This document shows, piece by piece, positions 1 through 64,000 of a stretch of 64,000 bases of DNA. The stretch lies in assembly GCA_030248225.1 (NCBI GenBank), contig JASANE010021177.1, positions 1-64,000 of the forward strand, given 5' to 3'. The position numbers were made by a program, and so were the translations under genes. The stretch's first letter is position 1. Every line of letters begins with the position of its first letter. Origin of the DNA: Trileptium ribeirensis (lineage: Eukaryota > Nematoda > Enoplea > Enoplida > Thoracostomopsidae). The notes under the pieces were generated by a model that was given only the letters and a program-made list of their open reading frames with translations, was not told where the DNA came from and did not search any database.

Positions 1-891
1 ATAGCCGGGGTCGTATAGGCATGGTGTTAGGAAGTTGCGCCATGCAGCTGCGTCACCGGTTATTACAACGTATACTATCTGAAAATACAATCACAAACAC
101 CATGGTGCCAAAGATACCATATATTTGATGGTGGCAGAGACACTGAGGGTGGACAAAACTTTCACATGGGGGTCCTTTATAACGTAAACGATGCATAAGA
201 ATTGCTGTACCCCAAAAAATATTAAGTTATGATGGGTTTTCCCCTCCTACGGTTTCCCACCCCGGCCAACAATGATATAGTGTTGTCTTTATTCTAAAAG
301 CTAAGCTTAAGTTTAGCCTGGGATTACAGTTAAATTTTGAATTTTTATCTCCAAAAATTGCAGTTTAAATGAAACCTTACATATTTATCGCAATACATAT
401 TTTGTCTACCGCTGGACTTATTTATATTTTACAAATAGAATATTACTAATTTCATTTGTACATCTTCAATAAGATCGATTGAGCTTGTAAAGGCAATGAA
501 AATGCAAATGCTGAGAACTGAGAATGGAAATCCAAAAATGTTTAAATTTCAGGTTCTTCATTAACTTTTACACTGAAAATCACGTGTAATGGATGGCGTG
601 GAGTTTGACTCTTCGAATGCTTTGATATTGGCCTCAAGACAAGCTGCTGAAGAGGGTGCTCATAAACCTATGTTTGCATACACAATAATGTAAAGACCAA
701 TTGGGAAATTTTTAGAACTGTTGTTGACCATACCTAAAATATGGACATTACGTAGGTACAGCTGGTGAAAACCCGTGTGTCAGATTAAAACCAGTTTACT
801 GTGCTACACCTGACGCAAAATTGTTCGGGAATGCGCCTTATGTAAAAAGTATGTAGCGCCACACGCTAAAAAATTTAAATACAAAGTTATA
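1..891. other. Non-coding flank, no gene seen
   Basis: AT-rich sequence with no open frame of useful length and no splice-flanked coding segment that I can recognise. It ends where the first LTR-like repeat begins. Confidence 0.5.
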
Positions 892-1422
892 TAATGGGGC
901 ATTCAGGTTAAGTTGTGTGCAACATGACTCTAAGTTGTCCAATAGTCTCATGAGGCACACCCCGTTTCCGCATGTAGCTTTTCTAGACACCCCGGACAAC
1001 TAGAGGAGTCTTACGTGACTGCGGGGTTTGCGTGAACAGTCAGTGCCGACTATAAATTTTGTCCGATAGAGTCTCCCTCACTATAGCTAAAACGCGCGCC
1101 AAAATTTGAATTTCTTACCTTGGCAGCTGTCAAGATTTGTACTTGTCCAAAATTTGAATTTTAGCACGATGTAGCATTGCCAAATTTGAATTTTTACCGG
1201 TATAGTATAAATCGAAGCATTAACCGTATAAATCAGCTCGCCAGAACACTATAATCTGTCCTATATAGTCAGCCCAGACTGGACAGATTGTCCACAGAGC
1301 TACATACGGCTGCAAGTAAAAACGTATAGCTAGTTCGTGCTATAGAAATGACCATTGAGTCTACTTTGATAGCTAGGACAAGACTAAGTCAGGCTGCACT
1401 CAACTTATCGTGAACGAGTCAT
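892..1422 (+). repeat. LTR-like direct repeat, copy A
   Basis: This ~530 bp block aligns over its whole length with 2664-3203 in the same orientation. Shared landmarks in order are AAGTTGTGTGCAA, ATGAGGCACAC, GGAGTCTTACGTGA, ACTATAGCTAAAAC, TATAGTATAAATC, CCTATATAGTCA and AACTTATCGT. The TATAAAT in the second half would suit an LTR promoter, and the block can be bounded by TG near its start and CA near its end. No primer-binding site is evident after it. It may be a terminal repeat of a non-autonomous LTR element, or one of two separate insertions of the same family. Confidence 0.6.
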
Positions 1423-2663
1423 AAAAATACATAATATAAATTATTTATGCAAAATATAAAAATTACTCTAATAACAACCTACTCTAAAATTTGTAACGGC
1501 TAACTCTAAAAATAGCTAAACTGCTCGCTACGTATCTTAGGGACAAATCCTAGATAATCAAGCGTTACAGTGGCTTTATTTGCCATAGTGCCAGCTCACT
1601 ACCAGGACAGCCGTGTGACACGGTGCGCACGTGTTATCTTGAATGCCTCATAATTTGTGTATTCGAGAATTGTTCCGATCAAAAATAAACCGAATTTTTA
1701 TTGCCCGAATTTGGCTTTTACCCGCGCTACCTTAGCAAGGGGATTCCTGGTTTATGAACCTGGTACCATTATACCACAGAATACCTTGCTTATTTATCGG
1801 CCCGCGATATTTATTGATGTAATGGAGCACCGGTGCTACCCTATTATGAAGTTGGCTTACCGCCTGATCTGTCTTTGAAGACTCACGTACTAGATAAGTT
1901 CCGTTGATATGCCCTTCGAAGTTGATCATCGAACCATTCCTGAATTTATTTTCTGCATTTTGCTGAGGTAGTTTGCGAACATTTTTGGCCGATCAAAAAG
2001 GCTTTTGATTTCCAAAACAAATGCCTCTAAATTTCGAACCCCTTCAGGCTCACAACGTTCCGAGATTATTAGATAATTTTCGGCCCCGCCTTGAAATATA
2101 TTTCAGTGGGCTTAACATTTCATGCTCATCTGTGATGTTATGTTTTGTACAAGCTTTATTAAATTGTATAACATAACAATCGAAGTTGGGATCGCCACTA
2201 TATTAGTTTAGATGCCGTATGTCCCGTTCTGCAATGCTATAATGCTCGTCGCAAGGGGTTACCATATCCATCTTAAGACACGTTCAGGGGGTAAACGTGT
2301 TACAATTAAGTAATCTGCTGTTGTTGTTTTGTGACTAAATTACTAGCAATATTTAGAACAGCATCAAGGTCTAAGTAACCCTTATTGGTGCTTGCACTCC
2401 TTTGAGACACATTTTAGTTCTGTGGCATTTGCGTCCTTAAACTTCCTTCGTGTCCTTCGATAGTTGTTCCACCGTAACGTGATCCAATGGTAATGTATTT
2501 GTGCGGTAATGATCCATACCTAAATGGTGGAACATAGCAGGACCATAAATGTTATTATTAAAAACATCATCTATCGAACTGTTGTGATCATTTTCTTGTA
2601 CCTGTTTTGATCTATCACTGTCATGAAAATGCATCGACGGGCAATTTTGATTTTTATTAGAAT
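1423..2663. other. Interval between LTR-like repeats, non-coding
   Basis: This 1.24 kb stretch separates the two direct repeats. The longest frames are 60-73 codons, overlap on opposite strands and resemble no protein family. If the repeats are LTRs, this would be the internal part of a very short non-autonomous element, with no gag or pol. Confidence 0.4.
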
Positions 2664-3203
2664 TAATGGGCGGTTTAATTTAAGTTGTGTGCAAAACGCC
2701 TTTAAGTTGTCCAACAGTTCCATGAGGCACACACCGTTTCCGCATATACCTTTTCTAAACATCCCAGCCAACTGGAGGAGTCTTACGTGACCATGAACAG
2801 TCCGCGCTGACTATGAATTTTGTCCGATACAATCTTCAGCGACTATAGCTAAAACACGCGCCAAAACCGGAATTTTTTATCTTGGCATCTGTTCAGAATT
2901 GTACTTGCCCCAAATTGACATCTATGTAGCACTGCCAAAATTTGATTTCCCGCCTCAGCAACAGTTAAAATAAATTTCTACTGTTATAGTATAAATCAAA
3001 ACATTAACCGCATAAATCAGTGCGCCAGGACACTATAGTCTTTCCTATATAGTCAACCTAGACTAGATAGATCATATGGCTGCATATGGATGCAACGAAA
3101 ACAAGTATGCCTAGCTCGTGCTATGGCAAAGTGCATTAAATTCACTATGATAGCCGGACAACACTAAGCCAGGCTGCAATAAACTTATCGTAAACTGATC
3201 ATA
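2664..3203 (+). repeat. LTR-like direct repeat, copy B
   Basis: Diverged second copy of the block at 892-1422, in the same orientation and the same order of landmarks, ending with AACTTATCGT followed by GATCATA. Compared with copy A it carries many substitutions and short indels, for example near 2940-2990. So the pair is old, or the two insertions are independent. Confidence 0.6.
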
Positions 3204-4945
3204 GAGTGAAAATGTTTTGTGAATTGTTCATGTTTTCCTCAAGATTGTTTAACTATTCTTGCCCTGATGCATTCGTTGCGCCGCCATAGTCCAGTTCGTG
3301 TTATCAATACCGCCCCCCGTAGTTGGAATGCTCGGCCGGTTAGTACCTCACGTGTACGGACCCTGGGCTATATTTCGAATTGATTTCAAACTTATTCTCG
3401 CTGCGCCGATTTAGGCAACCGCCGTGGTTACCATGTTTGAGAATTGTGTTACTATGATCTAACCCCTTGTGCAATGGACATATATGCGATTGAACGCTCG
3501 TCTTCGTCACCGGAAGATGTGAGTATGTTGTTGAGAAGCGAAGCTCAGCGTGCTTATACCTATGGAATCTATTTTTGTTTCTCGAAGGTTCTACATATGC
3601 ACCTTAGCGCTCTGTAGTTGAAAGGCCCGTTAGCTACACACTCATCAATGAACCCTTTATGAGAACCGTTGACAAAATGTTATAAGATTTTTACAAAGTA
3701 TCAGCCAAGTTCCTGTAAAAAAGTCCAAAGTTCGAATGCTATTACGCGATCCTCATTTGATAACAAGACAAGCCAGCGAGCAATAATACAAATCGCCCGG
3801 CGCCTTTTCGCATATGTCCAATATTCAACGAAGATAAACAATGATCCGCGCTTATTTAAATAATACCGGCAATAAGATCAATCTACTACGTCGAGATCAT
3901 AGAAATTAAATTCGTAGTTCAATATTGTAAAACAAACAGAGCATAATTTGTGTATGCTCCCTTTGTCGAAATTACTTCACATGGGCAATCTACAAAGCAG
4001 AACTATAATCAAATTCAACCGCATTTTTAAAATCAAGAACTTTTTTATTTGATATTTACATAGCTAGGCCAGGAAGTATGTTTCTAGTTTTGCTTCTTAT
4101 ATGTTTCTGTTTATTGTCGGGGTTCCCATAGGCTACCAGGGGGTTTCCGGGGTTAAAATCCTATTTTTATTTCTGTTTCATAAAATTGTTTATTATAGGC
4201 CTCCCTGGGTTTTTAGTTTCTAAAATCTTAAAATTTTATTTCTTTTTTTGGCTAATTTGCATAAATCCCTTTTGTTTTAATTATTAGCTATGTACAGTTG
4301 TTTGGGCCCTCCTTGGGTTGGGGGGGAATCAGGGAAGGGGCCCACCATCTTTTCAGGTATAGCCCCCATAGTCTCTGGACCCCCAATCATCTCTCGCCCC
4401 CAAAACCGATCTCTTCGAGATCAGGGTCACCCCTTTTCAGGTATAGCCTACGATATGCTGATTCAACATTCTTTTATTTTCGGATTTTTGGGGGATATGG
4501 AGGCTTTTCTGGCAATTTTTTCCTAAAGCTTAGCGTTAATATTCTGCCCTGCTAACCCCCGGGGGGTAATTTTTCCCGCTCTTTCCAATGGAGAAGGTTT
4601 GAGGGCTCTATCTCTTAAGGGGCTTCAGCAAGGGGCCCTAATTTCAGGGATCGGAATTTTTTTAAAAATGTGGATTTTGGTTTTTTTACATTTTTTACCA
4701 TAACTTTTTATTTGATGGACCGATTTGGCTCAAGTTTGGATATGAAATAGAAGATCCGATGCGCTATCGAACGGTGTATGGTACGAATCCGTAGGTAGTC
4801 AGGGTAACGACATATGGAGCCCGATACTGGCAATGCAAGCGAAAACTGATATTTTTAAATGAAATTCTTATGCGTTTAAATGGATGGATTTTTGGCATTG
4901 GTCATATCGTGATTAGGTTTAGTGGGAGCACAGCTTAGTACGGGG
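3204..4945. other. Non-coding, with dispersed repeat material
   Basis: No gene found. At about 4110-4160 a GC-rich segment around GGCTACCAGGGGGTTTCCGGGG resembles one near 13260-13290. A motif TTTTCAGGTATAGCC occurs at about 4353 and again at about 4433. Overlapping 78- and 85-codon frames at 4290-4555 read through this repeat and are not treated as genes. Confidence 0.4.
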
Positions 4946-5085
4946 GGTCCGGGGGCGGAGCCCCCGGCTTAGGCTTATGCTTAGTCTAAGACTTAGGCTT
5001 AGTCTAAGGCTTAGGCTTAGTCTAAGGCTCAGGCTTAGTCTAAGATTTAGGCTTAGTCTAAGGCTTAGGCTTTGTAGGAGCTTAA
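4946..5085 (+). repeat. GC-rich palindrome plus 18 bp minisatellite
   Basis: A strong hairpin (CCGGGGGCGGAGCCCCCGG) is followed directly by about six imperfect copies of TTAGGCTTAGTCTAAGGC. The unit contains TTAGGC and the palindrome CTTAGTCTAAG. The array stops just before the left end of the Merlin-type element. An isolated GGCTTAGTCTAA also occurs near 7591, just inside that element's left arm. Confidence 0.8.
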
Positions 5086-5111
5086 TCTTTTTCAACGGCG
5101 GTGTAGCTTCG

Positions 5112-7590
5112 TGCTTACGCGACGCTCCGACCCCCAGCGACTACTATAATACACGAAAGAGAGAATTTAGGCCACCAGTTAAGACTACACTGACAGCTGG
5201 GGTGCACGAGCTCGTGGTCTGGCGTACCAGGAAAGTGGTGATAGTTTGCTAGTGTCTCCAACGACTTTAACAGCTCAGCACACACCGATGTAGCTTTATT
5301 ACGCTCTTTTCTATAGAGTTCAACGACAGACAACGGGTCTTAAAGGTTTATTTATAACTATAACGAAGTGCTGATTTTCCACGGCGTTCCTAATTTTCCA
5401 CTGCGATTCGCTGATGTTTATTCGCAAGAAGAAAGGAAACGAAAAATATATAGATTAAAACCAGAGTTGAATTTAAACATTCGGTCAGTTGGCTAGACTT
5501 AAAGTCCGAATACCTAAATAGGTTTCGTAGCACTCCGCAAGCTTTACATAAAGAGCACAATTCGATATCACCCGTAATTATTACGCATATAGATGATAGT
5601 TAGTATGAAAGAATGATACGTCCGTGACACACACTCTTTTCTAACTCATAACGGTTACCACAGGTGTTTTTACCCCGTGCGGCAGCATAACACCTGTAGT
5701 TAACACTTTTCTACACGGCACTTGTACTCGAACAGGAAGGCAATAGTATCTAATCAATAATCACTTCCAATCAAGCGCTCGGTAATTTGAAGTTAAGTTC
5801 AAAATCAGTAAGTCTGCGGCTAGCTAGGTAACCATAAACACAGTAAAAGATATCAGGCAAAAATACTAAATCGTTCAGTCCCAATAATGATATATCCGGG
5901 AAAACCTCAGCCGCATAAGTGAACTTGCCGTACTAACGATAGAACAACGCAATAAACTGGTTTTACCGCTCTGAAGGCACCAGATTTTCGATTGTCACAC
6001 GATTATCTTCAATCCACACTCGTAATTGCACGCATTAATTAATTAGCTTAGGAACAACCATTGAGAGATATAGGTAGCATCCGTAAAACATTAGCCAAGC
6101 CATAGTCGTAACGATTTCCATTCTTTTATGTTAGATTTAAATAGAACAAATATCCCGCGTATTTAGCTAAGCTCGAGAAACGACTCGCAAAACCATGTCA
6201 GCAGTGGTAGTCATCGAACTGGTATTCCGACATGAACAAAACTCAACGAAATCTACTCCTACTCTAACTAGACTGCAAAAATTCTCCAACGTAACGCATG
6301 TGCGTCTAAACCGGTATATATAACACGCCGTTCTCCTTAGCTAAGTCACCTATCACTTTTAATCATCCCTAAAATTCCACTGAGAACGAAACTACTAAAG
6401 TCATTGAATAGCCACGTCGCTCTCATAACGACACGTAGACTACTGCAAAAACCATTATCATAACACGTTAAAAAACTAGCTAAGTCGTCAACTCCAAAAT
6501 CCAAAACATCATAATCATCATAATATATTAATTCAAAATTCAATACAAGAACAAGTAAGTAATTATAAAAAATAACATCGCTACCTAGGCGCAACCAACA
6601 GTACCCTGTACTGTATTAAAATACACGCGCTTGCCGCGATAATAGTAATATATTATATATATTTATTATAAAATTTAAAAAGGATTTTAAAGAAAATTTG
6701 AAATAAGAAAAGGGGTGGAAAGTTGGGGTGTGGTTTGAGAAAAGTAGAGAAAGGGGGATGGTGAAATTTTAATATGATAAAGGGGGTAGGTAAAGGAGTT
6801 GGTATTATAATTTTGAGGAGTGGGGGTTAAGATTTCATAAATTGAGAAATGTTTGAAAAATGTAAAAAGTTGGAGAAAAATGGGAATTTTGGAAAATAGA
6901 GCGATGGGAAAGGGGTGGAAGTAGATATATGAATAGGGGTGGTAAGGGGAAAAGGATATTCAAATTTGGGGGATATTGATTGAATTTTGAGGGAATGAGG
7001 GATGTTTGAAAAATGGAGAAAAGGGAAGAAAAAGGATATTTTTGGAAAGGGTAAATTTATAGGAAAGAAAGAGAAGGAGAAGGAGGGGGTTTAATATGTG
7101 GATGGAGTGGTGATGTGAAAAAGATATGAAAATTTTAGGGAGATTGGTGGAGGTTTGGGTGAGAGGGAGGGGTTTGAGTTTTGATTGAAAAAGTGGGAAA
7201 AAGGAGAAAAATGGATTTTGGGTAAAATTTTGGTTTTAAAAAGAGAGGGTGGATGAGTATGTAGTATGGAATATGGGTTGGGGAAAAGTGATATTTAAAA
7301 GAAAGAAATAGGTTTTAGGAGTTTTTAAGTATGAAATTTGGGTTTTGGGATGTGGAGAGATATGGGTAAATTTTGGGGTTTATATAGGTTTAATATATTT
7401 TGTATATTTTTAGACAAATACATAGCTAGTTTATAACATATATATAATATATACATAGATTTATATTCACGTCAATATTACGCTCATATACCATGCCGAG
7501 GGCGACAAGGAATACCAGGGCGGCGTGGGGGTGGCCTTTATGGAAAAGAAAAAGAAAAATTTTGTGGTGAAAAAGGCACCAGCCCCAACA
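5112..7590 (+). repeat. Left inverted arm of the Merlin-type element
   Basis: This arm has reverse-complement identity with 9156-11487, clear at the outer, middle and inner positions. Frames inside it, such as 5115-5333 or 6346-6594 on the minus strand, are only readable because the arm is repeat DNA. Bases 6641-7415 are almost devoid of C on the plus strand (I count three). Confidence 0.8.
6641..7415 (+). other. Cytosine-free tract in left arm
   Basis: About 775 bp made of A, G and T with only three C residues (6836, 6902, 6961). It is rich in runs such as GGGGG and GAAA. Its reverse-complement partner is 9345-10080, where G is almost absent. Because the two tracts still align, with differences that are largely A/G transitions, the one-strand loss of C predates their divergence. 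Confidence 0.9.
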
Positions 7591-7638
7591 GGCTTAGTCT
7601 AACATTTATATTGCACCGTAAATTATAACAACTTACAA

Positions 7639-8612
7639 TTAAAAAGGATGTTGATCGCGAATTTGGCCCACTACAGCTCCGAGGATGTTGTGGGAGAAAC
7701 GGTGGCGCCACTGCAACTCGATCAAAGTACGGTGGAATAATGTGTCGGGTATGCCTTGTCGACGCCTCATGAAGTTCTTAAGGGTTCCCAGAGGCCATCG
7801 ATGTTCTGGGTGTGGGCATAGACGTTGTCTGGGTTAACGAACTGGCCGTTGTGATGATTGACCGTTGCATGAAGATATGGCTGCGGATGGGGTAAGTTTG
7901 GTAACTGTCCGTGATGACGCGTGTGCCGGGCCGTATATGTTGCTGGATAAGAGGTATGATGGTCGCAGCGGTACGATTAGCAACCGAAAACAAAAGGCAG
8001 TTGCCGGTTTGACGCTCGATCATGCCGACGACCCATCCATGTTTCCTTCTGGGCATGCCGCGGTTATATTTTTGCCGAAAGAACATGGATTCGTCCACGT
8101 CAACATCAAGGCCTGGTCCTCCGGGTACAGTATTTTGGCAGTGTTGATTATCGTAGGCCACAGCAATGTCACGATAGTAGTTATACCAATTCGTTGCTGT
8201 GTCTGATGCAATGTTAGCCTGCTGCATAATCCATTCAGTGGGCAAATTGTCGATGTAGGCAAACATTACCAAAAGCGCAGTGAACAAGGAGATGTGTTGG
8301 CCGGCAAAGAATGAGTTATGGCGTATAGAGGACTTGTGGCGACATGCTTTGCATCGCCATTCATAATTGTCACCTCGGCCTAAGTCGCCTCGAGCCGCTA
8401 GATATATACATGGCCTCCCCGCACTCACATTTTCGGGAATTTGCAATTAAACCCCATTCAGCCGCTAGTTCTATTATGTCGTCATATGTCCGACATTGCT
8501 GTACAAATTGGGTGTAGGTCATACGAATGTTATCAACATTGTTCCGTTGAAAAACTCTAATAGGGTTAATAATGTTAAATCTGTTATTTGTTGGGCGTCC
8601 GCGGGCAGCCAT
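7639..8612 (-). pseudogene. IS1595/ISXO2-type (Merlin) transposase, frameshifted
   Basis: The minus-strand coding remnant starts at ATG 8612 (MAARGRPTNN). The frame then changes near 8400-8446, near 7870 and near 7775, and ends at 7639. The order of parts fits an IS1595-type DDE transposase: an N-terminal zinc ribbon (CEC then WRCKAC), the VDVDESMF segment with the first catalytic Asp, and the TDSYQTY segment with the second. A C-terminal HNGQFV...HTQNIDGLWEPL segment follows. The third acidic position reads Asp (NID) where Glu is usual in my memory of the family. Three frame breaks mean this copy cannot make an active enzyme. It lies in the loop of the inverted repeat, as expected for the element's own gene. 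Confidence 0.85.
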
Positions 8613-8696
8613 TACTATATTTAATGTGATTAGTTAATATATTATTGAAATTAGCCTGAAAGTTAAGAAATATATTTTGAATATGGTAACATTTTA

Positions 8697-9155
8697 TATC
8701 GTTGAAGTCGTCTCGTGGAGCTCAGTAGTTCGAAAATGGTTTTTCAGCCATAACTAGCTAAAGAGTGAAAATATCATGATAAATAAGGCACGGTTGAATT
8801 TATCTCGTCATTCTGCGTGTATCTGTGCTACTTATGTCTATTTTGCTCATAAAAATTTTTTGTCGATTTTTCAACGTACCGGGTCACCCTTAGTACTGAG
8901 GGCAAAATTTGAAAAATTTCAAAGTTGTTGCAATATCGTCAAATTTGGTACCGTTGAACTCGCCTCGTCGAGCTGAGTCGAATGGTACAAAAATCATCGC
9001 TGTATGACGATTCCCTGATTTCCCCCCCCCAACCCAAGGAGTGCCGTTGTTTGTGGGTTTTGTTTATTAAGTCAGTCTTGGTTTTCGAATCTCAGAAAGG
9101 ACGGTTTCTAAAAGAATGCCAACTACAGTCTTGTTTTTGTTACTTTTATGTTTTA
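8697..9155. repeat. Internal duplicated motif in element loop
   Basis: Upstream of the transposase start two related segments occur in the same orientation. One at about 8697-8765 contains CGTTGAAGTCGTCTCGTGGA and one at about 8948-9000 contains CGTTGAACTCGCCTCGTCGA. No separate gene is supported here. The frame at 8982-9347 runs into the right inverted arm. Confidence 0.45.
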
Positions 9156-11487
9156 TGTCGGGGTTGGCACCTTTTTCATACTTCCAAAAATTTTCAACTT
9201 ATTAAAATACTGGGCCCGGTCTCCACTTCCGCCTTGGTGTTCCCTGTCGTCCTGGCATGGTTTGTAAACGCAGTAAGTGCGATGTGTTGCCAATATAATT
9301 CGTTGTCAAAACCGTTCACTAGCTATGTAATTATTGCATATACATAAAATACATTAACACTTATATATTTTCCAAAATTCCCCCATATATACTTATGCAT
9401 ACCTCAAAACTCAAAATTTTATACTTAAACATTATCTAAAATACACTTTTTTCTTTTTAAACCCCCTACTTTCTAACACATATCCCATATGCACCCACCC
9501 TTTTTCATCAAAACCAAATTAAACTCAAATTCCAATTTTTCAATCCAAATCCAAACTACCTCCTCTCCCCCAAAACTTAACTAATTCCCTTGAAATTTTC
9601 ATATCTTTTTCCCCACAACTATACCTATGAACATATTTAACCCCCTCCTTTCCGCTCTTTCTATTTCCTACAACTTTACCTTTTACAAAAATATTTTTCT
9701 CCCATTTCGTATATTTTTCAAAATTTCTCCACTTATTCAAAACTCAACCCATATCATTCAAATTTTAATATCCTCTCCACTTTACCGTACCAATTCATAT
9801 ATCTAATCCACCCCTTTCACCTCTTTCTACTTTTATAAATTTCACCTTTTCTTAAAATTCTCATTTTCTCCATTTTTTACATTCTTCAAATATCTCTCAT
9901 TTTATCAAATCTTAACTCCCACTCCTCAAATTTTAATTTCAATTCCCCTACCTACCCCTTCATCATATTAAAATTCCACCCCAACCTCTTTTTACTTTTT
10001 CTAAACCAAACCCCACCTTCTCACCCCATTTCTCATTTCAAACTTTCAACTAAATCTCTCCCTAAAATTATATTTATATAACGAATATGTCGTATATATA
10101 TCTAGATGTTGTGGTGCGTAATATTGTTACGATACAGGGTATCGTTCTCGCAGTACAGGGCGTTGCATATTATTCGTAAATATTTACTTGTTTCGATATT
10201 GAATTTGAATTTAGTGTGTGTATGAATATAATTATTATGATTATTATGTTTTGAGTAATTGAAAATGGACGACCTAGCTAGTTTTAGTGTTACGTGTTTT
10301 TCGGTCGGTTGACGTGTACAGAACTGATAATGGCTGCTTTGAGTTATTGTTTTTCGTGTTAATAATATCGGTGTGGTTTTGTTTTCGAGTTTCGATTTTC
10401 CATTATTAACTGTAATTATGAGGAGTTGCTAATTAGGGTGGAAATGAGATAGCTAGAGCATGTAATGCTCAGTGCCTTTTATTATCGAAACTGGCTAGGT
10501 TTATATTCTTGTCTTATTGTAGGACTACAAAGCGCTATATACTTGGCGGAGACTAACGGAAAGCTTATAATTTCCCTTCTTTATGTTCTTGTGACACGTT
10601 GGCTACGATTAAGCTTCGTTAACGGCTTTATGCGAGTATCTCTCGAGTTTCGACGAGACCTATAACCTCTTTATAGTACGGAAACTGGTTACAACAACAG
10701 CGTAACCTCTTCGGCGGATATTACTCGCAGTTCTTAAGCGTGCCTATGCCGGGTTAACATGTTAGCTGTAGTTTTGATGTAGTGTTTATATCTAACTTAT
10801 TGCAAACGACAACGCGTTAGTCTTTATGATATTCCTGTATTGCTGTGAATGCGTGACCTCTGTCGATTTGATACGATCTGCCAAATAAAGTATTTCCGGT
10901 GCTCGCTATTGTACTGAATAGTGTTAAGCCGGATGAGAGAGTGTATGACCGAAGTTGTGCTATGGATATAGAACTCTGGCCTTTTCAGCTTATTCATTCG
11001 TCGTTGTATATCACTTGTGGACAATGTACAAAGTGTTAAACGTAAATTCATGGAGTGTCGTAAACTTAGTCTTAAGACTCTTCTACTGGGTCAAAGTTGC
11101 GTTGACCAGTTTGTTTCCATATTCGTCAGAAGCGGTGCCGAGTGCTCGCGCAGAGGTTTTCCTGACTAAGTCGTCTTAGTGTAGTGCCAGAGCGACACTT
11201 CACTAAGTTAGTAAAAAACGTTTACTATCAACAGATTGTTGTTGCGTGGATTAAAAGAGCCTAATAAAGTATAATTGGTGACTAGTAGAGCTGCTACTCT
11301 AATAGGGTCAGTCTACAGGAATAGGAAACGCTAGGAAACTCCGTGTATCGCCACATCCCTGGTACGCCAGACCACGAATTCGCTCACCCCAGTTTTCAAT
11401 GTCAGAGGTATTTGGTGGCCTGAACTGTAATTGAATTATAAACATTGTGTTATAGTAAGCACTGGGGGTCGGAGCGTCGCGTAAGCA
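9156..11487 (-). repeat. Right inverted arm of the Merlin-type element
   Basis: Reverse complement of 5112-7590. The inner end begins at TGTCGGGGTTGGCACC (partner near 7575-7590) and the outer end is GGAGCGTCGCGTAAGCA. Frames within it (9540-9740, 10465-10665, 10824-11179) are not genes. Confidence 0.8.
9345..10080 (-). other. Guanine-free tract in right arm
   Basis: Mirror partner of 6641-7415. Across about 735 bp only a handful of G residues appear on the plus strand, so the minus strand lacks C. The tract is built from C-runs and T-runs such as CCCCC and TTTTTCAAA. Confidence 0.9.
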
Positions 11488-14099
11488 AGGAATTAAGAGA
11501 AGAAACACCACAAAAGAAATCAACCTCCGACATTTTATGTGATTGGTTACATCGCTAGTGCTGTTTACTTCCGGCTTTGTTTACAATGGTTTTATGTCAT
11601 TGAGAGTGGCGCTTTATACATTTGGAGGATAATATCGATACGCTAAGTATTACTGCAATTGTTTATCGATTACAGTATATACCATAGTTGCCCTACTGGA
11701 AAGACGCCTACACTCGGTCCTTCACCCAGTGGACTAGTAACTCGAAATATAGGAAACATCTATACTCATGTTTCCTTTTAGATCTTACGGAACAGTTGTC
11801 TTATTAGGACACGCAAAGAATGCGTGGACTGTTACCCGATTTCATGTACTAGATTGAAGAAAAGCCTAGCTTAAGGGAAGTGTAGTGATCGGCGACACAA
11901 ATAAATAAACCTATTCTCGTTACTATTTTATTTAGTAATATACTTTTCCTTGTAAAATAGTAGAAGTGGTCATAAGTCTAATAGGGGCGGTAGTTAGTAG
12001 AAACTTATTAGGTTTAATAATACTTTAAAAATTTCGGCCCTCTCGTGTCGAGTGAGTGGTAAACAGGGCGAGAGTGTAGGTGGGTGTCGAAAATATTAGT
12101 ACCTAGTGTAACTGCGTCATCTGGCATCCGTCCGGAGTCGTCGACGTAGGAGCATTATTCTTGAGTAGACCGGGTGAATAAGGGACTGGTTCGGACGACC
12201 TAAAACTTGAGCATCTTACATAAATGCCAGTATCGTCATCCGTCCGGGTTTATACGCTGAGCAAACTTCAACTGCGTGGTAGTCGACCGCTACTGTACAG
12301 TTTTAATAACGTGGTCTGCCTTCCGTCCGGGGTCGGCCTGTGTAATATAACTGGCACTATTAGCGTAAATCTAAGGCTTAGGTTGAGGTAATCATATAAT
12401 CGCATGTTGCACTTTCCGTCGGGGAGTGTGTTGTGTTAAAACCATAACGTTAGTAACGTAACAGAAAAAATAAACACTAATCACTATCGCTTAACTGTAA
12501 CCTTTAAACAATAGCTTTGATAACTTAGAGATAAGGACTATGTCAAGCCATAGGTAGCTTTAACTTAACCTATGAACTAAAGTAATAGGTAGGGATCGTT
12601 GATGATACCGAAATCGATGGCCGAAGTGCATAGTGAAAGTAAACGTCAGGCTGTGTAAATCTAGTGTCAGGCTGTGCAGTTCTGGACGTCAGACTGTGCA
12701 ATATAGTCCGGTGGAGTAAAACCGTGAGCAAAAACAATCTCGTACTATATAATAGTACGATCATTTTGGTTACGAGAGCTCAAGCAGTCGTTATTGAAAA
12801 CCAGTGCTAGGTCTGTGTGAGCTAAAATACGGTACTAGGGAATAGTGCCGAGGCTTTTCGAGCGAGCACAGAGAAGAGTACGTTATTTTGATACGGTATC
12901 AAAGCAGTGCCGCAAGTGATCTACGGGCGTGATAATAGTATTCTAATATTTTATCGTGCGTTGCAATAGACCTTATATATTGTGTCTGTTGCCCAATTAT
13001 CTGGAACTCAAGTAATAGAGCCGAGCAAGGATCACGCCGCATCGCAAAATATAAGGCAGTTGTACCGCTCACGAAAGAAAGACGCGCGCCGCAACCAGCG
13101 TCTCACCGGCATTGTACTGGCCACACCTCGAACTGCACAATCTTTCGGTGACGAATTCCGACCCTTTTTAATTCCGATAGCCGACATAAGGAAAATCCCC
13201 ATCCCACCCCTACCCCCCAAAAAACAACGTAAAATAACATTTATATTTGTTGCGCATCTACTAGGCTACAGGGGAATCCCGGGCCAAAACCGTCCCAGAA
13301 CCCCAAAAATTTCTAAAAAACCCGGGTTGATCATCACTTTCTCAATTATATCCCTCCCTCCTCGTTGTTTTGTTTTCTTTTCGTTCTCGTTTTCTTTTGT
13401 TTTCAATTGATGCTAATTTGCTTAATTAGCATCATTTATTTATATAGTTTAGCTAATTTGTTGTTAGCTTGTTGTTTGTAGTTCAATCTAGTTTAGTAGT
13501 TGCGGAGGTAACGTGCGGCCAACTTAAGCATTTCAGTCCAGATTTGCACAGTTTCATTACCTGAGGAGCCTCTTTTCGAATTATGCGAAACTAGTCTTAA
13601 AGATTTAATTTTTTTTACTTTAAAATTGGAGACATAGCTAATTGTCATCGAGAGTTTGCTACGATACGACACGTTTGTTATCTGTGACCTGGATCTTAAC
13701 TTTCTATTCTGAATTGGGGTTTATAATATTGTTGGAGTTTGACACTCGCCTAGCATAACGCATTATGATAACTGGTCTGTAAAGATTCATTGCTTAAAGT
13801 TCATGTTTAACTTTTCATCGAGTGGTTTTGATTGCGTTAAGAATTAAGCGTATAGTCTAGTATTTGAACAAAATTGGTTTGAGATCTCATAGTGTACCAA
13901 GCATTTGTCAAAGGATAGTAGAACGTAATATTAGTGTTTTGGACAACGCATCCAAAACGTAAAGGAACAAAATATTGTCCTGTTAATCATTTGTTCTAAA
14001 ACATTAAGTAACTGAGTTGTAACAGTTTGATATTTTAACCGGAAAATTTTTATTTTGTTATCGCACGAAAATATTCCCGCGTACTGGTTTAAAAGCTAC
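11488..14099. other. Non-coding, short dispersed motifs
   Basis: No gene seen. CCGTCCGG-like motifs recur at about 12128, 12240, 12320 and 12415. Three copies of a GTCAGGCTGTGC-like motif sit at about 23 bp spacing in 12645-12700. A perfect hairpin GATGCTAATT/AATTAGCATC with a 5-nt loop lies at 13409-13433. The 142-codon frame at 12982-13410 overlaps a dispersed GC-rich repeat shared with about 4130 and has no recognisable domain, so it is not called. Confidence 0.4.
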
Positions 14100-17050
14100 A
14101 TATTACATGTGATGTTCGCGAACTACGAGTATTATCATTAATAAAACGAAATGTGTTAGCGTAATGAAAAATGCGGAAGGCTAGATCCGGCTTTTTACGT
14201 TATGCGTTGTTAAACGAAGTTGTGGCCAAACAGCAAATATGTGCATTGTGTTACCGAGCAGAAATTACTCGATTTTGCAATCAGTTATTCGGCGTTCGCT
14301 AACGAAAATTACTGAAGTTGTAATTGGTTATTGCAATTATTATTTCGTTCCCTAACAGAATTTCATACATTAGAGTTATACGTGAGCAAATTGAAGCTGC
14401 GCCCCCTGCCATCCTATTTTGTCATTACGGATTGAATTTCGCTTGTTCGCTGTACCGAAGATCCGTAGAAATATAACAGAACAAAAATTAGGCCTTTTGA
14501 AAACACATCCAAAACGTTAACGAACAAAACTTGGTTCGACTAATAATTCTAAATTGTAATGCAACGCCTGAGCGACGGTTTTGTGCTGAAACCATTCCAG
14601 TATTCGCGAGCATGAAGACCTTAGTTTTATATGCGACAATGTCTTAAGAAATTACATAACTTCGCGAACCAAGTTTACATTTGCATCATCTTACAACATG
14701 TCTGTCGTTCTCGAATGCTTATTTTTAGCTCACGGTCGCGATCATTATTTTTATTTCAAAATACAAAACTTTTGTTTGTGTTATTTCGCGCGGTGGATGT
14801 GTATATAATGTATACATATACGCTTTCCGTGTAAGGCATGGTTAATCTAGGTATTCTACATTGAATACAGCTCCGCCTCCATCTTCCCGGGTCAAAATGC
14901 CAAAAAACATTTTAAACGGCACTTTCCCACCTCTGACCATATGGGTACCAGTTTTCCGCAGCCCAGTTTTTTATCACCAAGCCGGTGAATTGTGAGTATT
15001 GAATATGTAATTCAGAAAAATATACACAGCTACATTGAGCATTAAATTACAAAATGAATCTTGAAATGCCCTAGTTACTAGTTAGTATTCATAATACCTT
15101 TGCGAAATTTGGTTTAATATTTTTGTATGAGTAATGGAATAATTCTTAAGGGCGCATAGGCAGGAGCAACCGGGTATCGAAAAATAGTTTTCGCAGCCCA
15201 TATCTCGTGACACAGGCTTCGCATTTTACGGAATCAACTGGCCGAGATCTACAGCTTCGCTGACCACAACCTTTTTATTGGATCACTCCTTGGGCCGCTA
15301 TGGGCCCTAATGTGATTCATAGGCCCTTTGCAGAAATAGCAATTTTTCAGATTTCGCCGTGTTATTGCTTCTTTCTACCTTACAATGAGTGTCTGTTAGA
15401 TTTATCGAGCACGCTAATTACGATGGTTTTGATATCCAGAGTCCAACAGAGTATAACAGTATATTATAGGTAACTTTTAATAGCGTTTCAAGGGTTTTAC
15501 GGTCGACTAACCCGATTTCCTAAATTGCGTTTTAATGTGTCTGATTATGTATTGGGTGCGGCGCATCACGAATGCGTTTTATATTCATAGTTAGTAGACA
15601 TTGTATAAAAATACCTGCGTAAATTCCAATATTATACTTTTTGGGTTATAACAACATTCTGATTTTAGAAATTAAAAAGAATTTCAAATAAATATTTTTT
15701 CAACTAAACTATTCTTTTATATAAAATTAAAATTTATCACAAGCTGATTGTGAGTGTTCGGTGAGGACGCAGGTGTAATAATTTTCTAATTAAATCGGTA
15801 CCTGCCAACCTGTATCTCATGGTCACCAATAGGTTGAATATAAGGGAAAGAAATATTTACTAGTATGATGATTTTTAGCATATGTTACTTCGGTTCCATA
15901 TCAAATCCATCATGTGGGTGAACATTTTGAATACCAATATAGATATTTAGATCAAATTAATGTATAGTGGCGTCCGCTACTCTTGTTGTTACTCAGAAAC
16001 GTACGCTAGTATATTCTGAAAATGAGATTTTTTACGGTTCACGTTATTATTCTTTTCTATTATTGCCTGCACAAATTCGGATTTTTGACCGATCAGTTTA
16101 ACTCCAACCATTATTTTTTGCTTGACCTTTTAAATTAATTTATATGTAGGTTTTTTGAACGCTGAGTACAATGATTTAATTATCAAATCTATAACGGGTT
16201 TCAAATGTGTTGAAAATGTAAAAAAATTCTGAATGTTTTTAAGGTGTTTTAAAGCCGCAGCCTTAGCATGTGGGATTGTGGTTACGTTTATAGAAATAAC
16301 ACTATGCTTTTTGGTTTTTAATTAGTTTATGGGATTTGATTTTTTATTATGGTTTACTTCCCAGTTGCTTATTTTGACCGATCTCATTACGTTTTGGTCT
16401 CGGACGGATCTCATAGTTATCATGTATTGCTCTGGGGAAGAAATAGTTAATTATTTTGTGAGAATCGATCTCTGGAAGCTGCATATCTGCCTTCATTATT
16501 CCCCTAAGAGGCTTGTAGCTTTCGGGGGGTAAACAATCGTTGAGATTAAATTATTCTACTGGTGCGATTTGTTTTCTCAGTTTGACACACTTTTAGGAAA
16601 AGGACAAAATGTTAATACTAGGAAATGTTAATATTAAAGCGTTGACTTGTAATTTTCACCAAAATACTCTTGCACGTCGATGGTCGAACGATGTCATGTT
16701 TGCGAACAAAACATACGGATTTAACGATATACTGTATTCGGCTCCCGGATTTCCAGTTAAAATTTCATTAAGCTATTTCACCTTATTATTTGAACATATT
16801 TAAGTTATGGACACACGTTCGCGAACAATAAATGCATTGTTAATATTCTTTTTAGTATTAACGTAGTGTTAGGACATATATGTGTGTTCGCGAACAGCTT
16901 GATCTCAACAGTACTTTATGTTCGGGAACAATGTTTTGCATAAGGAAGCTCGGTCTGTTCTCACACAAAATTCATAGAATTTTATACATCATAGAACTGT
17001 TCGCGAACCAATCAGACCGTTAAGAATATCAAGAATTGTGTTTGCATAAA
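14100..17050. repeat. Region with repeated palindrome GTTCGCGAAC
   Basis: The exact 10 bp palindrome GTTCGCGAAC occurs at 14114-14123, 16817-16826, 16886-16895 and 16999-17008. Near-copies (TTCGCGAG, TTCGCGAAC, TTCGGGAAC) lie at about 14605, 14662 and 16920. A segment at about 14395-14560 resembles 55225-55350, where further TTCGCGAAC motifs occur. The pattern suggests two old copies of one dispersed element family. No coding capacity was recognised. Confidence 0.55.
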
Positions 17051-19844
17051 GAAAAATTTAAAATTCAAGTAACCTAATTTAGCGTTTCGGAACGCAGTTA
17101 TGGTGAAAGTGTAAAAAGGTGCATTGTGTTAGCTAACGTAACTTAAACGTTTTTGTAATTAGATACTAAGCATTCGCAGATCGGAACAGTATGGAAATTG
17201 CGTTAAGCCATTGTAATTATTAGTTTGTTCTCTAACAACATTTTGTACATAATGTCAAGAGAGGGTGGTAGGCGGCGCAGCTTAAGTTTACTCATGCATA
17301 AGCTTGTTCCGCCGATCTTGAAAACCGTTTTTGAACAAACTAACGCATTTGTTTATATGCAGCCATATTGGAGTTCCTGATGTTACAACAGATTCGAATT
17401 TATCACCCTATTTAGTGGATACGATCGGAACTTCGGGAAAAATTCACGTATATATTTTATTGTTTTAGAAATTTCAAATCCTTTATGATAATCAAATTAT
17501 ATTAAAGTTTGATATGAGATAGCGTACCTGAAAGATAATTCGGCATGCTCAGTTCTTTGCCGGATAATATTATATCGGAGATAGTGCAATTATTGGACTA
17601 CAGGGTACGTTATAGTTTGTTTGCGTACGTATAGCTTATGTTTGCTTACGCTATATATCAGGGAATAACCTGAACCGAAATTTACCGGAACCAGCAACCG
17701 GATCCGGAACCGGAACCTGGTCTTCGAAATTTATATATAGTAAAACAGATGATGGAAGAAATGAAGGTATAGTGGATTTAAAATGCATTGAAAATAACTT
17801 TTACATTAAACTTAATGTATGGCGATGGTATTATTGCCTTTCTGAAACTTTAAAGAGACTGAGGAAGCTAATAATGTTTATTTATAGATCAAATATGTCG
17901 GTTTTTGGACATTCAGAGCAAAAACGTCTTCTACTATACACCACTGCGTATACTGCGTCAAATCCAATGTGCTTACAAAGCTTGGAGCGTTGAATACACA
18001 CTTTCGCTCTGTCTCCAGTCACCTCCCTTTACTACACATACGTTTGTTGCATGTTCTTCTGTAGGAAACTTAAAATTATTGGTTTATATGATTTTAAGAG
18101 AAAATAATAGATAGAAGGTAATTTTCTGATCAGTGGTCAGATACACTGTTTAGGCTAGCGTTGGACAAACAGTCCCCGTCAAATCATAATGATGATAACA
18201 TTCTAATCAGAATGCTATAAATGAGACACACTGTGATGCTGCTCGCACACTTTCAATAAATACAGTTCATTGCCAAGAAAGCAGTTTCTAGCTGCGTTGC
18301 AGATAACGTTAGTTTACTTCAATTTAAACGTGATTTACCAAGTTTACAACGCAATGGCGGGTGCTTGACGCAATTTATGTTAGCTAAGCATACCCTATGT
18401 ACTTCTGCGTAAGCCATACTCTGTTACCGAGTTGGACCGGTTTAATTCAAACGTATCCCACAGACTTCTGGATGTGTAAAAAGTTGCTACAAGCATCGCC
18501 CTGGCTTTGATTTAACAGTTAATCTTTTCTTCTGCTTGGTTGTATTGGAGCTTGATCATTGTATAATATGTATTACAGGATGAAGCAAAAAACGTGGAAA
18601 ATTTCAAACAAAATTTTTAAACAGGAATTCCGGTTCCGGTATGGTTTTTGCCCTTTGCCGGAACCGCAACCGGAACACAATTTTCGCCGGAACCGGAATC
18701 CCGGTTACTCCCTGATATATATACCGGGGCCGGACCCGGGACCGGGGCTAGCCGAAAAGTACTATGTGTTCGATTTTCCAGCGCATATAAAGCATATATA
18801 CCGCATATACATATATGCCGATGGGGGGTGGAAGGGAGTAAAATCTCCCCATGGGAATCTGGCCCCTCAGTGAGGTGCCCTCATAGGCGAAAATTTGACA
18901 CCGGCGACCAAAAAAGGTCCTCACTACCGTACCGACCACCCCACAAGAATTTCGTCGGCTACCGGGAGGTTACCCCCTCCTGGAGGGTTTTACCTCACTG
19001 GCGTGTATGCATCGTCGTCATGTATGCAAATATACCAATGATCAAATCATTGTTTAATTACTATTCATTAAGATTATTATGTAAAAATAAATTGAACAAT
19101 TTGCCATATTGTATCATGCATTAAAAAGTTTTAACAGCTAAGGTTTACAGTTTCAAGAAATTGATGTGGAATTTACACTGTCCTGGTTAGTAGCAAGCAT
19201 TATATCTTCAGCTAAAGCTCCAGATTTTTTATCTGTTCTACTAATTTGGTACCAGATTGTTTATCTCTTTTACTAATTAAAAAAATATTTTTTTCTGACA
19301 CAGCAGCCCCGGCATCTAAATTTTATCTTTACCGGGCCCGGGCTTCGACGTTGCCCCTGCTCGGGGCTAAATTTGTTGCTGCCCGGGGGCCGGGGCCTAA
19401 TATATATACTCATATGGTACATAAATGGTTAGCCTGTTTTGTGAATGCTGTTTGGACCGGCCATGTGCGTGACGAAAAAAAAGTGAATAAGACTACATCT
19501 GTCGTATGAATTATGTGTTTTATCGACGAATTGAGGTATGCATTAGATTTTAAGGGACAAAGATTTTTGGATATTTCAAATTTTAATTTTAGGACTTGTT
19601 ATCGTTCGAATTGGTGAGTCGACGTTTTTACAACGTTGTCGAAAATGATCGTAACTGGATGAGATTATGTGCATTTCATTGGCTCATAACCAAACGCGAT
19701 GCCGACTGTAAAACCTGGAGACATCAGTTTGTGAAAGTTAGTTAATTGTTAACAATGTAGCAGGTTTCGGACCTGTTATAAATAGTATTTTTACAACGAG
19801 CGCTGTTTGGACCTTACAACGAATGGATGGTAATTAATATTATG
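17051..19844. other. Non-coding, with LTR-like signals and CCGG-rich patches
   Basis: No gene seen. A TATAAAT at 18216-18222 followed by AATAAA at 18255-18260 has the spacing of a compact retroviral-type LTR promoter and poly(A) signal, but no paired LTR was found. Patches of CCGGAACC repeats occur at about 17690-17730 and 18625-18750, and GGGCCCGGG-type sequence at about 19335-19400. The 104- and 158-codon frames at 18559-19124 read through these simple repeats. Confidence 0.4.
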
Positions 19845-20170
19845 TATACTGGTTTCTCCCTGGTGGGTGGGCCGTTGCCCAAAACCAGGTCTCACCCGGT
19901 ACGCCGGAAGCACACCCGTTCATGCCGCCCCTAGGTAAGGTATTGCTACCAACCAGCAACATGAAGGAAAAGGTGGCTCAAGTTTTTTGAACTTAAAGTA
20001 TATAGTGCTACAATTAAATATTCTTTAAGATATGTTTCACGCAAATATAGCCTTGAATTTATGGTCGGGGCCTAAACACTTTTACAATTTGAACAAAAAT
20101 CGCCACAAATATGAATAACTTGGTATAAAGCAGCATCATTTGACTGGCCAGTCCACAGCGCTCCGAAAAG
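19845..20170 (+). repeat. Dispersed repeat, copy 1
   Basis: It starts near ACTGGTTTCTCCCTGGTGG and continues through a segment around CTTGAATTTATGGTCGG and AACAAAAATCGCCACAAATA. The same order and strand are found at 33955-34300 (ACTGGCTTCTCCCTGGTGG, CTTGAATTTATGGTTGG, GCAAAAATCATCATAAATA). The function is unknown; it is probably the tail of a retroelement family. Confidence 0.6.
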
Positions 20171-21474
20171 TTGGGGGGACTTCGGGTGGCCCCATGTTCA
20201 TTCTCGGGGGAAAATTTAAAGTGGGGATTGGATAAATTTTGCTAAAAAAACTCTTAGTATTTCCATATTTTCATGCATTTCTACTACCGTGAATGTATTT
20301 TCAAGCTAAAAACGATATTTTAGCATTATATATAAATAATGGTAATTAATGCTTAAATACAATTTGCAAATAAAAAACTAATTTTAAGACATAAAAATTT
20401 TTTGGAATTAGTTGAAGATGAGGGTTTCGGTCAAGCGGGAGGGTGCGGACATGGAGGAAATCTCACGAACATGCGGGATTTGGAAAGTGACTGGTGTCCC
20501 CCAAACCCACCCTCCCCACTGTGGACAAGTCAGTATGAACGGGGGGTGTCCCTAATATCCGCGTCCTATTTGGATTCCCCCGGCTCATGAAGCGGGGGCT
20601 TCCACGGACTAGACCCCAATAACTTTTGGCCATTTTGATAAGCCAGTTAATATAATATTATCGTATAAAAGATAATATATATAATAAATACATTTACTAG
20701 CGTACACAGTATGTAACTTTGAAACAAGTGCCCTTCACAGCGGAGCCAGACATTGCAGACAAAATCGAATATATAGATAAGGCAGCTAGCAAAAAATCGT
20801 CAAATATTGTAGCAATTTTTTTGCCTGTGTCACGTATGTCTGGATTTACGCATATCATCACATTGTATTACCGTGTAGACATATATAGTAGTAGCAGCTT
20901 GTATCATCGCCAAGATTGTGAATTCGCAGTGATAAACACGTAAATTAGAGACACATGTACAGCTATATTGAGCATCAGCTTACAAAATGATCCGAATTTC
21001 AGCGCTGGTACTTTAATCGTTGGTCATATCCGGTTAAGTTGCGTAAGTAAGGACCAGAGTTTTTTTTTCAATTTCCGATTCGCGAAAATTACGCAAATCT
21101 GTTTTTTAATGCGTGAAGGTCTACCAAAAAAGCGTAATTGTTATCATAAAATAATCAAAAATACTTATGTATACTTAATTTTGACAGCTCCAAACGTCTA
21201 TGTTGAGGTACTTGCACTGCACGCCGCAGTTTTGCTTTGAGAGCACTAACGTCGCCAGCGTTGAACATCGGGTCACAGAAATTAGCCTCCAAACAGACGT
21301 CGCCGCACGGTGGGAAAATTGCTGTTGGAATGATAAAGCGGATAGGTTATAGCAGGGTGCCATAGCTGAACTCGCCCTCGTCAGAGGAAAATCCTTGAAA
21401 TAGGCCTTCATCGTCGTGATACTGTTCTCCAACAAACCCTGAAGTCCCTCGATGCGACTGAGAACTGCTGCCGC
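20171..21474. other. Non-coding, with another dispersed repeat fragment
   Basis: No gene supported. The motif around ACAGCTATATTGAGCATC at about 20958 also occurs near 15027 and 56407, which links this area to the repeat family of 54.3-57.0 kb. Confidence 0.4.
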
Positions 21475-22814
21475 TACTAGCGTATCGCTTGCGCACCGGT
21501 GTCCTCACCAGTTACTGTACACCACAGAACACTCAAATTCAGTCCATGAAGGAGCCGTAGTCGAAGCAGCTTTTCCGTGGTAATCAGTTCAAGACGGTTA
21601 CGCGGTTTGACTTTAAGACAATTAGAAGCGGAAAATCCAAGTTCAACTGAAGCGTTATCAGCGCCTAGTATGTAGATAGCCTCTACTACAAGTGATAAAT
21701 TCGGACTCGTCACACGTCGCTCAATCAGAGTTTTTTAAACGCACCGCCATCCCTTCCCGAACAGTCCCAAGTGTTTAGCATCAGGCTTGAACTCCTGCCA
21801 TTCTTGTAAACAGTGGCTCCGCTGTGCACCGAGAAAACCAAAATGCAACGCAATACGTCCAATTTCCGCAGCACCGAAATCTATAAACGTTTCAGTATCA
21901 GCTGAAAGTTTCTCCGTTGAAGGAGCAAAGATGTGACGGCCAGGATCCCAGCGTTGTCAAAAAACGGCTCTCGAGATTCTCTACTATTCGCTGCATAAGC
22001 TCAAATATGTTTCGTTTAACCGATGTTATATTCTCCGCCGAGGCTTCGAAACGCGCGCTTGGCCGCACAGTTACAGCATTCGATCTGTTTTATGTTTTCG
22101 CCTCCCCGAGTTCCGTATCTTACTCCAAAATGCATCTTGAGATATTGAATTTTGCCTTTGACCAATGGAGGAACGTCAAATGGATGAAAGCTATATAGTC
22201 TGCTGAAAAGCCTTGTTCAGTCCCATGAGCGGTTCCAACAAATCAGCCACATAGTAAAGGGTTAGCAGAAACTGTCGATCGGTAAGCATACGACGGAAAC
22301 CATCGGCCGCGGTATCCCGATATATAATGAAAATCTTCGAAATAAGTCTGGAGCAGTAGTACGTTTGCGACTAATTTAGAAATAACGTCATGTCGCGATA
22401 GCCGTCTGACTTCGACGACGTGTTGTGACCTTTGCTGTATGCAAATAGTTCAGAAACGTCCGAACCTTGTCTTCAAACTGCAGGAAATAATCTAACGATT
22501 CATAAGCGTCTTTAAGCGCAAGCGCCTCGCGGTGAGCCACACAATGCATGGAGATAATGGAATGGTTGGCGATTGGCCGACGTAAGCGGGCGATAACTCC
22601 GTTTCGTGCGCCGAGCATCACATTTTCGCCATCGGAAGTAAAGTACACGAACTTTGTCATATCGACCATAATCGACTTGAAATAATCATTGATCACATCT
22701 GTGATCGTTGCAGCATCAAAAGCAACCAACTTGGGGGCCGCTTGAAATCGACTCAGTGTACTGCCATCACCGAGGTCGGTACTTAAATGTTGAGTGTATA
22801 TCATTAAGTACAGT

Positions 22815-23074
22815 TACAATCAGAATTAAGTGCTTATAAAACCTAACGCAGACGAAATCGAACGAAAACGCAATCGATCGATTTTCGTTTGTACGAAATT
22901 CCTTAAGTTAAACGCAAACTAACATTTTTATTAAATTATTTTTTTTTATTTTGACGCAATCGAAATTCGATAAATTAACCGACTTTCGTTTAAACGGTCG
23001 ATTTTCGTTTAAACGGAAACGATCGAAATCTAACCAAGCTTCGATCGATTTTTGAGCACTTAATTCTGATTGTA
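22815..23074. mobile_element. TA-flanked MITE inserted in hAT gene
   Basis: A 260 bp insertion bounded by TA at both sides with perfect 18 bp terminal inverted repeats (CAATCAGAATTAAGTGCT). The interior is AT-rich and carries repeated CGATCGATTTTCGTTT-type motifs that are also inverted with respect to each other. TA duplication and no coding capacity fit a Tc1/mariner-type MITE. It separates the two hAT coding blocks, so it landed in the transposase gene. Confidence 0.85.
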
Positions 23075-23250
23075 CCTACATTTTTTGCTTCATATCATTA
23101 GATTCATCGACATGAATTCCAAACATGTGGCTGTTTTTCAGGTCAGAGTTATCAAGGTCTTTAACCACTTTATTCGTAGCACAAAGGAACTGATACGTCG
23201 AAAAGTTTGAGCGATGCTTATTAGGGTGTTTGACGTTTGCCTTGCAGGTT

Positions 23251-23430
23251 GTTAAGTGATTGTCGACTAATGCGTGCATTTCCATTGCAAAACTGATCGG
23301 TCGCTCATTTTGGATGCAGAATAAAATGTTTTTCAATTTTGTTAAGTGATTGTCCACTAACCCGTGCATTTCCGTTGCAAAACTGATCGGTCGCTCATTT
23401 TGGATGCAGAATAAAATGTTTTTCAAGAAG
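23251..23430 (-). repeat. 90 bp tandem duplication within hAT transposase
   Basis: Two adjacent 90 bp copies begin at 23251 and 23341 (GTTAAGTGATTGTC). In the encoded protein the block KNILFCIQNERPISFA appears twice, 30 residues apart. The copies differ at only a few bases and the duplication keeps the reading frame. Confidence 0.9.
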
Positions 23431-23640
23431 TGGCGTAAGCGTGGCTAGTAGTTTCAACTACTTTTACCAGCGCTGTTGCCATGTGCTGCTGCTCGGCTTC
23501 TATAGCATCCACCTTTTTGGTCTTGTGGCTTTTTGCGTGCCTATCTAAATGCTCGAGTCGTCAACCGGCTTCAGGGCACTTCTTGTCGTGATCCTTTGTC
23601 CATTTACTTTTGATACCAGCATCCCTACAACGCCCTCATG

Positions 23641-24840
23641 TGACAGTGTTCGTCGGTAGCTTTCTAATAACCCTTTCTCGTCGACGGTCCAACGCCATCC
23701 ACCTCGTCCATGTTTCTTCCGGTATCAGAATATAGCAACCTTCGCGAATAAAAAAATTTTTTGCTATTTTTCGGGAATGTTTTTCTACTGCCGATGATAT
23801 GTCAAATCTTTCTTGCACCAATACTTCCGCAGTAGCCAATGTATTCATGAAAATATAAAATTTTTTTATTGCTACCACTAGGTAAGCTGTAAGGGCAAAA
23901 TTTTATTCATTTTTATTTTAGCGAAAATTCGCTATGAAAAAAATTTTTTTTCTTAATGGAAAAAAAATATTTGTAAATTTCGTGAAAAAAAAATTTTTTT
24001 TATTTTTTTAAAAATTGTAAAAAAATTACATGACAAGAAACATAAAAACTACTAAAGCGTTCGTACATTGTAAGCATACATTACGTATATATCATTACGC
24101 AGAGGATATCTATATAAGCAAAGTTGGTGATGACACCGAACGAAATTAGTCGATATCGTTATTATAAACCCGAGATGCAGTAACCAAAAATGTAACTAAT
24201 ATTTTTGTGGTGTATCTTTCTACATTTTGGATAGGAACTAGTCAACAATTGATATCTATTTTTCTTTTTTTCCTGGATTTTTAGTCTGCATGTAATCATG
24301 GTGCCTCTGCATGTAATGTCAATACTGTTCACTGACGATACAGACATAACGAGTTTTTTTATAAAAACACATAATTAATATTGTAATCTGCCACTAATCG
24401 GAACAATTAGAAAGCCCGAGACCATAAATGGTATTAAACTAAATATCTACACACAAAATCTGAGTTAACTCTCGATCACGAAAATTTGTTTTTGAAGCAC
24501 TTATGTTAACATTTCGTTTTGTCACGGCGTCGCGATTTTCTCCGAAATAGATTAGAGATTTCACCAAAAGTTTAGAACATACTGTTTTGCAGAGTACATA
24601 CTAGGTAAATATATTTAGTATTCAATTTTCTGAAACATATGCAGTGCTCGCCAGAAATAATTGATAGGTCGCTATTCGCTACATTGGCTACTTTACATCA
24701 TGTTCGTGGTTCGCTCGTCCTCACTCGCTGCTGCGGCAGCAAACATTTCTAGCGAGTACTAACTGAATAATATCAGAAAACTGAAAGCACATGTCCTTTG
24801 AATCAAAATAAATCAGCAGAAATTAGTCCCTGCAACTGTT
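23641..24840. other. AT-rich spacer between hAT and pogo remnants
   Basis: Contains long A and T runs at about 23930-24030 and no convincing gene. The 80-codon minus frame at 23636-23878 could be the extreme N-terminus of the hAT remnant, but I see no motif. CAGTGCTCGCC at about 24642 could be an end of the pogo element; I found no inverted partner. Confidence 0.35.
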
Positions 24841-27146
24841 TCAGTTTTCCAAATAAGAAGCATGAGCGTCCCACAGTGCCTCAGGATTATCTTTAATAAC
24901 AAATTGAGCACCGCCTTTTGTGCGGGTGCTGCTTACTGGCTTCAGAGCAATCTCTTCCATCTCTACTGGTCCACAGATGATTTGTCGCAACTGCACAGCC
25001 GAAACGTCTGCTACTGGCGGCCATTCGAATCGATTTTGAGTACCCGGGACGCCTTGCAGAAATGAAAACGTTACTAATCCGTCGAGACAACTAGCAGCTT
25101 CGTTCGATATAGCAGTTATTTTTCCAAGGTACGCCTTCCTGGGGTTATCGAATGCGACGCCGAAAATACTTCCAACGATTTCTTCCTTTGGCTTTTGGAA
25201 AAGAATTATCAAGTCGGCCACATAGTCGTCGTATGTTAAACCGGCAGGACGTCTGGCTTCGTAACTTGCGAACGATGTTGAACTGGAATCGCTGCTGACA
25301 TCAGATTCAGAAGACGTGTCGTATTGATAGGTTTTCTTTTTCGGCTTTGGTTTGAATGACTTTCTTGGGCTGACGAGCGCTTTGCCTTTTCCTTCTTTCC
25401 GTTTATTGCTCTTTTCTTCAGCAATCTTACGTTGTTTCAAAAACGGCGATGTTGTTACTTTCTCGGCCATTTTCCGCTTTGGAACGACGTCTTCCTTCCG
25501 CTTTATTATTCCGGAAAATATTTGTTGGATTGTATCATCTCGTTCTGCATTCGGTGATGTTGTAAAAAGCCTTCGAGACACCGGTGTGCATTGTGATCCA
25601 CTACTGCTATGTGGCGTTTGAGACAATCTGGTTTCGTCGGGTGCGACCCACATAGGCACATAAGTCAATACCCATTTAGCTACAAATTGTGGACCAGGTT
25701 TGGGATATTGAGGCACTGGGTCATCTGGCGGCAATTCAGGAATATCAGCTGCAATGCCCAAATTTGTCTGCACTGATTTGCACGGGCTGTTGACCAACGG
25801 CTTCTTCGGCTTAGCCACGAAAACAGCATACTCGGCATCTGTCATTTCTGGCTTACCATCGCCCACCCACTTTTCATAGCAAGTGAGCAGATGAGGATCC
25901 AAACGAGTCGTATCGTACGCCCCCGGATCTAGCGGAAATATTCCAGTGCGTTTGAAGCCGGTCCTTATGTTATGCTCAGTCATATACTTTTCCCAAGCAG
26001 CCATAAGGAAGAAGCAAAATTCTGATCGCGAGAGCTTTTTGGCCCGAGAATTAACTTATTGGTCGGCAGCCAACATGTCGTTCCAACCCTTTTGAGAGGC
26101 CCAAATATGCCCTTATCAAGAGGCTGGAGCTGGTCCGTCGTATGAGCTGGAAGTTTGATAAGGATGACCTTTTCGCTGATGGCATATTCGATGACCCGCA
26201 CTGAAATATGAGACGTGTGGCCATCAAAAATAATAACCAACGGCCGCGTTTTCACAATTTCACAAAAATTTTTGAACCAATCAGCGAAAATATCTGCGGT
26301 CATCCACCCTTTGGTGGATACCGAGATGTCGTATTCATCTAAACCCACGGGTTTCCGTTGTAGACCACCAAAAACTATTTTAGGTGGAAGCGCATTCCCG
26401 TTGGCGTTGCAGCAGGCTAAAACTGTTATGTTTGTACGGCCTTCACCTTGCCTCTGCATGATTGTTCGCTCTCCAGAACCGCCAAGAACTTGCTTTGGTT
26501 CAGGATCGATGGAAAACGCTGTTTCGTCAAGATTCCATAATCGGCACGGAATAGACTGTTCGTCCATACCTACATCCAGCATAGCAGCTATTTCTTCTTT
26601 CAGCAGATCATAAAATTGGAAAATGTTGAACGGATTAGCAGTGTTCTCTGCGCGAACGTGAGATAGGGCGTTCGGTTTGCGCCGAGTTAAACTATGCCGG
26701 CTGCAAAAGGCGCTGCACCACTTTTGCTGTGGAGGCTTGTCGTACCATTGTTCAATATTGTGTAATTTACAGTAGTCCTGGACTAATAGAGGGACATCTT
26801 TGATACGAATACCGAACCCATTTCTAGCAAGTACACGGATGATGCTTGCAATCGTTTGTTCCTGACTGTTCGTAAGAGTAGCTGGCCTGCCACTGTGTCC
26901 AATTGTCCCGTAATTCGCAGCATATTGCGGTGCTGAGCCTTGGCGCTGTTTCACAGCAACGAATAACCGATAGACACTCATACCGTAGCTGCGCGCGACG
27001 TTTTCAAGCGTATATTTTTTACCAGTCGCTGGATTAATAGTATTTCTAGCAGTAATATATTCATTAGCTGCATCATCTAGATCTTTTGAAGACCATTTTT
27101 TATTTTTGTGTTGATAATAATAATACTTTTTGTCCTTTCTACCCAT
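24841..27146 (-). pseudogene. pogo/Tigger-type transposase, single broken region
   Basis: Minus-strand gene starting at ATG 27146 (MGRKDKKYYY). The N-terminus has a Psq-type helix-turn-helix (YTLENVARSYGMS), then a CENP-B-like DNA-binding region (IGHSGRPATLT ... KWCSAFCSRH). The DDE_1 catalytic core follows: LWNLDETAF (first Asp), VIIFDGHTSH (second) and LQPLDKG (third). The frame breaks just after FGPLKR, near 26085. A stop lies in the continuing frame near 26054, and the second frame (to 24841) carries the family's C-terminal region including GFKRTGIFPLD and a lysine-rich tail. All three catalytic Asp are kept, so decay is recent. The usual Tigger/jerky length is exceeded slightly by the long C-terminal tail. 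Confidence 0.9.
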
Positions 27147-27193
27147 TATATATATTATATCTATATACGAAAAACCTAAAAAAGCACCAATTA

Positions 27194-27277
27194 AAGGCGG
27201 CTTCACATTCTCATGGTGATAATAAATATTAGTTCAGTATTACACTTTCCATGTCAGTGAGCATGTGAAGCCGCCTT
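27194..27277. repeat. Inverted repeat upstream of the pogo transposase
   Basis: Perfect 15 bp arms AAGGCGGCTTCACAT (27194-27208) and ATGTGAAGCCGCCTT (27263-27277) are separated by 54 bp, 48 bp upstream of the transposase ATG. It could be a sub-terminal transposase-binding site, the outer end of the element or a small separate insertion. No copy is visible on the other side of the gene. Confidence 0.8.
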
Positions 27278-28870
27278 AGGAAATATTTTTTTAATGTGAA
27301 AAAATTTTTTTTTTTTGCGAAAACACTTCACAGATTTTCGCAAAAAGAAAAATTTCAAATAATATATAATATGTATATGTCTTGAATAAATGCATTATGC
27401 GGTGTCAATCTGCAATGGATTCGCAAACTAATGACGGATTACCGGCAGTAATGTTCGAAAATATGCCTATTTATGCTGCTTTGCGCGCATGTTGTCGCAT
27501 AGGGGCTAGCTATGCTATTTGATATTGTGACGGATATTGTAATCTGACAGACAGTATAAATCTCTGCGGAAAACCTTATTTCGTATTTGAAGAGAACACA
27601 CCGTGGTGCACGTATATCATTTGCACCAAAATGTATCAGTGTCGTCTGCTGGCTGAAAAATTGAAATTTTTTTATTTGCGATCATTGTGAAAATTTTTTA
27701 TTAGCGAACCCTGCTATATCTCTTTTCTTATGTGGAGGCACAGAGGAATGTGAGGTACGTGGCTTTTTTCGCTGTCCGATTTAGAGACTGAACTGTTGTA
27801 CAAAATTAGCCCAATAATATCGTATATCTCAAGCGTTTTCGGAGATATTGTCTTCTTCGTGTATTTTGAGTCTCATGTTCCCATTAAAAAATTCTCTTTG
27901 ACCTGGATCATGCATGTTAAAAGAGCCGTATAGCAAAGCATGATGTAGAGCCTTATATAGTTTTTGCCCTATAAAATCAGCGTTATTTAGATAAGAGATC
28001 TTCGTCATTTGTCCAGATACAATACATAACAAGTTTTGTTGGACCCAGTTTTGACCATAACTGAACTCATTTGGTCCACTTTTACGACCCGAAGGAGTTA
28101 GGATACGATTTTTGAGTGTAACTAAAGGCACACATAGAGATTTTAAGCTTTCAAATGAACTCGGGCATGTCGGTCCGCCCAGCCGAAGTTGAGTTGTGCG
28201 TGCCACCCAAAAAACCCATAAACAGATACCGTCCAAATTTGCCACTCTGGCCGATGAGAATTGTTCCCGACGCTTGTTTCACGTAGTACTTTTAGCATTT
28301 AATAATACTGCTCCTAGCTTTTTTCTGTTTACGCTTCCCCGGGGATTTCTTACCCAAATGCTAAGACGATGTTGATTTAACGCTTCGTATTTTCGTGTAG
28401 CCTTGTGTTGCGGTGTCCCAACGATGTATTGCTAATAGTTTAAAGATCCCGTGCCAAATTAATACAGTTGTGGTTTCTGACAGTCGTCCGATCAATTTAA
28501 TGCTTATGGGGCCGTATAAATCTCGATTTACATAGCATATAAATGTGCTATTTATTGCACAACCACATACGAAAATTTTTTATTCATTGGGTAGCAAGAC
28601 CTAAACTTGATGTTTGTCATAAAAATTTGGAATTTCGTTCAGCCATCAGGATATCTGATTATCTGGATAACGTACTTTTGTCTGTGTTAAACTGGTATTT
28701 TACAAGTGAAGGCGGTACCGAGTGAACAAGGTTCCTTTATAATTGTCAGTATGTGTAACAGGTTTGTCTTTGTGTATGCCAAACCAAACGTCCGGAACTG
28801 CTGTCTTATATAGAATGCTAATCAGATATGAGTTATGACACCCTACCATCCCGTTCTTTGTGCATAAAAC
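27278..28870. repeat. Repeat-derived, includes copy of the 54-57 kb family
   Basis: Between 27830 and 28010 the sequence GGAGATATTGTCTTCTTCG with TGTATTTTGAGTCTCATG and GACCTGGATCATGCATGTT follows the same order as the degenerate units at 54.3-57.0 kb. The 138-codon minus frame at 27829-28245 reads through this repeat and is not treated as a gene. The remainder shows long T runs (27285-27310) and nothing recognisable. Confidence 0.45.
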
Positions 28871-29161
28871 CTACAGTGTATTATCAAAATACCCAAAATA
28901 ACACATACATAACCAAATAAATAATGTGACGACATAGTTTTTTTTCGAAAGCAGCGAGCAAAGACTTTCCAGCGACAGGAGAAAGCTCGCGAAAATTACT
29001 TTTTGTCTGTCGGTGTCACTGTAACTCATTTTCGGATCCATGGATTTCGACAATTGTATTAGTGTGATGGCAAAAGCGATGATGATGTCCCTGTAGTCGA
29101 ACGCGAGCATATCTGACCCGGTCTTCTTGGTCAAAAACTGGTTTTTATGGTACTTCGTCAA
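28871..29161 (-). other. Unassigned ORF, possible exon
   Basis: A 96-codon frame whose middle (SDMLAFDYRDIIIAFAITL ... SMDPKMSYSDTDRQK) has more balanced codon use than the flanks. I recognise no family. It may be an exon of an unrelated minus-strand gene, together with the next ORF. Confidence 0.2.
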
Positions 29162-29186
29162 ATCTGATCATGCGGTTACCTGTGCC

Positions 29187-29390
29187 TTACACATATCTCG
29201 CACAGAGACGTGACGTTGAAACACGTAGACATCTGAGCTCATAGATATCTACAAGTTTACCTAACAACACTTTTTGTGGGCCGTTGTTGGGGTCGAATAT
29301 GAGTTTTCGAATTTTGGCATGTTTATGACTTAAAACGAGTGTGTATATCATGCAGAGGATTTGGCTATATAACGTGATCATATTATACAT
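29187..29390 (-). other. Unassigned ORF, possible exon
   Basis: A 67-codon frame (segment KHAKIRKLIFDPNNGPQKVL) on the same strand as, and 25 bp from, the frame at 28871-29161. No family was recognised. The two frames differ in phase, so they would need an intron or an indel to be joined. Confidence 0.2.
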
Positions 29391-29488
29391 TATTTTCAGG
29401 GTGTCCAGGGTTTAGAATCGGCGAACCCCATCTTTAGAATGCAGTCTATCTTCATTTGCTAGATTTTGCAGGGCGCTAGGACTGGTGT

Positions 29489-29905
29489 ATGCAGGTTTCT
29501 TGGTACGCTGAATATGATGCTTTGTTAATCTACGGACCATCGCGAATAGTTCATGCCTTTTCAGTGGTTTTCCATGGGATTCGGGTCGACGAGTCAGTTC
29601 TAGAGCATACTCTGCCTTTTGTTATTTGGTTATATTTAGCTTTAATGGTATTAAGAACGGTCTATATAGTTTTCGGTGCGTGGAACACGATTGTCTTTCA
29701 CCTGCAATCCAGCATGATTGTACCAGATTTTAGTGGTTCTCAACTCAAGGGATTAAGATCGACCATAAACGAACTCGATTTATCGAAAGAATTTAGTCTG
29801 TCGCCGCCGCTTTATTTGGTTATACATTATTTTCTGTGCATAGTATGCTATTACCTGTGTTGTGACACGCATAATACGACAGTGGTGTTTCTTTACTCCT
29901 ATTAG
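29489..29905 (+). other. Unassigned 138-codon ORF
   Basis: An ORF starting at ATG 29489 with three hydrophobic stretches (for example PFVIWLYLALMVLRTVYIVF and YLVIHYFLCIVCYYLCC). It is longer than expected by chance in this AT-rich DNA, but without a family match it may be a transposon or pseudogene fragment. Confidence 0.2.
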
Positions 29906-32219
29906 ACCAGCATTATAAGGCTTCATAAGTTCTCGAGAAATATATACATCAAGCATAAAACCTGTTACCGTGGTTCCACATAATGACACTCATAGATAAA
30001 ACCATGCGCGCTCTGTTTCACCCTTGTTTGCGAGATACTAGTGGTAAATAGGTTCTCGGTTGCATCAACAATCTACCTAAAACACATTGAAAACCCCTGA
30101 AAAGTTGTCAGCTCTATCACGTAATCATACTTCGGCTAGATTTGTTTTAATTTTGAATTCTATACATTATACTGGAATAAAAACCGATATGCATATCTAG
30201 AAAAAGCATTAGATTACTCATCGTACTGAAAGATCCAGCCGATTCCTGATGCTCTAAATGCAACACATATTCAAATAAAATGAAGACAAACTACACTCTG
30301 GAAATGGGATTCGTTATATCATTATTGAAACTCTTAACCAGATATAATATAGTCAAGTGAGACTCTACATTACAAAGTATTGTATTCTGCATTAAAACCG
30401 TTCGTTTGAAGTATAAGCAGGCAATAACGTTCCGAAATTTAAAAAATACTTTGGCAAGCAAATTCGTCTTCGCAGCGGGCCGGGAGTTATCTGTAAGCTT
30501 ATTTCGGATAGTTGTTTCCTTTTCCGATGAACATTTTGATGACTTTTACGCGAGATGTGGCTGAAGAACATTGGTATCCGCGTGGCCAGATATGGCAAAG
30601 AAGCTTTAAAAACTAGTTTTTCTTTTGGACCCGGAAGATGGGATGGTAGTTTTTAGGTCAACTAAAGGGTACATCGTCATTGCTTTTGTTATCTAACAAA
30701 AAATAGCTGAAATGCAGCCACCCAAAGGTGGGTTGTGAGTTACACCTCTGACCAAAGCGAAATTTCACAATTTTTTTCTTAGTTTCCTCAAGAAACTTTG
30801 CTCGCTTCATATGTTCCATTTCAAATCTCAAATTCTAATGAAGAGGGTGCAGTTCCGGAGTTAAGGCGGATTTGTGAAACACATATTATATACAATGTTT
30901 GTCTTAAATCTATTAAAAATCGGAAAACTTAAACATCTGGGACTTAAAACTAATCAGCTTTAAGTCAGCGGTTAACGAGTGATCCATAGGCACAAGAGCT
31001 TGCTTACTGCCTTCTGAAGATTGCGTTGGGTCGCTAGCGCCGTCCGGAATTTTTCGTTGCTTCTGATTTCAAAATGGGTGTTCCCTAGTTCGTCGCCCAG
31101 GTAATGTTTTTATCTGGTGACCCCGGGATGTCTTGGGTTTCCTGGTCAATGTTTTGCTTTTCCCCGTTATAAAACTCTTAATTGAATTGCATTTCGCAAT
31201 ATTTTCGTTTTCCGTTTTACTGTGAAAATTTAGAACAGCGTTGGAGAAAAATATTTCAAAGTGTTAGGATATCAATTCTGCCAAAACTCATAAATTTGGC
31301 TTAGATTAATAGATTTTAGCAAATGCGAAGGAGAATATTGAAATTATGCATATAGATTTGTGGAAGCATTGCTTCGAACATTTGCCACTGAAATTCTTGA
31401 TTATTGGGGCATTTTGGTGTTGGCAATTTTAAGTTACAACCCTTATTTCAAAGACGTAAGATACTCAAAAACCCGAAATAATCAAACTGTGTCACTTTTC
31501 AAGTTTGACAGGAAACAGGGATATGTAAGAAAATTTTAGCGACTTTAGCCCCGGTGGGAAAATTTAACTGTTTTAGTCGAAATTGGGTAAATTCGCTTTT
31601 TAGCCTTGCTGAAATGTTCAAAATTTACATGAGGTAGAACTTCTTCCATAGAAGCCAGATTAAATCAAAATGACAATTTTTATGGAAACTAAAACGATGA
31701 TTATATTTTAAAAACTTGATAAGCGAATAATTTATTATGAAAGCATTTTACCCTCAGTAAGTCTCGATGCAATTTATTAACCCTTTCGACACTATTTATT
31801 AAATTTTTCAGCACGATGCATTGAGAATTATTTTTTAAATTTTAGATTTAGAAGCCCCTTGTTCAACCCATAGGTGGGCCCATTTCATGCCTTCTGGAAA
31901 AATTCGGCTTTCTTTGGTTGCAAACTTGTCTCATCTTGATTTACGCGTTCAGTGAATGGCGAAGTCAATATTATGTTCAAATTCGTTTACATTGTGTCAT
32001 AGCTGGTTTCTTATGCCTATATTTTTCGTATACTTAAACAAAAACATTTTCGCGACCGGATATTTGAGGTTACTTTCTTAAGGTGAATAATTATTTTCCG
32101 TCCAACGCAATCTAGTAAAAAAATTTATATATTTCTAATCTCTTTAATATCAAAAATTATTTCCCTCTCGGAAAATGGCTAAATTATGTATTTACTCCGT
32201 TTTTTATTAATTATTACAG
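29906..32219. other. Non-coding stretch upstream of FBXO3-like exons
   Basis: No gene recognised. A segment near 30240-30360 (ATATAGTCAAGTGAGA with neighbouring sequence) resembles 44820-44935 and is dispersed repeat DNA. The F-box-coding exons expected 5' of 32220 were searched for by eye and not found here. Confidence 0.4.
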
Positions 32220-32427
32220 ATGTATATGGAATGGGGTCGCTACATAAGCTGTTATCGTAAAATCAAAAACGCTTGGAATGTAATCGTTGCTTATATCAGT
32301 GATAATGCTCCGCGTATTTATCAATCGTGTCTTGGGGGGCTATCCGACGCAATGTTAGACGACCTCGAACAACATCTAGGTTTTCGGCTGCCGTTGGATT
32401 TGCGATGCTCGTATCGGCTTGTTAACG
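32220..32427 (+). CDS. FBXO3: FBXO3-like exon, SMI1/KNR4 N-half
   Basis: The acceptor is TTATTACAG at 32219 and the donor GTACGT follows 32427. It encodes the segment from WGRYISCY to DLRCSYRLVN plus one base of a Gly codon. The CSYR..NG motif is typical of the family. The start methionine-like codon at 32220 is internal to the protein. Confidence 0.85.
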
Positions 32428-35400
32428 GTACGTTTGCATGAGCATAATTAAAACACGTCATGTGTGTCCATGTATTATTATATTGATGATCTATGTTGAG
32501 TGATTTGTTCTTTATTTTACATACGTGGTGGTTTATCCGCAACACATAAACTATAAATCGCGCTTCGTTCAATCATTGTAGAATAATTTGCTTTTGTTTA
32601 TCTATCGCGCCCCACGCGACTGAATTGAATTATTCTTAACTCCGTCTCATAAAATTTTAAACATTTGTTTATGTGTTGTAACTATGCAAATTCAAAACGT
32701 GTATAGCTTTATATCTATTGAAAATTGGTCTACTAACTTGCAATTTTATCATTATGATGAACAGCCATAGAGTGAGTACATTTAATGTAGCTTGTTCAAG
32801 TGTGTTTCATGAAATATCGACAACGAATAACAACATTATATAGAATATCATGTTTATGTTTACGCGATCATACTATCATGTTGCAATTATATTAGATAGA
32901 CAAGACCGGTAATGTTATTTTGTACTCGCTGATAGGGCAAAGGATGTGCATCAGTCCGTCAGCTGGTCTTTTCGGCGGTTACGGCGTTGCCTCATACGGC
33001 GGCATCAGCGATTTCTTGGTGCCTCTGCGCGGGACGTACCACGGTGATTATCGTATATCTCAAACGATGCCTCGGTGTTTGCCAATAGTACGATCTTCAG
33101 CTGATAATTTACCGCCTATGCTTTTTGCTGCAGCACCTTATGACGCTCAGTGCATACCGGAAGGATGGGTATTTTCGCTAGCGGCTGGATATGATGCACA
33201 AACACGCTCGTAAGTTTGATATTAATACAATCAGTTATGCACATACGTTCATACCACTTGCACACAGCTATGCAAATGTTACCTATGCTGTTCGTTCTAT
33301 ACTAATACAAATGATATCGCCTGCTGGTTTAGCCTGTACAAAACGAACTTGGTCGCATTCGAGCATCAGTCAAAACGGGGAAAATAGTTTCGAATAATAA
33401 TTTCGTGTATTCATATGTTTTTTTTTATATTGGCTTAGAGGAAAATTTTTTGTTTATATGGTCGAGAGTGTGTCTATAGGCTGCAGCTGCTCAAAAACGC
33501 GAATCTTTGAATATAAAATCAAATATAATGAAAATAATGCACTGGCCTGTCACAGCCTTATGAAATTTGGGGGAGGGGACATGTTAACGGGGAAATTGCA
33601 AAGTGCAGACAATAAATTTTGCCATGTGATGTAACTGGCTTCTCCAAATTGAAGCGTGTAGTGCCTGACATTTTTCAGCCTCTTCTGGCTTAACCCGTGT
33701 GCCCCTGGCTAAATGTTGGACTCCTCTGGTAAAAACGTCACCAGTTGATATAAAAATTTATAAATTTTTTTACTAAAATTCTATTTCGAACTTCTAATAT
33801 TCTAATCAACATTATCATAGATTCAGTGTAACAAGGGATGTGTGGAGTGTGCGGGGTACGAAGACGGCCGGTTTACTAAACTGGGAATCCCCATTCCCCA
33901 GTTCTGGCAGGCAATTTGTGGAATAAATAGCTATACCAAAAAACTTTGGGCCATTGTTAACTGGCTTCTCCCTGGTGGCGTAAGGATGCGAGCCCCATAT
34001 TTGGTTTCCTTCCGCTTCCTGGTAAGACGTACTTATTAGTTTGGTCGTCCTCCGGCTGACGAAACAGTGACCACCTCTATGCTAGGTGGCTCCCCGGTTC
34101 AGGTGCTGGCTCCTAACATGGCTTGAAACGTTATTCATAATAATATAGTCTTGAATTTATGGTTGGTGCCGAGATCCTTCATAACTTGAGCAAAAATCAT
34201 CATAAATACGAAAAAATTAATATATGGCAAAATGATTTGGACTTCCATTCTGGGCCTCTGGTTCCGACTGCACACTTCATAAATTTGAGCTGACCGAGAT
34301 GTCAGGTTAACATGCCGAATTTTATTCTATGAGATTATGAAATGCTCTACTCGCATGTCCACCGCCTTCCTAAAAGTAGCGGAGGGAACTTGAGGGTGCG
34401 TTTCTCAAAGTGAATGGAATAAAATGTTGTTTAATGTACGTTGCTTTTAATTCTCGTACAAATATCTGGTTGGTGAGCGAAGCGAGGAAGTGTTTATTGG
34501 ATGTCCCGTGCTAAATTTTTTCGTGTTTGTCCACCTGTCTGCCCGGACAGTTTTTTCGAAATATCAGGATCGACTGAAGACATTTCCATAGGGTGATTCC
34601 CATATGACAGTCTATGTTTCTGACCATATATGAGTTTTATCCATGCAAGTCATCGATGGAGTATGGTAGACCCTCTTTAAAAAGGATACCTCCTCTATTT
34701 TTGTGACCGATGGAAAATAGTTTTACAGATATATCTCAAGGAACAGGTTTCATATCAATAATGTTGCAATCTTTTGTGTTCCGTCTGAGCGAGATTTGAC
34801 ACTTTTTGTCAGACTCGTAGGTAATGAGATAGGACCAAAAATAGAGTCATTAAAGTACCCTTTTAACCTTTGTTATAAATTTTTCTAAGATAATTAAAAA
34901 GCTTATATGGTCAGTATAACGGTTTTCGAGGCTGCTGAAAAACCCCCACCACGCTTGAACCATATGTATCAGATCGACGTGACGCTGTGGCATTACGCAT
35001 TTCCACAACGTAATGCCCATACGACCCCGGCTATCGTAACCTCGAGGGAGGACCTAATGGGTTCATATGTCGGATTCGGGTCGGTCCCAGGAGACTACTA
35101 AGCTTAACAAGCCGCAGGAGCGCTTCACAGGATGTGTTCTGATCCTGCCGGATGGGTTACTCACGTAGCCTAAGCGGTACTACATTTGAGGTCCCTAGGG
35201 AGGCTGGCTCCGGCAATGTGTTTTCAGTAAAATTTTCTTTCCTACTTCCCTGAACGCTTTATAATTTATTTAGCCAGTGGCTCCCACTAGGGTCCGACAA
35301 ATCCCTAGACGGTTAACGTCGGGTCACGTGTGATTTGCTATTTTGGACGTGCAGTGAAAGTTTCGCTGTCGGGTAAAAGTTTTCCTTTTTCCTAGGTCGC

Positions 35401-38400
35401 ACGAGTCATACTCACACATAATACAATTAATGCAAATAGGAATCGACGAGTCACGCTAAGGTTTGCTTCTTCCAAGAGTGTGTCAAACCTGAACGTGGGT
35501 CGTCGATAGGGGCGACGGATTTCAAACCCCTTCAGTACATATATCGCTACCATAGGCCAGTAAAACACAGGAACACGGTTGGGTTTTAATAAGTATTTAT
35601 TGATAAGCCAAAATCATACGTATGCAGACAGGGACATAAATGTATATTGTACGGCAAAAGAATACAACAGGTACAATGTTAACGGTACGGTACGCTATCT
35701 AGAAAATTGACAAGGCAACAAATGGGGATAAGTTACGGAGTCATCGCCTTTTTCATGTAACAATCATAGCTGGTTGGTTCGAATCACGGCGTGAACTACT
35801 AAGCCCTTTCTACCGACAGCTGTGCTTACCTTACTCGAAAAGGGGAAAGGACAATAGGAAACATTTTTGCCTTGGGGATCGGTCAGTTATCGAGGCGCCA
35901 TTCGAGTAACTACGATTGCTAGGGTACTCCGGTTATACAATAGGTTCAGCTAAAGCTAAAGGCGGCAAAATACGATGGGCAAATTCGGATATACGACGGA
36001 TAAAGCGCACTTAAATTGGCTATTGTGGGCAACGTGATTTTGCTCATCCCAATCAACACGGCTATGGTACACTATAGAATAGATAGATATCATAAAAACA
36101 CGGTAAACAGATTAAAATACGGCAAGTTATAACAATCAACAACGGTTACAATCGTACAATAATCATGGGTACAATGCATAAGAATAGGAACAAATTGGCA
36201 AGCTTACAATGGGTGCGACTCCTGAGTTCAAGTGCGATAACGGTGCAACGTTAATTTTTCTTTCCTGCTCGCATACATTTGTCTGCACGGTAACTGCGGG
36301 TACAACAAATGTTTCTTAGTACGGGATACAACAGACTAATCGTGAGTCCATGTTCATATGGTGTCTTCCTTCAAAAATGAGAACAAAGATGTGGAGTTTT
36401 GAGCTTAAATCTATATTCATTTGCAACCTAAATAAATACAAAAAACGGACAGTTTCTTGTCCATGATCGTGAGCCAGAATAGGTTCATAATTGAAGGGGT
36501 AAGATTTCTCCTAAACAAACGGCTTCGAGTTCCCGGTATGCAGAGATTGGGATCGAATTTCCTAACTTTTTAGGTTTTCTTAATGCAAAATTTACTCTAA
36601 AGTTAATATGTGTTGTGTACATTAGCTGTACTTTATCAACACTACGCATTTTGATCTTTTGGTTTGACGGCCAAATTTGTACATTTTAGGGGAAAAGTAC
36701 TAAATTGCCAGGGAAAAGTACTAAATTATCAATTTTGAGCTAGCTCAGCGGAACAATACTCTACATTCTTACTAAGAAGTATGGCTATATCACAAGTAAT
36801 AAAGAAAAAAGTCCGGAAAATTCAAACTCTAGGATGCTAATTCGGACATTCCATGTCCTAATCTGAGTTGGCTGGGTGATGTTTGCTTCGGTTATTTCGT
36901 AAATTTATCTTACCTACTAAAGGCTTCCAAAAGGTCTCCTCCTACACCTACGGAAGGGTCGAAGGCGTTGCCTCAACCTTCAATTTTCCCTGCTATTACG
37001 AGCGTATAAACGTAACTCGATGATCGTTAACACTTCAACCAAAATGCTCCAAAACTGGATGCTGGTCTAAGGGTTTACAAATGTATCATGTACTAATGAT
37101 TGTATCATGAGCCTCTTCAGTGTCGTCGCGTTTATAATTCCGTCTCTAAATTGACAAGTTTTATGAAATAAATAGATGGCTAGGATCCTTATAGAGATCT
37201 GAACAAAATTTTAGCCAAGTTCCTGGAATAATTCTTGAGATAGGTTAAATTTCGCTCAGAGTGAGCTTTCTCACTCTCTGGACATTAGATTAGCAAATTC
37301 GGTTACGGGTCAATTATATCTTAGGTTCTGTTTCAAAACGTCGGTTACGATTAACATCCTAATAATATTTAAGCGGAATTCCTGTAAGGAACGTTTAGCC
37401 GGGTAGATTTTATCGATCATACTTGGGGAGGCTTAATGCTATATACTATCGCTCGTCACAGCGTTATTCAGTCCTGTGGACTAGCTCCTAAGGTTCGGGT
37501 CTGTCTAACCTAACATCAGTGGTACTCGACTAAACTACACTGCCTCCCTGTTCACACATACAGTCTTGAGTCCAATCGTACGGTGTCCATCGCCCGTCCA
37601 TCCATTTGCAAAACCACCATCAGTAAAGCCAAAAGAAAATACTAGTTGACGAAGTAAATTTATAACTATAGTCGAAGAGTTGCAGAGCCGGTCTACAAAC
37701 CGACCTTACTCCGAGCTGCCGAAGTCAGACTGAACGCTCGAGTGGCTCTGCTTAAATAGTGTCACTTTCCAGCAATTAAAATGAGTTACGGGGTCGTTAA
37801 AACCTTAAGAAGAGTGCATGGTCAGCAGTCTTGCGACGATTCTCACCCCAATCTCTGAGCTCGAACGCAAACTTTCTTATCGGTCCTAAATTTGGACCGA
37901 ATTTATATCAAGATTCTTCATAATTAAAATGATTTATTACCATTTAAAATAAAGCTTTTATAAAATTGTGCAAAACTTTCCAGAAACTTATTTGATCGAT
38001 AAATATAACAATATGGATTCTCTGTAGAACCCATAGCGCGTCTTTTAATTTATTTCAAAATCTCTGGAACTTTCCATAACTTACAGCTATAGAGATTCCT
38101 TACTTCACGTCAAATTATCAACTTTCAATTTGAAATTTCAAATGTTCAAATAAAGTTTATATAAAACTTTATATGTAGCGGGTAGTTGCTTGATCGATAG
38201 AAGCTTCTCGTCTGTGCTGATAACAAACTTTAGCTAACAACTTTATATAAATACGATATTAAGTTTATATAAACTGGAGTTAAATTGGACTTTATTTACT
38301 CATCAAGTACCTGGACCATTTTGATATAAAGCTACTTTTGGCGTTTAACTGTTGTATTAAATATATACCAAGCTTGAGAGGTCAAGCTTGTTTGCTTAAG

Positions 38401-41400
38401 AAACTTGCTAAAGTGCTTCCCATTGGTTTGATGGTACGATTCAATTAAGGACAAAATTTATATAAAACTTATATACAGTCCATATAAATGTGTGACTACT
38501 AGAAACCTAACCTTGTTCGCTAAAGATAGTGCTAGCTTAAATCTATAGCGACGTGTATCACTACATCCGCCGAGTATGGGTGTAAAGCTAAATTTGATAT
38601 AAAATCGGTTTCAGCTTACTTAGTAGCTTAATAAACCGACAAGTTCTATAGAAAACTGTGTGTATTTATCCTGTGTAAACTCACATTAATGTGTGTGTAC
38701 ATTTATGTATTTGGGATCAGCGTCCATTTAAGCAATACGCGGCTAAGTGAGCAAAACAAGGGCAAAGAATGTCCCATTCCCTCAGTGATGGCCAGAGTGC
38801 CAAACTCGTCTCAGACTCGGTGTGTCCGTCCGAACATTTCGACTCGGTCTCGTTATATATGTAACTGGTCTACTTTTGGACGACAAAAGGGGGTGGTGGG
38901 TTCTCGGGCGAGCTCATCATAAGTTTCATAAAGTGTTTCATGCGGCTCCCGCGGGTTCGGGTTGCCTTTTATAGGGCGAGAGGCACATTTCTGTACCGGA
39001 TTTATCAAAAGGAACCTAATGACGGGCTACACGCCTATCGGGGCATGGTTTCTTCAATCTTCCCGGGGAAGAGTAACCAAAAGTGGGCACTTCGGGTCCA
39101 TTCCGGTCTCAAATAAAAACCTCGGATCAGGGAAGTAACGATGTCATATATATATATACATTTGTGTAGGTTATTTGTTAAGTTATTTCATTAATTGTGA
39201 TTTATTTCCTAATAAGTCCGCGGATCCCGATCGGATATCCACGGGACCGGTCTCGTTTTAAAGACCGTAAAATTCTCTATTAAAAATGTTAACTTACAAA
39301 TTTGCGATGTTCCCAACGGTTCCGGAGTTATAGGCCGGAGCCGCAACTTTAAATTCTGAGTTTTCGGAATTGACATTTTAAAGCTCATTTTATTTTGATA
39401 ATTTGTCCAGTGTCAATGATAACATTGAACACTAGGGAAAATAATATTTTGTTTTTCGTACTTATATTTTTCGACAATGTGTCGAGCACCTTGGCCGAGG
39501 GCCGCAGCTCCAACCTGGTGGATTGGTAAATACCTAAGGCGAAACAGTGCACCCATGACAATTTGGGTCTTATAATTGCATTTTATGGTGGTTTTCATGC
39601 CTTTACGACATGTGTATCGTTGTTTTTGTTATGTATATATTTACTATTTACCTACTGAAAATGAGAGTTTCTTAGGTCGTGTTTAAAAAAACATAGGATT
39701 TTTTCACTAATTATAGTCGAAATAAGCAACAGTTGAGTTTTGTTATAACTATATTTTGTTTGGACGATCACTTTTGATGTCAGCTTAAAATACTTGCAGA
39801 ATGCTGGGGGCTCACCTTGGCGGCATCGCCGAAATCCTGGTGATAGCTCAGAAATCAAATATCGAAATAGATTAGTTGTTTCTGTTTTGAATACGATATG
39901 CTTGTAGCCATATCAGTGTAATTTCAACCGGGTTTAATGTTCGTATTCCTGGAGTACTTCCTACCACCTGTGTATTTTGTTATTGCTTTGTCACTGATTA
40001 TACAAAAATCGTACGTTAAGTTATTGACTTGACGGGGTGTTGTTGAGTCCAAAATCTATGGAAGGGGGTTCTGTAGGGTCGAGCTGACCCTGAGGTCAGG
40101 AGTCGGTGGAGCCGTGCACGGGGGAGGGTATCTTTAGCACTCTGAAAGATACTCCACGGGTGCGATCACAGTATATTTATATAGCATATACATTGCATAA
40201 TGTACTGAGTACTGCAGTAAACACGATAGAATACATAATATAAGGGAACATAATGGAAACAACGAGCTACAATGCACAATTACCAAATTGAATTATATAA
40301 AAAAATGTGAGTTGAAAATTTTTGGAAAAGACATGTATAAAAATCTCGGAGGCGCAGCAAAAATCTATGAACTCGGCGGACACGTTTAGGAAGCCAGCAC
40401 CCGATTCGGATCTGCATGTAAAAAACCGTAACGGTTACAGCGGTGCACCTTATTTCAGTGTACCTTTTGTGCAGGGCCAATATTCAGTTACAATGTACAT
40501 TTGTTTATAACTGGACTCCTATGTTTGTTTAGGACTGGACACGCTCAAATTTTCGTCTACGCAAAAAGCTTTGAGGAGTTCCTGTGTTCTTATGCAAAAT
40601 CGATTAAAAATACTGTAATAAGCTACGGCGTCGGACTTTTAAATTACAAGGTTAGTTTCGCATTTTTATAACGCTGCCATTTATATGCCATCCTATTCCT
40701 ACCATAAAACATTTTTATTTTTTAAATGTGCTATGGCAGACGTGTGTAAGTCGACCTTAGTTACTTGCTAGTACGGTCATTGTTGTTACTGATATGTGTA
40801 ATTATGTTTTAGAGCTGTTTTCTGCAGTTTTTACTCAGTGAAAACTGTTGATGTTTTGTAGGCTTGCTATCAAGCAGTTGAGATTAGTTTATATAAGTTT
40901 TGTATAAAATCTATTTTTACTTTTAGAAACACCGCTGAAATTTTTATATCTATATCTGCGCTTTCCTTAATAAGAAAATATGACCGAGCTCTAGCAGTGA
41001 AGTGATAGCGCTGCTGTAGATGTAATAATGTGTACACTAATTCGGTGATTGGGTCGTTTATTTAATAAATTATAACCATTGATTTCGCGTTCGTAGCAGC
41101 AAACAATGGTTTTGTGATTGATATGTGGCTTCTGTGTATTCTTTAATTCATTAAATGACCTTTCATAAACTATTTTAACATAACGCACATAATATAAAGC
41201 TGTGCTACAACTGTGTTACTAGCTAGTTGTCGCACGGATAGGCGTGCATCCAAACATTTATACTCACGGTTGTACAGTTTACTCGTTCAAACTCGTGATG
41301 TCGCACCCGTTTGAGCTCGTCAAATCCGTGCATACAAATATCTTAATGTGCGGCAAACCATGCTATAACTATTGTACAACTATCATCGTTACAATAATAC

Positions 41401-44400
41401 TTTCTACGAAAAAGAAGACATTGTATTGTTTTCCTGCTATACTTATCAAAACGTAGTATAACGTAGTGGAGATTGTTTGTTAAAGGGGTGAAAGCTTTTA
41501 AATTGCGTCTGTGTGTGTCCGCGATCGGCGTTCTTTGATTTCAGGTCTGGTTCCGGGGCCAGGTGTCAAAATGAGAGCTTTTAACTTTGTTTTGGTACTC
41601 TTCACGGAAGCAAAGTTATTTTATCTTAACACTTTAAAATTTTTCCCTGCTTGGTTTTATTTTATAGTAAAACAATAAATGCCGGTGCCTCTTTTCTGTT
41701 TTTCGATTAAGGGTCCTGTTATGGAGTTCTGGCGTTTGAGGTATGACACCTCGTGGTTCTTTGAGACCCAAAATCCGAATATTTTTTCTGACCTCCTAGG
41801 CGCTAAAAAAGTGCATTTAGGGGTTTTCGGGCATGGGAAACTTATTGCCGGTATTAGTTTTTGATCAGAAGGCGTTTATTGAAACAAAACGAAACAATGA
41901 ATCCTCCTGACACACTGTTCACTGTTTATATACCAAGATTCTGGACTAATGTCATTTGCATATGATTTGAATAATTTAATCAATCCTTCCATTTAACAAA
42001 TCGCCCACGCCGCATTTATTTTGTGTTGACTTGTGCAGCTTTGTGTGACATCCACATATCGACTATGCCATCAAGAGCTGATTGGCTGTGCACGCAAAAG
42101 GCGTTGGTGTACCTATGTTGCGCTACTATCTGCAATCTCGATAGAGTTATTGGTTTTCAAAGCACATCGTGGTGGTGAACCTACCTGAAATAAAAATGTT
42201 AGTGTTACTAATGAGTCTTGTTCTTCGTAACATTGGATAAAAGGATGTTCGTGAGGTTTCTAGAAGCCGTGACCGTTGCTTATGCATTATGCATTTTAAT
42301 CCATTATAACGCCAACTTCAGCATAATTATATACCATGGATTGTTAACCAAGTAATGCGGAAGCGCTCAGGATCTATGTAGAAAATATTCCTTATGTGTA
42401 ATATTCGGTCAGCGTTTAACCGCGATGTGTTTCAACAAGCCATCGTAGCAGAAAACTAACAAAATGCAAAATGCTAAAATTTTTAAATGTTCAGGAACTG
42501 GGTGGTACTCGCTGATTATCCTGGATTTGTTACAGAATTAGGAACTAAACAAGAGTGTTTTGTAGCTCACGTGGTTCAAGGGTATTCATGTTGTTACTAA
42601 ATTTTATATCCTCTATATACGAATCGTTTTTGCACGGTGAGCATGCAAAAGACAGGGCTTTCCAATAGGGAAGCTGCCTTTTTGGTTTTACCTGGTCCAG
42701 AACGTGTGACCCGGTTTCGTATGACCTGACAAAGTTTTGGGGTCTCTCTGGTGCAATGCCCTTGGCAATTTTTGCTTTCCCCGTAAAAACGGTCCAGTTG
42801 ACTCAAGAAATTGACCATAACTTTTACACAACTTGTATTTTGAAGTCAATATTCTTTTACCTTCTATCTGATACGTCTTGGCCCCATTTTGATCTGATGT
42901 GTTAGCTATTTTAAGGTTTCCTTGCAAAACACTGAAATTTGAAAATTTTTAGACTTCAAAGCTCCTCGGTTAAATCGATGGCGCCTCCATATCGTAATCT
43001 TTTAAAATCTGCCGCCCCTGGTTGCATAACCAGTTGGGACTCCGGTTCCTGCCTTGGCAAAATTCTCAGCGGAAGGAAAACTAGAAAGATAATATAGAAA
43101 ATGGCTGTGAACGTACTTACCCCATCGGCGAATTTATCACTTGTTTCATCTGAGTCCGATTAAGGCACCAAAATATAACCGTGCAGCTGCTTATCGTTTA
43201 AGCTACTACATTATACGTTTTGAAAATGCTACTCTTTTCTCAGCTCTAAGTTTACACAGTAGCCGCTTTTCATCCATGTGTAGCGTATAACCCGGTATTC
43301 GCACTCTCTCTTGTTTTAGCAGGCGTTGCCTGGTGCATTCCACGTGCAAGTTCGTGATTGAGCAAGTAATTTGCCTTTAACACGCCGAGTACCCGACGAC
43401 TTCAATTTGTTCTCAAATATGTTGTGCTTGTGCCTGGTCGTTTGCTGTAACGTCCCACGTACCGTTTAAGAATAGTAATACAGGACCGACGGAGACATTA
43501 TAAATTTGTTGTATCATGGGCAGTGCGACAGTCGCTCGATTGTCAGAGTGGTTTCAAACCACTCGAGGGAGATATGGATTTGGTCATGCGACAGTCTTTC
43601 TCGGTAACAAGCGATCCGGTACCAGTAAATGTACTGCCCAGAGTGCCGAACTCTGTTACGTTTTTCAGTTTCATATTATTACTGAAAATGTTTTTGATAT
43701 TGGCTGTACAGCACGACATGGTTTTGTCTTTTCGCTGCTTATTTCCAGGCCGAGTTGTTAGCTGGTTCCATTTATCCAGTCGAGTATAGACTGCATTTCT
43801 TCATGACTGTTTGATACCGAGTCGATATCATCTGCATAGTCAGCGTCCGTGAATCGCACGCTTGTATTGTAAACGACACCGCCGCTTGGCCGTAGACTTT
43901 TTCGATTTACCCAGTCAACTGCAAAGTTAAATAGGGCGGGGGACAGAACAGAGCCCAGTCTAACACCCTACCTACCTACCTTGATCTACCTTGATCCGTC
44001 AACAGCGTTTGAACAAGTGTGATTGTGGCATATTGAGGGTAAAGAGCTGTTGACCAGAAAAAGCCAGTGACCGACACTGGCAGTAGAAGTGAGAGCAATG
44101 CCTGGAAACAGCAAACCAGAGCAGCAGACAACGTTCAGACATCGCAAAAAACCCGTGCATATTTCAAGTGGCTTTGACGTTGCAGTAACCACTTGGACGG
44201 TGCAGAATTATGGCTTGAAAGTACTTATACCACCCTGACTGTTTTTGAGGAACTCCGTCACCTTCCATAATCTTGTAATGCTTAAAGCGAAGACCGATGA
44301 ACTCATTCGAATGCTGCATTCAAATCGACGAAAGACAATGACCGGCCTATGGATTTCGTGTAAAGTATCAAGCAGTAGTTGTAGACTAAGCATTTCAGCG

Positions 44401-47400
44401 ACAATACTTCGACCCAGCCGAAAACCTCATTGTTCTTGTGTAGTGTATTTCTATCGGTGGTATTAGAACCGATTTACTACTATGGCTTGAGAAGTGTAAT
44501 CGCAACGTTAAGGTGCAAAATTCTTCTATAATTTGAACACGATTTGTCGCCTTTCTTGTGGAAAGGATCATTAGAGTTGTGCGCCAGTCCTGTGGAATAT
44601 TTTCAGTTGCCAGGTAGTTTTAAATTGTCGTACGGCTAAAAACTGCGTTTTAGCATTAAACATAGTAGTAATTGAATTCTGGGTGAATTGAGCTACGCGA
44701 AGAATTCTTATTAGCCTGGCTGTGCTGTAATTTCACAATGTCTGTTATTGGGTTTTAGGATAACGCGCACAACTCTACTGGGCTGGACGGATTGATTTGC
44801 CTATATATACGCCAGTCTTGATGCCCTGCATGCAATACATAACCAAACAAAATGTAAAGAAACTGCATATTGAAAATCGGGTTCTTAAAGCCTTTGAAAC
44901 CAATATAGTCAAGTAGAACGCTATCTTATAATGTAATTGCCGTATGTCTGTCTGTGTGTGTCCGAAGTTTTGGATTTATCACATATTTTTAATCATAACT
45001 TTTGAAAGTGTTTATGGATTTTTATGCGGTTTTTTTGTTGGGTAGGAAATCGATATGGGAATGCAGGGACAATATTTTTGGGCATCCCGTATGCTTTTTT
45101 CACAACCCACCCCCCTTTGAATTAAAAAATAGTGTCATTTTATTGGTTTTCATGATGTAACTTTTCAACTGCTTCATGGATTTTGACAACCTTTTTTGTT
45201 TTATTTCTTTAAGACGTGCCGAAAGTATCGACAAAGTTTTCTAAAGGGGATGTACCCCTACTTGGGGGACCCCCCTTTAAACTATCTTATAATGTAATTG
45301 TCGTATGTCTGTCTGTGTATGTGCCAAGTTTTGGGTTTGTCACATATTTTTGACTATGACTTTTGAAACCGTTTATGGATTTTTGTTGGGCAGGAAATCG
45401 ATATGGGAACCCATGGACACTATTGTTGGGCATCCCGTATGCTTTTTTCACAACCCACTCCCCTTGAAATAAAAAATAGTGTCATTTTATACGTTTTAAT
45501 GGTGTAACTTTTCAACTGCTTCATGAATTTTGACGAACTTTTTTGTTTCATTTCTTTAAGACGTGCCGAAAGTATTGTCGAACTTTTGCAAAGGGGATGT
45601 ACCCCCTAATTGGGGGACCCCCTTTAAACTATCTTATAACGTAATTGCCGTATGCCTGTCTGTGTGTCCCAAGTTTTGTGTTTGTCACATAGTTTTGACC
45701 ATGACTTTTGAAACCGCTTATGGATTTTTATTGAGTTTTTGTTGTATAGGACATCGAATATGGGAATGCACTGACACTATTTTTGGACATCCCCTACGCT
45801 TTTTTCACAACCCACCCCCTTTGAATTAAAAAATAGTGTCATTTTATTGGTTTTCATGATGTAACTTTTCAACTGCTTCATGGATTTTGACAACCTTTTT
45901 TGTTTTATTTCTTTAAGACGTGCCGAAAGTATCGACAAAGTTTTCTAAAGAGGATGTACCCCCTGCTTGGGGGACCCCCCTTTAAACTATCTTATAATGT
46001 AATTGTAGTGTGTCTGTCTGTGTATGTGCCAAGTTTTGGGTTTGTCACATATTTTTGACTATGACTTTTGAAACCGTTTATGGATTTTTGTGCGGTTTTT
46101 TGTTGAACAGGAAATCGATATGAAAACCCATGGACACTATTGTTGGGCATCCCGTATGGTTTTTGCACAACCCACCCCCCTTTGAATTAAAAAATAGTGT
46201 CATTTTATTGGTTTTCATGATGTAACTTTTCAACTGCTTCATGGATTTTGACAACCTTTTTTGTTTTATATCTTTAAGACGTGCCGAAAGTATCGACAAA
46301 GTTTTCTAAAGGGGATGTACCCCCTACTTGGGGAACCCCCCTTTAAACTATCTTATAATGTAATTGTCGTATGTCTGTCTGTGTATGTGCCAAGTTTTGG
46401 GTTTGTCACATATATTTGACTATGACTTTTGAAACCGTTTATGGATTTTTGTGCGGTTTTTTGTTGGGCAGGAAATCGATATGGGAACCCATGGACACTA
46501 TTGTTGGGCATCCCGTATGCTTTTTTCACAACCCACCCCCCTTTGAATTAAAAATTAGTGTCATTTTATTGGTTTTCATGATGTAACTTTTTAACTGCTT
46601 CATAGATTTTGACGAACTTTTTTTGTTTCATTTCTTTAACCCTCTCATGCCCACTAGGCCCAAATGGACCCAACGCACATTGCGACTCGTTGTGTTTACT
46701 GAGTATGTCGCATGTCGTACGTTTGAACGTGCGTTGTTATTCGCTCGCATTGTGAGGTTCGTTAAGGAACCGAGCAACAGCTCTCAGATAGCTCAGTGGT
46801 TCGCGTACACAAGTTTCATCCGTGCGTTTCGGGTTCGATCCCTGGCGCGGGCTTGAGTTTGTCAAACATTGCACGATACACAAATTAATTCGGGCATGGA
46901 AGGGTTAATTAAAAATTAACCTATCGCATAACTAACCCTCTCATGCCCACTAGGCCCAAATGGACCCAACGCACATTGCGACTCGTTGTGTTTACTGAGT
47001 ATGTCGCATGTCGTACGTTTGAACGTGCGTTGTTATTCGCCCGCATTGTGAGGTTCCTTAAGGAACCGAGCAACAGCTCTCAGATAGCTCAGTGGTTTGC
47101 GTACACAAGTTTCATCCGTGCGTTTCGGGTTCGATCCCTGGCGCGGGCTTGAGTTTGTCAAACATTGCACGATACACAAATTAATTCGGGTATGAAAGGG
47201 TTAAGACGTGCCGAAAGTATAGACGAACTTTTGCAATGAGGATGTACCCCGTAATTGGGGGACCCCTCTAAACTATCTTATAATGTGATTGCCGTATGTC
47301 TGTCTGTGTGTCCAAGTTTTGGGTTTGTCACATATTTTTGACCATGACTTTTGAAACCGTTTATGGATTTTTATGCGGTTTTTATTGGATAGGACATTGA

Positions 47401-50400
47401 ATATGTGAATGCACTGACACTATTTTTGGGCGTCCCCTACGCTTTTTTCACAGCCCCCGCCGCTTTAAATCAGAAAAATTGTGTCATTTTATTGGTTTTC
47501 ATGATGTAACTTTTCTTAACTGCTTCATGGATTTTGACAATCTTTTTTTGTTTCATTTCTTTAAGACGTGCCGAAACTATCGACGAACTTTTGCAAATTT
47601 CATTTACCCCCTAATTGGAGGACCTCCTTTTAAACCATCTTATGGTACTGTTTTCGACATTTTGACACATCCATAAGGGTATGATACTGTTTTCAACATT
47701 TTGACACATCCGTAAGGGTGTAATAGTGTTTTCGCTATTTTAACACAACCGTGAGGGGGTAATGTTGTTTTTATCATTTTAACACATCTGTAATGGGGTA
47801 ATGTTGTTTTAATCATTTTAACAGATCCATAAGGGTATAATAGTATTTTCGACATTTTGACACATCCGTAAGTGGGTACTAGTGTTTTCAGTACTTTAAC
47901 ATACCTGTAGGGTTGTAATGTTGTTTTCATCATTTTAACACATCCATAAAGGCGTAATGCTGTTTTCGGCGTTTTGACACATCCTTAAGGGTACGATACT
48001 GTTTTCGACATTTTAACACATCTGTAATGGAGTAATATTGTTTTCAACATTTTGACATATCCGTAAGGGTATGATACTGTTTTCGACATTTTGACACATC
48101 CGTAAGGGTATGATACTGTTTTCGTCATTTTGACACATCTGTAAGGGTGTAATAGTGTTTTCGCTAATTAACACATACCAAACGAGGGATGAAAAACCAG
48201 TAATTTGTATTATTTTACAAATGCCATAACTTAAAAAATACTGTTTTTCGTAAAAACGGGGGCCGCAGGTCCACTCACCCATACTACCGGCGCGAAGCGG
48301 GCCGACGGCCCGCGGCGGCCGAAGGCCAGCTTTCGCGCTGGTATAGCAAAACTATCGTATTCACGTATTCGATATCCTAATAGACACTCATTTTAAGGTA
48401 AAGACACGTAATAACATGCCGATTTTTAAAAATAATTATTTATGGCAAAGCCTTGACGAACCATATTTGGACCCACAGCGACCCAGGAAGTGGTCCTACA
48501 AAAGAATTTTGGTCTGCAATGTTGTAGACCTCGATGAGCTGATTATTGGTAGTGATACCCGTTTTTCGTTCGAAGCCTGTGTCGCTAGATACACTTGTAC
48601 CCGTAAGGTCACATATGGCAAAGTACATCTATAAGGTTTATAAGATTTATATATAAGTTTATATCTATAAGTTTTTAAGTTTGTGAGACCGATATTTTTT
48701 ACAAAACCAATCATTTTTTTCCCAGTTGTGAATAAATACTAGCTATAAAGCTTGAAAAAGCATATAGTAATATCAAAAGTAAAACGCCAATAGCGGCTCA
48801 CCGGGCTAAATAGGATATCCCTTACTGGTTATTCGGAATGCGATTACTAGGGCTAAAGTTTTTTGTTCCCGATATTCAGGTTAAAATAAAAGTTTTAGAT
48901 CTACGAACTTGGTGAAAATTGATAAATTTTTATTTCCGCAAATGTTATAACCATTTAACTCTGTTCTCCAGTAACCTACTGGACTGTGAACACGAAATAT
49001 TAATTATTTCTACTATACTATTTTGATATTTAACGATTATGTTAATATTATAGGTTATTAAATTATGGCGCCGTCCCATCTAGTCTTAGCAGCAGTTACA
49101 AACAAATTGCAGTGCTAATAACCACGCAACCATAGCAATAAGGCAGACGATTGGCAGTAAGATGTCGAAGGTGTCGGAAAGCAGGACTACGACAAAACGT
49201 AATCTCCCGAATCATTTGCTCTTACAATAATCATTTTTACATCACGCAAATAAATAAGGGCATTTACTTAACTGCTGCCAACAACAGATTTCAAAATCCC
49301 TTAATGCTAGCGGCCTTTGCTCAGGCCAGGTTTGTGGTAAATTATATTAGAGAGCATAGGCCTTTATCATTACTGGACTTTTCTTTGAATAAAATGAATA
49401 TAAGGCCTTTGCAATTTAAGCTATATATTGACTACTTTATTAAGCAGCGGTTCGGGCATTAGCTCAAATTATAGATATTGTGACAACGGTCCTTTGTAGT
49501 GCTATAACTCAATTATTGTTAATAATATGTATAAGGGCCTTTGCTCAGATCAGGGGCGAAACATGTTTTTTGTCATTTTAACCTGGAAATGAGGTCCGAG
49601 CTGTTGGCGTTCGACTAAGGGCTCATTATCATCACTTTTACTATCGAACAAAATAATTTCTCATAATCCATTCATCCTAAGATAAGTTCTGAATTGCAGT
49701 GATAGAAAAAGCCTAACATAACGCCATCAGTGGAAACTCGGCTCCCTTCAGTCGCTCCGTTTCAACAAGACTGTAACTTTAGCAGCTGTATGCAAATGTT
49801 GTATAATAGCGACTATTGATTATTCCTCTTCTGAAGTGCTGATTTAATGTTAACAAGCAACTCTTCCAAATCTTTGAGACTTTTACAACTGCTGCCAGTA
49901 CTTGGTAATAAGACTGCTTATAGTTTTCATGATTACGTTGCTGTATTAAAATATGGCAAATGGTGTAAAAAGAGTTTGTGAACATTATGTGATGAACAGG
50001 TGTGTATTTCACTATTGCGTAATATTGACAGACATGTACTATTCTTTGAGCTCAATGATCGTCCCCATTCGGTGTACAGTACCCGCGGGAAATTACCGCT
50101 GCTGGCTCGGTGTTTGTTCGTTGCTCGAAACGTGACACTGCTCACTCGATTTTCGGCAGATGCTCGCTCGTTTGAACCAAGACAGTCATGATAAATACTG
50201 CAAATATAAAAACTCTACGTTAAACATTGCACGATATTTGAATTACCCTAAGTCTTAACAGTATATATTTTTGTAGGTGACTATTTTGTTAATACAGAAC
50301 GGGTTTGTGTACTATGTGCGAATTATGAACCGAAGTTATAAAGGAAAAATGGAAAATTAGCTGTTTATACAGTAAATATGCTGGGAAATATTTTAAATAT

Positions 50401-53400
50401 CAGCAAAGCGTCTACTGGCGAATTGCCATGTCTGAGCTCTGATCGTTCACCGTGTGAACAAAGCGATAGAAACGTTTCAAGTGAACAAATTTGTTTAATT
50501 ATTTCAGCGTCAGTGTCGCGGAAGGACTGGTTCGTTTACTGTGGAAGTCGGGACAACGTTCCTTCGTGAAAGCTCTTCTGTCACTCCGCCTTGCTTTTAC
50601 CACCACTACCGTATTACACTGGCAATGGATGCAGATGCAAATCCTAGTAAGTTTAAACGGGACAGTGTACTTATTGTAATTAACAGTACGCGCCAGAAAT
50701 GACTATCGCTTTTTAAGCGGGCGAACATAAACCGACGGTCCTATTAGATTCCACAGCAATAATGGAGCAGAATCGTTTCTTAGGAGTACTGTAGCAGGGT
50801 CATTTCACGCTATGATGTCCTTTTGGTCGGGGGGGGGTAAAAGTGGATATTTTGGCCTGTACCACAGATACGGGCAGGGAACTGGCAAAAATGTTACTTA
50901 CGCTATGAATCCTCAATACTTAGCTATTTTAAACAACAAAGAATTTTTGGTCTCACCCCCGCCATAAGGGGATTTACATGGTCCCAGTTTGACAGAAACC
51001 GTAATGACTAATTTTACGACCTGTTTTTTCCTGGTAATGGTGTGGTTCGATGTTAGAAATTATGGCCTTAATTCTTTTTTGTGCAGAATTAGTCAGGTGT
51101 ACACTACGTTGTTAGTTACACAAATTTCAAATCTACACCAATCCTGGAGAGTGGGAGCGGCCGGCATAGAATGAACCCCATTTTATTACTCGTTACATAT
51201 ACACGGTACATAAACGTTATTCATAGATCATACCTATTCCCTGGGTACCTTTTTAAAAAAATATTAACCCAGGAGATTCTTGTTAGTTACCCCGGTGCCA
51301 GGGTTAAAAGACCGATTTTAGCACATTTAGTTACCCCTCCCGGACCATTGCTAGTTTGTGGTATGATGGAGTGAGTGCAACTCTATTAATTTGTCTGGTA
51401 TGGTTCATTCCATGAGGAAGAGAATGATCAAACGACCTGAGGTCTATCTCACCGCCGACCTGTTGATCTCAGGCTTTTACCCGCCCTCCCCCCACCCCGA
51501 CCGCCACCAGGATTTCGAAAAATCGGCCATGTGACGGTATGTCGATGAAATTTCACGCGTTTAGTTCAAATTACATTGTGGCACTGCATTTCGGCCACAT
51601 ATGACACAAAGTTAGTTTTTTAAATTATATTTTACCCCCCCCCCCCCCGACCACGTTACCACGCATGTACACTGGCGAGTATAATGCATGCACCATATTA
51701 TTTTTGGATGAAATAATGTATAGTGGATGATGTGAAAAAGACAGTTGAGTGTCGCTTCTATAATTCTTGAGTGGTTTTGAACGTAAATACAAAATCTACC
51801 CCCCTCCCCGACCACCAGTTACTTCTGGCATTCTAACATGTCTGGCAAAGGGAATATTGTAAATTTCTTCCATAACACTTCCCCCAGGCTAAACAATCGA
51901 TACAAAAAAGCTGCCGTTTATGGCCGCTTTAGTAATAAGCTTTATTCGTGACATACGGAGCTCGACCAATCCTCATTTTTACCGCCCCGATAGGCTGCAC
52001 GAGATATATAATCACAAAATGGAGGCTAGATTTAACCTGGGGCATGCCGGAGGCCATTTTACGTCTGATAGGCTGGCCATCAGGGGTGGTAGTTGGGAAG
52101 TTATAGCATCAGAACGGTTAAAAAATTTACTATAACGACCTCAAATTCGGAATCATTGACGTTTTTGGTCATAGGGAGTAAAAATGAAGATAAACGGAGT
52201 CAAAAAAGTTTAGTCATTTTTTCTGGGACAAAGGACATCGTAGTGTGAAATGACCAAGCAATATCATCTCACAGAACGGAAGACTGTATTGTGATGGCAG
52301 TATTAACTAATCCTTTCTTGATGTTTATTAATCACGATTCGACTAAATTAAAATCGTAGTAGGTATTAGCTTGCAGCACTCTATGTACGTGTAAAATTAT
52401 GCTCAAATACATTATTTACTGGGCAACTATTCCAGTATATTAACCAGTGCAAGAGGTCAAAGATGGTTCCACAGATATAATGGCACCACAAAATATTTTC
52501 ACGATTTTACTCTAAGCATTAATTTGCCACTCCTAAGTTCGTGATGAATTTGAAACAGAAATTTTGTGTTCTGTGGAACCGGACAAAATAACGTAATGAG
52601 ACGAACATTGCTATTATAATAAGATGCATTATGATAAAACATGATTAATCTATACACCGTCTCCTAATAGACTTGTGTATTTTGCGAAAACTGGAAAAAC
52701 ACCTCAGGAAATGAAACACAATTTATAGATAAGAAGTCCAGAACTACAGTCACGAGCAAGATTAAGTGCATACAAAATGGACGCCAAGCACAAATGTTGT
52801 CCCTTTGTTGACCAAATCTTTTTGTATTCATTTATGAACGAACGTAAACGCAAACGAACGTTGTAACTTTAGTCTTTATGCACTCATTTTTTCCGTGACG
52901 TTTGTACTTGTGGATCGTAAAACACATTTTGATGCTTCCGCCAACGTTATGTGTTCCATTAGCCTGCTACAAATTTTATTCTTAAAGCTTAATGCAATTC
53001 TTAATGTGTTTTGCACTAAACGCAGCATTATAATCCGCTGAGTTTTTTCTTGAATAATCTCGGTAATCTTAAAGCAAAGTGAATTTTTGATTGCTTACTC
53101 TAGTTTTGTACCAATAACTCACCATACCACACTGCCAAGCAGTCCTCCATAAGGCGTAAGGACTATAATAAGGCGTAGCTATGATTTTATTTATTAGCAA
53201 TGACAAATATAGTGTAAGTTCAGGAAAAAATAAATTTTGTGCGGTCGACTGCTACATATTTTAGAAACTTCATTTGCTACGCTCTTTCCATCTCATACTG
53301 TACTTTCCTACACAAGTGTAGTTCACATGCATTATAAGTGTTAAGAGCAGCTGTTCTTTAAATGGTGTAATGATGATATTAATGCAGTAATCCGCATTTC

Positions 53401-53745
53401 CTCCAGTGTTCTGTGGCTTAGATGACTGTTTACGTCGTTACAGATGAGTCATGCCAACTTGAGAGTCATCACTGGACGTGCACAGACGCTACTGGTCGTC
53501 AAGAAGTTGTAGACGCACCTGGTGTTGTTGGAGAGTATCCTACGCTCCGTCCCGGCAGTTGTCACGACTGGATTAGCGCTGCATGTTTTGAGACTACCTC
53601 AGGCACAATGGTCGGCTATTTCACAATGCGAAATTTGCTCCACGGAACGCGAATTCGCATTAAATGCCCACAATTCAGTCTCACAGCGCCGGAGATATCG
53701 AAATTTGAGCAACGGCAACAGGCTACATCGGTTGTAAACGGGTGA
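32220..53745 (+). CDS. FBXO3: FBXO3-like protein, C-terminal five exons
   Basis: Five plus-strand exons (32220-32427, 32936-33209, 40533-40650, 50508-50646, 53444-53745) are bounded by AG and GT and join with consistent phases 1, 2, 0 and 1 to one open frame ending at TGA 53743-53745. The protein order is the SMI1/KNR4-type domain (WGRYISCYRKIKNAW ... LPLDLRCSYRLVNG), a linker helix (FVYAKSFEEFLCSYAKS) and an ApaG domain (TGSFTVEVGTTFL ... GPG-like APGVVGEYP ... TTSGTMVGYF). This is the known architecture of F-box only protein 3, the substrate receptor of an SCF ubiquitin ligase. The F-box exons are not seen and must lie further 5'. Introns are 508, 7323, 9857 and 2797 bp and full of repeats. 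The acidic C-terminal tail of vertebrate FBXO3 is absent: translation stops soon after the ApaG domain. Confidence 0.88.
32936..33209 (+). CDS. FBXO3: FBXO3-like exon, SMI1/KNR4 C-half
   Basis: The acceptor CTGATAG ends at 32935 and the consensus donor GTAAGT begins at 33210. It completes the Gly codon left by the previous exon and leaves two bases for the next. The encoded CLPIVRSSADNLPPMLFAAA matches in position the family's CLP... strand followed by the solvent-exposed strand. Confidence 0.8.
33955..34300 (+). repeat. Dispersed repeat, copy 2
   Basis: Same family and orientation as 19845-20170; see the shared landmarks listed there. It lies inside an intron of the FBXO3-like gene. Confidence 0.6.
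38140..38490. repeat. Cluster of TTTATATAAA palindromes
   Basis: TTTATATAAA or TTATATAAA occurs repeatedly (about 38154, 38238, 38267, 38456), often next to ACTTTATAT or AACTTATAT. It resembles an old tandem array of short AT palindromes, or a cluster of TATA-like elements. Confidence 0.5.
40533..40650 (+). CDS. FBXO3: FBXO3-like exon, inter-domain helix
   Basis: The acceptor TTTGTTTAG ends at 40532 and the donor GTTAGT begins at 40651. It encodes TGHAQIFVYAKSFEEFLCSY followed by AKSIKNT, aligning with the family's F..G.TF..W...Y segment. The phase in is 2 (one base completes a Ser codon) and the phase out is 0. Confidence 0.7.
40651..43744. other. Intron, non-coding with dispersed repeats
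   Basis: First part of the 9.9 kb intron. No gene recognised. Frames at 41244, 41679 and 42597-42927 are short and domain-free. Confidence 0.45.
43745..44420 (-). pseudogene. LINE reverse transcriptase remnant
   Basis: Minus-strand translation gives the non-LTR reverse-transcriptase landmarks in the correct order. FVDLNAAFE with downstream HRSSL and ALQDYG lies at about 44255-44330. GVRLGSVLSPALFNFAVDW then TDADYADDIDSVS (the YADD catalytic box) lies at about 43800-43960. Stops and frameshifts occur between them, and the spacing is shorter than in intact elements. It lies antisense inside the FBXO3-like intron. A CR1/RTE-like clade cannot be assigned by eye. Confidence 0.8.
46640..46904. mobile_element. 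piggyBac-type MITE, copy 1 of a dimer
   Basis: A 265 bp element starting CCCTCTCATGCCC and ending GGGCATGGAAGGG, preceded by TTAA (46636-46639) and followed by TTAA. Terminal CCC plus TTAA target sites fit piggyBac-type MITEs. It contains a palindrome GGTTCGTTAAGGAACC and tRNA-like promoter boxes. It is about 98 percent identical to the second copy, so it duplicated recently. Confidence 0.85.
46789..46842 (+). promoter_or_regulatory. tRNA-type A box and B box inside MITE copy 1
   Basis: TAGCTCAGTGGT (46789-46800) matches an A box and GGTTCGATCCC (46832-46842) matches a B box, at tRNA-like spacing. The sequence around them does not fold into a full cloverleaf by eye, so this looks like a tRNA-derived, SINE-like polymerase III promoter. 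Confidence 0.7.
46936..47200. mobile_element. piggyBac-type MITE, copy 2 of a dimer
   Basis: Same length and structure as 46640-46904, with about five base differences. It is followed by TTAA (47201-47204) and then GACGTGCC, the satellite sequence that normally follows TTTCTTTAA. So the pair plus the 31 bp spacer was inserted as a unit into the satellite's TTAA. Confidence 0.85.
47085..47138 (+). promoter_or_regulatory. tRNA-type A box and B box inside MITE copy 2
   Basis: Same arrangement as in copy 1: TAGCTCAGTGG at 47085-47095 and GGTTCGATCCC at 47128-47138. Confidence 0.7.
47640..48175. repeat. 39 bp minisatellite, about 13 units
   Basis: Tandem units of the type GTTTTCGACATTTTGACACA then TCCGTAAGGGTATGATACT. 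The 39 bp length is a multiple of three, so the minus strand stays open and yields repeats of a 13-residue block with YGCVKM. This is a repeat artefact and not a gene. Confidence 0.9.
48176..50507. other. Intron, non-coding
   Basis: A very GC-rich patch (GCGGGCCGACGGCCCGCGGC) at about 48296-48320 stands out. The 103-codon frame at 49151-49462 contains a repeated GGCCTTTGCTCAG motif (also at about 49536) and no known domain. Confidence 0.4.
50508..50646 (+). CDS. FBXO3: FBXO3-like exon, ApaG domain first half
   Basis: The acceptor TTATTTCAG ends at 50507 and the consensus donor GTAAGT begins at 50647. It encodes TGSFTVEVGTTFLRESSSVT and HHYRITLAM, the first beta strands of the ApaG domain including the family's H..YRI.. 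segment. The phase in is 0 and the phase out is 1. Confidence 0.85.
50647..53443. other. Last intron of FBXO3-like gene, repeat-derived
   Basis: It holds poly(C)-containing repeats of the type ACCCCC...GACCACC at about 51478-51512, 51632-51655 and 51799-51823, with an inverted relative near 50826. The rest shows no gene. Confidence 0.5.
53444..53745 (+). CDS. FBXO3: FBXO3-like last exon, ApaG domain second half
   Basis: The acceptor GTCGTTACAG ends at 53443. It encodes CQLESHHWTCTDATGRQEVV, the glycine-rich GVVGEYPTLRPG loop and TTSGTMVGYFTM, then a short tail to the TGA at 53743-53745. The acceptor was chosen over one at 53406 because only it keeps the frame with the previous exon. Confidence 0.9.
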
Positions 53746-54299
53746 CCGTTTCTTACTGATATTAGTGAACGTGATGTGCATGTTGAATTTTACGTTTTAA
53801 CCGTAATGGTTGTGACAACAAATTTTTAGTCTACACGTCGAATTGACTACACTGAACATTATACTCATTTAAATATGGAGACGATCGAATTATAGTACAA
53901 AGTCCCATCTAGTCATCATAAATTAGAATAGTTTTTTTGTGCCATACGTTGTGATGGGCGGTTTGTGCTAAGTTGCATAGCGCAACATTAATGTAACTAA
54001 ATTCTGAATGATAACGAAGAATTACGTTTCATGCTATGAAATTTGCACGGTCTGTTTGTGGATTTTTTGTTTTGTTGTGACATCTAGAACTCAAATTTCC
54101 AACGTCCTATAATCTTGCGCGAAAGCCAGAAGTTTCTGTTGAGCCGAAAGGTCTGGTCAAGTTATAAAGGTGTCTGACAAAACAAATTCTTGGCCATATT
54201 TCAACCGACAACCAGATAACATATTTCAGCCAAATCGGTTCATTTCTTAGTGCAATTACGGTCAATACGACTATGTATAAAGCTTTTCTATAGGACTAC

Positions 54300-57030
54300 A
54301 GCTGGTGATGGATGCCCAAGAGGATTTCGAAAAGGTCCGCGGTACTCAAAATACACGAAAACGACCATATCGCTGTAAATAACGAATATAGGTTATATTG
54401 ATCATTTTGCAGCATTGACCCTGTATAAAACCTATGTTATAGGATTGTGTAAAATGGTCCCGTGATACCCCAAATACACCAAAAAGATCATATCTCTATA
54501 AGCAATAAAATATGTTATGAATGAATCTGGACTTATTTTATTGAGCGAGAGAACATATGTTTTGCGGATACGACGGTTTATTGATGCTGCAATAAACCCA
54601 CTTTGTAGAATTACGCAAAATGGATTTCAAAACATGTCCATGAGACCCTAATGATCTGAAAATTGTCATATGTATATAATAACCGATAAAAATATGTCTA
54701 TAGTATATATAATATGCTTGTTTTGTAAACCGTATTATATTAGCTGGATAAGATTCGGTATTGCAATAGTTAGATTCTGTGTGTAGTGAGGAATACGGGC
54801 GGAGCGAAGAATACTAATCATATAGTGGTGAAACATGACAATGTCAGTTATTGGGGTTTTCAAAATGATACACATAACTCAATATGGTTGGCCAGATTGA
54901 TTTGCGTTAAAACTCATTTAAACACTTTTACTTGGGCAAGAATTCCAATCCCAACATCTCGCTCATGGAAAGGGTGCTGGAGGAGTTCGGACTTTACCTA
55001 TTGTGTCTCGACATTCGGTGCAGTTATAAGAGTCAAATTGTGATCATTTTGGAGCACCAATAACCTCTCAAACACTGCATATAATGTTGCATGTAGGATT
55101 TGGACCAAAAGGTTTTTTATATGGTCTTGTGGAACTCAACATGTACGAAAACGGCAATATCTTCGGCACCGCTAGAGCTATATGAGCTTTTTGTATCATT
55201 TTATGCGCGACTAAAGTTAAAATGACCCCGTTAGCCATCCTATTTTGTCAAAGCCGATGTGAAATCGAAAACTATAACGGAACAAAAATTAATTTTCCAC
55301 GGCTTTTCGTTAACCAAAATTGGACAAAGTGGAATGCAACTGTCAGAAATTACTGTCTCGGAACAGAATTTTGGCGATTTCTTATGAGTAGAAAACGGTT
55401 CACTGCTAATTAGAACTTTGACTAATTCAGAATTCGCTTTTGTTCGCCAATACGAACGTGGTTAAAATTTTTAGTTTTCTTCATTCGCGAACATTGCCAT
55501 CTCAAATAAAATTGAACAAACTTTAGTTCACAAAACGAGTTAAAGTTTCTGTGAATGTTCGAGTATTCGCGAACAAACAATTTTCATATTTTAAATTTTC
55601 AACAAATTTCTACAATCATTAAATTATTAACCTGTAATCATAGTCCAATTACGTATGAACTTGCTCGCGAACAATTTCACCCATAAAATGTTCACTAATA
55701 AATTGTGGATTCAAACACAGCGCGAGCACGATTAATAAGTTTTAAGTTTTTTAATTAATTTTTAAGTTGTCTCATTAAACAAAAAATACAGGGAAACTGC
55801 AATATCTCCACAAACGCTACAACTATATTGGTGTTATTGAAGGTAGGGCGAATGTACCTAAAATAATATGGTGCTAGTGTTATTATTTACGCTGATCAGT
55901 TGGGCAAAACGGGTTACTGAATGGTCTCATGATACCCTAAATACACGAAAACGATAATTTTCTGTAACCCCTCGAGCTATATGGTTGCTTATTGATTTTA
56001 TGTTGCGAGCAAGTCGTTCGTTATATAGGTGGAAATTATGTACTGCTATTGCCATTATTTATACCGGACTTGGCTCATAATTGGTTTTAATGGTCTCAAA
56101 ATAGACGAAGACGATTATATATCCGTAACTGATTGAGCTATGTGGGTGTTGCTGTCATTTTGTAGAGCAATTATCTCTTCAAAATGTAGTGGGCGCTGCT
56201 ATTGTGGTCAATGCATGGTTGGGTTAAAATGGGTTTTTCGATGGGCCTGTAAGAGACCAATAAGCAACAATCCGGTATACATCCTCAGTCGTTCAAGCAA
56301 CCTTTTTGTTCTGTAGCTTGTCTTATCGCCAAGATGGTGAAGTCTGAGTTTAATATACGATTAAGAGTGGCGTACACAACTTGCATTTAAATTGAATTTG
56401 GAGAGATGTACACGGCGGTATTGAGCATTGAATTACAAAATAGGCCCCCGAACATCAGTAATATTGCTTGAATAGTTGAGAAGACGATTATTTTATTCGA
56501 AGTATGCAAATACATAGAGGATAAATCACTCTGCAAAGGAGACCTAAAACAGCCATATATGCACATTGCTCGAGCGGTTACTGAGATACTGCCATTTTTG
56601 TGTATTTTGGGTCCCAAGGGACGATTGAAAATTCTTTATTAACCCAACAATGCGGCATAAATATTGATAGAGCATCGCACATTTCCAACTACATAGCGAA
56701 TGAATAATTGCTCTATAAAATGAGGTCAAAAAGCATCAGCGATTGCGTAGATATTGCCATGTTCGCGTATCTGTGGTCTCTTTTGACCACGAAAAACACA
56801 TGCTGACTTAACATGGCAGCATGACAAAGCGTCGCACATTTCCAAATACATAGAGAATGAAATTCTCTAAAAAATGAGGCCAAAAAGACCATATAGCTTG
56901 AGCGGTTGCGTATATATTACCGTTTTCGTATATATTTTGGGTTTCATGGGCCCATTTTAGAACCAGTTTGACCCAAACCTACCTCCTAAGAGAACCGCGT
57001 GGCAAAGCATATATATACATACAGTCTTAT
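54300..57030. repeat. Degenerate ~140 bp repeat array, two orientations
   Basis: Units share a phrase order of ATGGTCTCATGATACCCTAA, ATACACGAAAACGA, ATATCTCCGTAACC and GAGCTATATGG, followed by ATTTTGTAGAGCA. They run in plus orientation at about 54340-54560, 55090-55210, 55905-56000 and 56070-56180. Beyond about 56400 they run in the opposite orientation (56500-56650, 56720-56830, 56850-57000). The block thus forms a very diverged inverted structure centred near 56340. A segment at 55220-55740 belongs to the GTTCGCGAAC family of 14-17 kb. Confidence 0.6.
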
Positions 57031-58897
57031 AGAGCCTTATTTAATGTACGAAGCGAGTAACACCCAAATATCTACACCGGTTGTGGAGTTATAATGCATT
57101 ACGCGCGAGAGACGACAGTCGCATTTCGAGCTAGTGTTGAGCGAGTTGCTCGCTCAAGGTACTCTTTAAATTAATAATAAATTCTATTTTTAAAACAAAT
57201 CTATTTCGAGAGAGCCAACGAGACCAACAATCGTTTTTGACGAGTGCTGTTAGTAATGTTACTTTTGGGTTCCTTGGGCACCCGACCAGAACCTCTTTGG
57301 CACGCTTTTCCCGGGGAAGCTGTTGGAATTGGTCTTCGCGCCTATCTAAAAGGAATAAATAGAGATTTCAATCTTTCAGATGACCTATCCTCGAATCACT
57401 TGCCTGGGCATGGGTGGTTAGACGCGGCTCGGCTCGACAGCCAAAAAACCATATCTAAACTCTATCGATGTAATTATAATTAGTCTTCCATCGACACCTT
57501 CAGTTCAAATCCATAGTCAATGTTCGGCCACGCCGCTCACTTTAGCACTGTTAGGTATCGATTGATAATGTTTTTCTTTGAGAAGATTATTTTGTTGTTA
57601 ATGTTTTGATGTATATGTCATGCCTGCTATTCGTTTTGAATTTCTGTATATACGAATGTTTTTATGAAATTAAATTTTATGAATAGTATTGTCTTTAAAC
57701 TCTATAAGTAGCAGTAGGATTATAATACGAAAATAGGGATTTTGGACTTTCATCCTTGTAAAAGAGTAAAGAGCAGTGTATCAGACTCCGATTGACATTA
57801 TGTACAATTTTATAAATTTATGCTGCAGTTGTCAGATTCTAGTAATTAGTGTTTGGGAACAGCCGGGGAAGCCGTCGGCTAACAGCAACCGGTAAATTTT
57901 TACTGCTGGCCACCAAGGGATGCTAAAGCAGTTGGTCGGCTTTTGTGTTTTTATGCGTTGAACTACCGAAAGTGTCACAATCTGGAATAACTGGTATGCA
58001 GGCATTTTGCTCTATTGAGGACCACCTTGGCATGTCCAAACACAGCGCTACTGATAAATATTAATATCAAAACTCATGTTTGCACGATGGTTTAGCCTCG
58101 TAAACTACTCCTAGTTGGAAATACTGTGGTGAAACGTACCTGCCCTTCTCCCGCCCGGAGAAATCGATTGTAAATTGCCGGTCCGTTCCCGTCACTGTGC
58201 AGTAACTATTCGTAGCTAATTTATATCGCAAGCAGCAAATTTAAAATGCTCAGTTCAATCTCTATATATCTACTCCATTAAAGCTTGAACAACTCGTTAG
58301 CAGATGAAGAAATTTAATCTACCTTCACATAAAGCATACTGTAAATTTTTGATGGATCCAGTAGCAGGTTCATAATGTTTGATTTCATGATAAAAGCCCT
58401 GAAATAGGCCAGGAGAGATTAGCATATCATTCCATCATTGGCCCAAGTAACTCTGACAGTGGAAATGAAATGCAGGCCATGTCTTTCTCGATGTACTAAA
58501 CCTTTGTCTTAGCCTAAGCTAAGGTCCTTATATGAGACATACACTAAATCTAAGTCGAGGGGATACCGCCCCAGAACCCTTCGTTCTAATCTGTTCTTTT
58601 GTCTATCGTTATAACGTGCCGACTCCCAGGGTGCTTGGGTCCTATCGTTCATAGCTTTTTTTACAAAACAAGTTAGTCTATCTGTATTGACCAAAATGTT
58701 TCAATACTGTATTTCAATTTTTTACAAACATATCTGGCGTCCTACTCTTGTTTTGAAGCCCTAGCAAAATGCGTGATGGAACCTTACGAATTTGATCAAA
58801 CTAGTCCTGGATTTATTTCAATCTCCATGCTTTTAATCATTCAATGCCGGAATAAGTATTTGTGTTACTGTGTTTTTCAAAATTGTGCTGACTCTAG
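57031..58897. other. Non-coding stretch
   Basis: No supported gene. A 79-codon frame at 57244-57483 (segment GRP-free, with KGINRDFNLSDDLSSNHLPG) has balanced composition but no recognised family. Confidence 0.4.
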
Positions 58898-59071
58898 TAA
58901 CCGAACAGTTGTTACAAGATTGCAATATGCGAAATCTAATGAACAGCTATACGCACAGTTGCTAGAAACCTTCCAGAATAGGCGTGTAACAACGCCCATG
59001 CAAACGAGTGACGCTCGGCAAACTCTGTTAACAAGAGTGCATTGCAATTGGTTGCCATTTGGCAGCACTGG
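58898..59071 (+). CDS. Candidate orphan exon, unknown protein
   Basis: An open segment of 174 bp lies between a plausible acceptor (TGACTCTAG ending 58897) and donor (GTAAGC starting 59072). It encodes VTRLQYAKSNEQLYAQLLE, then RRVTTPMQTSDARQTLL and HCNWLPFG. Codon use is balanced and the composition is protein-like. It is on the same strand as, and 5 kb downstream of, the FBXO3-like gene, so it would belong to another gene. I do not recognise the family and neighbouring exons are not visible. Confidence 0.3.
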
Positions 59072-59894
59072 GTAAGCATACAGTTTATTATGTGGACGCA
59101 GCAGTGTCCCTATCATGTTTTGTGCCGATAGTGGTGCATTTTTTAAAGAAGTTTCTTACAATTTTTAAAAAAACCGGTGCTTCATTCTCTTGGAAGGTAT
59201 AAATATGGAAGAAGTACAGGTTGGTTGAGAAATATCCTACGTTGACTATTTATTTTTATAATTTCGTTCCTGGCGACATAAGATTTATTGCACGAACGGA
59301 GGGCATTTAATTAAGAAAATTTTTGAGAACACGGTTTTGAATGAATAATGATTTATTTATAGAGGCGACCTAGATTTTGGAAACATATTCTCTGAGGAAT
59401 AGGATAGGCTGCGCATATCAGAATATTGTTTCGTTTCCCTTTATATTTCAATTTACTGTTCATTTTAGTTCATTGATAACAGACTAATGCATAAATTATT
59501 GGCTTGTAATGAAGTATGTTACAAAATAAATTTATTCTCTTTACCTAAGCGGTTGGCTCGCACAGGCTGTCAGAAGTAGCTAATGTTTTGTATTTGCGAC
59601 AAACAGGGTTATTGATATAAATATGCTCACAGGAGTGATAGGGGAGTAGATATAAAATGGGGGTTTTACCCCCCCCCCCACCGGTGGTGGTGATGGTGGA
59701 TGTATGTGTATGGGAGCGTGGGTATATATGTCTAGCATACCTGTATAAATATGTGAACTTTATATATATAAAGATATATGCAAATAAATACATACACACA
59801 GATAACTTTAAATTGGATTTTGGCTTGCCATACGTACACAGTAATACATGTATTTAGTGTATATATAGCATACATATATGTATATTGCTAGTTC
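59072..59894. other. Spacer with simple repeats
   Basis: Contains a C10 run followed by ACCGGTGGTGGTGATGGTGG at about 59670-59700, and AT/TG-rich microsatellite-like sequence to the ribozyme at 59895. No gene. The boundary of the virus-like element is probably in or below this stretch, but no terminal repeat was found. Confidence 0.45.
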
Positions 59895-59951
59895 AAACGT
59901 TTCGGCCGTACCAAGGGCCTCATCAGACGGCTATAGGCTGCCGTGACGTTT
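59895..59951 (-). ncRNA. Type III hammerhead ribozyme (HHR1)
   Basis: Read on the minus strand. Stem III is AAACGU (59951-59946) paired with ACGUUU (59900-59895), and the cleavage triplet GUC ends at 59945. Stem I is ACGGC (59944-59940)/GCCGU (59931-59927) with loop AGCCUAUA. The core is CUGAUGA (59926-59920), stem II GGCC/GGCC (59919-59916, 59907-59904) with loop CUUGGUAC, then GAAA (59903-59900). Every conserved core base is present and all three helices are perfect. Cleavage is predicted between 59945 and 59944. Just 5' is an encoded A8 tract (59956-59949) and an AATAAA. It lies 3' of the 143-residue ORF on the same strand. Confidence 0.92.
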
Positions 59952-60016
59952 TTTTTCATTTTTTATTAAACACAAAAACACACAATTAGCACACAATATT
60001 CATCTCATATTTTCAT

Positions 60017-60448
60017 CTACACCCGTTTAGCACCGTACTGATGTATCAGCTGATACTTTCGTCGCCGCGCATGAACTGGGTGGTCATAGACGAATGCCGT
60101 TATGACTACATTGCCTTGTGTTACAACACATAATATGTAGCCTGGTTCTCCTGTCCATCCTCGATGACCAACGACTTTGTTGAATGTTTTGAAGTGCTCC
60201 ACCCGATTATCGTGCCGCTCGAAGTGATCGTCTCCACTGAACACCGTTTCGAACATATTTGCTTCGTAGTCGTTAATGAGACGTGAATTTCCGGCAGCAA
60301 CATGACCGGTGTGACCGTGCTGGAAGTGTTTGCTAAACTGCAGAGACATAACCAACCGACCGTTCTCGATGAATGAAAGCGTAAACTGGTTTAATGTCAC
60401 ATAGTACACAGCCTTTTTAAAACATTTCATCCCTGCCAAGGGAATCAT
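60017..60448 (-). CDS. 143-residue ORF between two ribozymes, unknown
   Basis: An ATG at 60448 lies in stem II of the upstream ribozyme. A second ATG seven codons in (MKCFKKAV) is an alternative start outside the helix. The protein is rich in His (11), has a segment FQHGHTGHVAAGNSRLIND and a basic C-terminus (HARRRKYQLIH ... GAKRV). No signal peptide or membrane span is evident. Codon usage is balanced, unlike the AT-rich flanks, so it is probably a real gene. I do not recognise the family. The ORF fills most of the 526-nt interval between the two predicted cleavage sites, and its stop (60017) is 73 nt from the HHR1 cut. Confidence 0.6.
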   Translation of the reverse strand: MIPLAGMKCFKKAVYYVTLNQFTLSFIENGRLVMSLQFSKHFQHGHTGHVAAGNSRLINDYEANMFETVFSGDDHFERHDNRVEHFKTFNKVVGHRGWTGEPGYILCVVTQGNVVITAFVYDHPVHARRRKYQLIHQYGAKRV

Positions 60449-60478
60449 CAGACGGCTTAACGGCTACCGTTATGTTTT
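60419..60478 (-). ncRNA. Type III hammerhead ribozyme, variant (HHR2)
   Basis: Minus strand. Stem III is AAAACAU (60478-60472) with AUGUUUU (60425-60419), and the cleavage triplet AUA ends at 60471. Stem I is ACGGU/GCCGU with one U-G wobble and loop AGCCGUUAA. The core is CUGAUGA (60451-60445) and GAAA (60428-60425). Stem II is UCCC/GGGA with loop UUGGCA, but the closing position next to the core is a U-U mismatch (60444, 60429) where G-C is usual. So it may cleave more slowly than HHR1. It too is preceded by an encoded A8 tract (60482-60475). Predicted cut between 60471 and 60470. Confidence 0.8.
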
Positions 60479-60635
60479 TTTTCTTTTTTTACTTCAAATC
60501 AAACATATTACACAATTTAATAATATCATGATAATACTCAACATACAACATAGGGTATGACAGTGATAATTCATACAGTGACTGTTTAAAAGTGTTTTCA
60601 TTCTTCGTTATGAATTCAACTGCCTTCATCACTGC
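60479..60635 (-). other. 3' untranslated-like spacer before HHR2
   Basis: AT-rich, without an open frame. The last 45 nt before HHR2 (ATTGTGTAATATGTTTGATT and A7/A8 tracts) resemble the last 45 nt before HHR1 (AATTGTGTGTTTTTGTGTTT and A8). So the two ribozyme units share more than the ribozyme core. Confidence 0.5.
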
Positions 60636-60794
60636 TTATCGTCGTTGTTTAACTTTGATCAAATTTTCTTCCTCCTTTGATCGCCCGTCGATATAGTCAC
60701 CCGTAGCTTGACATTGACGCCGAAACTCATCCACCTGCTTTTGCCAATAAGCAATTTCGTTTTGAAGATAAGTATTGCGCACGTAATGTTCCAT
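60636..60794 (-). CDS. 52-residue charged protein, start overlaps previous stop
   Basis: The ATG at 60794-60792 shares its A with the TAA of the membrane-protein gene (TAATG). The product begins MEHYVRNTYLQNEIAYWQKQ, is highly charged and helix-prone (EEENLIKVKQRR at the end), and has no membrane span. It could form a coiled coil. The family is unknown. The overlap implies reinitiation or a coupled viral mRNA. Confidence 0.5.
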   Translation of the reverse strand: MEHYVRNTYLQNEIAYWQKQVDEFRRQCQATGDYIDGRSKEEENLIKVKQRR

Positions 60795-61294
60795 TATTGA
60801 TACGCTTCACGAATGTTGATTCCAATGTATCGTTGACGAAGCACTTTATCCAAGTCGTATGTTGCGAGATGTTTCATAAATCTTGCTCCCATATAATGGT
60901 TGCTGAATGTGTATCCGCGATAAATCCCAACCGATCGTACCAATATGAGTCCGTGTTGATATGGTATCGATAGTTTCATAAACAAATGTTCAAACACGTT
61001 GAATAGATAAGCAATATATGCGCTCCATTTAAGACCTTTCGGTGGTTTGAGTCGATCGTTGAAATGTAGATTTGACGACGTTTTGTTAATCCACTTGACA
61101 TCGTAACCATTTCCTGGGTTCCATTTTTCGCTTGATCCGTTTGTCCAATTGTCGAAGCATAAAGTTTTCGCACAATTTTCGAGCTTCCACGTAGTAATAG
61201 TATTACGTTTTACACTTATGAACAATATAACCTTCTCCACAACAACAGCTACAACTAACACAACATATAATGTAATAAAACGTTTGTTATCCAT
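60794..61294 (-). CDS. Small membrane protein, unknown viral gene
   Basis: 166 residues from ATG 61294. A single hydrophobic segment at residues 6-28 (FITLYVVLVVAVVVEKVILF) acts as a signal anchor. It is followed by a region with three N-glycosylation sequons (NWT 49, NGS 52, NKT 70), which suggests that the C-terminal part faces the lumen or outside. The rest (GLKWSAYIAYLFNVFEHLF, IPYQHGLILVRSVG) is mixed and could include a re-entrant helix. It starts 29 bp after the capsid gene stop. No family was recognised; a membrane-penetration or virion membrane role is only a guess from position. Confidence 0.6.
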   Translation of the reverse strand: MDNKRFITLYVVLVVAVVVEKVILFISVKRNTITTWKLENCAKTLCFDNWTNGSSEKWNPGNGYDVKWINKTSSNLHFNDRLKPPKGLKWSAYIAYLFNVFEHLFMKLSIPYQHGLILVRSVGIYRGYTFSNHYMGARFMKHLATYDLDKVLRQRYIGINIREAYQ

Positions 61295-61322
61295 GGTTGA
61301 TTCACCTGTTTTCTAAAGCTAT

Positions 61323-62683
61323 TTAAGACGTTTTATTCCAAAATACTTCTTTATTTGAGTTTATGTTCAATTCAGCTGTAAATTCTCCCATTGTGAAAAT
61401 CACAATAGCCTTCTTTAACTCTTCCGCAAAATCAATAGAAAGTCTCAATTGCCCGTCTGGTGGGTTTGAAAGATAAGTGCAATCACTGCTATGATCCTTA
61501 CTTAGATCAATACAGAAGATTTGGTAACCTGCACCATGTCGAAAGCCAACTTCAGTTAATCCTAAATTTTCTGTTCTGCCGTGTAATGCATATAATGTAT
61601 TATAAAACAATCTCATATCGTTACCAGCCTTACACGGTAAAGATATATTGCACGGGTATCTATCATCATTCATAAACACGCTAAAACTATTCATATCTGG
61701 TAAACTTAACTTAAACAAGTTTGATTTCGGTGCACCAGCATACGTTTCTTGTGTTATTCCCCAAATGTATATTCTACGTGGTAATGATCCTTCAAAAATC
61801 GTCCAATCCACATTCTGTAACCCTTTATTTAATGAAAGAGTTTGAATCTTGTACCGTATATTAGGAAATTTAACCCCACTACTATTTAAAATTTTATCTT
61901 GGTACTCGAGAGAGCTTGTTTTGTTAGTCTTGCCTTTGGTATGTAAAGCTTAAAATCATTTATTCGAACTAAAAGTTTATTAGCTGGTTCATGTAACAAT
62001 ATCAGTGATGGTGAACTTCGAGTAAATTTAAACTCTAGTCTAGTTTTCTGGGGTAGATAAGTCGGTGTTAACTGTGAGTCTGTAATGATGGGAAAGTAAA
62101 GTTCACATTTCTGTGACATTGAAGTCAACGCGTTCCTATAAACAGAACCTTCATTATCTTGTAGATCATCAAACATATACGTCTGATCGGGTTTATAAAG
62201 ACATCCTGCGAAATATTGATTTCTTTGCTCTTCACTCATATGTAGCATGTACAATATATACGTCATCCAAGGGTAATGCTTTTGGTTAAAGGTTACTGGT
62301 TCTCCATTTATTTTCATTTCAACTGAAGAAAAAAGTGCGTACCCAAACATATTGCATGGTGTAAATTTAAGATTTGCGTCCTTGATCTCTTTGCCATCAC
62401 CCTTGATAATTTGAAATTCAATATATGCAAAAATTTCTGATATATCAACTAAATCAAAAGCGCTTTCGCCAATTTTAAAACGAAACGAATCATCCGTATC
62501 GATGCTTGGTAACGTTGTTTCACATGCGACTTCCACCAGCTGTGTCGAGATGATCGATTGCTGAACGGGGTATTGATTCCCCTGCCAGTTAAGTTTTTCA
62601 ACGCCGCATACGTTTGTCATGTTTCTTTGTTTTCTTCTTGCGTTTATCCTTTTTAAGACTTTTCTTCTTCTTCTTGGGTACAT
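61323..62683 (-). pseudogene. Double-jelly-roll major capsid protein homologue, frameshifted
   Basis: Two open blocks, 62683-61886 and 61811-61323, are in different frames. The second frame stays open upstream past the stop of the first, so one single-base indel near 61890-61900 explains the break. The first block holds the N-terminal jelly roll (SFRFKIGESAFDLVDISEIF, then CNMFGYALFSSVEMKINGEP and YPWMTYILYML). The second holds the C-terminal one (LPRRIYIWGITQETYAGAP, GAGYQIFCIDLS, LRLSIDFAEELKKAIVIF). This order matches the F54H12.2-like family, the Polinton/adintovirus major capsid (hexon-like) protein. The likely start is ATG 62620 (MTNVCGVEKLNWQ), because the 21 residues before it are out-of-frame reading of the lysine-rich gene. 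Total length is about 430 residues, usual for the family. Confidence 0.82.
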
Positions 62684-62747
62684 CCATCAAGGGTACACCC
62701 TTCATTAGCTTTGTAGAATTGAGGCACAAAGGTAACGCCATATTCAT
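62598..62747 (-). CDS. 49-residue lysine-rich protein overlapping capsid gene
   Basis: ATG 62747 to TGA 62600-62598. The first half is neutral (MNMALPLCLNSTKLMKGVPL) and the second half almost all Lys/Arg, starting with an NLS-like PKKKKK. It overlaps the first codons of the capsid gene in another frame. The position directly upstream of the capsid gene and the composition recall the small DNA-condensing core proteins of adenovirus-related viruses. That link is inference, since such sequences are low-complexity. Confidence 0.5.
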   Translation of the reverse strand: MNMALPLCLNSTKLMKGVPLMDVPKKKKKSLKKDKRKKKTKKHDKRMRR

Positions 62748-62834
62748 AATTTTTAAATGTTACAGTCCTTTTTAAGACTTTACGAAAAGAATAATCGAAG
62801 TATCATTTTTGCGTCTTGAAAGTATTCCACGGGT

Positions 62835-63373
62835 TTAAATTTGTGAGTCTACCACTTGAAACTCTAGTACTTTAAATACGCAATTGTTCAACTGTAAATC
62901 GACGGTATTTTTCACATGTAAAAGTTGTTTAAATCTTCCGTTGACTAGTCGTTCCTTAACGAATGAACACATTATAAATTTTGGTTTGTTATATTCAAGG
63001 TTCAAACACTTTGTACCTGCATGCTTGCCGTTCTTGAGATGTGAAGACTCGATCCAAATAATGTCTGAAGTTCGCGAAACAGTTTAATTTCTGCGTTCTC
63101 AAGTAAGTAGACATTGACGCGGTCACAGCTAGGGTTAAGCGAAAATTCAGTACTTTTGTTTAGGTATGATAACAAGCTATCAACAGTATAAAATACCTTA
63201 TCAACCGTAAATCTCTTCCAAGCCTTGTTTGCGTAATATTCAACGGTGCCTCCCTGTACATTTATATATCTATCGGGGAGCTCCACATCCAATGCTTTTA
63301 CTCCGTCGCGCAAAATGCCGTGGGGAACTCAACGAACCTGATCACTCAAGTTACAAACAATGACGACTTCCAT
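62835..63373 (-). pseudogene. Penton/minor-capsid-like protein remnant
   Basis: It begins at ATG 63373 (MEVVIVCNLSDQV), meets an in-frame TGA at about 63331-63329, and continues in the same frame as an open block to 63002. It then continues in a different frame (ATG 62972 to TAA 62837-62835, segment VNGRFKQLLHVKNT). The middle has the pattern of a protein commonly found next to the F54H12.2-like capsid gene: short strands around an ALDVELPDRY segment, then FYTVDSLLSYLNKSTEF and VNVYLLENAEIKLFRELQTL ending in a hydrophobic LFG. That partner is often considered the penton or minor capsid protein. The assignment is from pattern only, and the gene is short because of the breaks. Confidence 0.5.
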
Positions 63374-63389
63374 GATTAATAACAGTTGT

Positions 63390-64000
63390 TTACTGAAGCC
63401 TTTTAAGAATATTGTATATATTATTACACGATAAATAGAAATCATTTACTGATTTACAACCTGTTACTACGATATTCCCACTACCATACACCAATGCTAC
63501 ACATTTGTCGAGGGTTAATTTCATGCTGTTGTGAAGCTCTGTTTCATACATTACCGTGTACTGGTGTCTAAGACTTTCATAAATACTTGGTAAACTCAAC
63601 TTAAACCCACTTCTCAACATACCAACCACATTCTTCAGCTCAATCGCGAATTCCTCAATACATCGATAATCCAATTTCTCAATTTCTTCTTTCACTTTAA
63701 CCACAATTTCTCTACCTTCCGCCTCTGATCTAACACCTACCAACACCACTTTTCCATTTGAAAATAGTAAAACTGTACCCCTGGGTTTGAATTTCCGTAT
63801 ACCACCATTAAACCGTAACATATCATAATCAAAGTTATCAATTTCACACGATAAATATAACAAATCAACGTTACATCCAATGTTTGTCGTTAATGTCATA
63901 TTTGTAATCATTTGTCTCGAATTTTCATCCAAAGTCCTCCCAAATTGTTCTGACCCTTCCACTTCGTAACGTCTCTGCTTTCTGAGTCTTTGTTGCTGAT
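63390..64000 (-). CDS. TATA-box-binding protein homologue, 5' end outside window
   Basis: The frame is open from the window edge to the stop at 63390. The visible core of ~170 residues has the two direct repeats of TBP. Repeat 1 runs from MITNMTLTTNIGC through LRFNGGIRKFKPRGTVLLFS to NGKVVLVGVRSE. Repeat 2 runs from FAIELKNVVG through HQYTVMYETEL and ALVYGSGNIVVTG to NIYNILKRL. Numbering from codon 63962, the DNA-kinking Phe pair of repeat 1 is kept (F51, F67). In repeat 2 the equivalent positions are Thr136 (or Tyr135) and Tyr159. The upstream extension is basic and Gln/Arg-rich. It lies 16 bp upstream of the penton-like gene, same strand, in a viral block, so it is likely a virus-encoded initiation factor for late or all viral promoters. 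It is far more divergent than any cellular TBP I know. Confidence 0.85.
   Translation of the reverse strand, partial: QQQRLRKQRRYEVEGSEQFGRTLDENSRQMITNMTLTTNIGCNVDLLYLSCEIDNFDYDMLRFNGGIRKFKPRGTVLLFSNGKVVLVGVRSEAEGREIVVKVKEEIEKLDYRCIEEFAIELKNVVGMLRSGFKLSLPSIYESLRHQYTVMYETELHNSMKLTLDKCVALVYGSGNIVVTGCKSVNDFYLSCNNIYNILKRLQ

Follow-up and report, generated by a model that had tools for sequence, protein, structure and literature searches.

Type III hammerhead ribozymes behind stop codons of a Maverick/Polinton-type element family: candidate 3′-end modules of its transcription units

The role of the hammerhead ribozymes found in animal genomes is still poorly known. Plant retrozymes carry type III hammerheads and occur as monomers in LTR dimers with PBS and PPT. 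In animal retrozymes, the hammerheads are of type I and form short tandem repeats (PMC7229834). Penelope-like elements and Terminons are mobile elements that combine hammerheads with a protein, the minimal type I hammerheads lying in the repeats of reverse-transcriptase elements (PMC6431247, PMC7229834). Atypical type III hammerheads were documented in deltavirus-like RNAs from toad and termite and in termite and dipteran genomes (de la Pena et al. 2021, PMC7936874). In the deltavirus-like agents the ribozymes are present on both polarities of a circular RNA, and in termite genomes they are solitary motifs that lack a recognizable ORF in the surrounding 2 kb (PMC7936874). Related dipteran hammerheads are mentioned there as ‘in preparation’ and may therefore be known to others. 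In engineered mRNAs, a hammerhead makes the 3′ end behind an encoded A-stretch, the man-made tails being A60 to A110 (PMC2680333, PMC3203177). No report of hammerheads in Polintons or like DNA-virus elements was found in the open-licence PMC literature, covered mostly by titles and abstracts.

The window, i.e. the whole 64-kb stretch of DNA analysed here, holds the worn left end of a Maverick/Polinton-type virus-like element with two hammerheads, HHR1 and HHR2, on the minus strand (Table 1). The sequence-only reading of this locus had proposed that two sense-strand type III hammerheads flank an ORF beside capsid genes, with predicted cuts 526 nt apart. The cuts and their distance were reproduced as claimed, and the hammerheads found support in a sub-threshold Rfam match for HHR1, in matches of both to a model of our own, R2, and in covariation. 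As in retrozymes, the hammerheads sit in genomic repeats, and as in Penelope-like elements, a mobile element carries both hammerheads and a protein. The locus differs from the deltavirus-like RNAs and the termite motifs in that the hammerheads stand behind the stop codons of a DNA element with a poly(A)-signal-like hexamer, and from the engineered cassettes in that a natural, short A-rich tract and a hexamer precede the ribozyme. We take it as a familiar ribozyme in a setting that is new and informative.

Table 1. Coordinates of the features at the element end in the window (L numbers denote loci used for comparison)
Feature	Position	Strand	Remarks
Left terminus of element (AGTAGAT...)	59645	.	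matches at 7 other loci end exactly there; AGTAGAT end with differing flanks elsewhere
HHR1, type III hammerhead	59894..59952	-	predicted cut 59945/59944 (GUC)
AATAAA poly(A)-signal hexamer	59962..59967	-	23 nt before HHR1 cut
gp110, conserved protein gene	60017..60349	-	110 codons; the 143-codon ORF taken from its likely start
5′ part of 143-codon ORF	60350..60448	-	probably untranslated leader; frame and length vary among copies
HHR2, type III hammerhead	60419..60478	-	predicted cut 60471/60470 (AUA)
AGTAAA hexamer variant	60488..60493	-	overlaps gp109 stop codon
gp109, last capsid-block gene	60489..60809	-	in-frame stops here; intact copies elsewhere
gp166 (= gp186 in L020), between capsid gene and gp109	60794..61294	-	
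Capsid-like gene	61323..62683	-	two frames here: 61323-61811 and 61886-62683
Gene fragment	63002..63313	-	full length ~205 codons in L040 and L047 (by eye)
TATA-binding-protein-like gene	63390..63962	-	Pfam TBP PF00352, E 6.5e-30

Both motifs fit the type III architecture, with three helices around a CUGANGA...GAAA core and ending in helix III. HHR1 matches Rfam RF00008 with 43.3 bits (E 1.5e-6), short of the gathering score of 48.5, and HHR2 gave nothing with this family at E<=1 in the window and 11.9 bits (E 6) in a 121-nt scan. The model R2 was trained on 22 hammerheads, all of HHR1 or HHR3 type, including the window HHR1 and no HHR2-type sequence. It scored HHR2 with 64.0 bits (E 8.6e-21) and HHR1, itself a member of the training set, with 88.1 bits; these are the sole strong matches in 64 kb, the remaining ones reaching 11.9 bits at most. 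In the 28 distinct rows of the alignment, the H of the NUH cut site is never G, and the U before it is found in 26 and replaced by another base in 2. A U.U stands at the expected start of stem II in HHR2 and in four HHR2-type rows of the alignment, and cleavage of HHR2 may for this reason be slow. The half-motif occurs at 453 places genome-wide, as against 0 in the reversed control. By these sequence comparisons both window hammerheads are confirmed as real. The core pattern by itself says little (2 matches vs 0.62 expected; 2 reached by 13 of 100 shuffles), and the weight of the calls lies in the covariation of their relatives. The half-motif was also seen in nine stretches of viral contigs, eight of which have a model match at E<=1 (L085 has none); the best of these, with 41.7 bits by a genome-derived model, is L083 25-76 of an IMG/VR contig.

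Covariation was evaluated in 29 hammerheads from this genome, 28 of them distinct. Over the 29 hammerheads, pairing was found in 95% of cells, vs 24-44% in slid versions. Two-sided changes are present in 8 of 15 pairs (shuffles 4.6; 8 reached by 6 of 500), and 38 cells carry a two-sided change (shuffles 7.8; reached by 0 of 500), while the number of further pair types, 18, is less telling (shuffles 15.5; reached by 44 of 500). When sequences were folded alone, all three helices appeared in the minimum-energy fold in one of five (the HHR2 of L018) and not in the window HHR1, tertiary contacts being outside the folding model. Compared with shuffles, HHR1 alone folds clearly better (z -2.75), the others giving values from -0.76 to +1.18. 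The plan published for the deltavirus-like agents and some insect genomes has a helix I of ~5 bp, an internal loop with GCCR, a ~20-nt capping hairpin and a possible pairing of GCCR with YGGC in loop II (PMC7936874). Most HHR2 copies, such as that of L018, resemble it, with a short helix I, the internal loop GCCA or GCCG, the capping hairpin and UGGC in loop II; the window HHR2 is without the capping hairpin. Of the 9 distinct loop combinations in the HHR2 lineage, 8 would allow GCCR to pair with UGGC; HHR2B and HHR3 have other 4-bp options, and the loop pairing of HHR1 is weaker. Against shuffled loops, loop-loop complementarity ranks at <=5% in 2 of 27 combinations, both being the commonest HHR2 forms.

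On the minus strand, reading leftward, the order is the TBP-like gene, the capsid-like gene in two frames, gp166, gp109, HHR2, gp110, HHR1 and the element end at 59645. Farther along the contig follow an ATPase-like gene, an rve/Chromo integrase and a polymerase-like gene, and the window was therefore taken to hold the left end of a Maverick/Polinton-type element. The integrase in L039, on the contig of the window, matches rve PF00665 (E 1.9e-12) and Chromo (E 2.1e-9), and the ATPase-like, capsid-like and polymerase-like genes were assigned by eye. The capsid and polymerase assignments are those of weak matches and motifs. The capsid-like protein matches Pfam Capsid_N with E 0.028 and 0.072, both below the cut-off, and has no significant match in PDB and no homologs elsewhere in the protein database or viral contigs; a 731-codon ORF, judged by eye to carry PolB-like motifs, has no match in Pfam or PDB. 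The capsid gene has 104 matches across the 687-Mb genome. The gp109 match, C13928:60492-60809, contains two stops.

An AG... terminus is typical of Maverick/Polinton elements. The element agrees with them in the rve integrase with chromodomain, the terminal inverted repeats and this terminus, and differs by the ribozymes at its gene ends and by the TBP-like gene. In the literature consulted, TBP is placed in mirusviruses or other endogenous elements, not in Polintons. Homologs of the TBP-like gene were seen by eye in the capsid-block location in L040 (972-1691) and L051 (7975-8523). Ends ~12 kb apart align inverted in 7 of 7 compared pairs, the right end of the window copy itself not being seen on the contig. 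For a 6-bp target-site duplication, the single comparable pair has differing flanks and doubtful ends.

The distribution of the copies indicates that HHR2 closes the capsid-gene block and that HHR1 closes a small gene, gp110, in the terminal inverted repeat. Among 51 copies of the ORF, 38 lie behind a same-strand gp109, 11 stand by a polymerase-side gene at the opposite end and 2 have neither as neighbour; the sample is non-random (10 best matches including the window, 19 taken partly as pairs, 20 high-ranked and 2 in L046) and was drawn from 150 scored of 856 candidates. HHR2 is present in 38/38 copies with gp109 upstream, in 0/11 at the opposite end and in 2/2 of the remainder, and therefore belongs to the end of the capsid block. 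HHR1 is present in 27/38, 4/11 and 2/2, respectively, and was not found in 11 capsid-end and 7 opposite-end copies. Within 400 nt, the plain pattern gives HHR2 in 37, HHR1 in 30 and both in 24 of the 51, and with matches of a model R1, for which some of these loci had served as training sequences, the numbers become 40, 33 and 29. Ranking by the 143-codon protein favours HHR2-bearing copies, because the 3′ half of HHR2 encodes the first codons. Free of this bias are two tallies anchored in other genes, which used 100 of the 453 half-motif places, on contigs up to C3675. Of 34 gp109 copies among the matches listed (part of 150), 25 have an exact-pattern hammerhead 30-200 nt downstream; for the capsid gene, one lies 600-1100 nt downstream in 21 of 26 contigs among the matches listed (out of 104 matches, with one of two C3612 pieces omitted). 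The capsid-anchored misses include one with just 263 nt of contig remaining and one broken remnant, L079.

At five further loci the hammerhead at the end of the gp109 gene is intact in four and a broken remnant in L079. L072, L078 and L080 keep the gp109 hammerhead with no gp110 behind it within the stretch examined. Two genes of L051 run towards each other, and both have a separate sense-strand hammerhead at their end. In L072, by contrast, the stretch examined shows no hammerhead for the gene that converges on the capsid block. The sequence-only reading had seen hammerhead, ORF and hammerhead as one unit, a delimited RNA monomer. The unit found no support, as HHR2 tracks the capsid block and the capsid-block hammerhead is kept in lineages without the ORF behind it; judged from these copies, the bracket is a by-product. 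Sequence changes were seen immediately upstream of HHR2 in L059 and L070, and the upstream piece of L070 resembles, by eye, another capsid-block gene, so that these are probably deletion derivatives. The distance from the end of the gp110 ORF to HHR1 is 42 to 141 nt and once 935 nt (L028). Judged by eye, repeat expansions between gp110 and the element end in L020-L023 and L028-L029 seem to have shifted HHR1 away or deleted it.

The 143-codon ORF that the sequence-only reading had placed between the cuts does exist and begins inside HHR2. The conserved protein, on the other hand, is probably the 110 codons starting at 60349, since the first 33 codons differ in frame and length among copies and the genes in L074 and L077 begin there (L046 was also compared). 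The median dN/dS of gp110 is 0.20 (941 pairs with dS 0.05-1; 49 copies without a core stop), which indicates purifying selection. At least 150 places in the genome match the protein, and its copies are often paired ~12 kb apart on opposite strands because gp110 lies in the terminal inverted repeats. No match was obtained in Pfam or NCBIfam, and no outside homologs in the protein database or the viral contigs. A stretch in L072 (150-311), on the opposite strand ~1 kb past the hammerhead, is 31% identical to the window gp110 (E 0.019), and L073 (2196-2357) has a gp110-like stretch in a like place (E 0.008). The small ORF of L072, which by eye resembles gp110, gave no alignment with the gp110 of L074; L072 and L073 may carry a remote relative of gp110 on the opposite strand.

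The host machinery for cleavage and polyadenylation cuts at a short distance behind AAUAAA, and the offset of the hammerhead cuts is similar. Of 66 distinct sequences, 60 have a hexamer A[AGT]TAAA whose start lies 12-26 nt upstream of the cut; being related by descent, they do not count as 60 separate instances. The hexamer is present in 7.0% of random 35-mers of the element. The scan covered the 35 nt before the cut and dropped hammerheads with <130 nt upstream or without the stem I letters sought. AATAAA was found 39 times, AGTAAA 21 times and ATTAAA once, and the 21 AGTAAA cases weigh less because they all come from a single lineage, where hexamer and gp109 stop overlap. At the place of this AGTAAA, the lineages of L076 and L077 have AATAAA. 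The final 20 nt ahead of the cut are 65% A. The six sequences without a hexamer are three tandem ribozymes in L074, L059 and L070, where the upstream sequence differs, and L031. The position and strand of the hammerheads, their conservation and covariation and their offset from the hexamer are matters of direct observation. One search pattern for retrocopies with a poly(A) tract joined at the HHR1 cut gave 0, and the combined hexamer-hammerhead pattern gave 0 in bacterial and archaeal genomes.

The reading that we hold to be rather probable is that the hammerheads are 3′-end modules of transcription units in this Maverick/Polinton-type family. Each module would consist, in order, of stop codon, poly(A)-signal-like hexamer, A-rich stretch and type III hammerhead, with the cut 12-26 nt past the first base of the hexamer, the place at which the host machinery would cleave the RNA for polyadenylation. 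The ribozyme would fold during transcription and cut the nascent RNA, HHR2 giving the 3′ end of the capsid-block transcript and HHR1 that of the gp110 transcript. The freed end would carry a short encoded A-rich tract and a 2′,3′-cyclic phosphate, and could be used unchanged or be adenylated following repair. We infer the cleavage of the RNA in cells, and the ribozyme as the main route to the 3′ end. An engineered GFP mRNA with a hammerhead-made 3′ end needs no host machinery to be cut; it is untranslated in human cells and is rescued in part by an encoded A60 tail (PMC2680333). Ends that a ribozyme makes behind encoded A-tails are stable in fission yeast, but it counts against the proposal that such a tail could not be lengthened there when the construct had no poly(A) signals (PMC3203177). 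In budding yeast, ribozyme-made ends can reportedly acquire a tail (cited in PMC3203177).

If true, this would be the natural counterpart of a cassette that we know solely from laboratory constructs. The hammerheads here have a recurring address: in an abundant virus-like element they follow stop codons at a set distance from the hexamer, and this makes their function directly testable. A wider claim is put forward tentatively, as one that may well fail: in a lineage of eukaryotic DNA viruses, built-in ribozymes at the position of host poly(A) cleavage would form the 3′ ends of the mRNAs in place of the host endonuclease step, and such elements could have given rise to the orphan type III hammerheads of insect genomes as well as to the hammerheads of deltavirus-like agents. 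The element is also a candidate host for orphan type III hammerheads of the deltavirus-like-agent class. It is speculation that the element supplies its own TBP-like factor together with its own 3′-end cutter.

The main rival is an expression brake, in which the ribozyme removes the poly(A) tail or destroys the message and so silences the integrated capsid genes until cleavage is inhibited. Its anatomy would be identical to that of a 3′-end module, and the discontinuous hammerhead in mammalian CLEC2 3′ UTRs provides a precedent. The untranslated GFP mRNA in human cells, ended by a ribozyme without an A-tail, is likewise in its favour (PMC2680333). Nevertheless, the cut lies behind the hexamer at an approximately normal distance and behind the A-rich tract, so that the signal is spared, whereas a brake could be placed anywhere along the transcript; we regard the brake as unlikely, though it deserves to be kept in mind. 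Since HHR2 stands between two same-strand genes and gp110 in the window starts ~120 nt past the cut, HHR2 might instead split the capsid block from gp110 and give gp110 an RNA of its own. This processing of a polycistronic transcript is improbable: the gp110 RNA would have a 5′-OH end, the hammerhead is kept where no same-strand gp110 follows (L072, L078, L080 and L051, in the stretch examined), and gp110 at the opposite end is without HHR2. SL1 spliced-leader genes gave no match in a search whose control was likewise silent. Inherited passenger motifs with no present role are given about as little credit. The window, with gp109 and the capsid gene broken and both motifs kept, looks like a young relic and suits them, but two-sided stem changes across lineages and the steady hexamer distance point to selection.

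Least probable of all is a ribozyme-delimited RNA replicon of the retrozyme, Penelope-like or deltavirus-like kind that encodes the ORF by way of a circular RNA. The 526-nt monomer between the two predicted cuts suggests it, the hammerhead class resembles that of the deltavirus-like agents (PMC7936874), and L046 4213-5565 (C19027) contains a tandem double unit, two hammerhead-gp110-hammerhead stretches with four hammerheads in total. These two units are separate, however, and share no common ribozyme; 49 of 51 ORF copies lie inside the larger element beside gp109 or the polymerase-side gene, the spacing between ORF end and HHR1 is variable, and all 11 opposite-end copies are without HHR2. As individual candidates, a retrozyme was rejected by the placement of those 49 copies and by the purifying selection on the protein, and a Penelope-like element because the ORF of 110-143 codons has no family match and no reverse transcriptase was recognised. 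A deltavirus-like agent was rejected after a search of both window strands, which gave strong matches on the minus strand only, and no antigen-like Pfam match; the ORF being without a family match, neither a reverse transcriptase nor an antigen was recognised. The suggestion that a protein-coding RNA delimited by ribozymes was undescribed went too far, as the circular RNAs of deltavirus-like agents with type III hammerheads encode the delta antigen (PMC7936874).

Some observations lie beside these questions. In L074 (1541-1773, C3615) four tandem hammerheads with a period of 58 nt follow gp110. L075 (1074-1211, C3216) has two short, weak hammerhead-like motifs of 26-27 bits, ~90 nt apart, and by eye no recognised element gene nearby. 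BEL/Pao-like retroelement ORFs were seen by eye on the contig of the window (L019 2013-7364 = C13928:70013-75364), and ORFs at 24841-27206 and 7778-8446 of the window resemble, also by eye, the transposases of DNA transposons.
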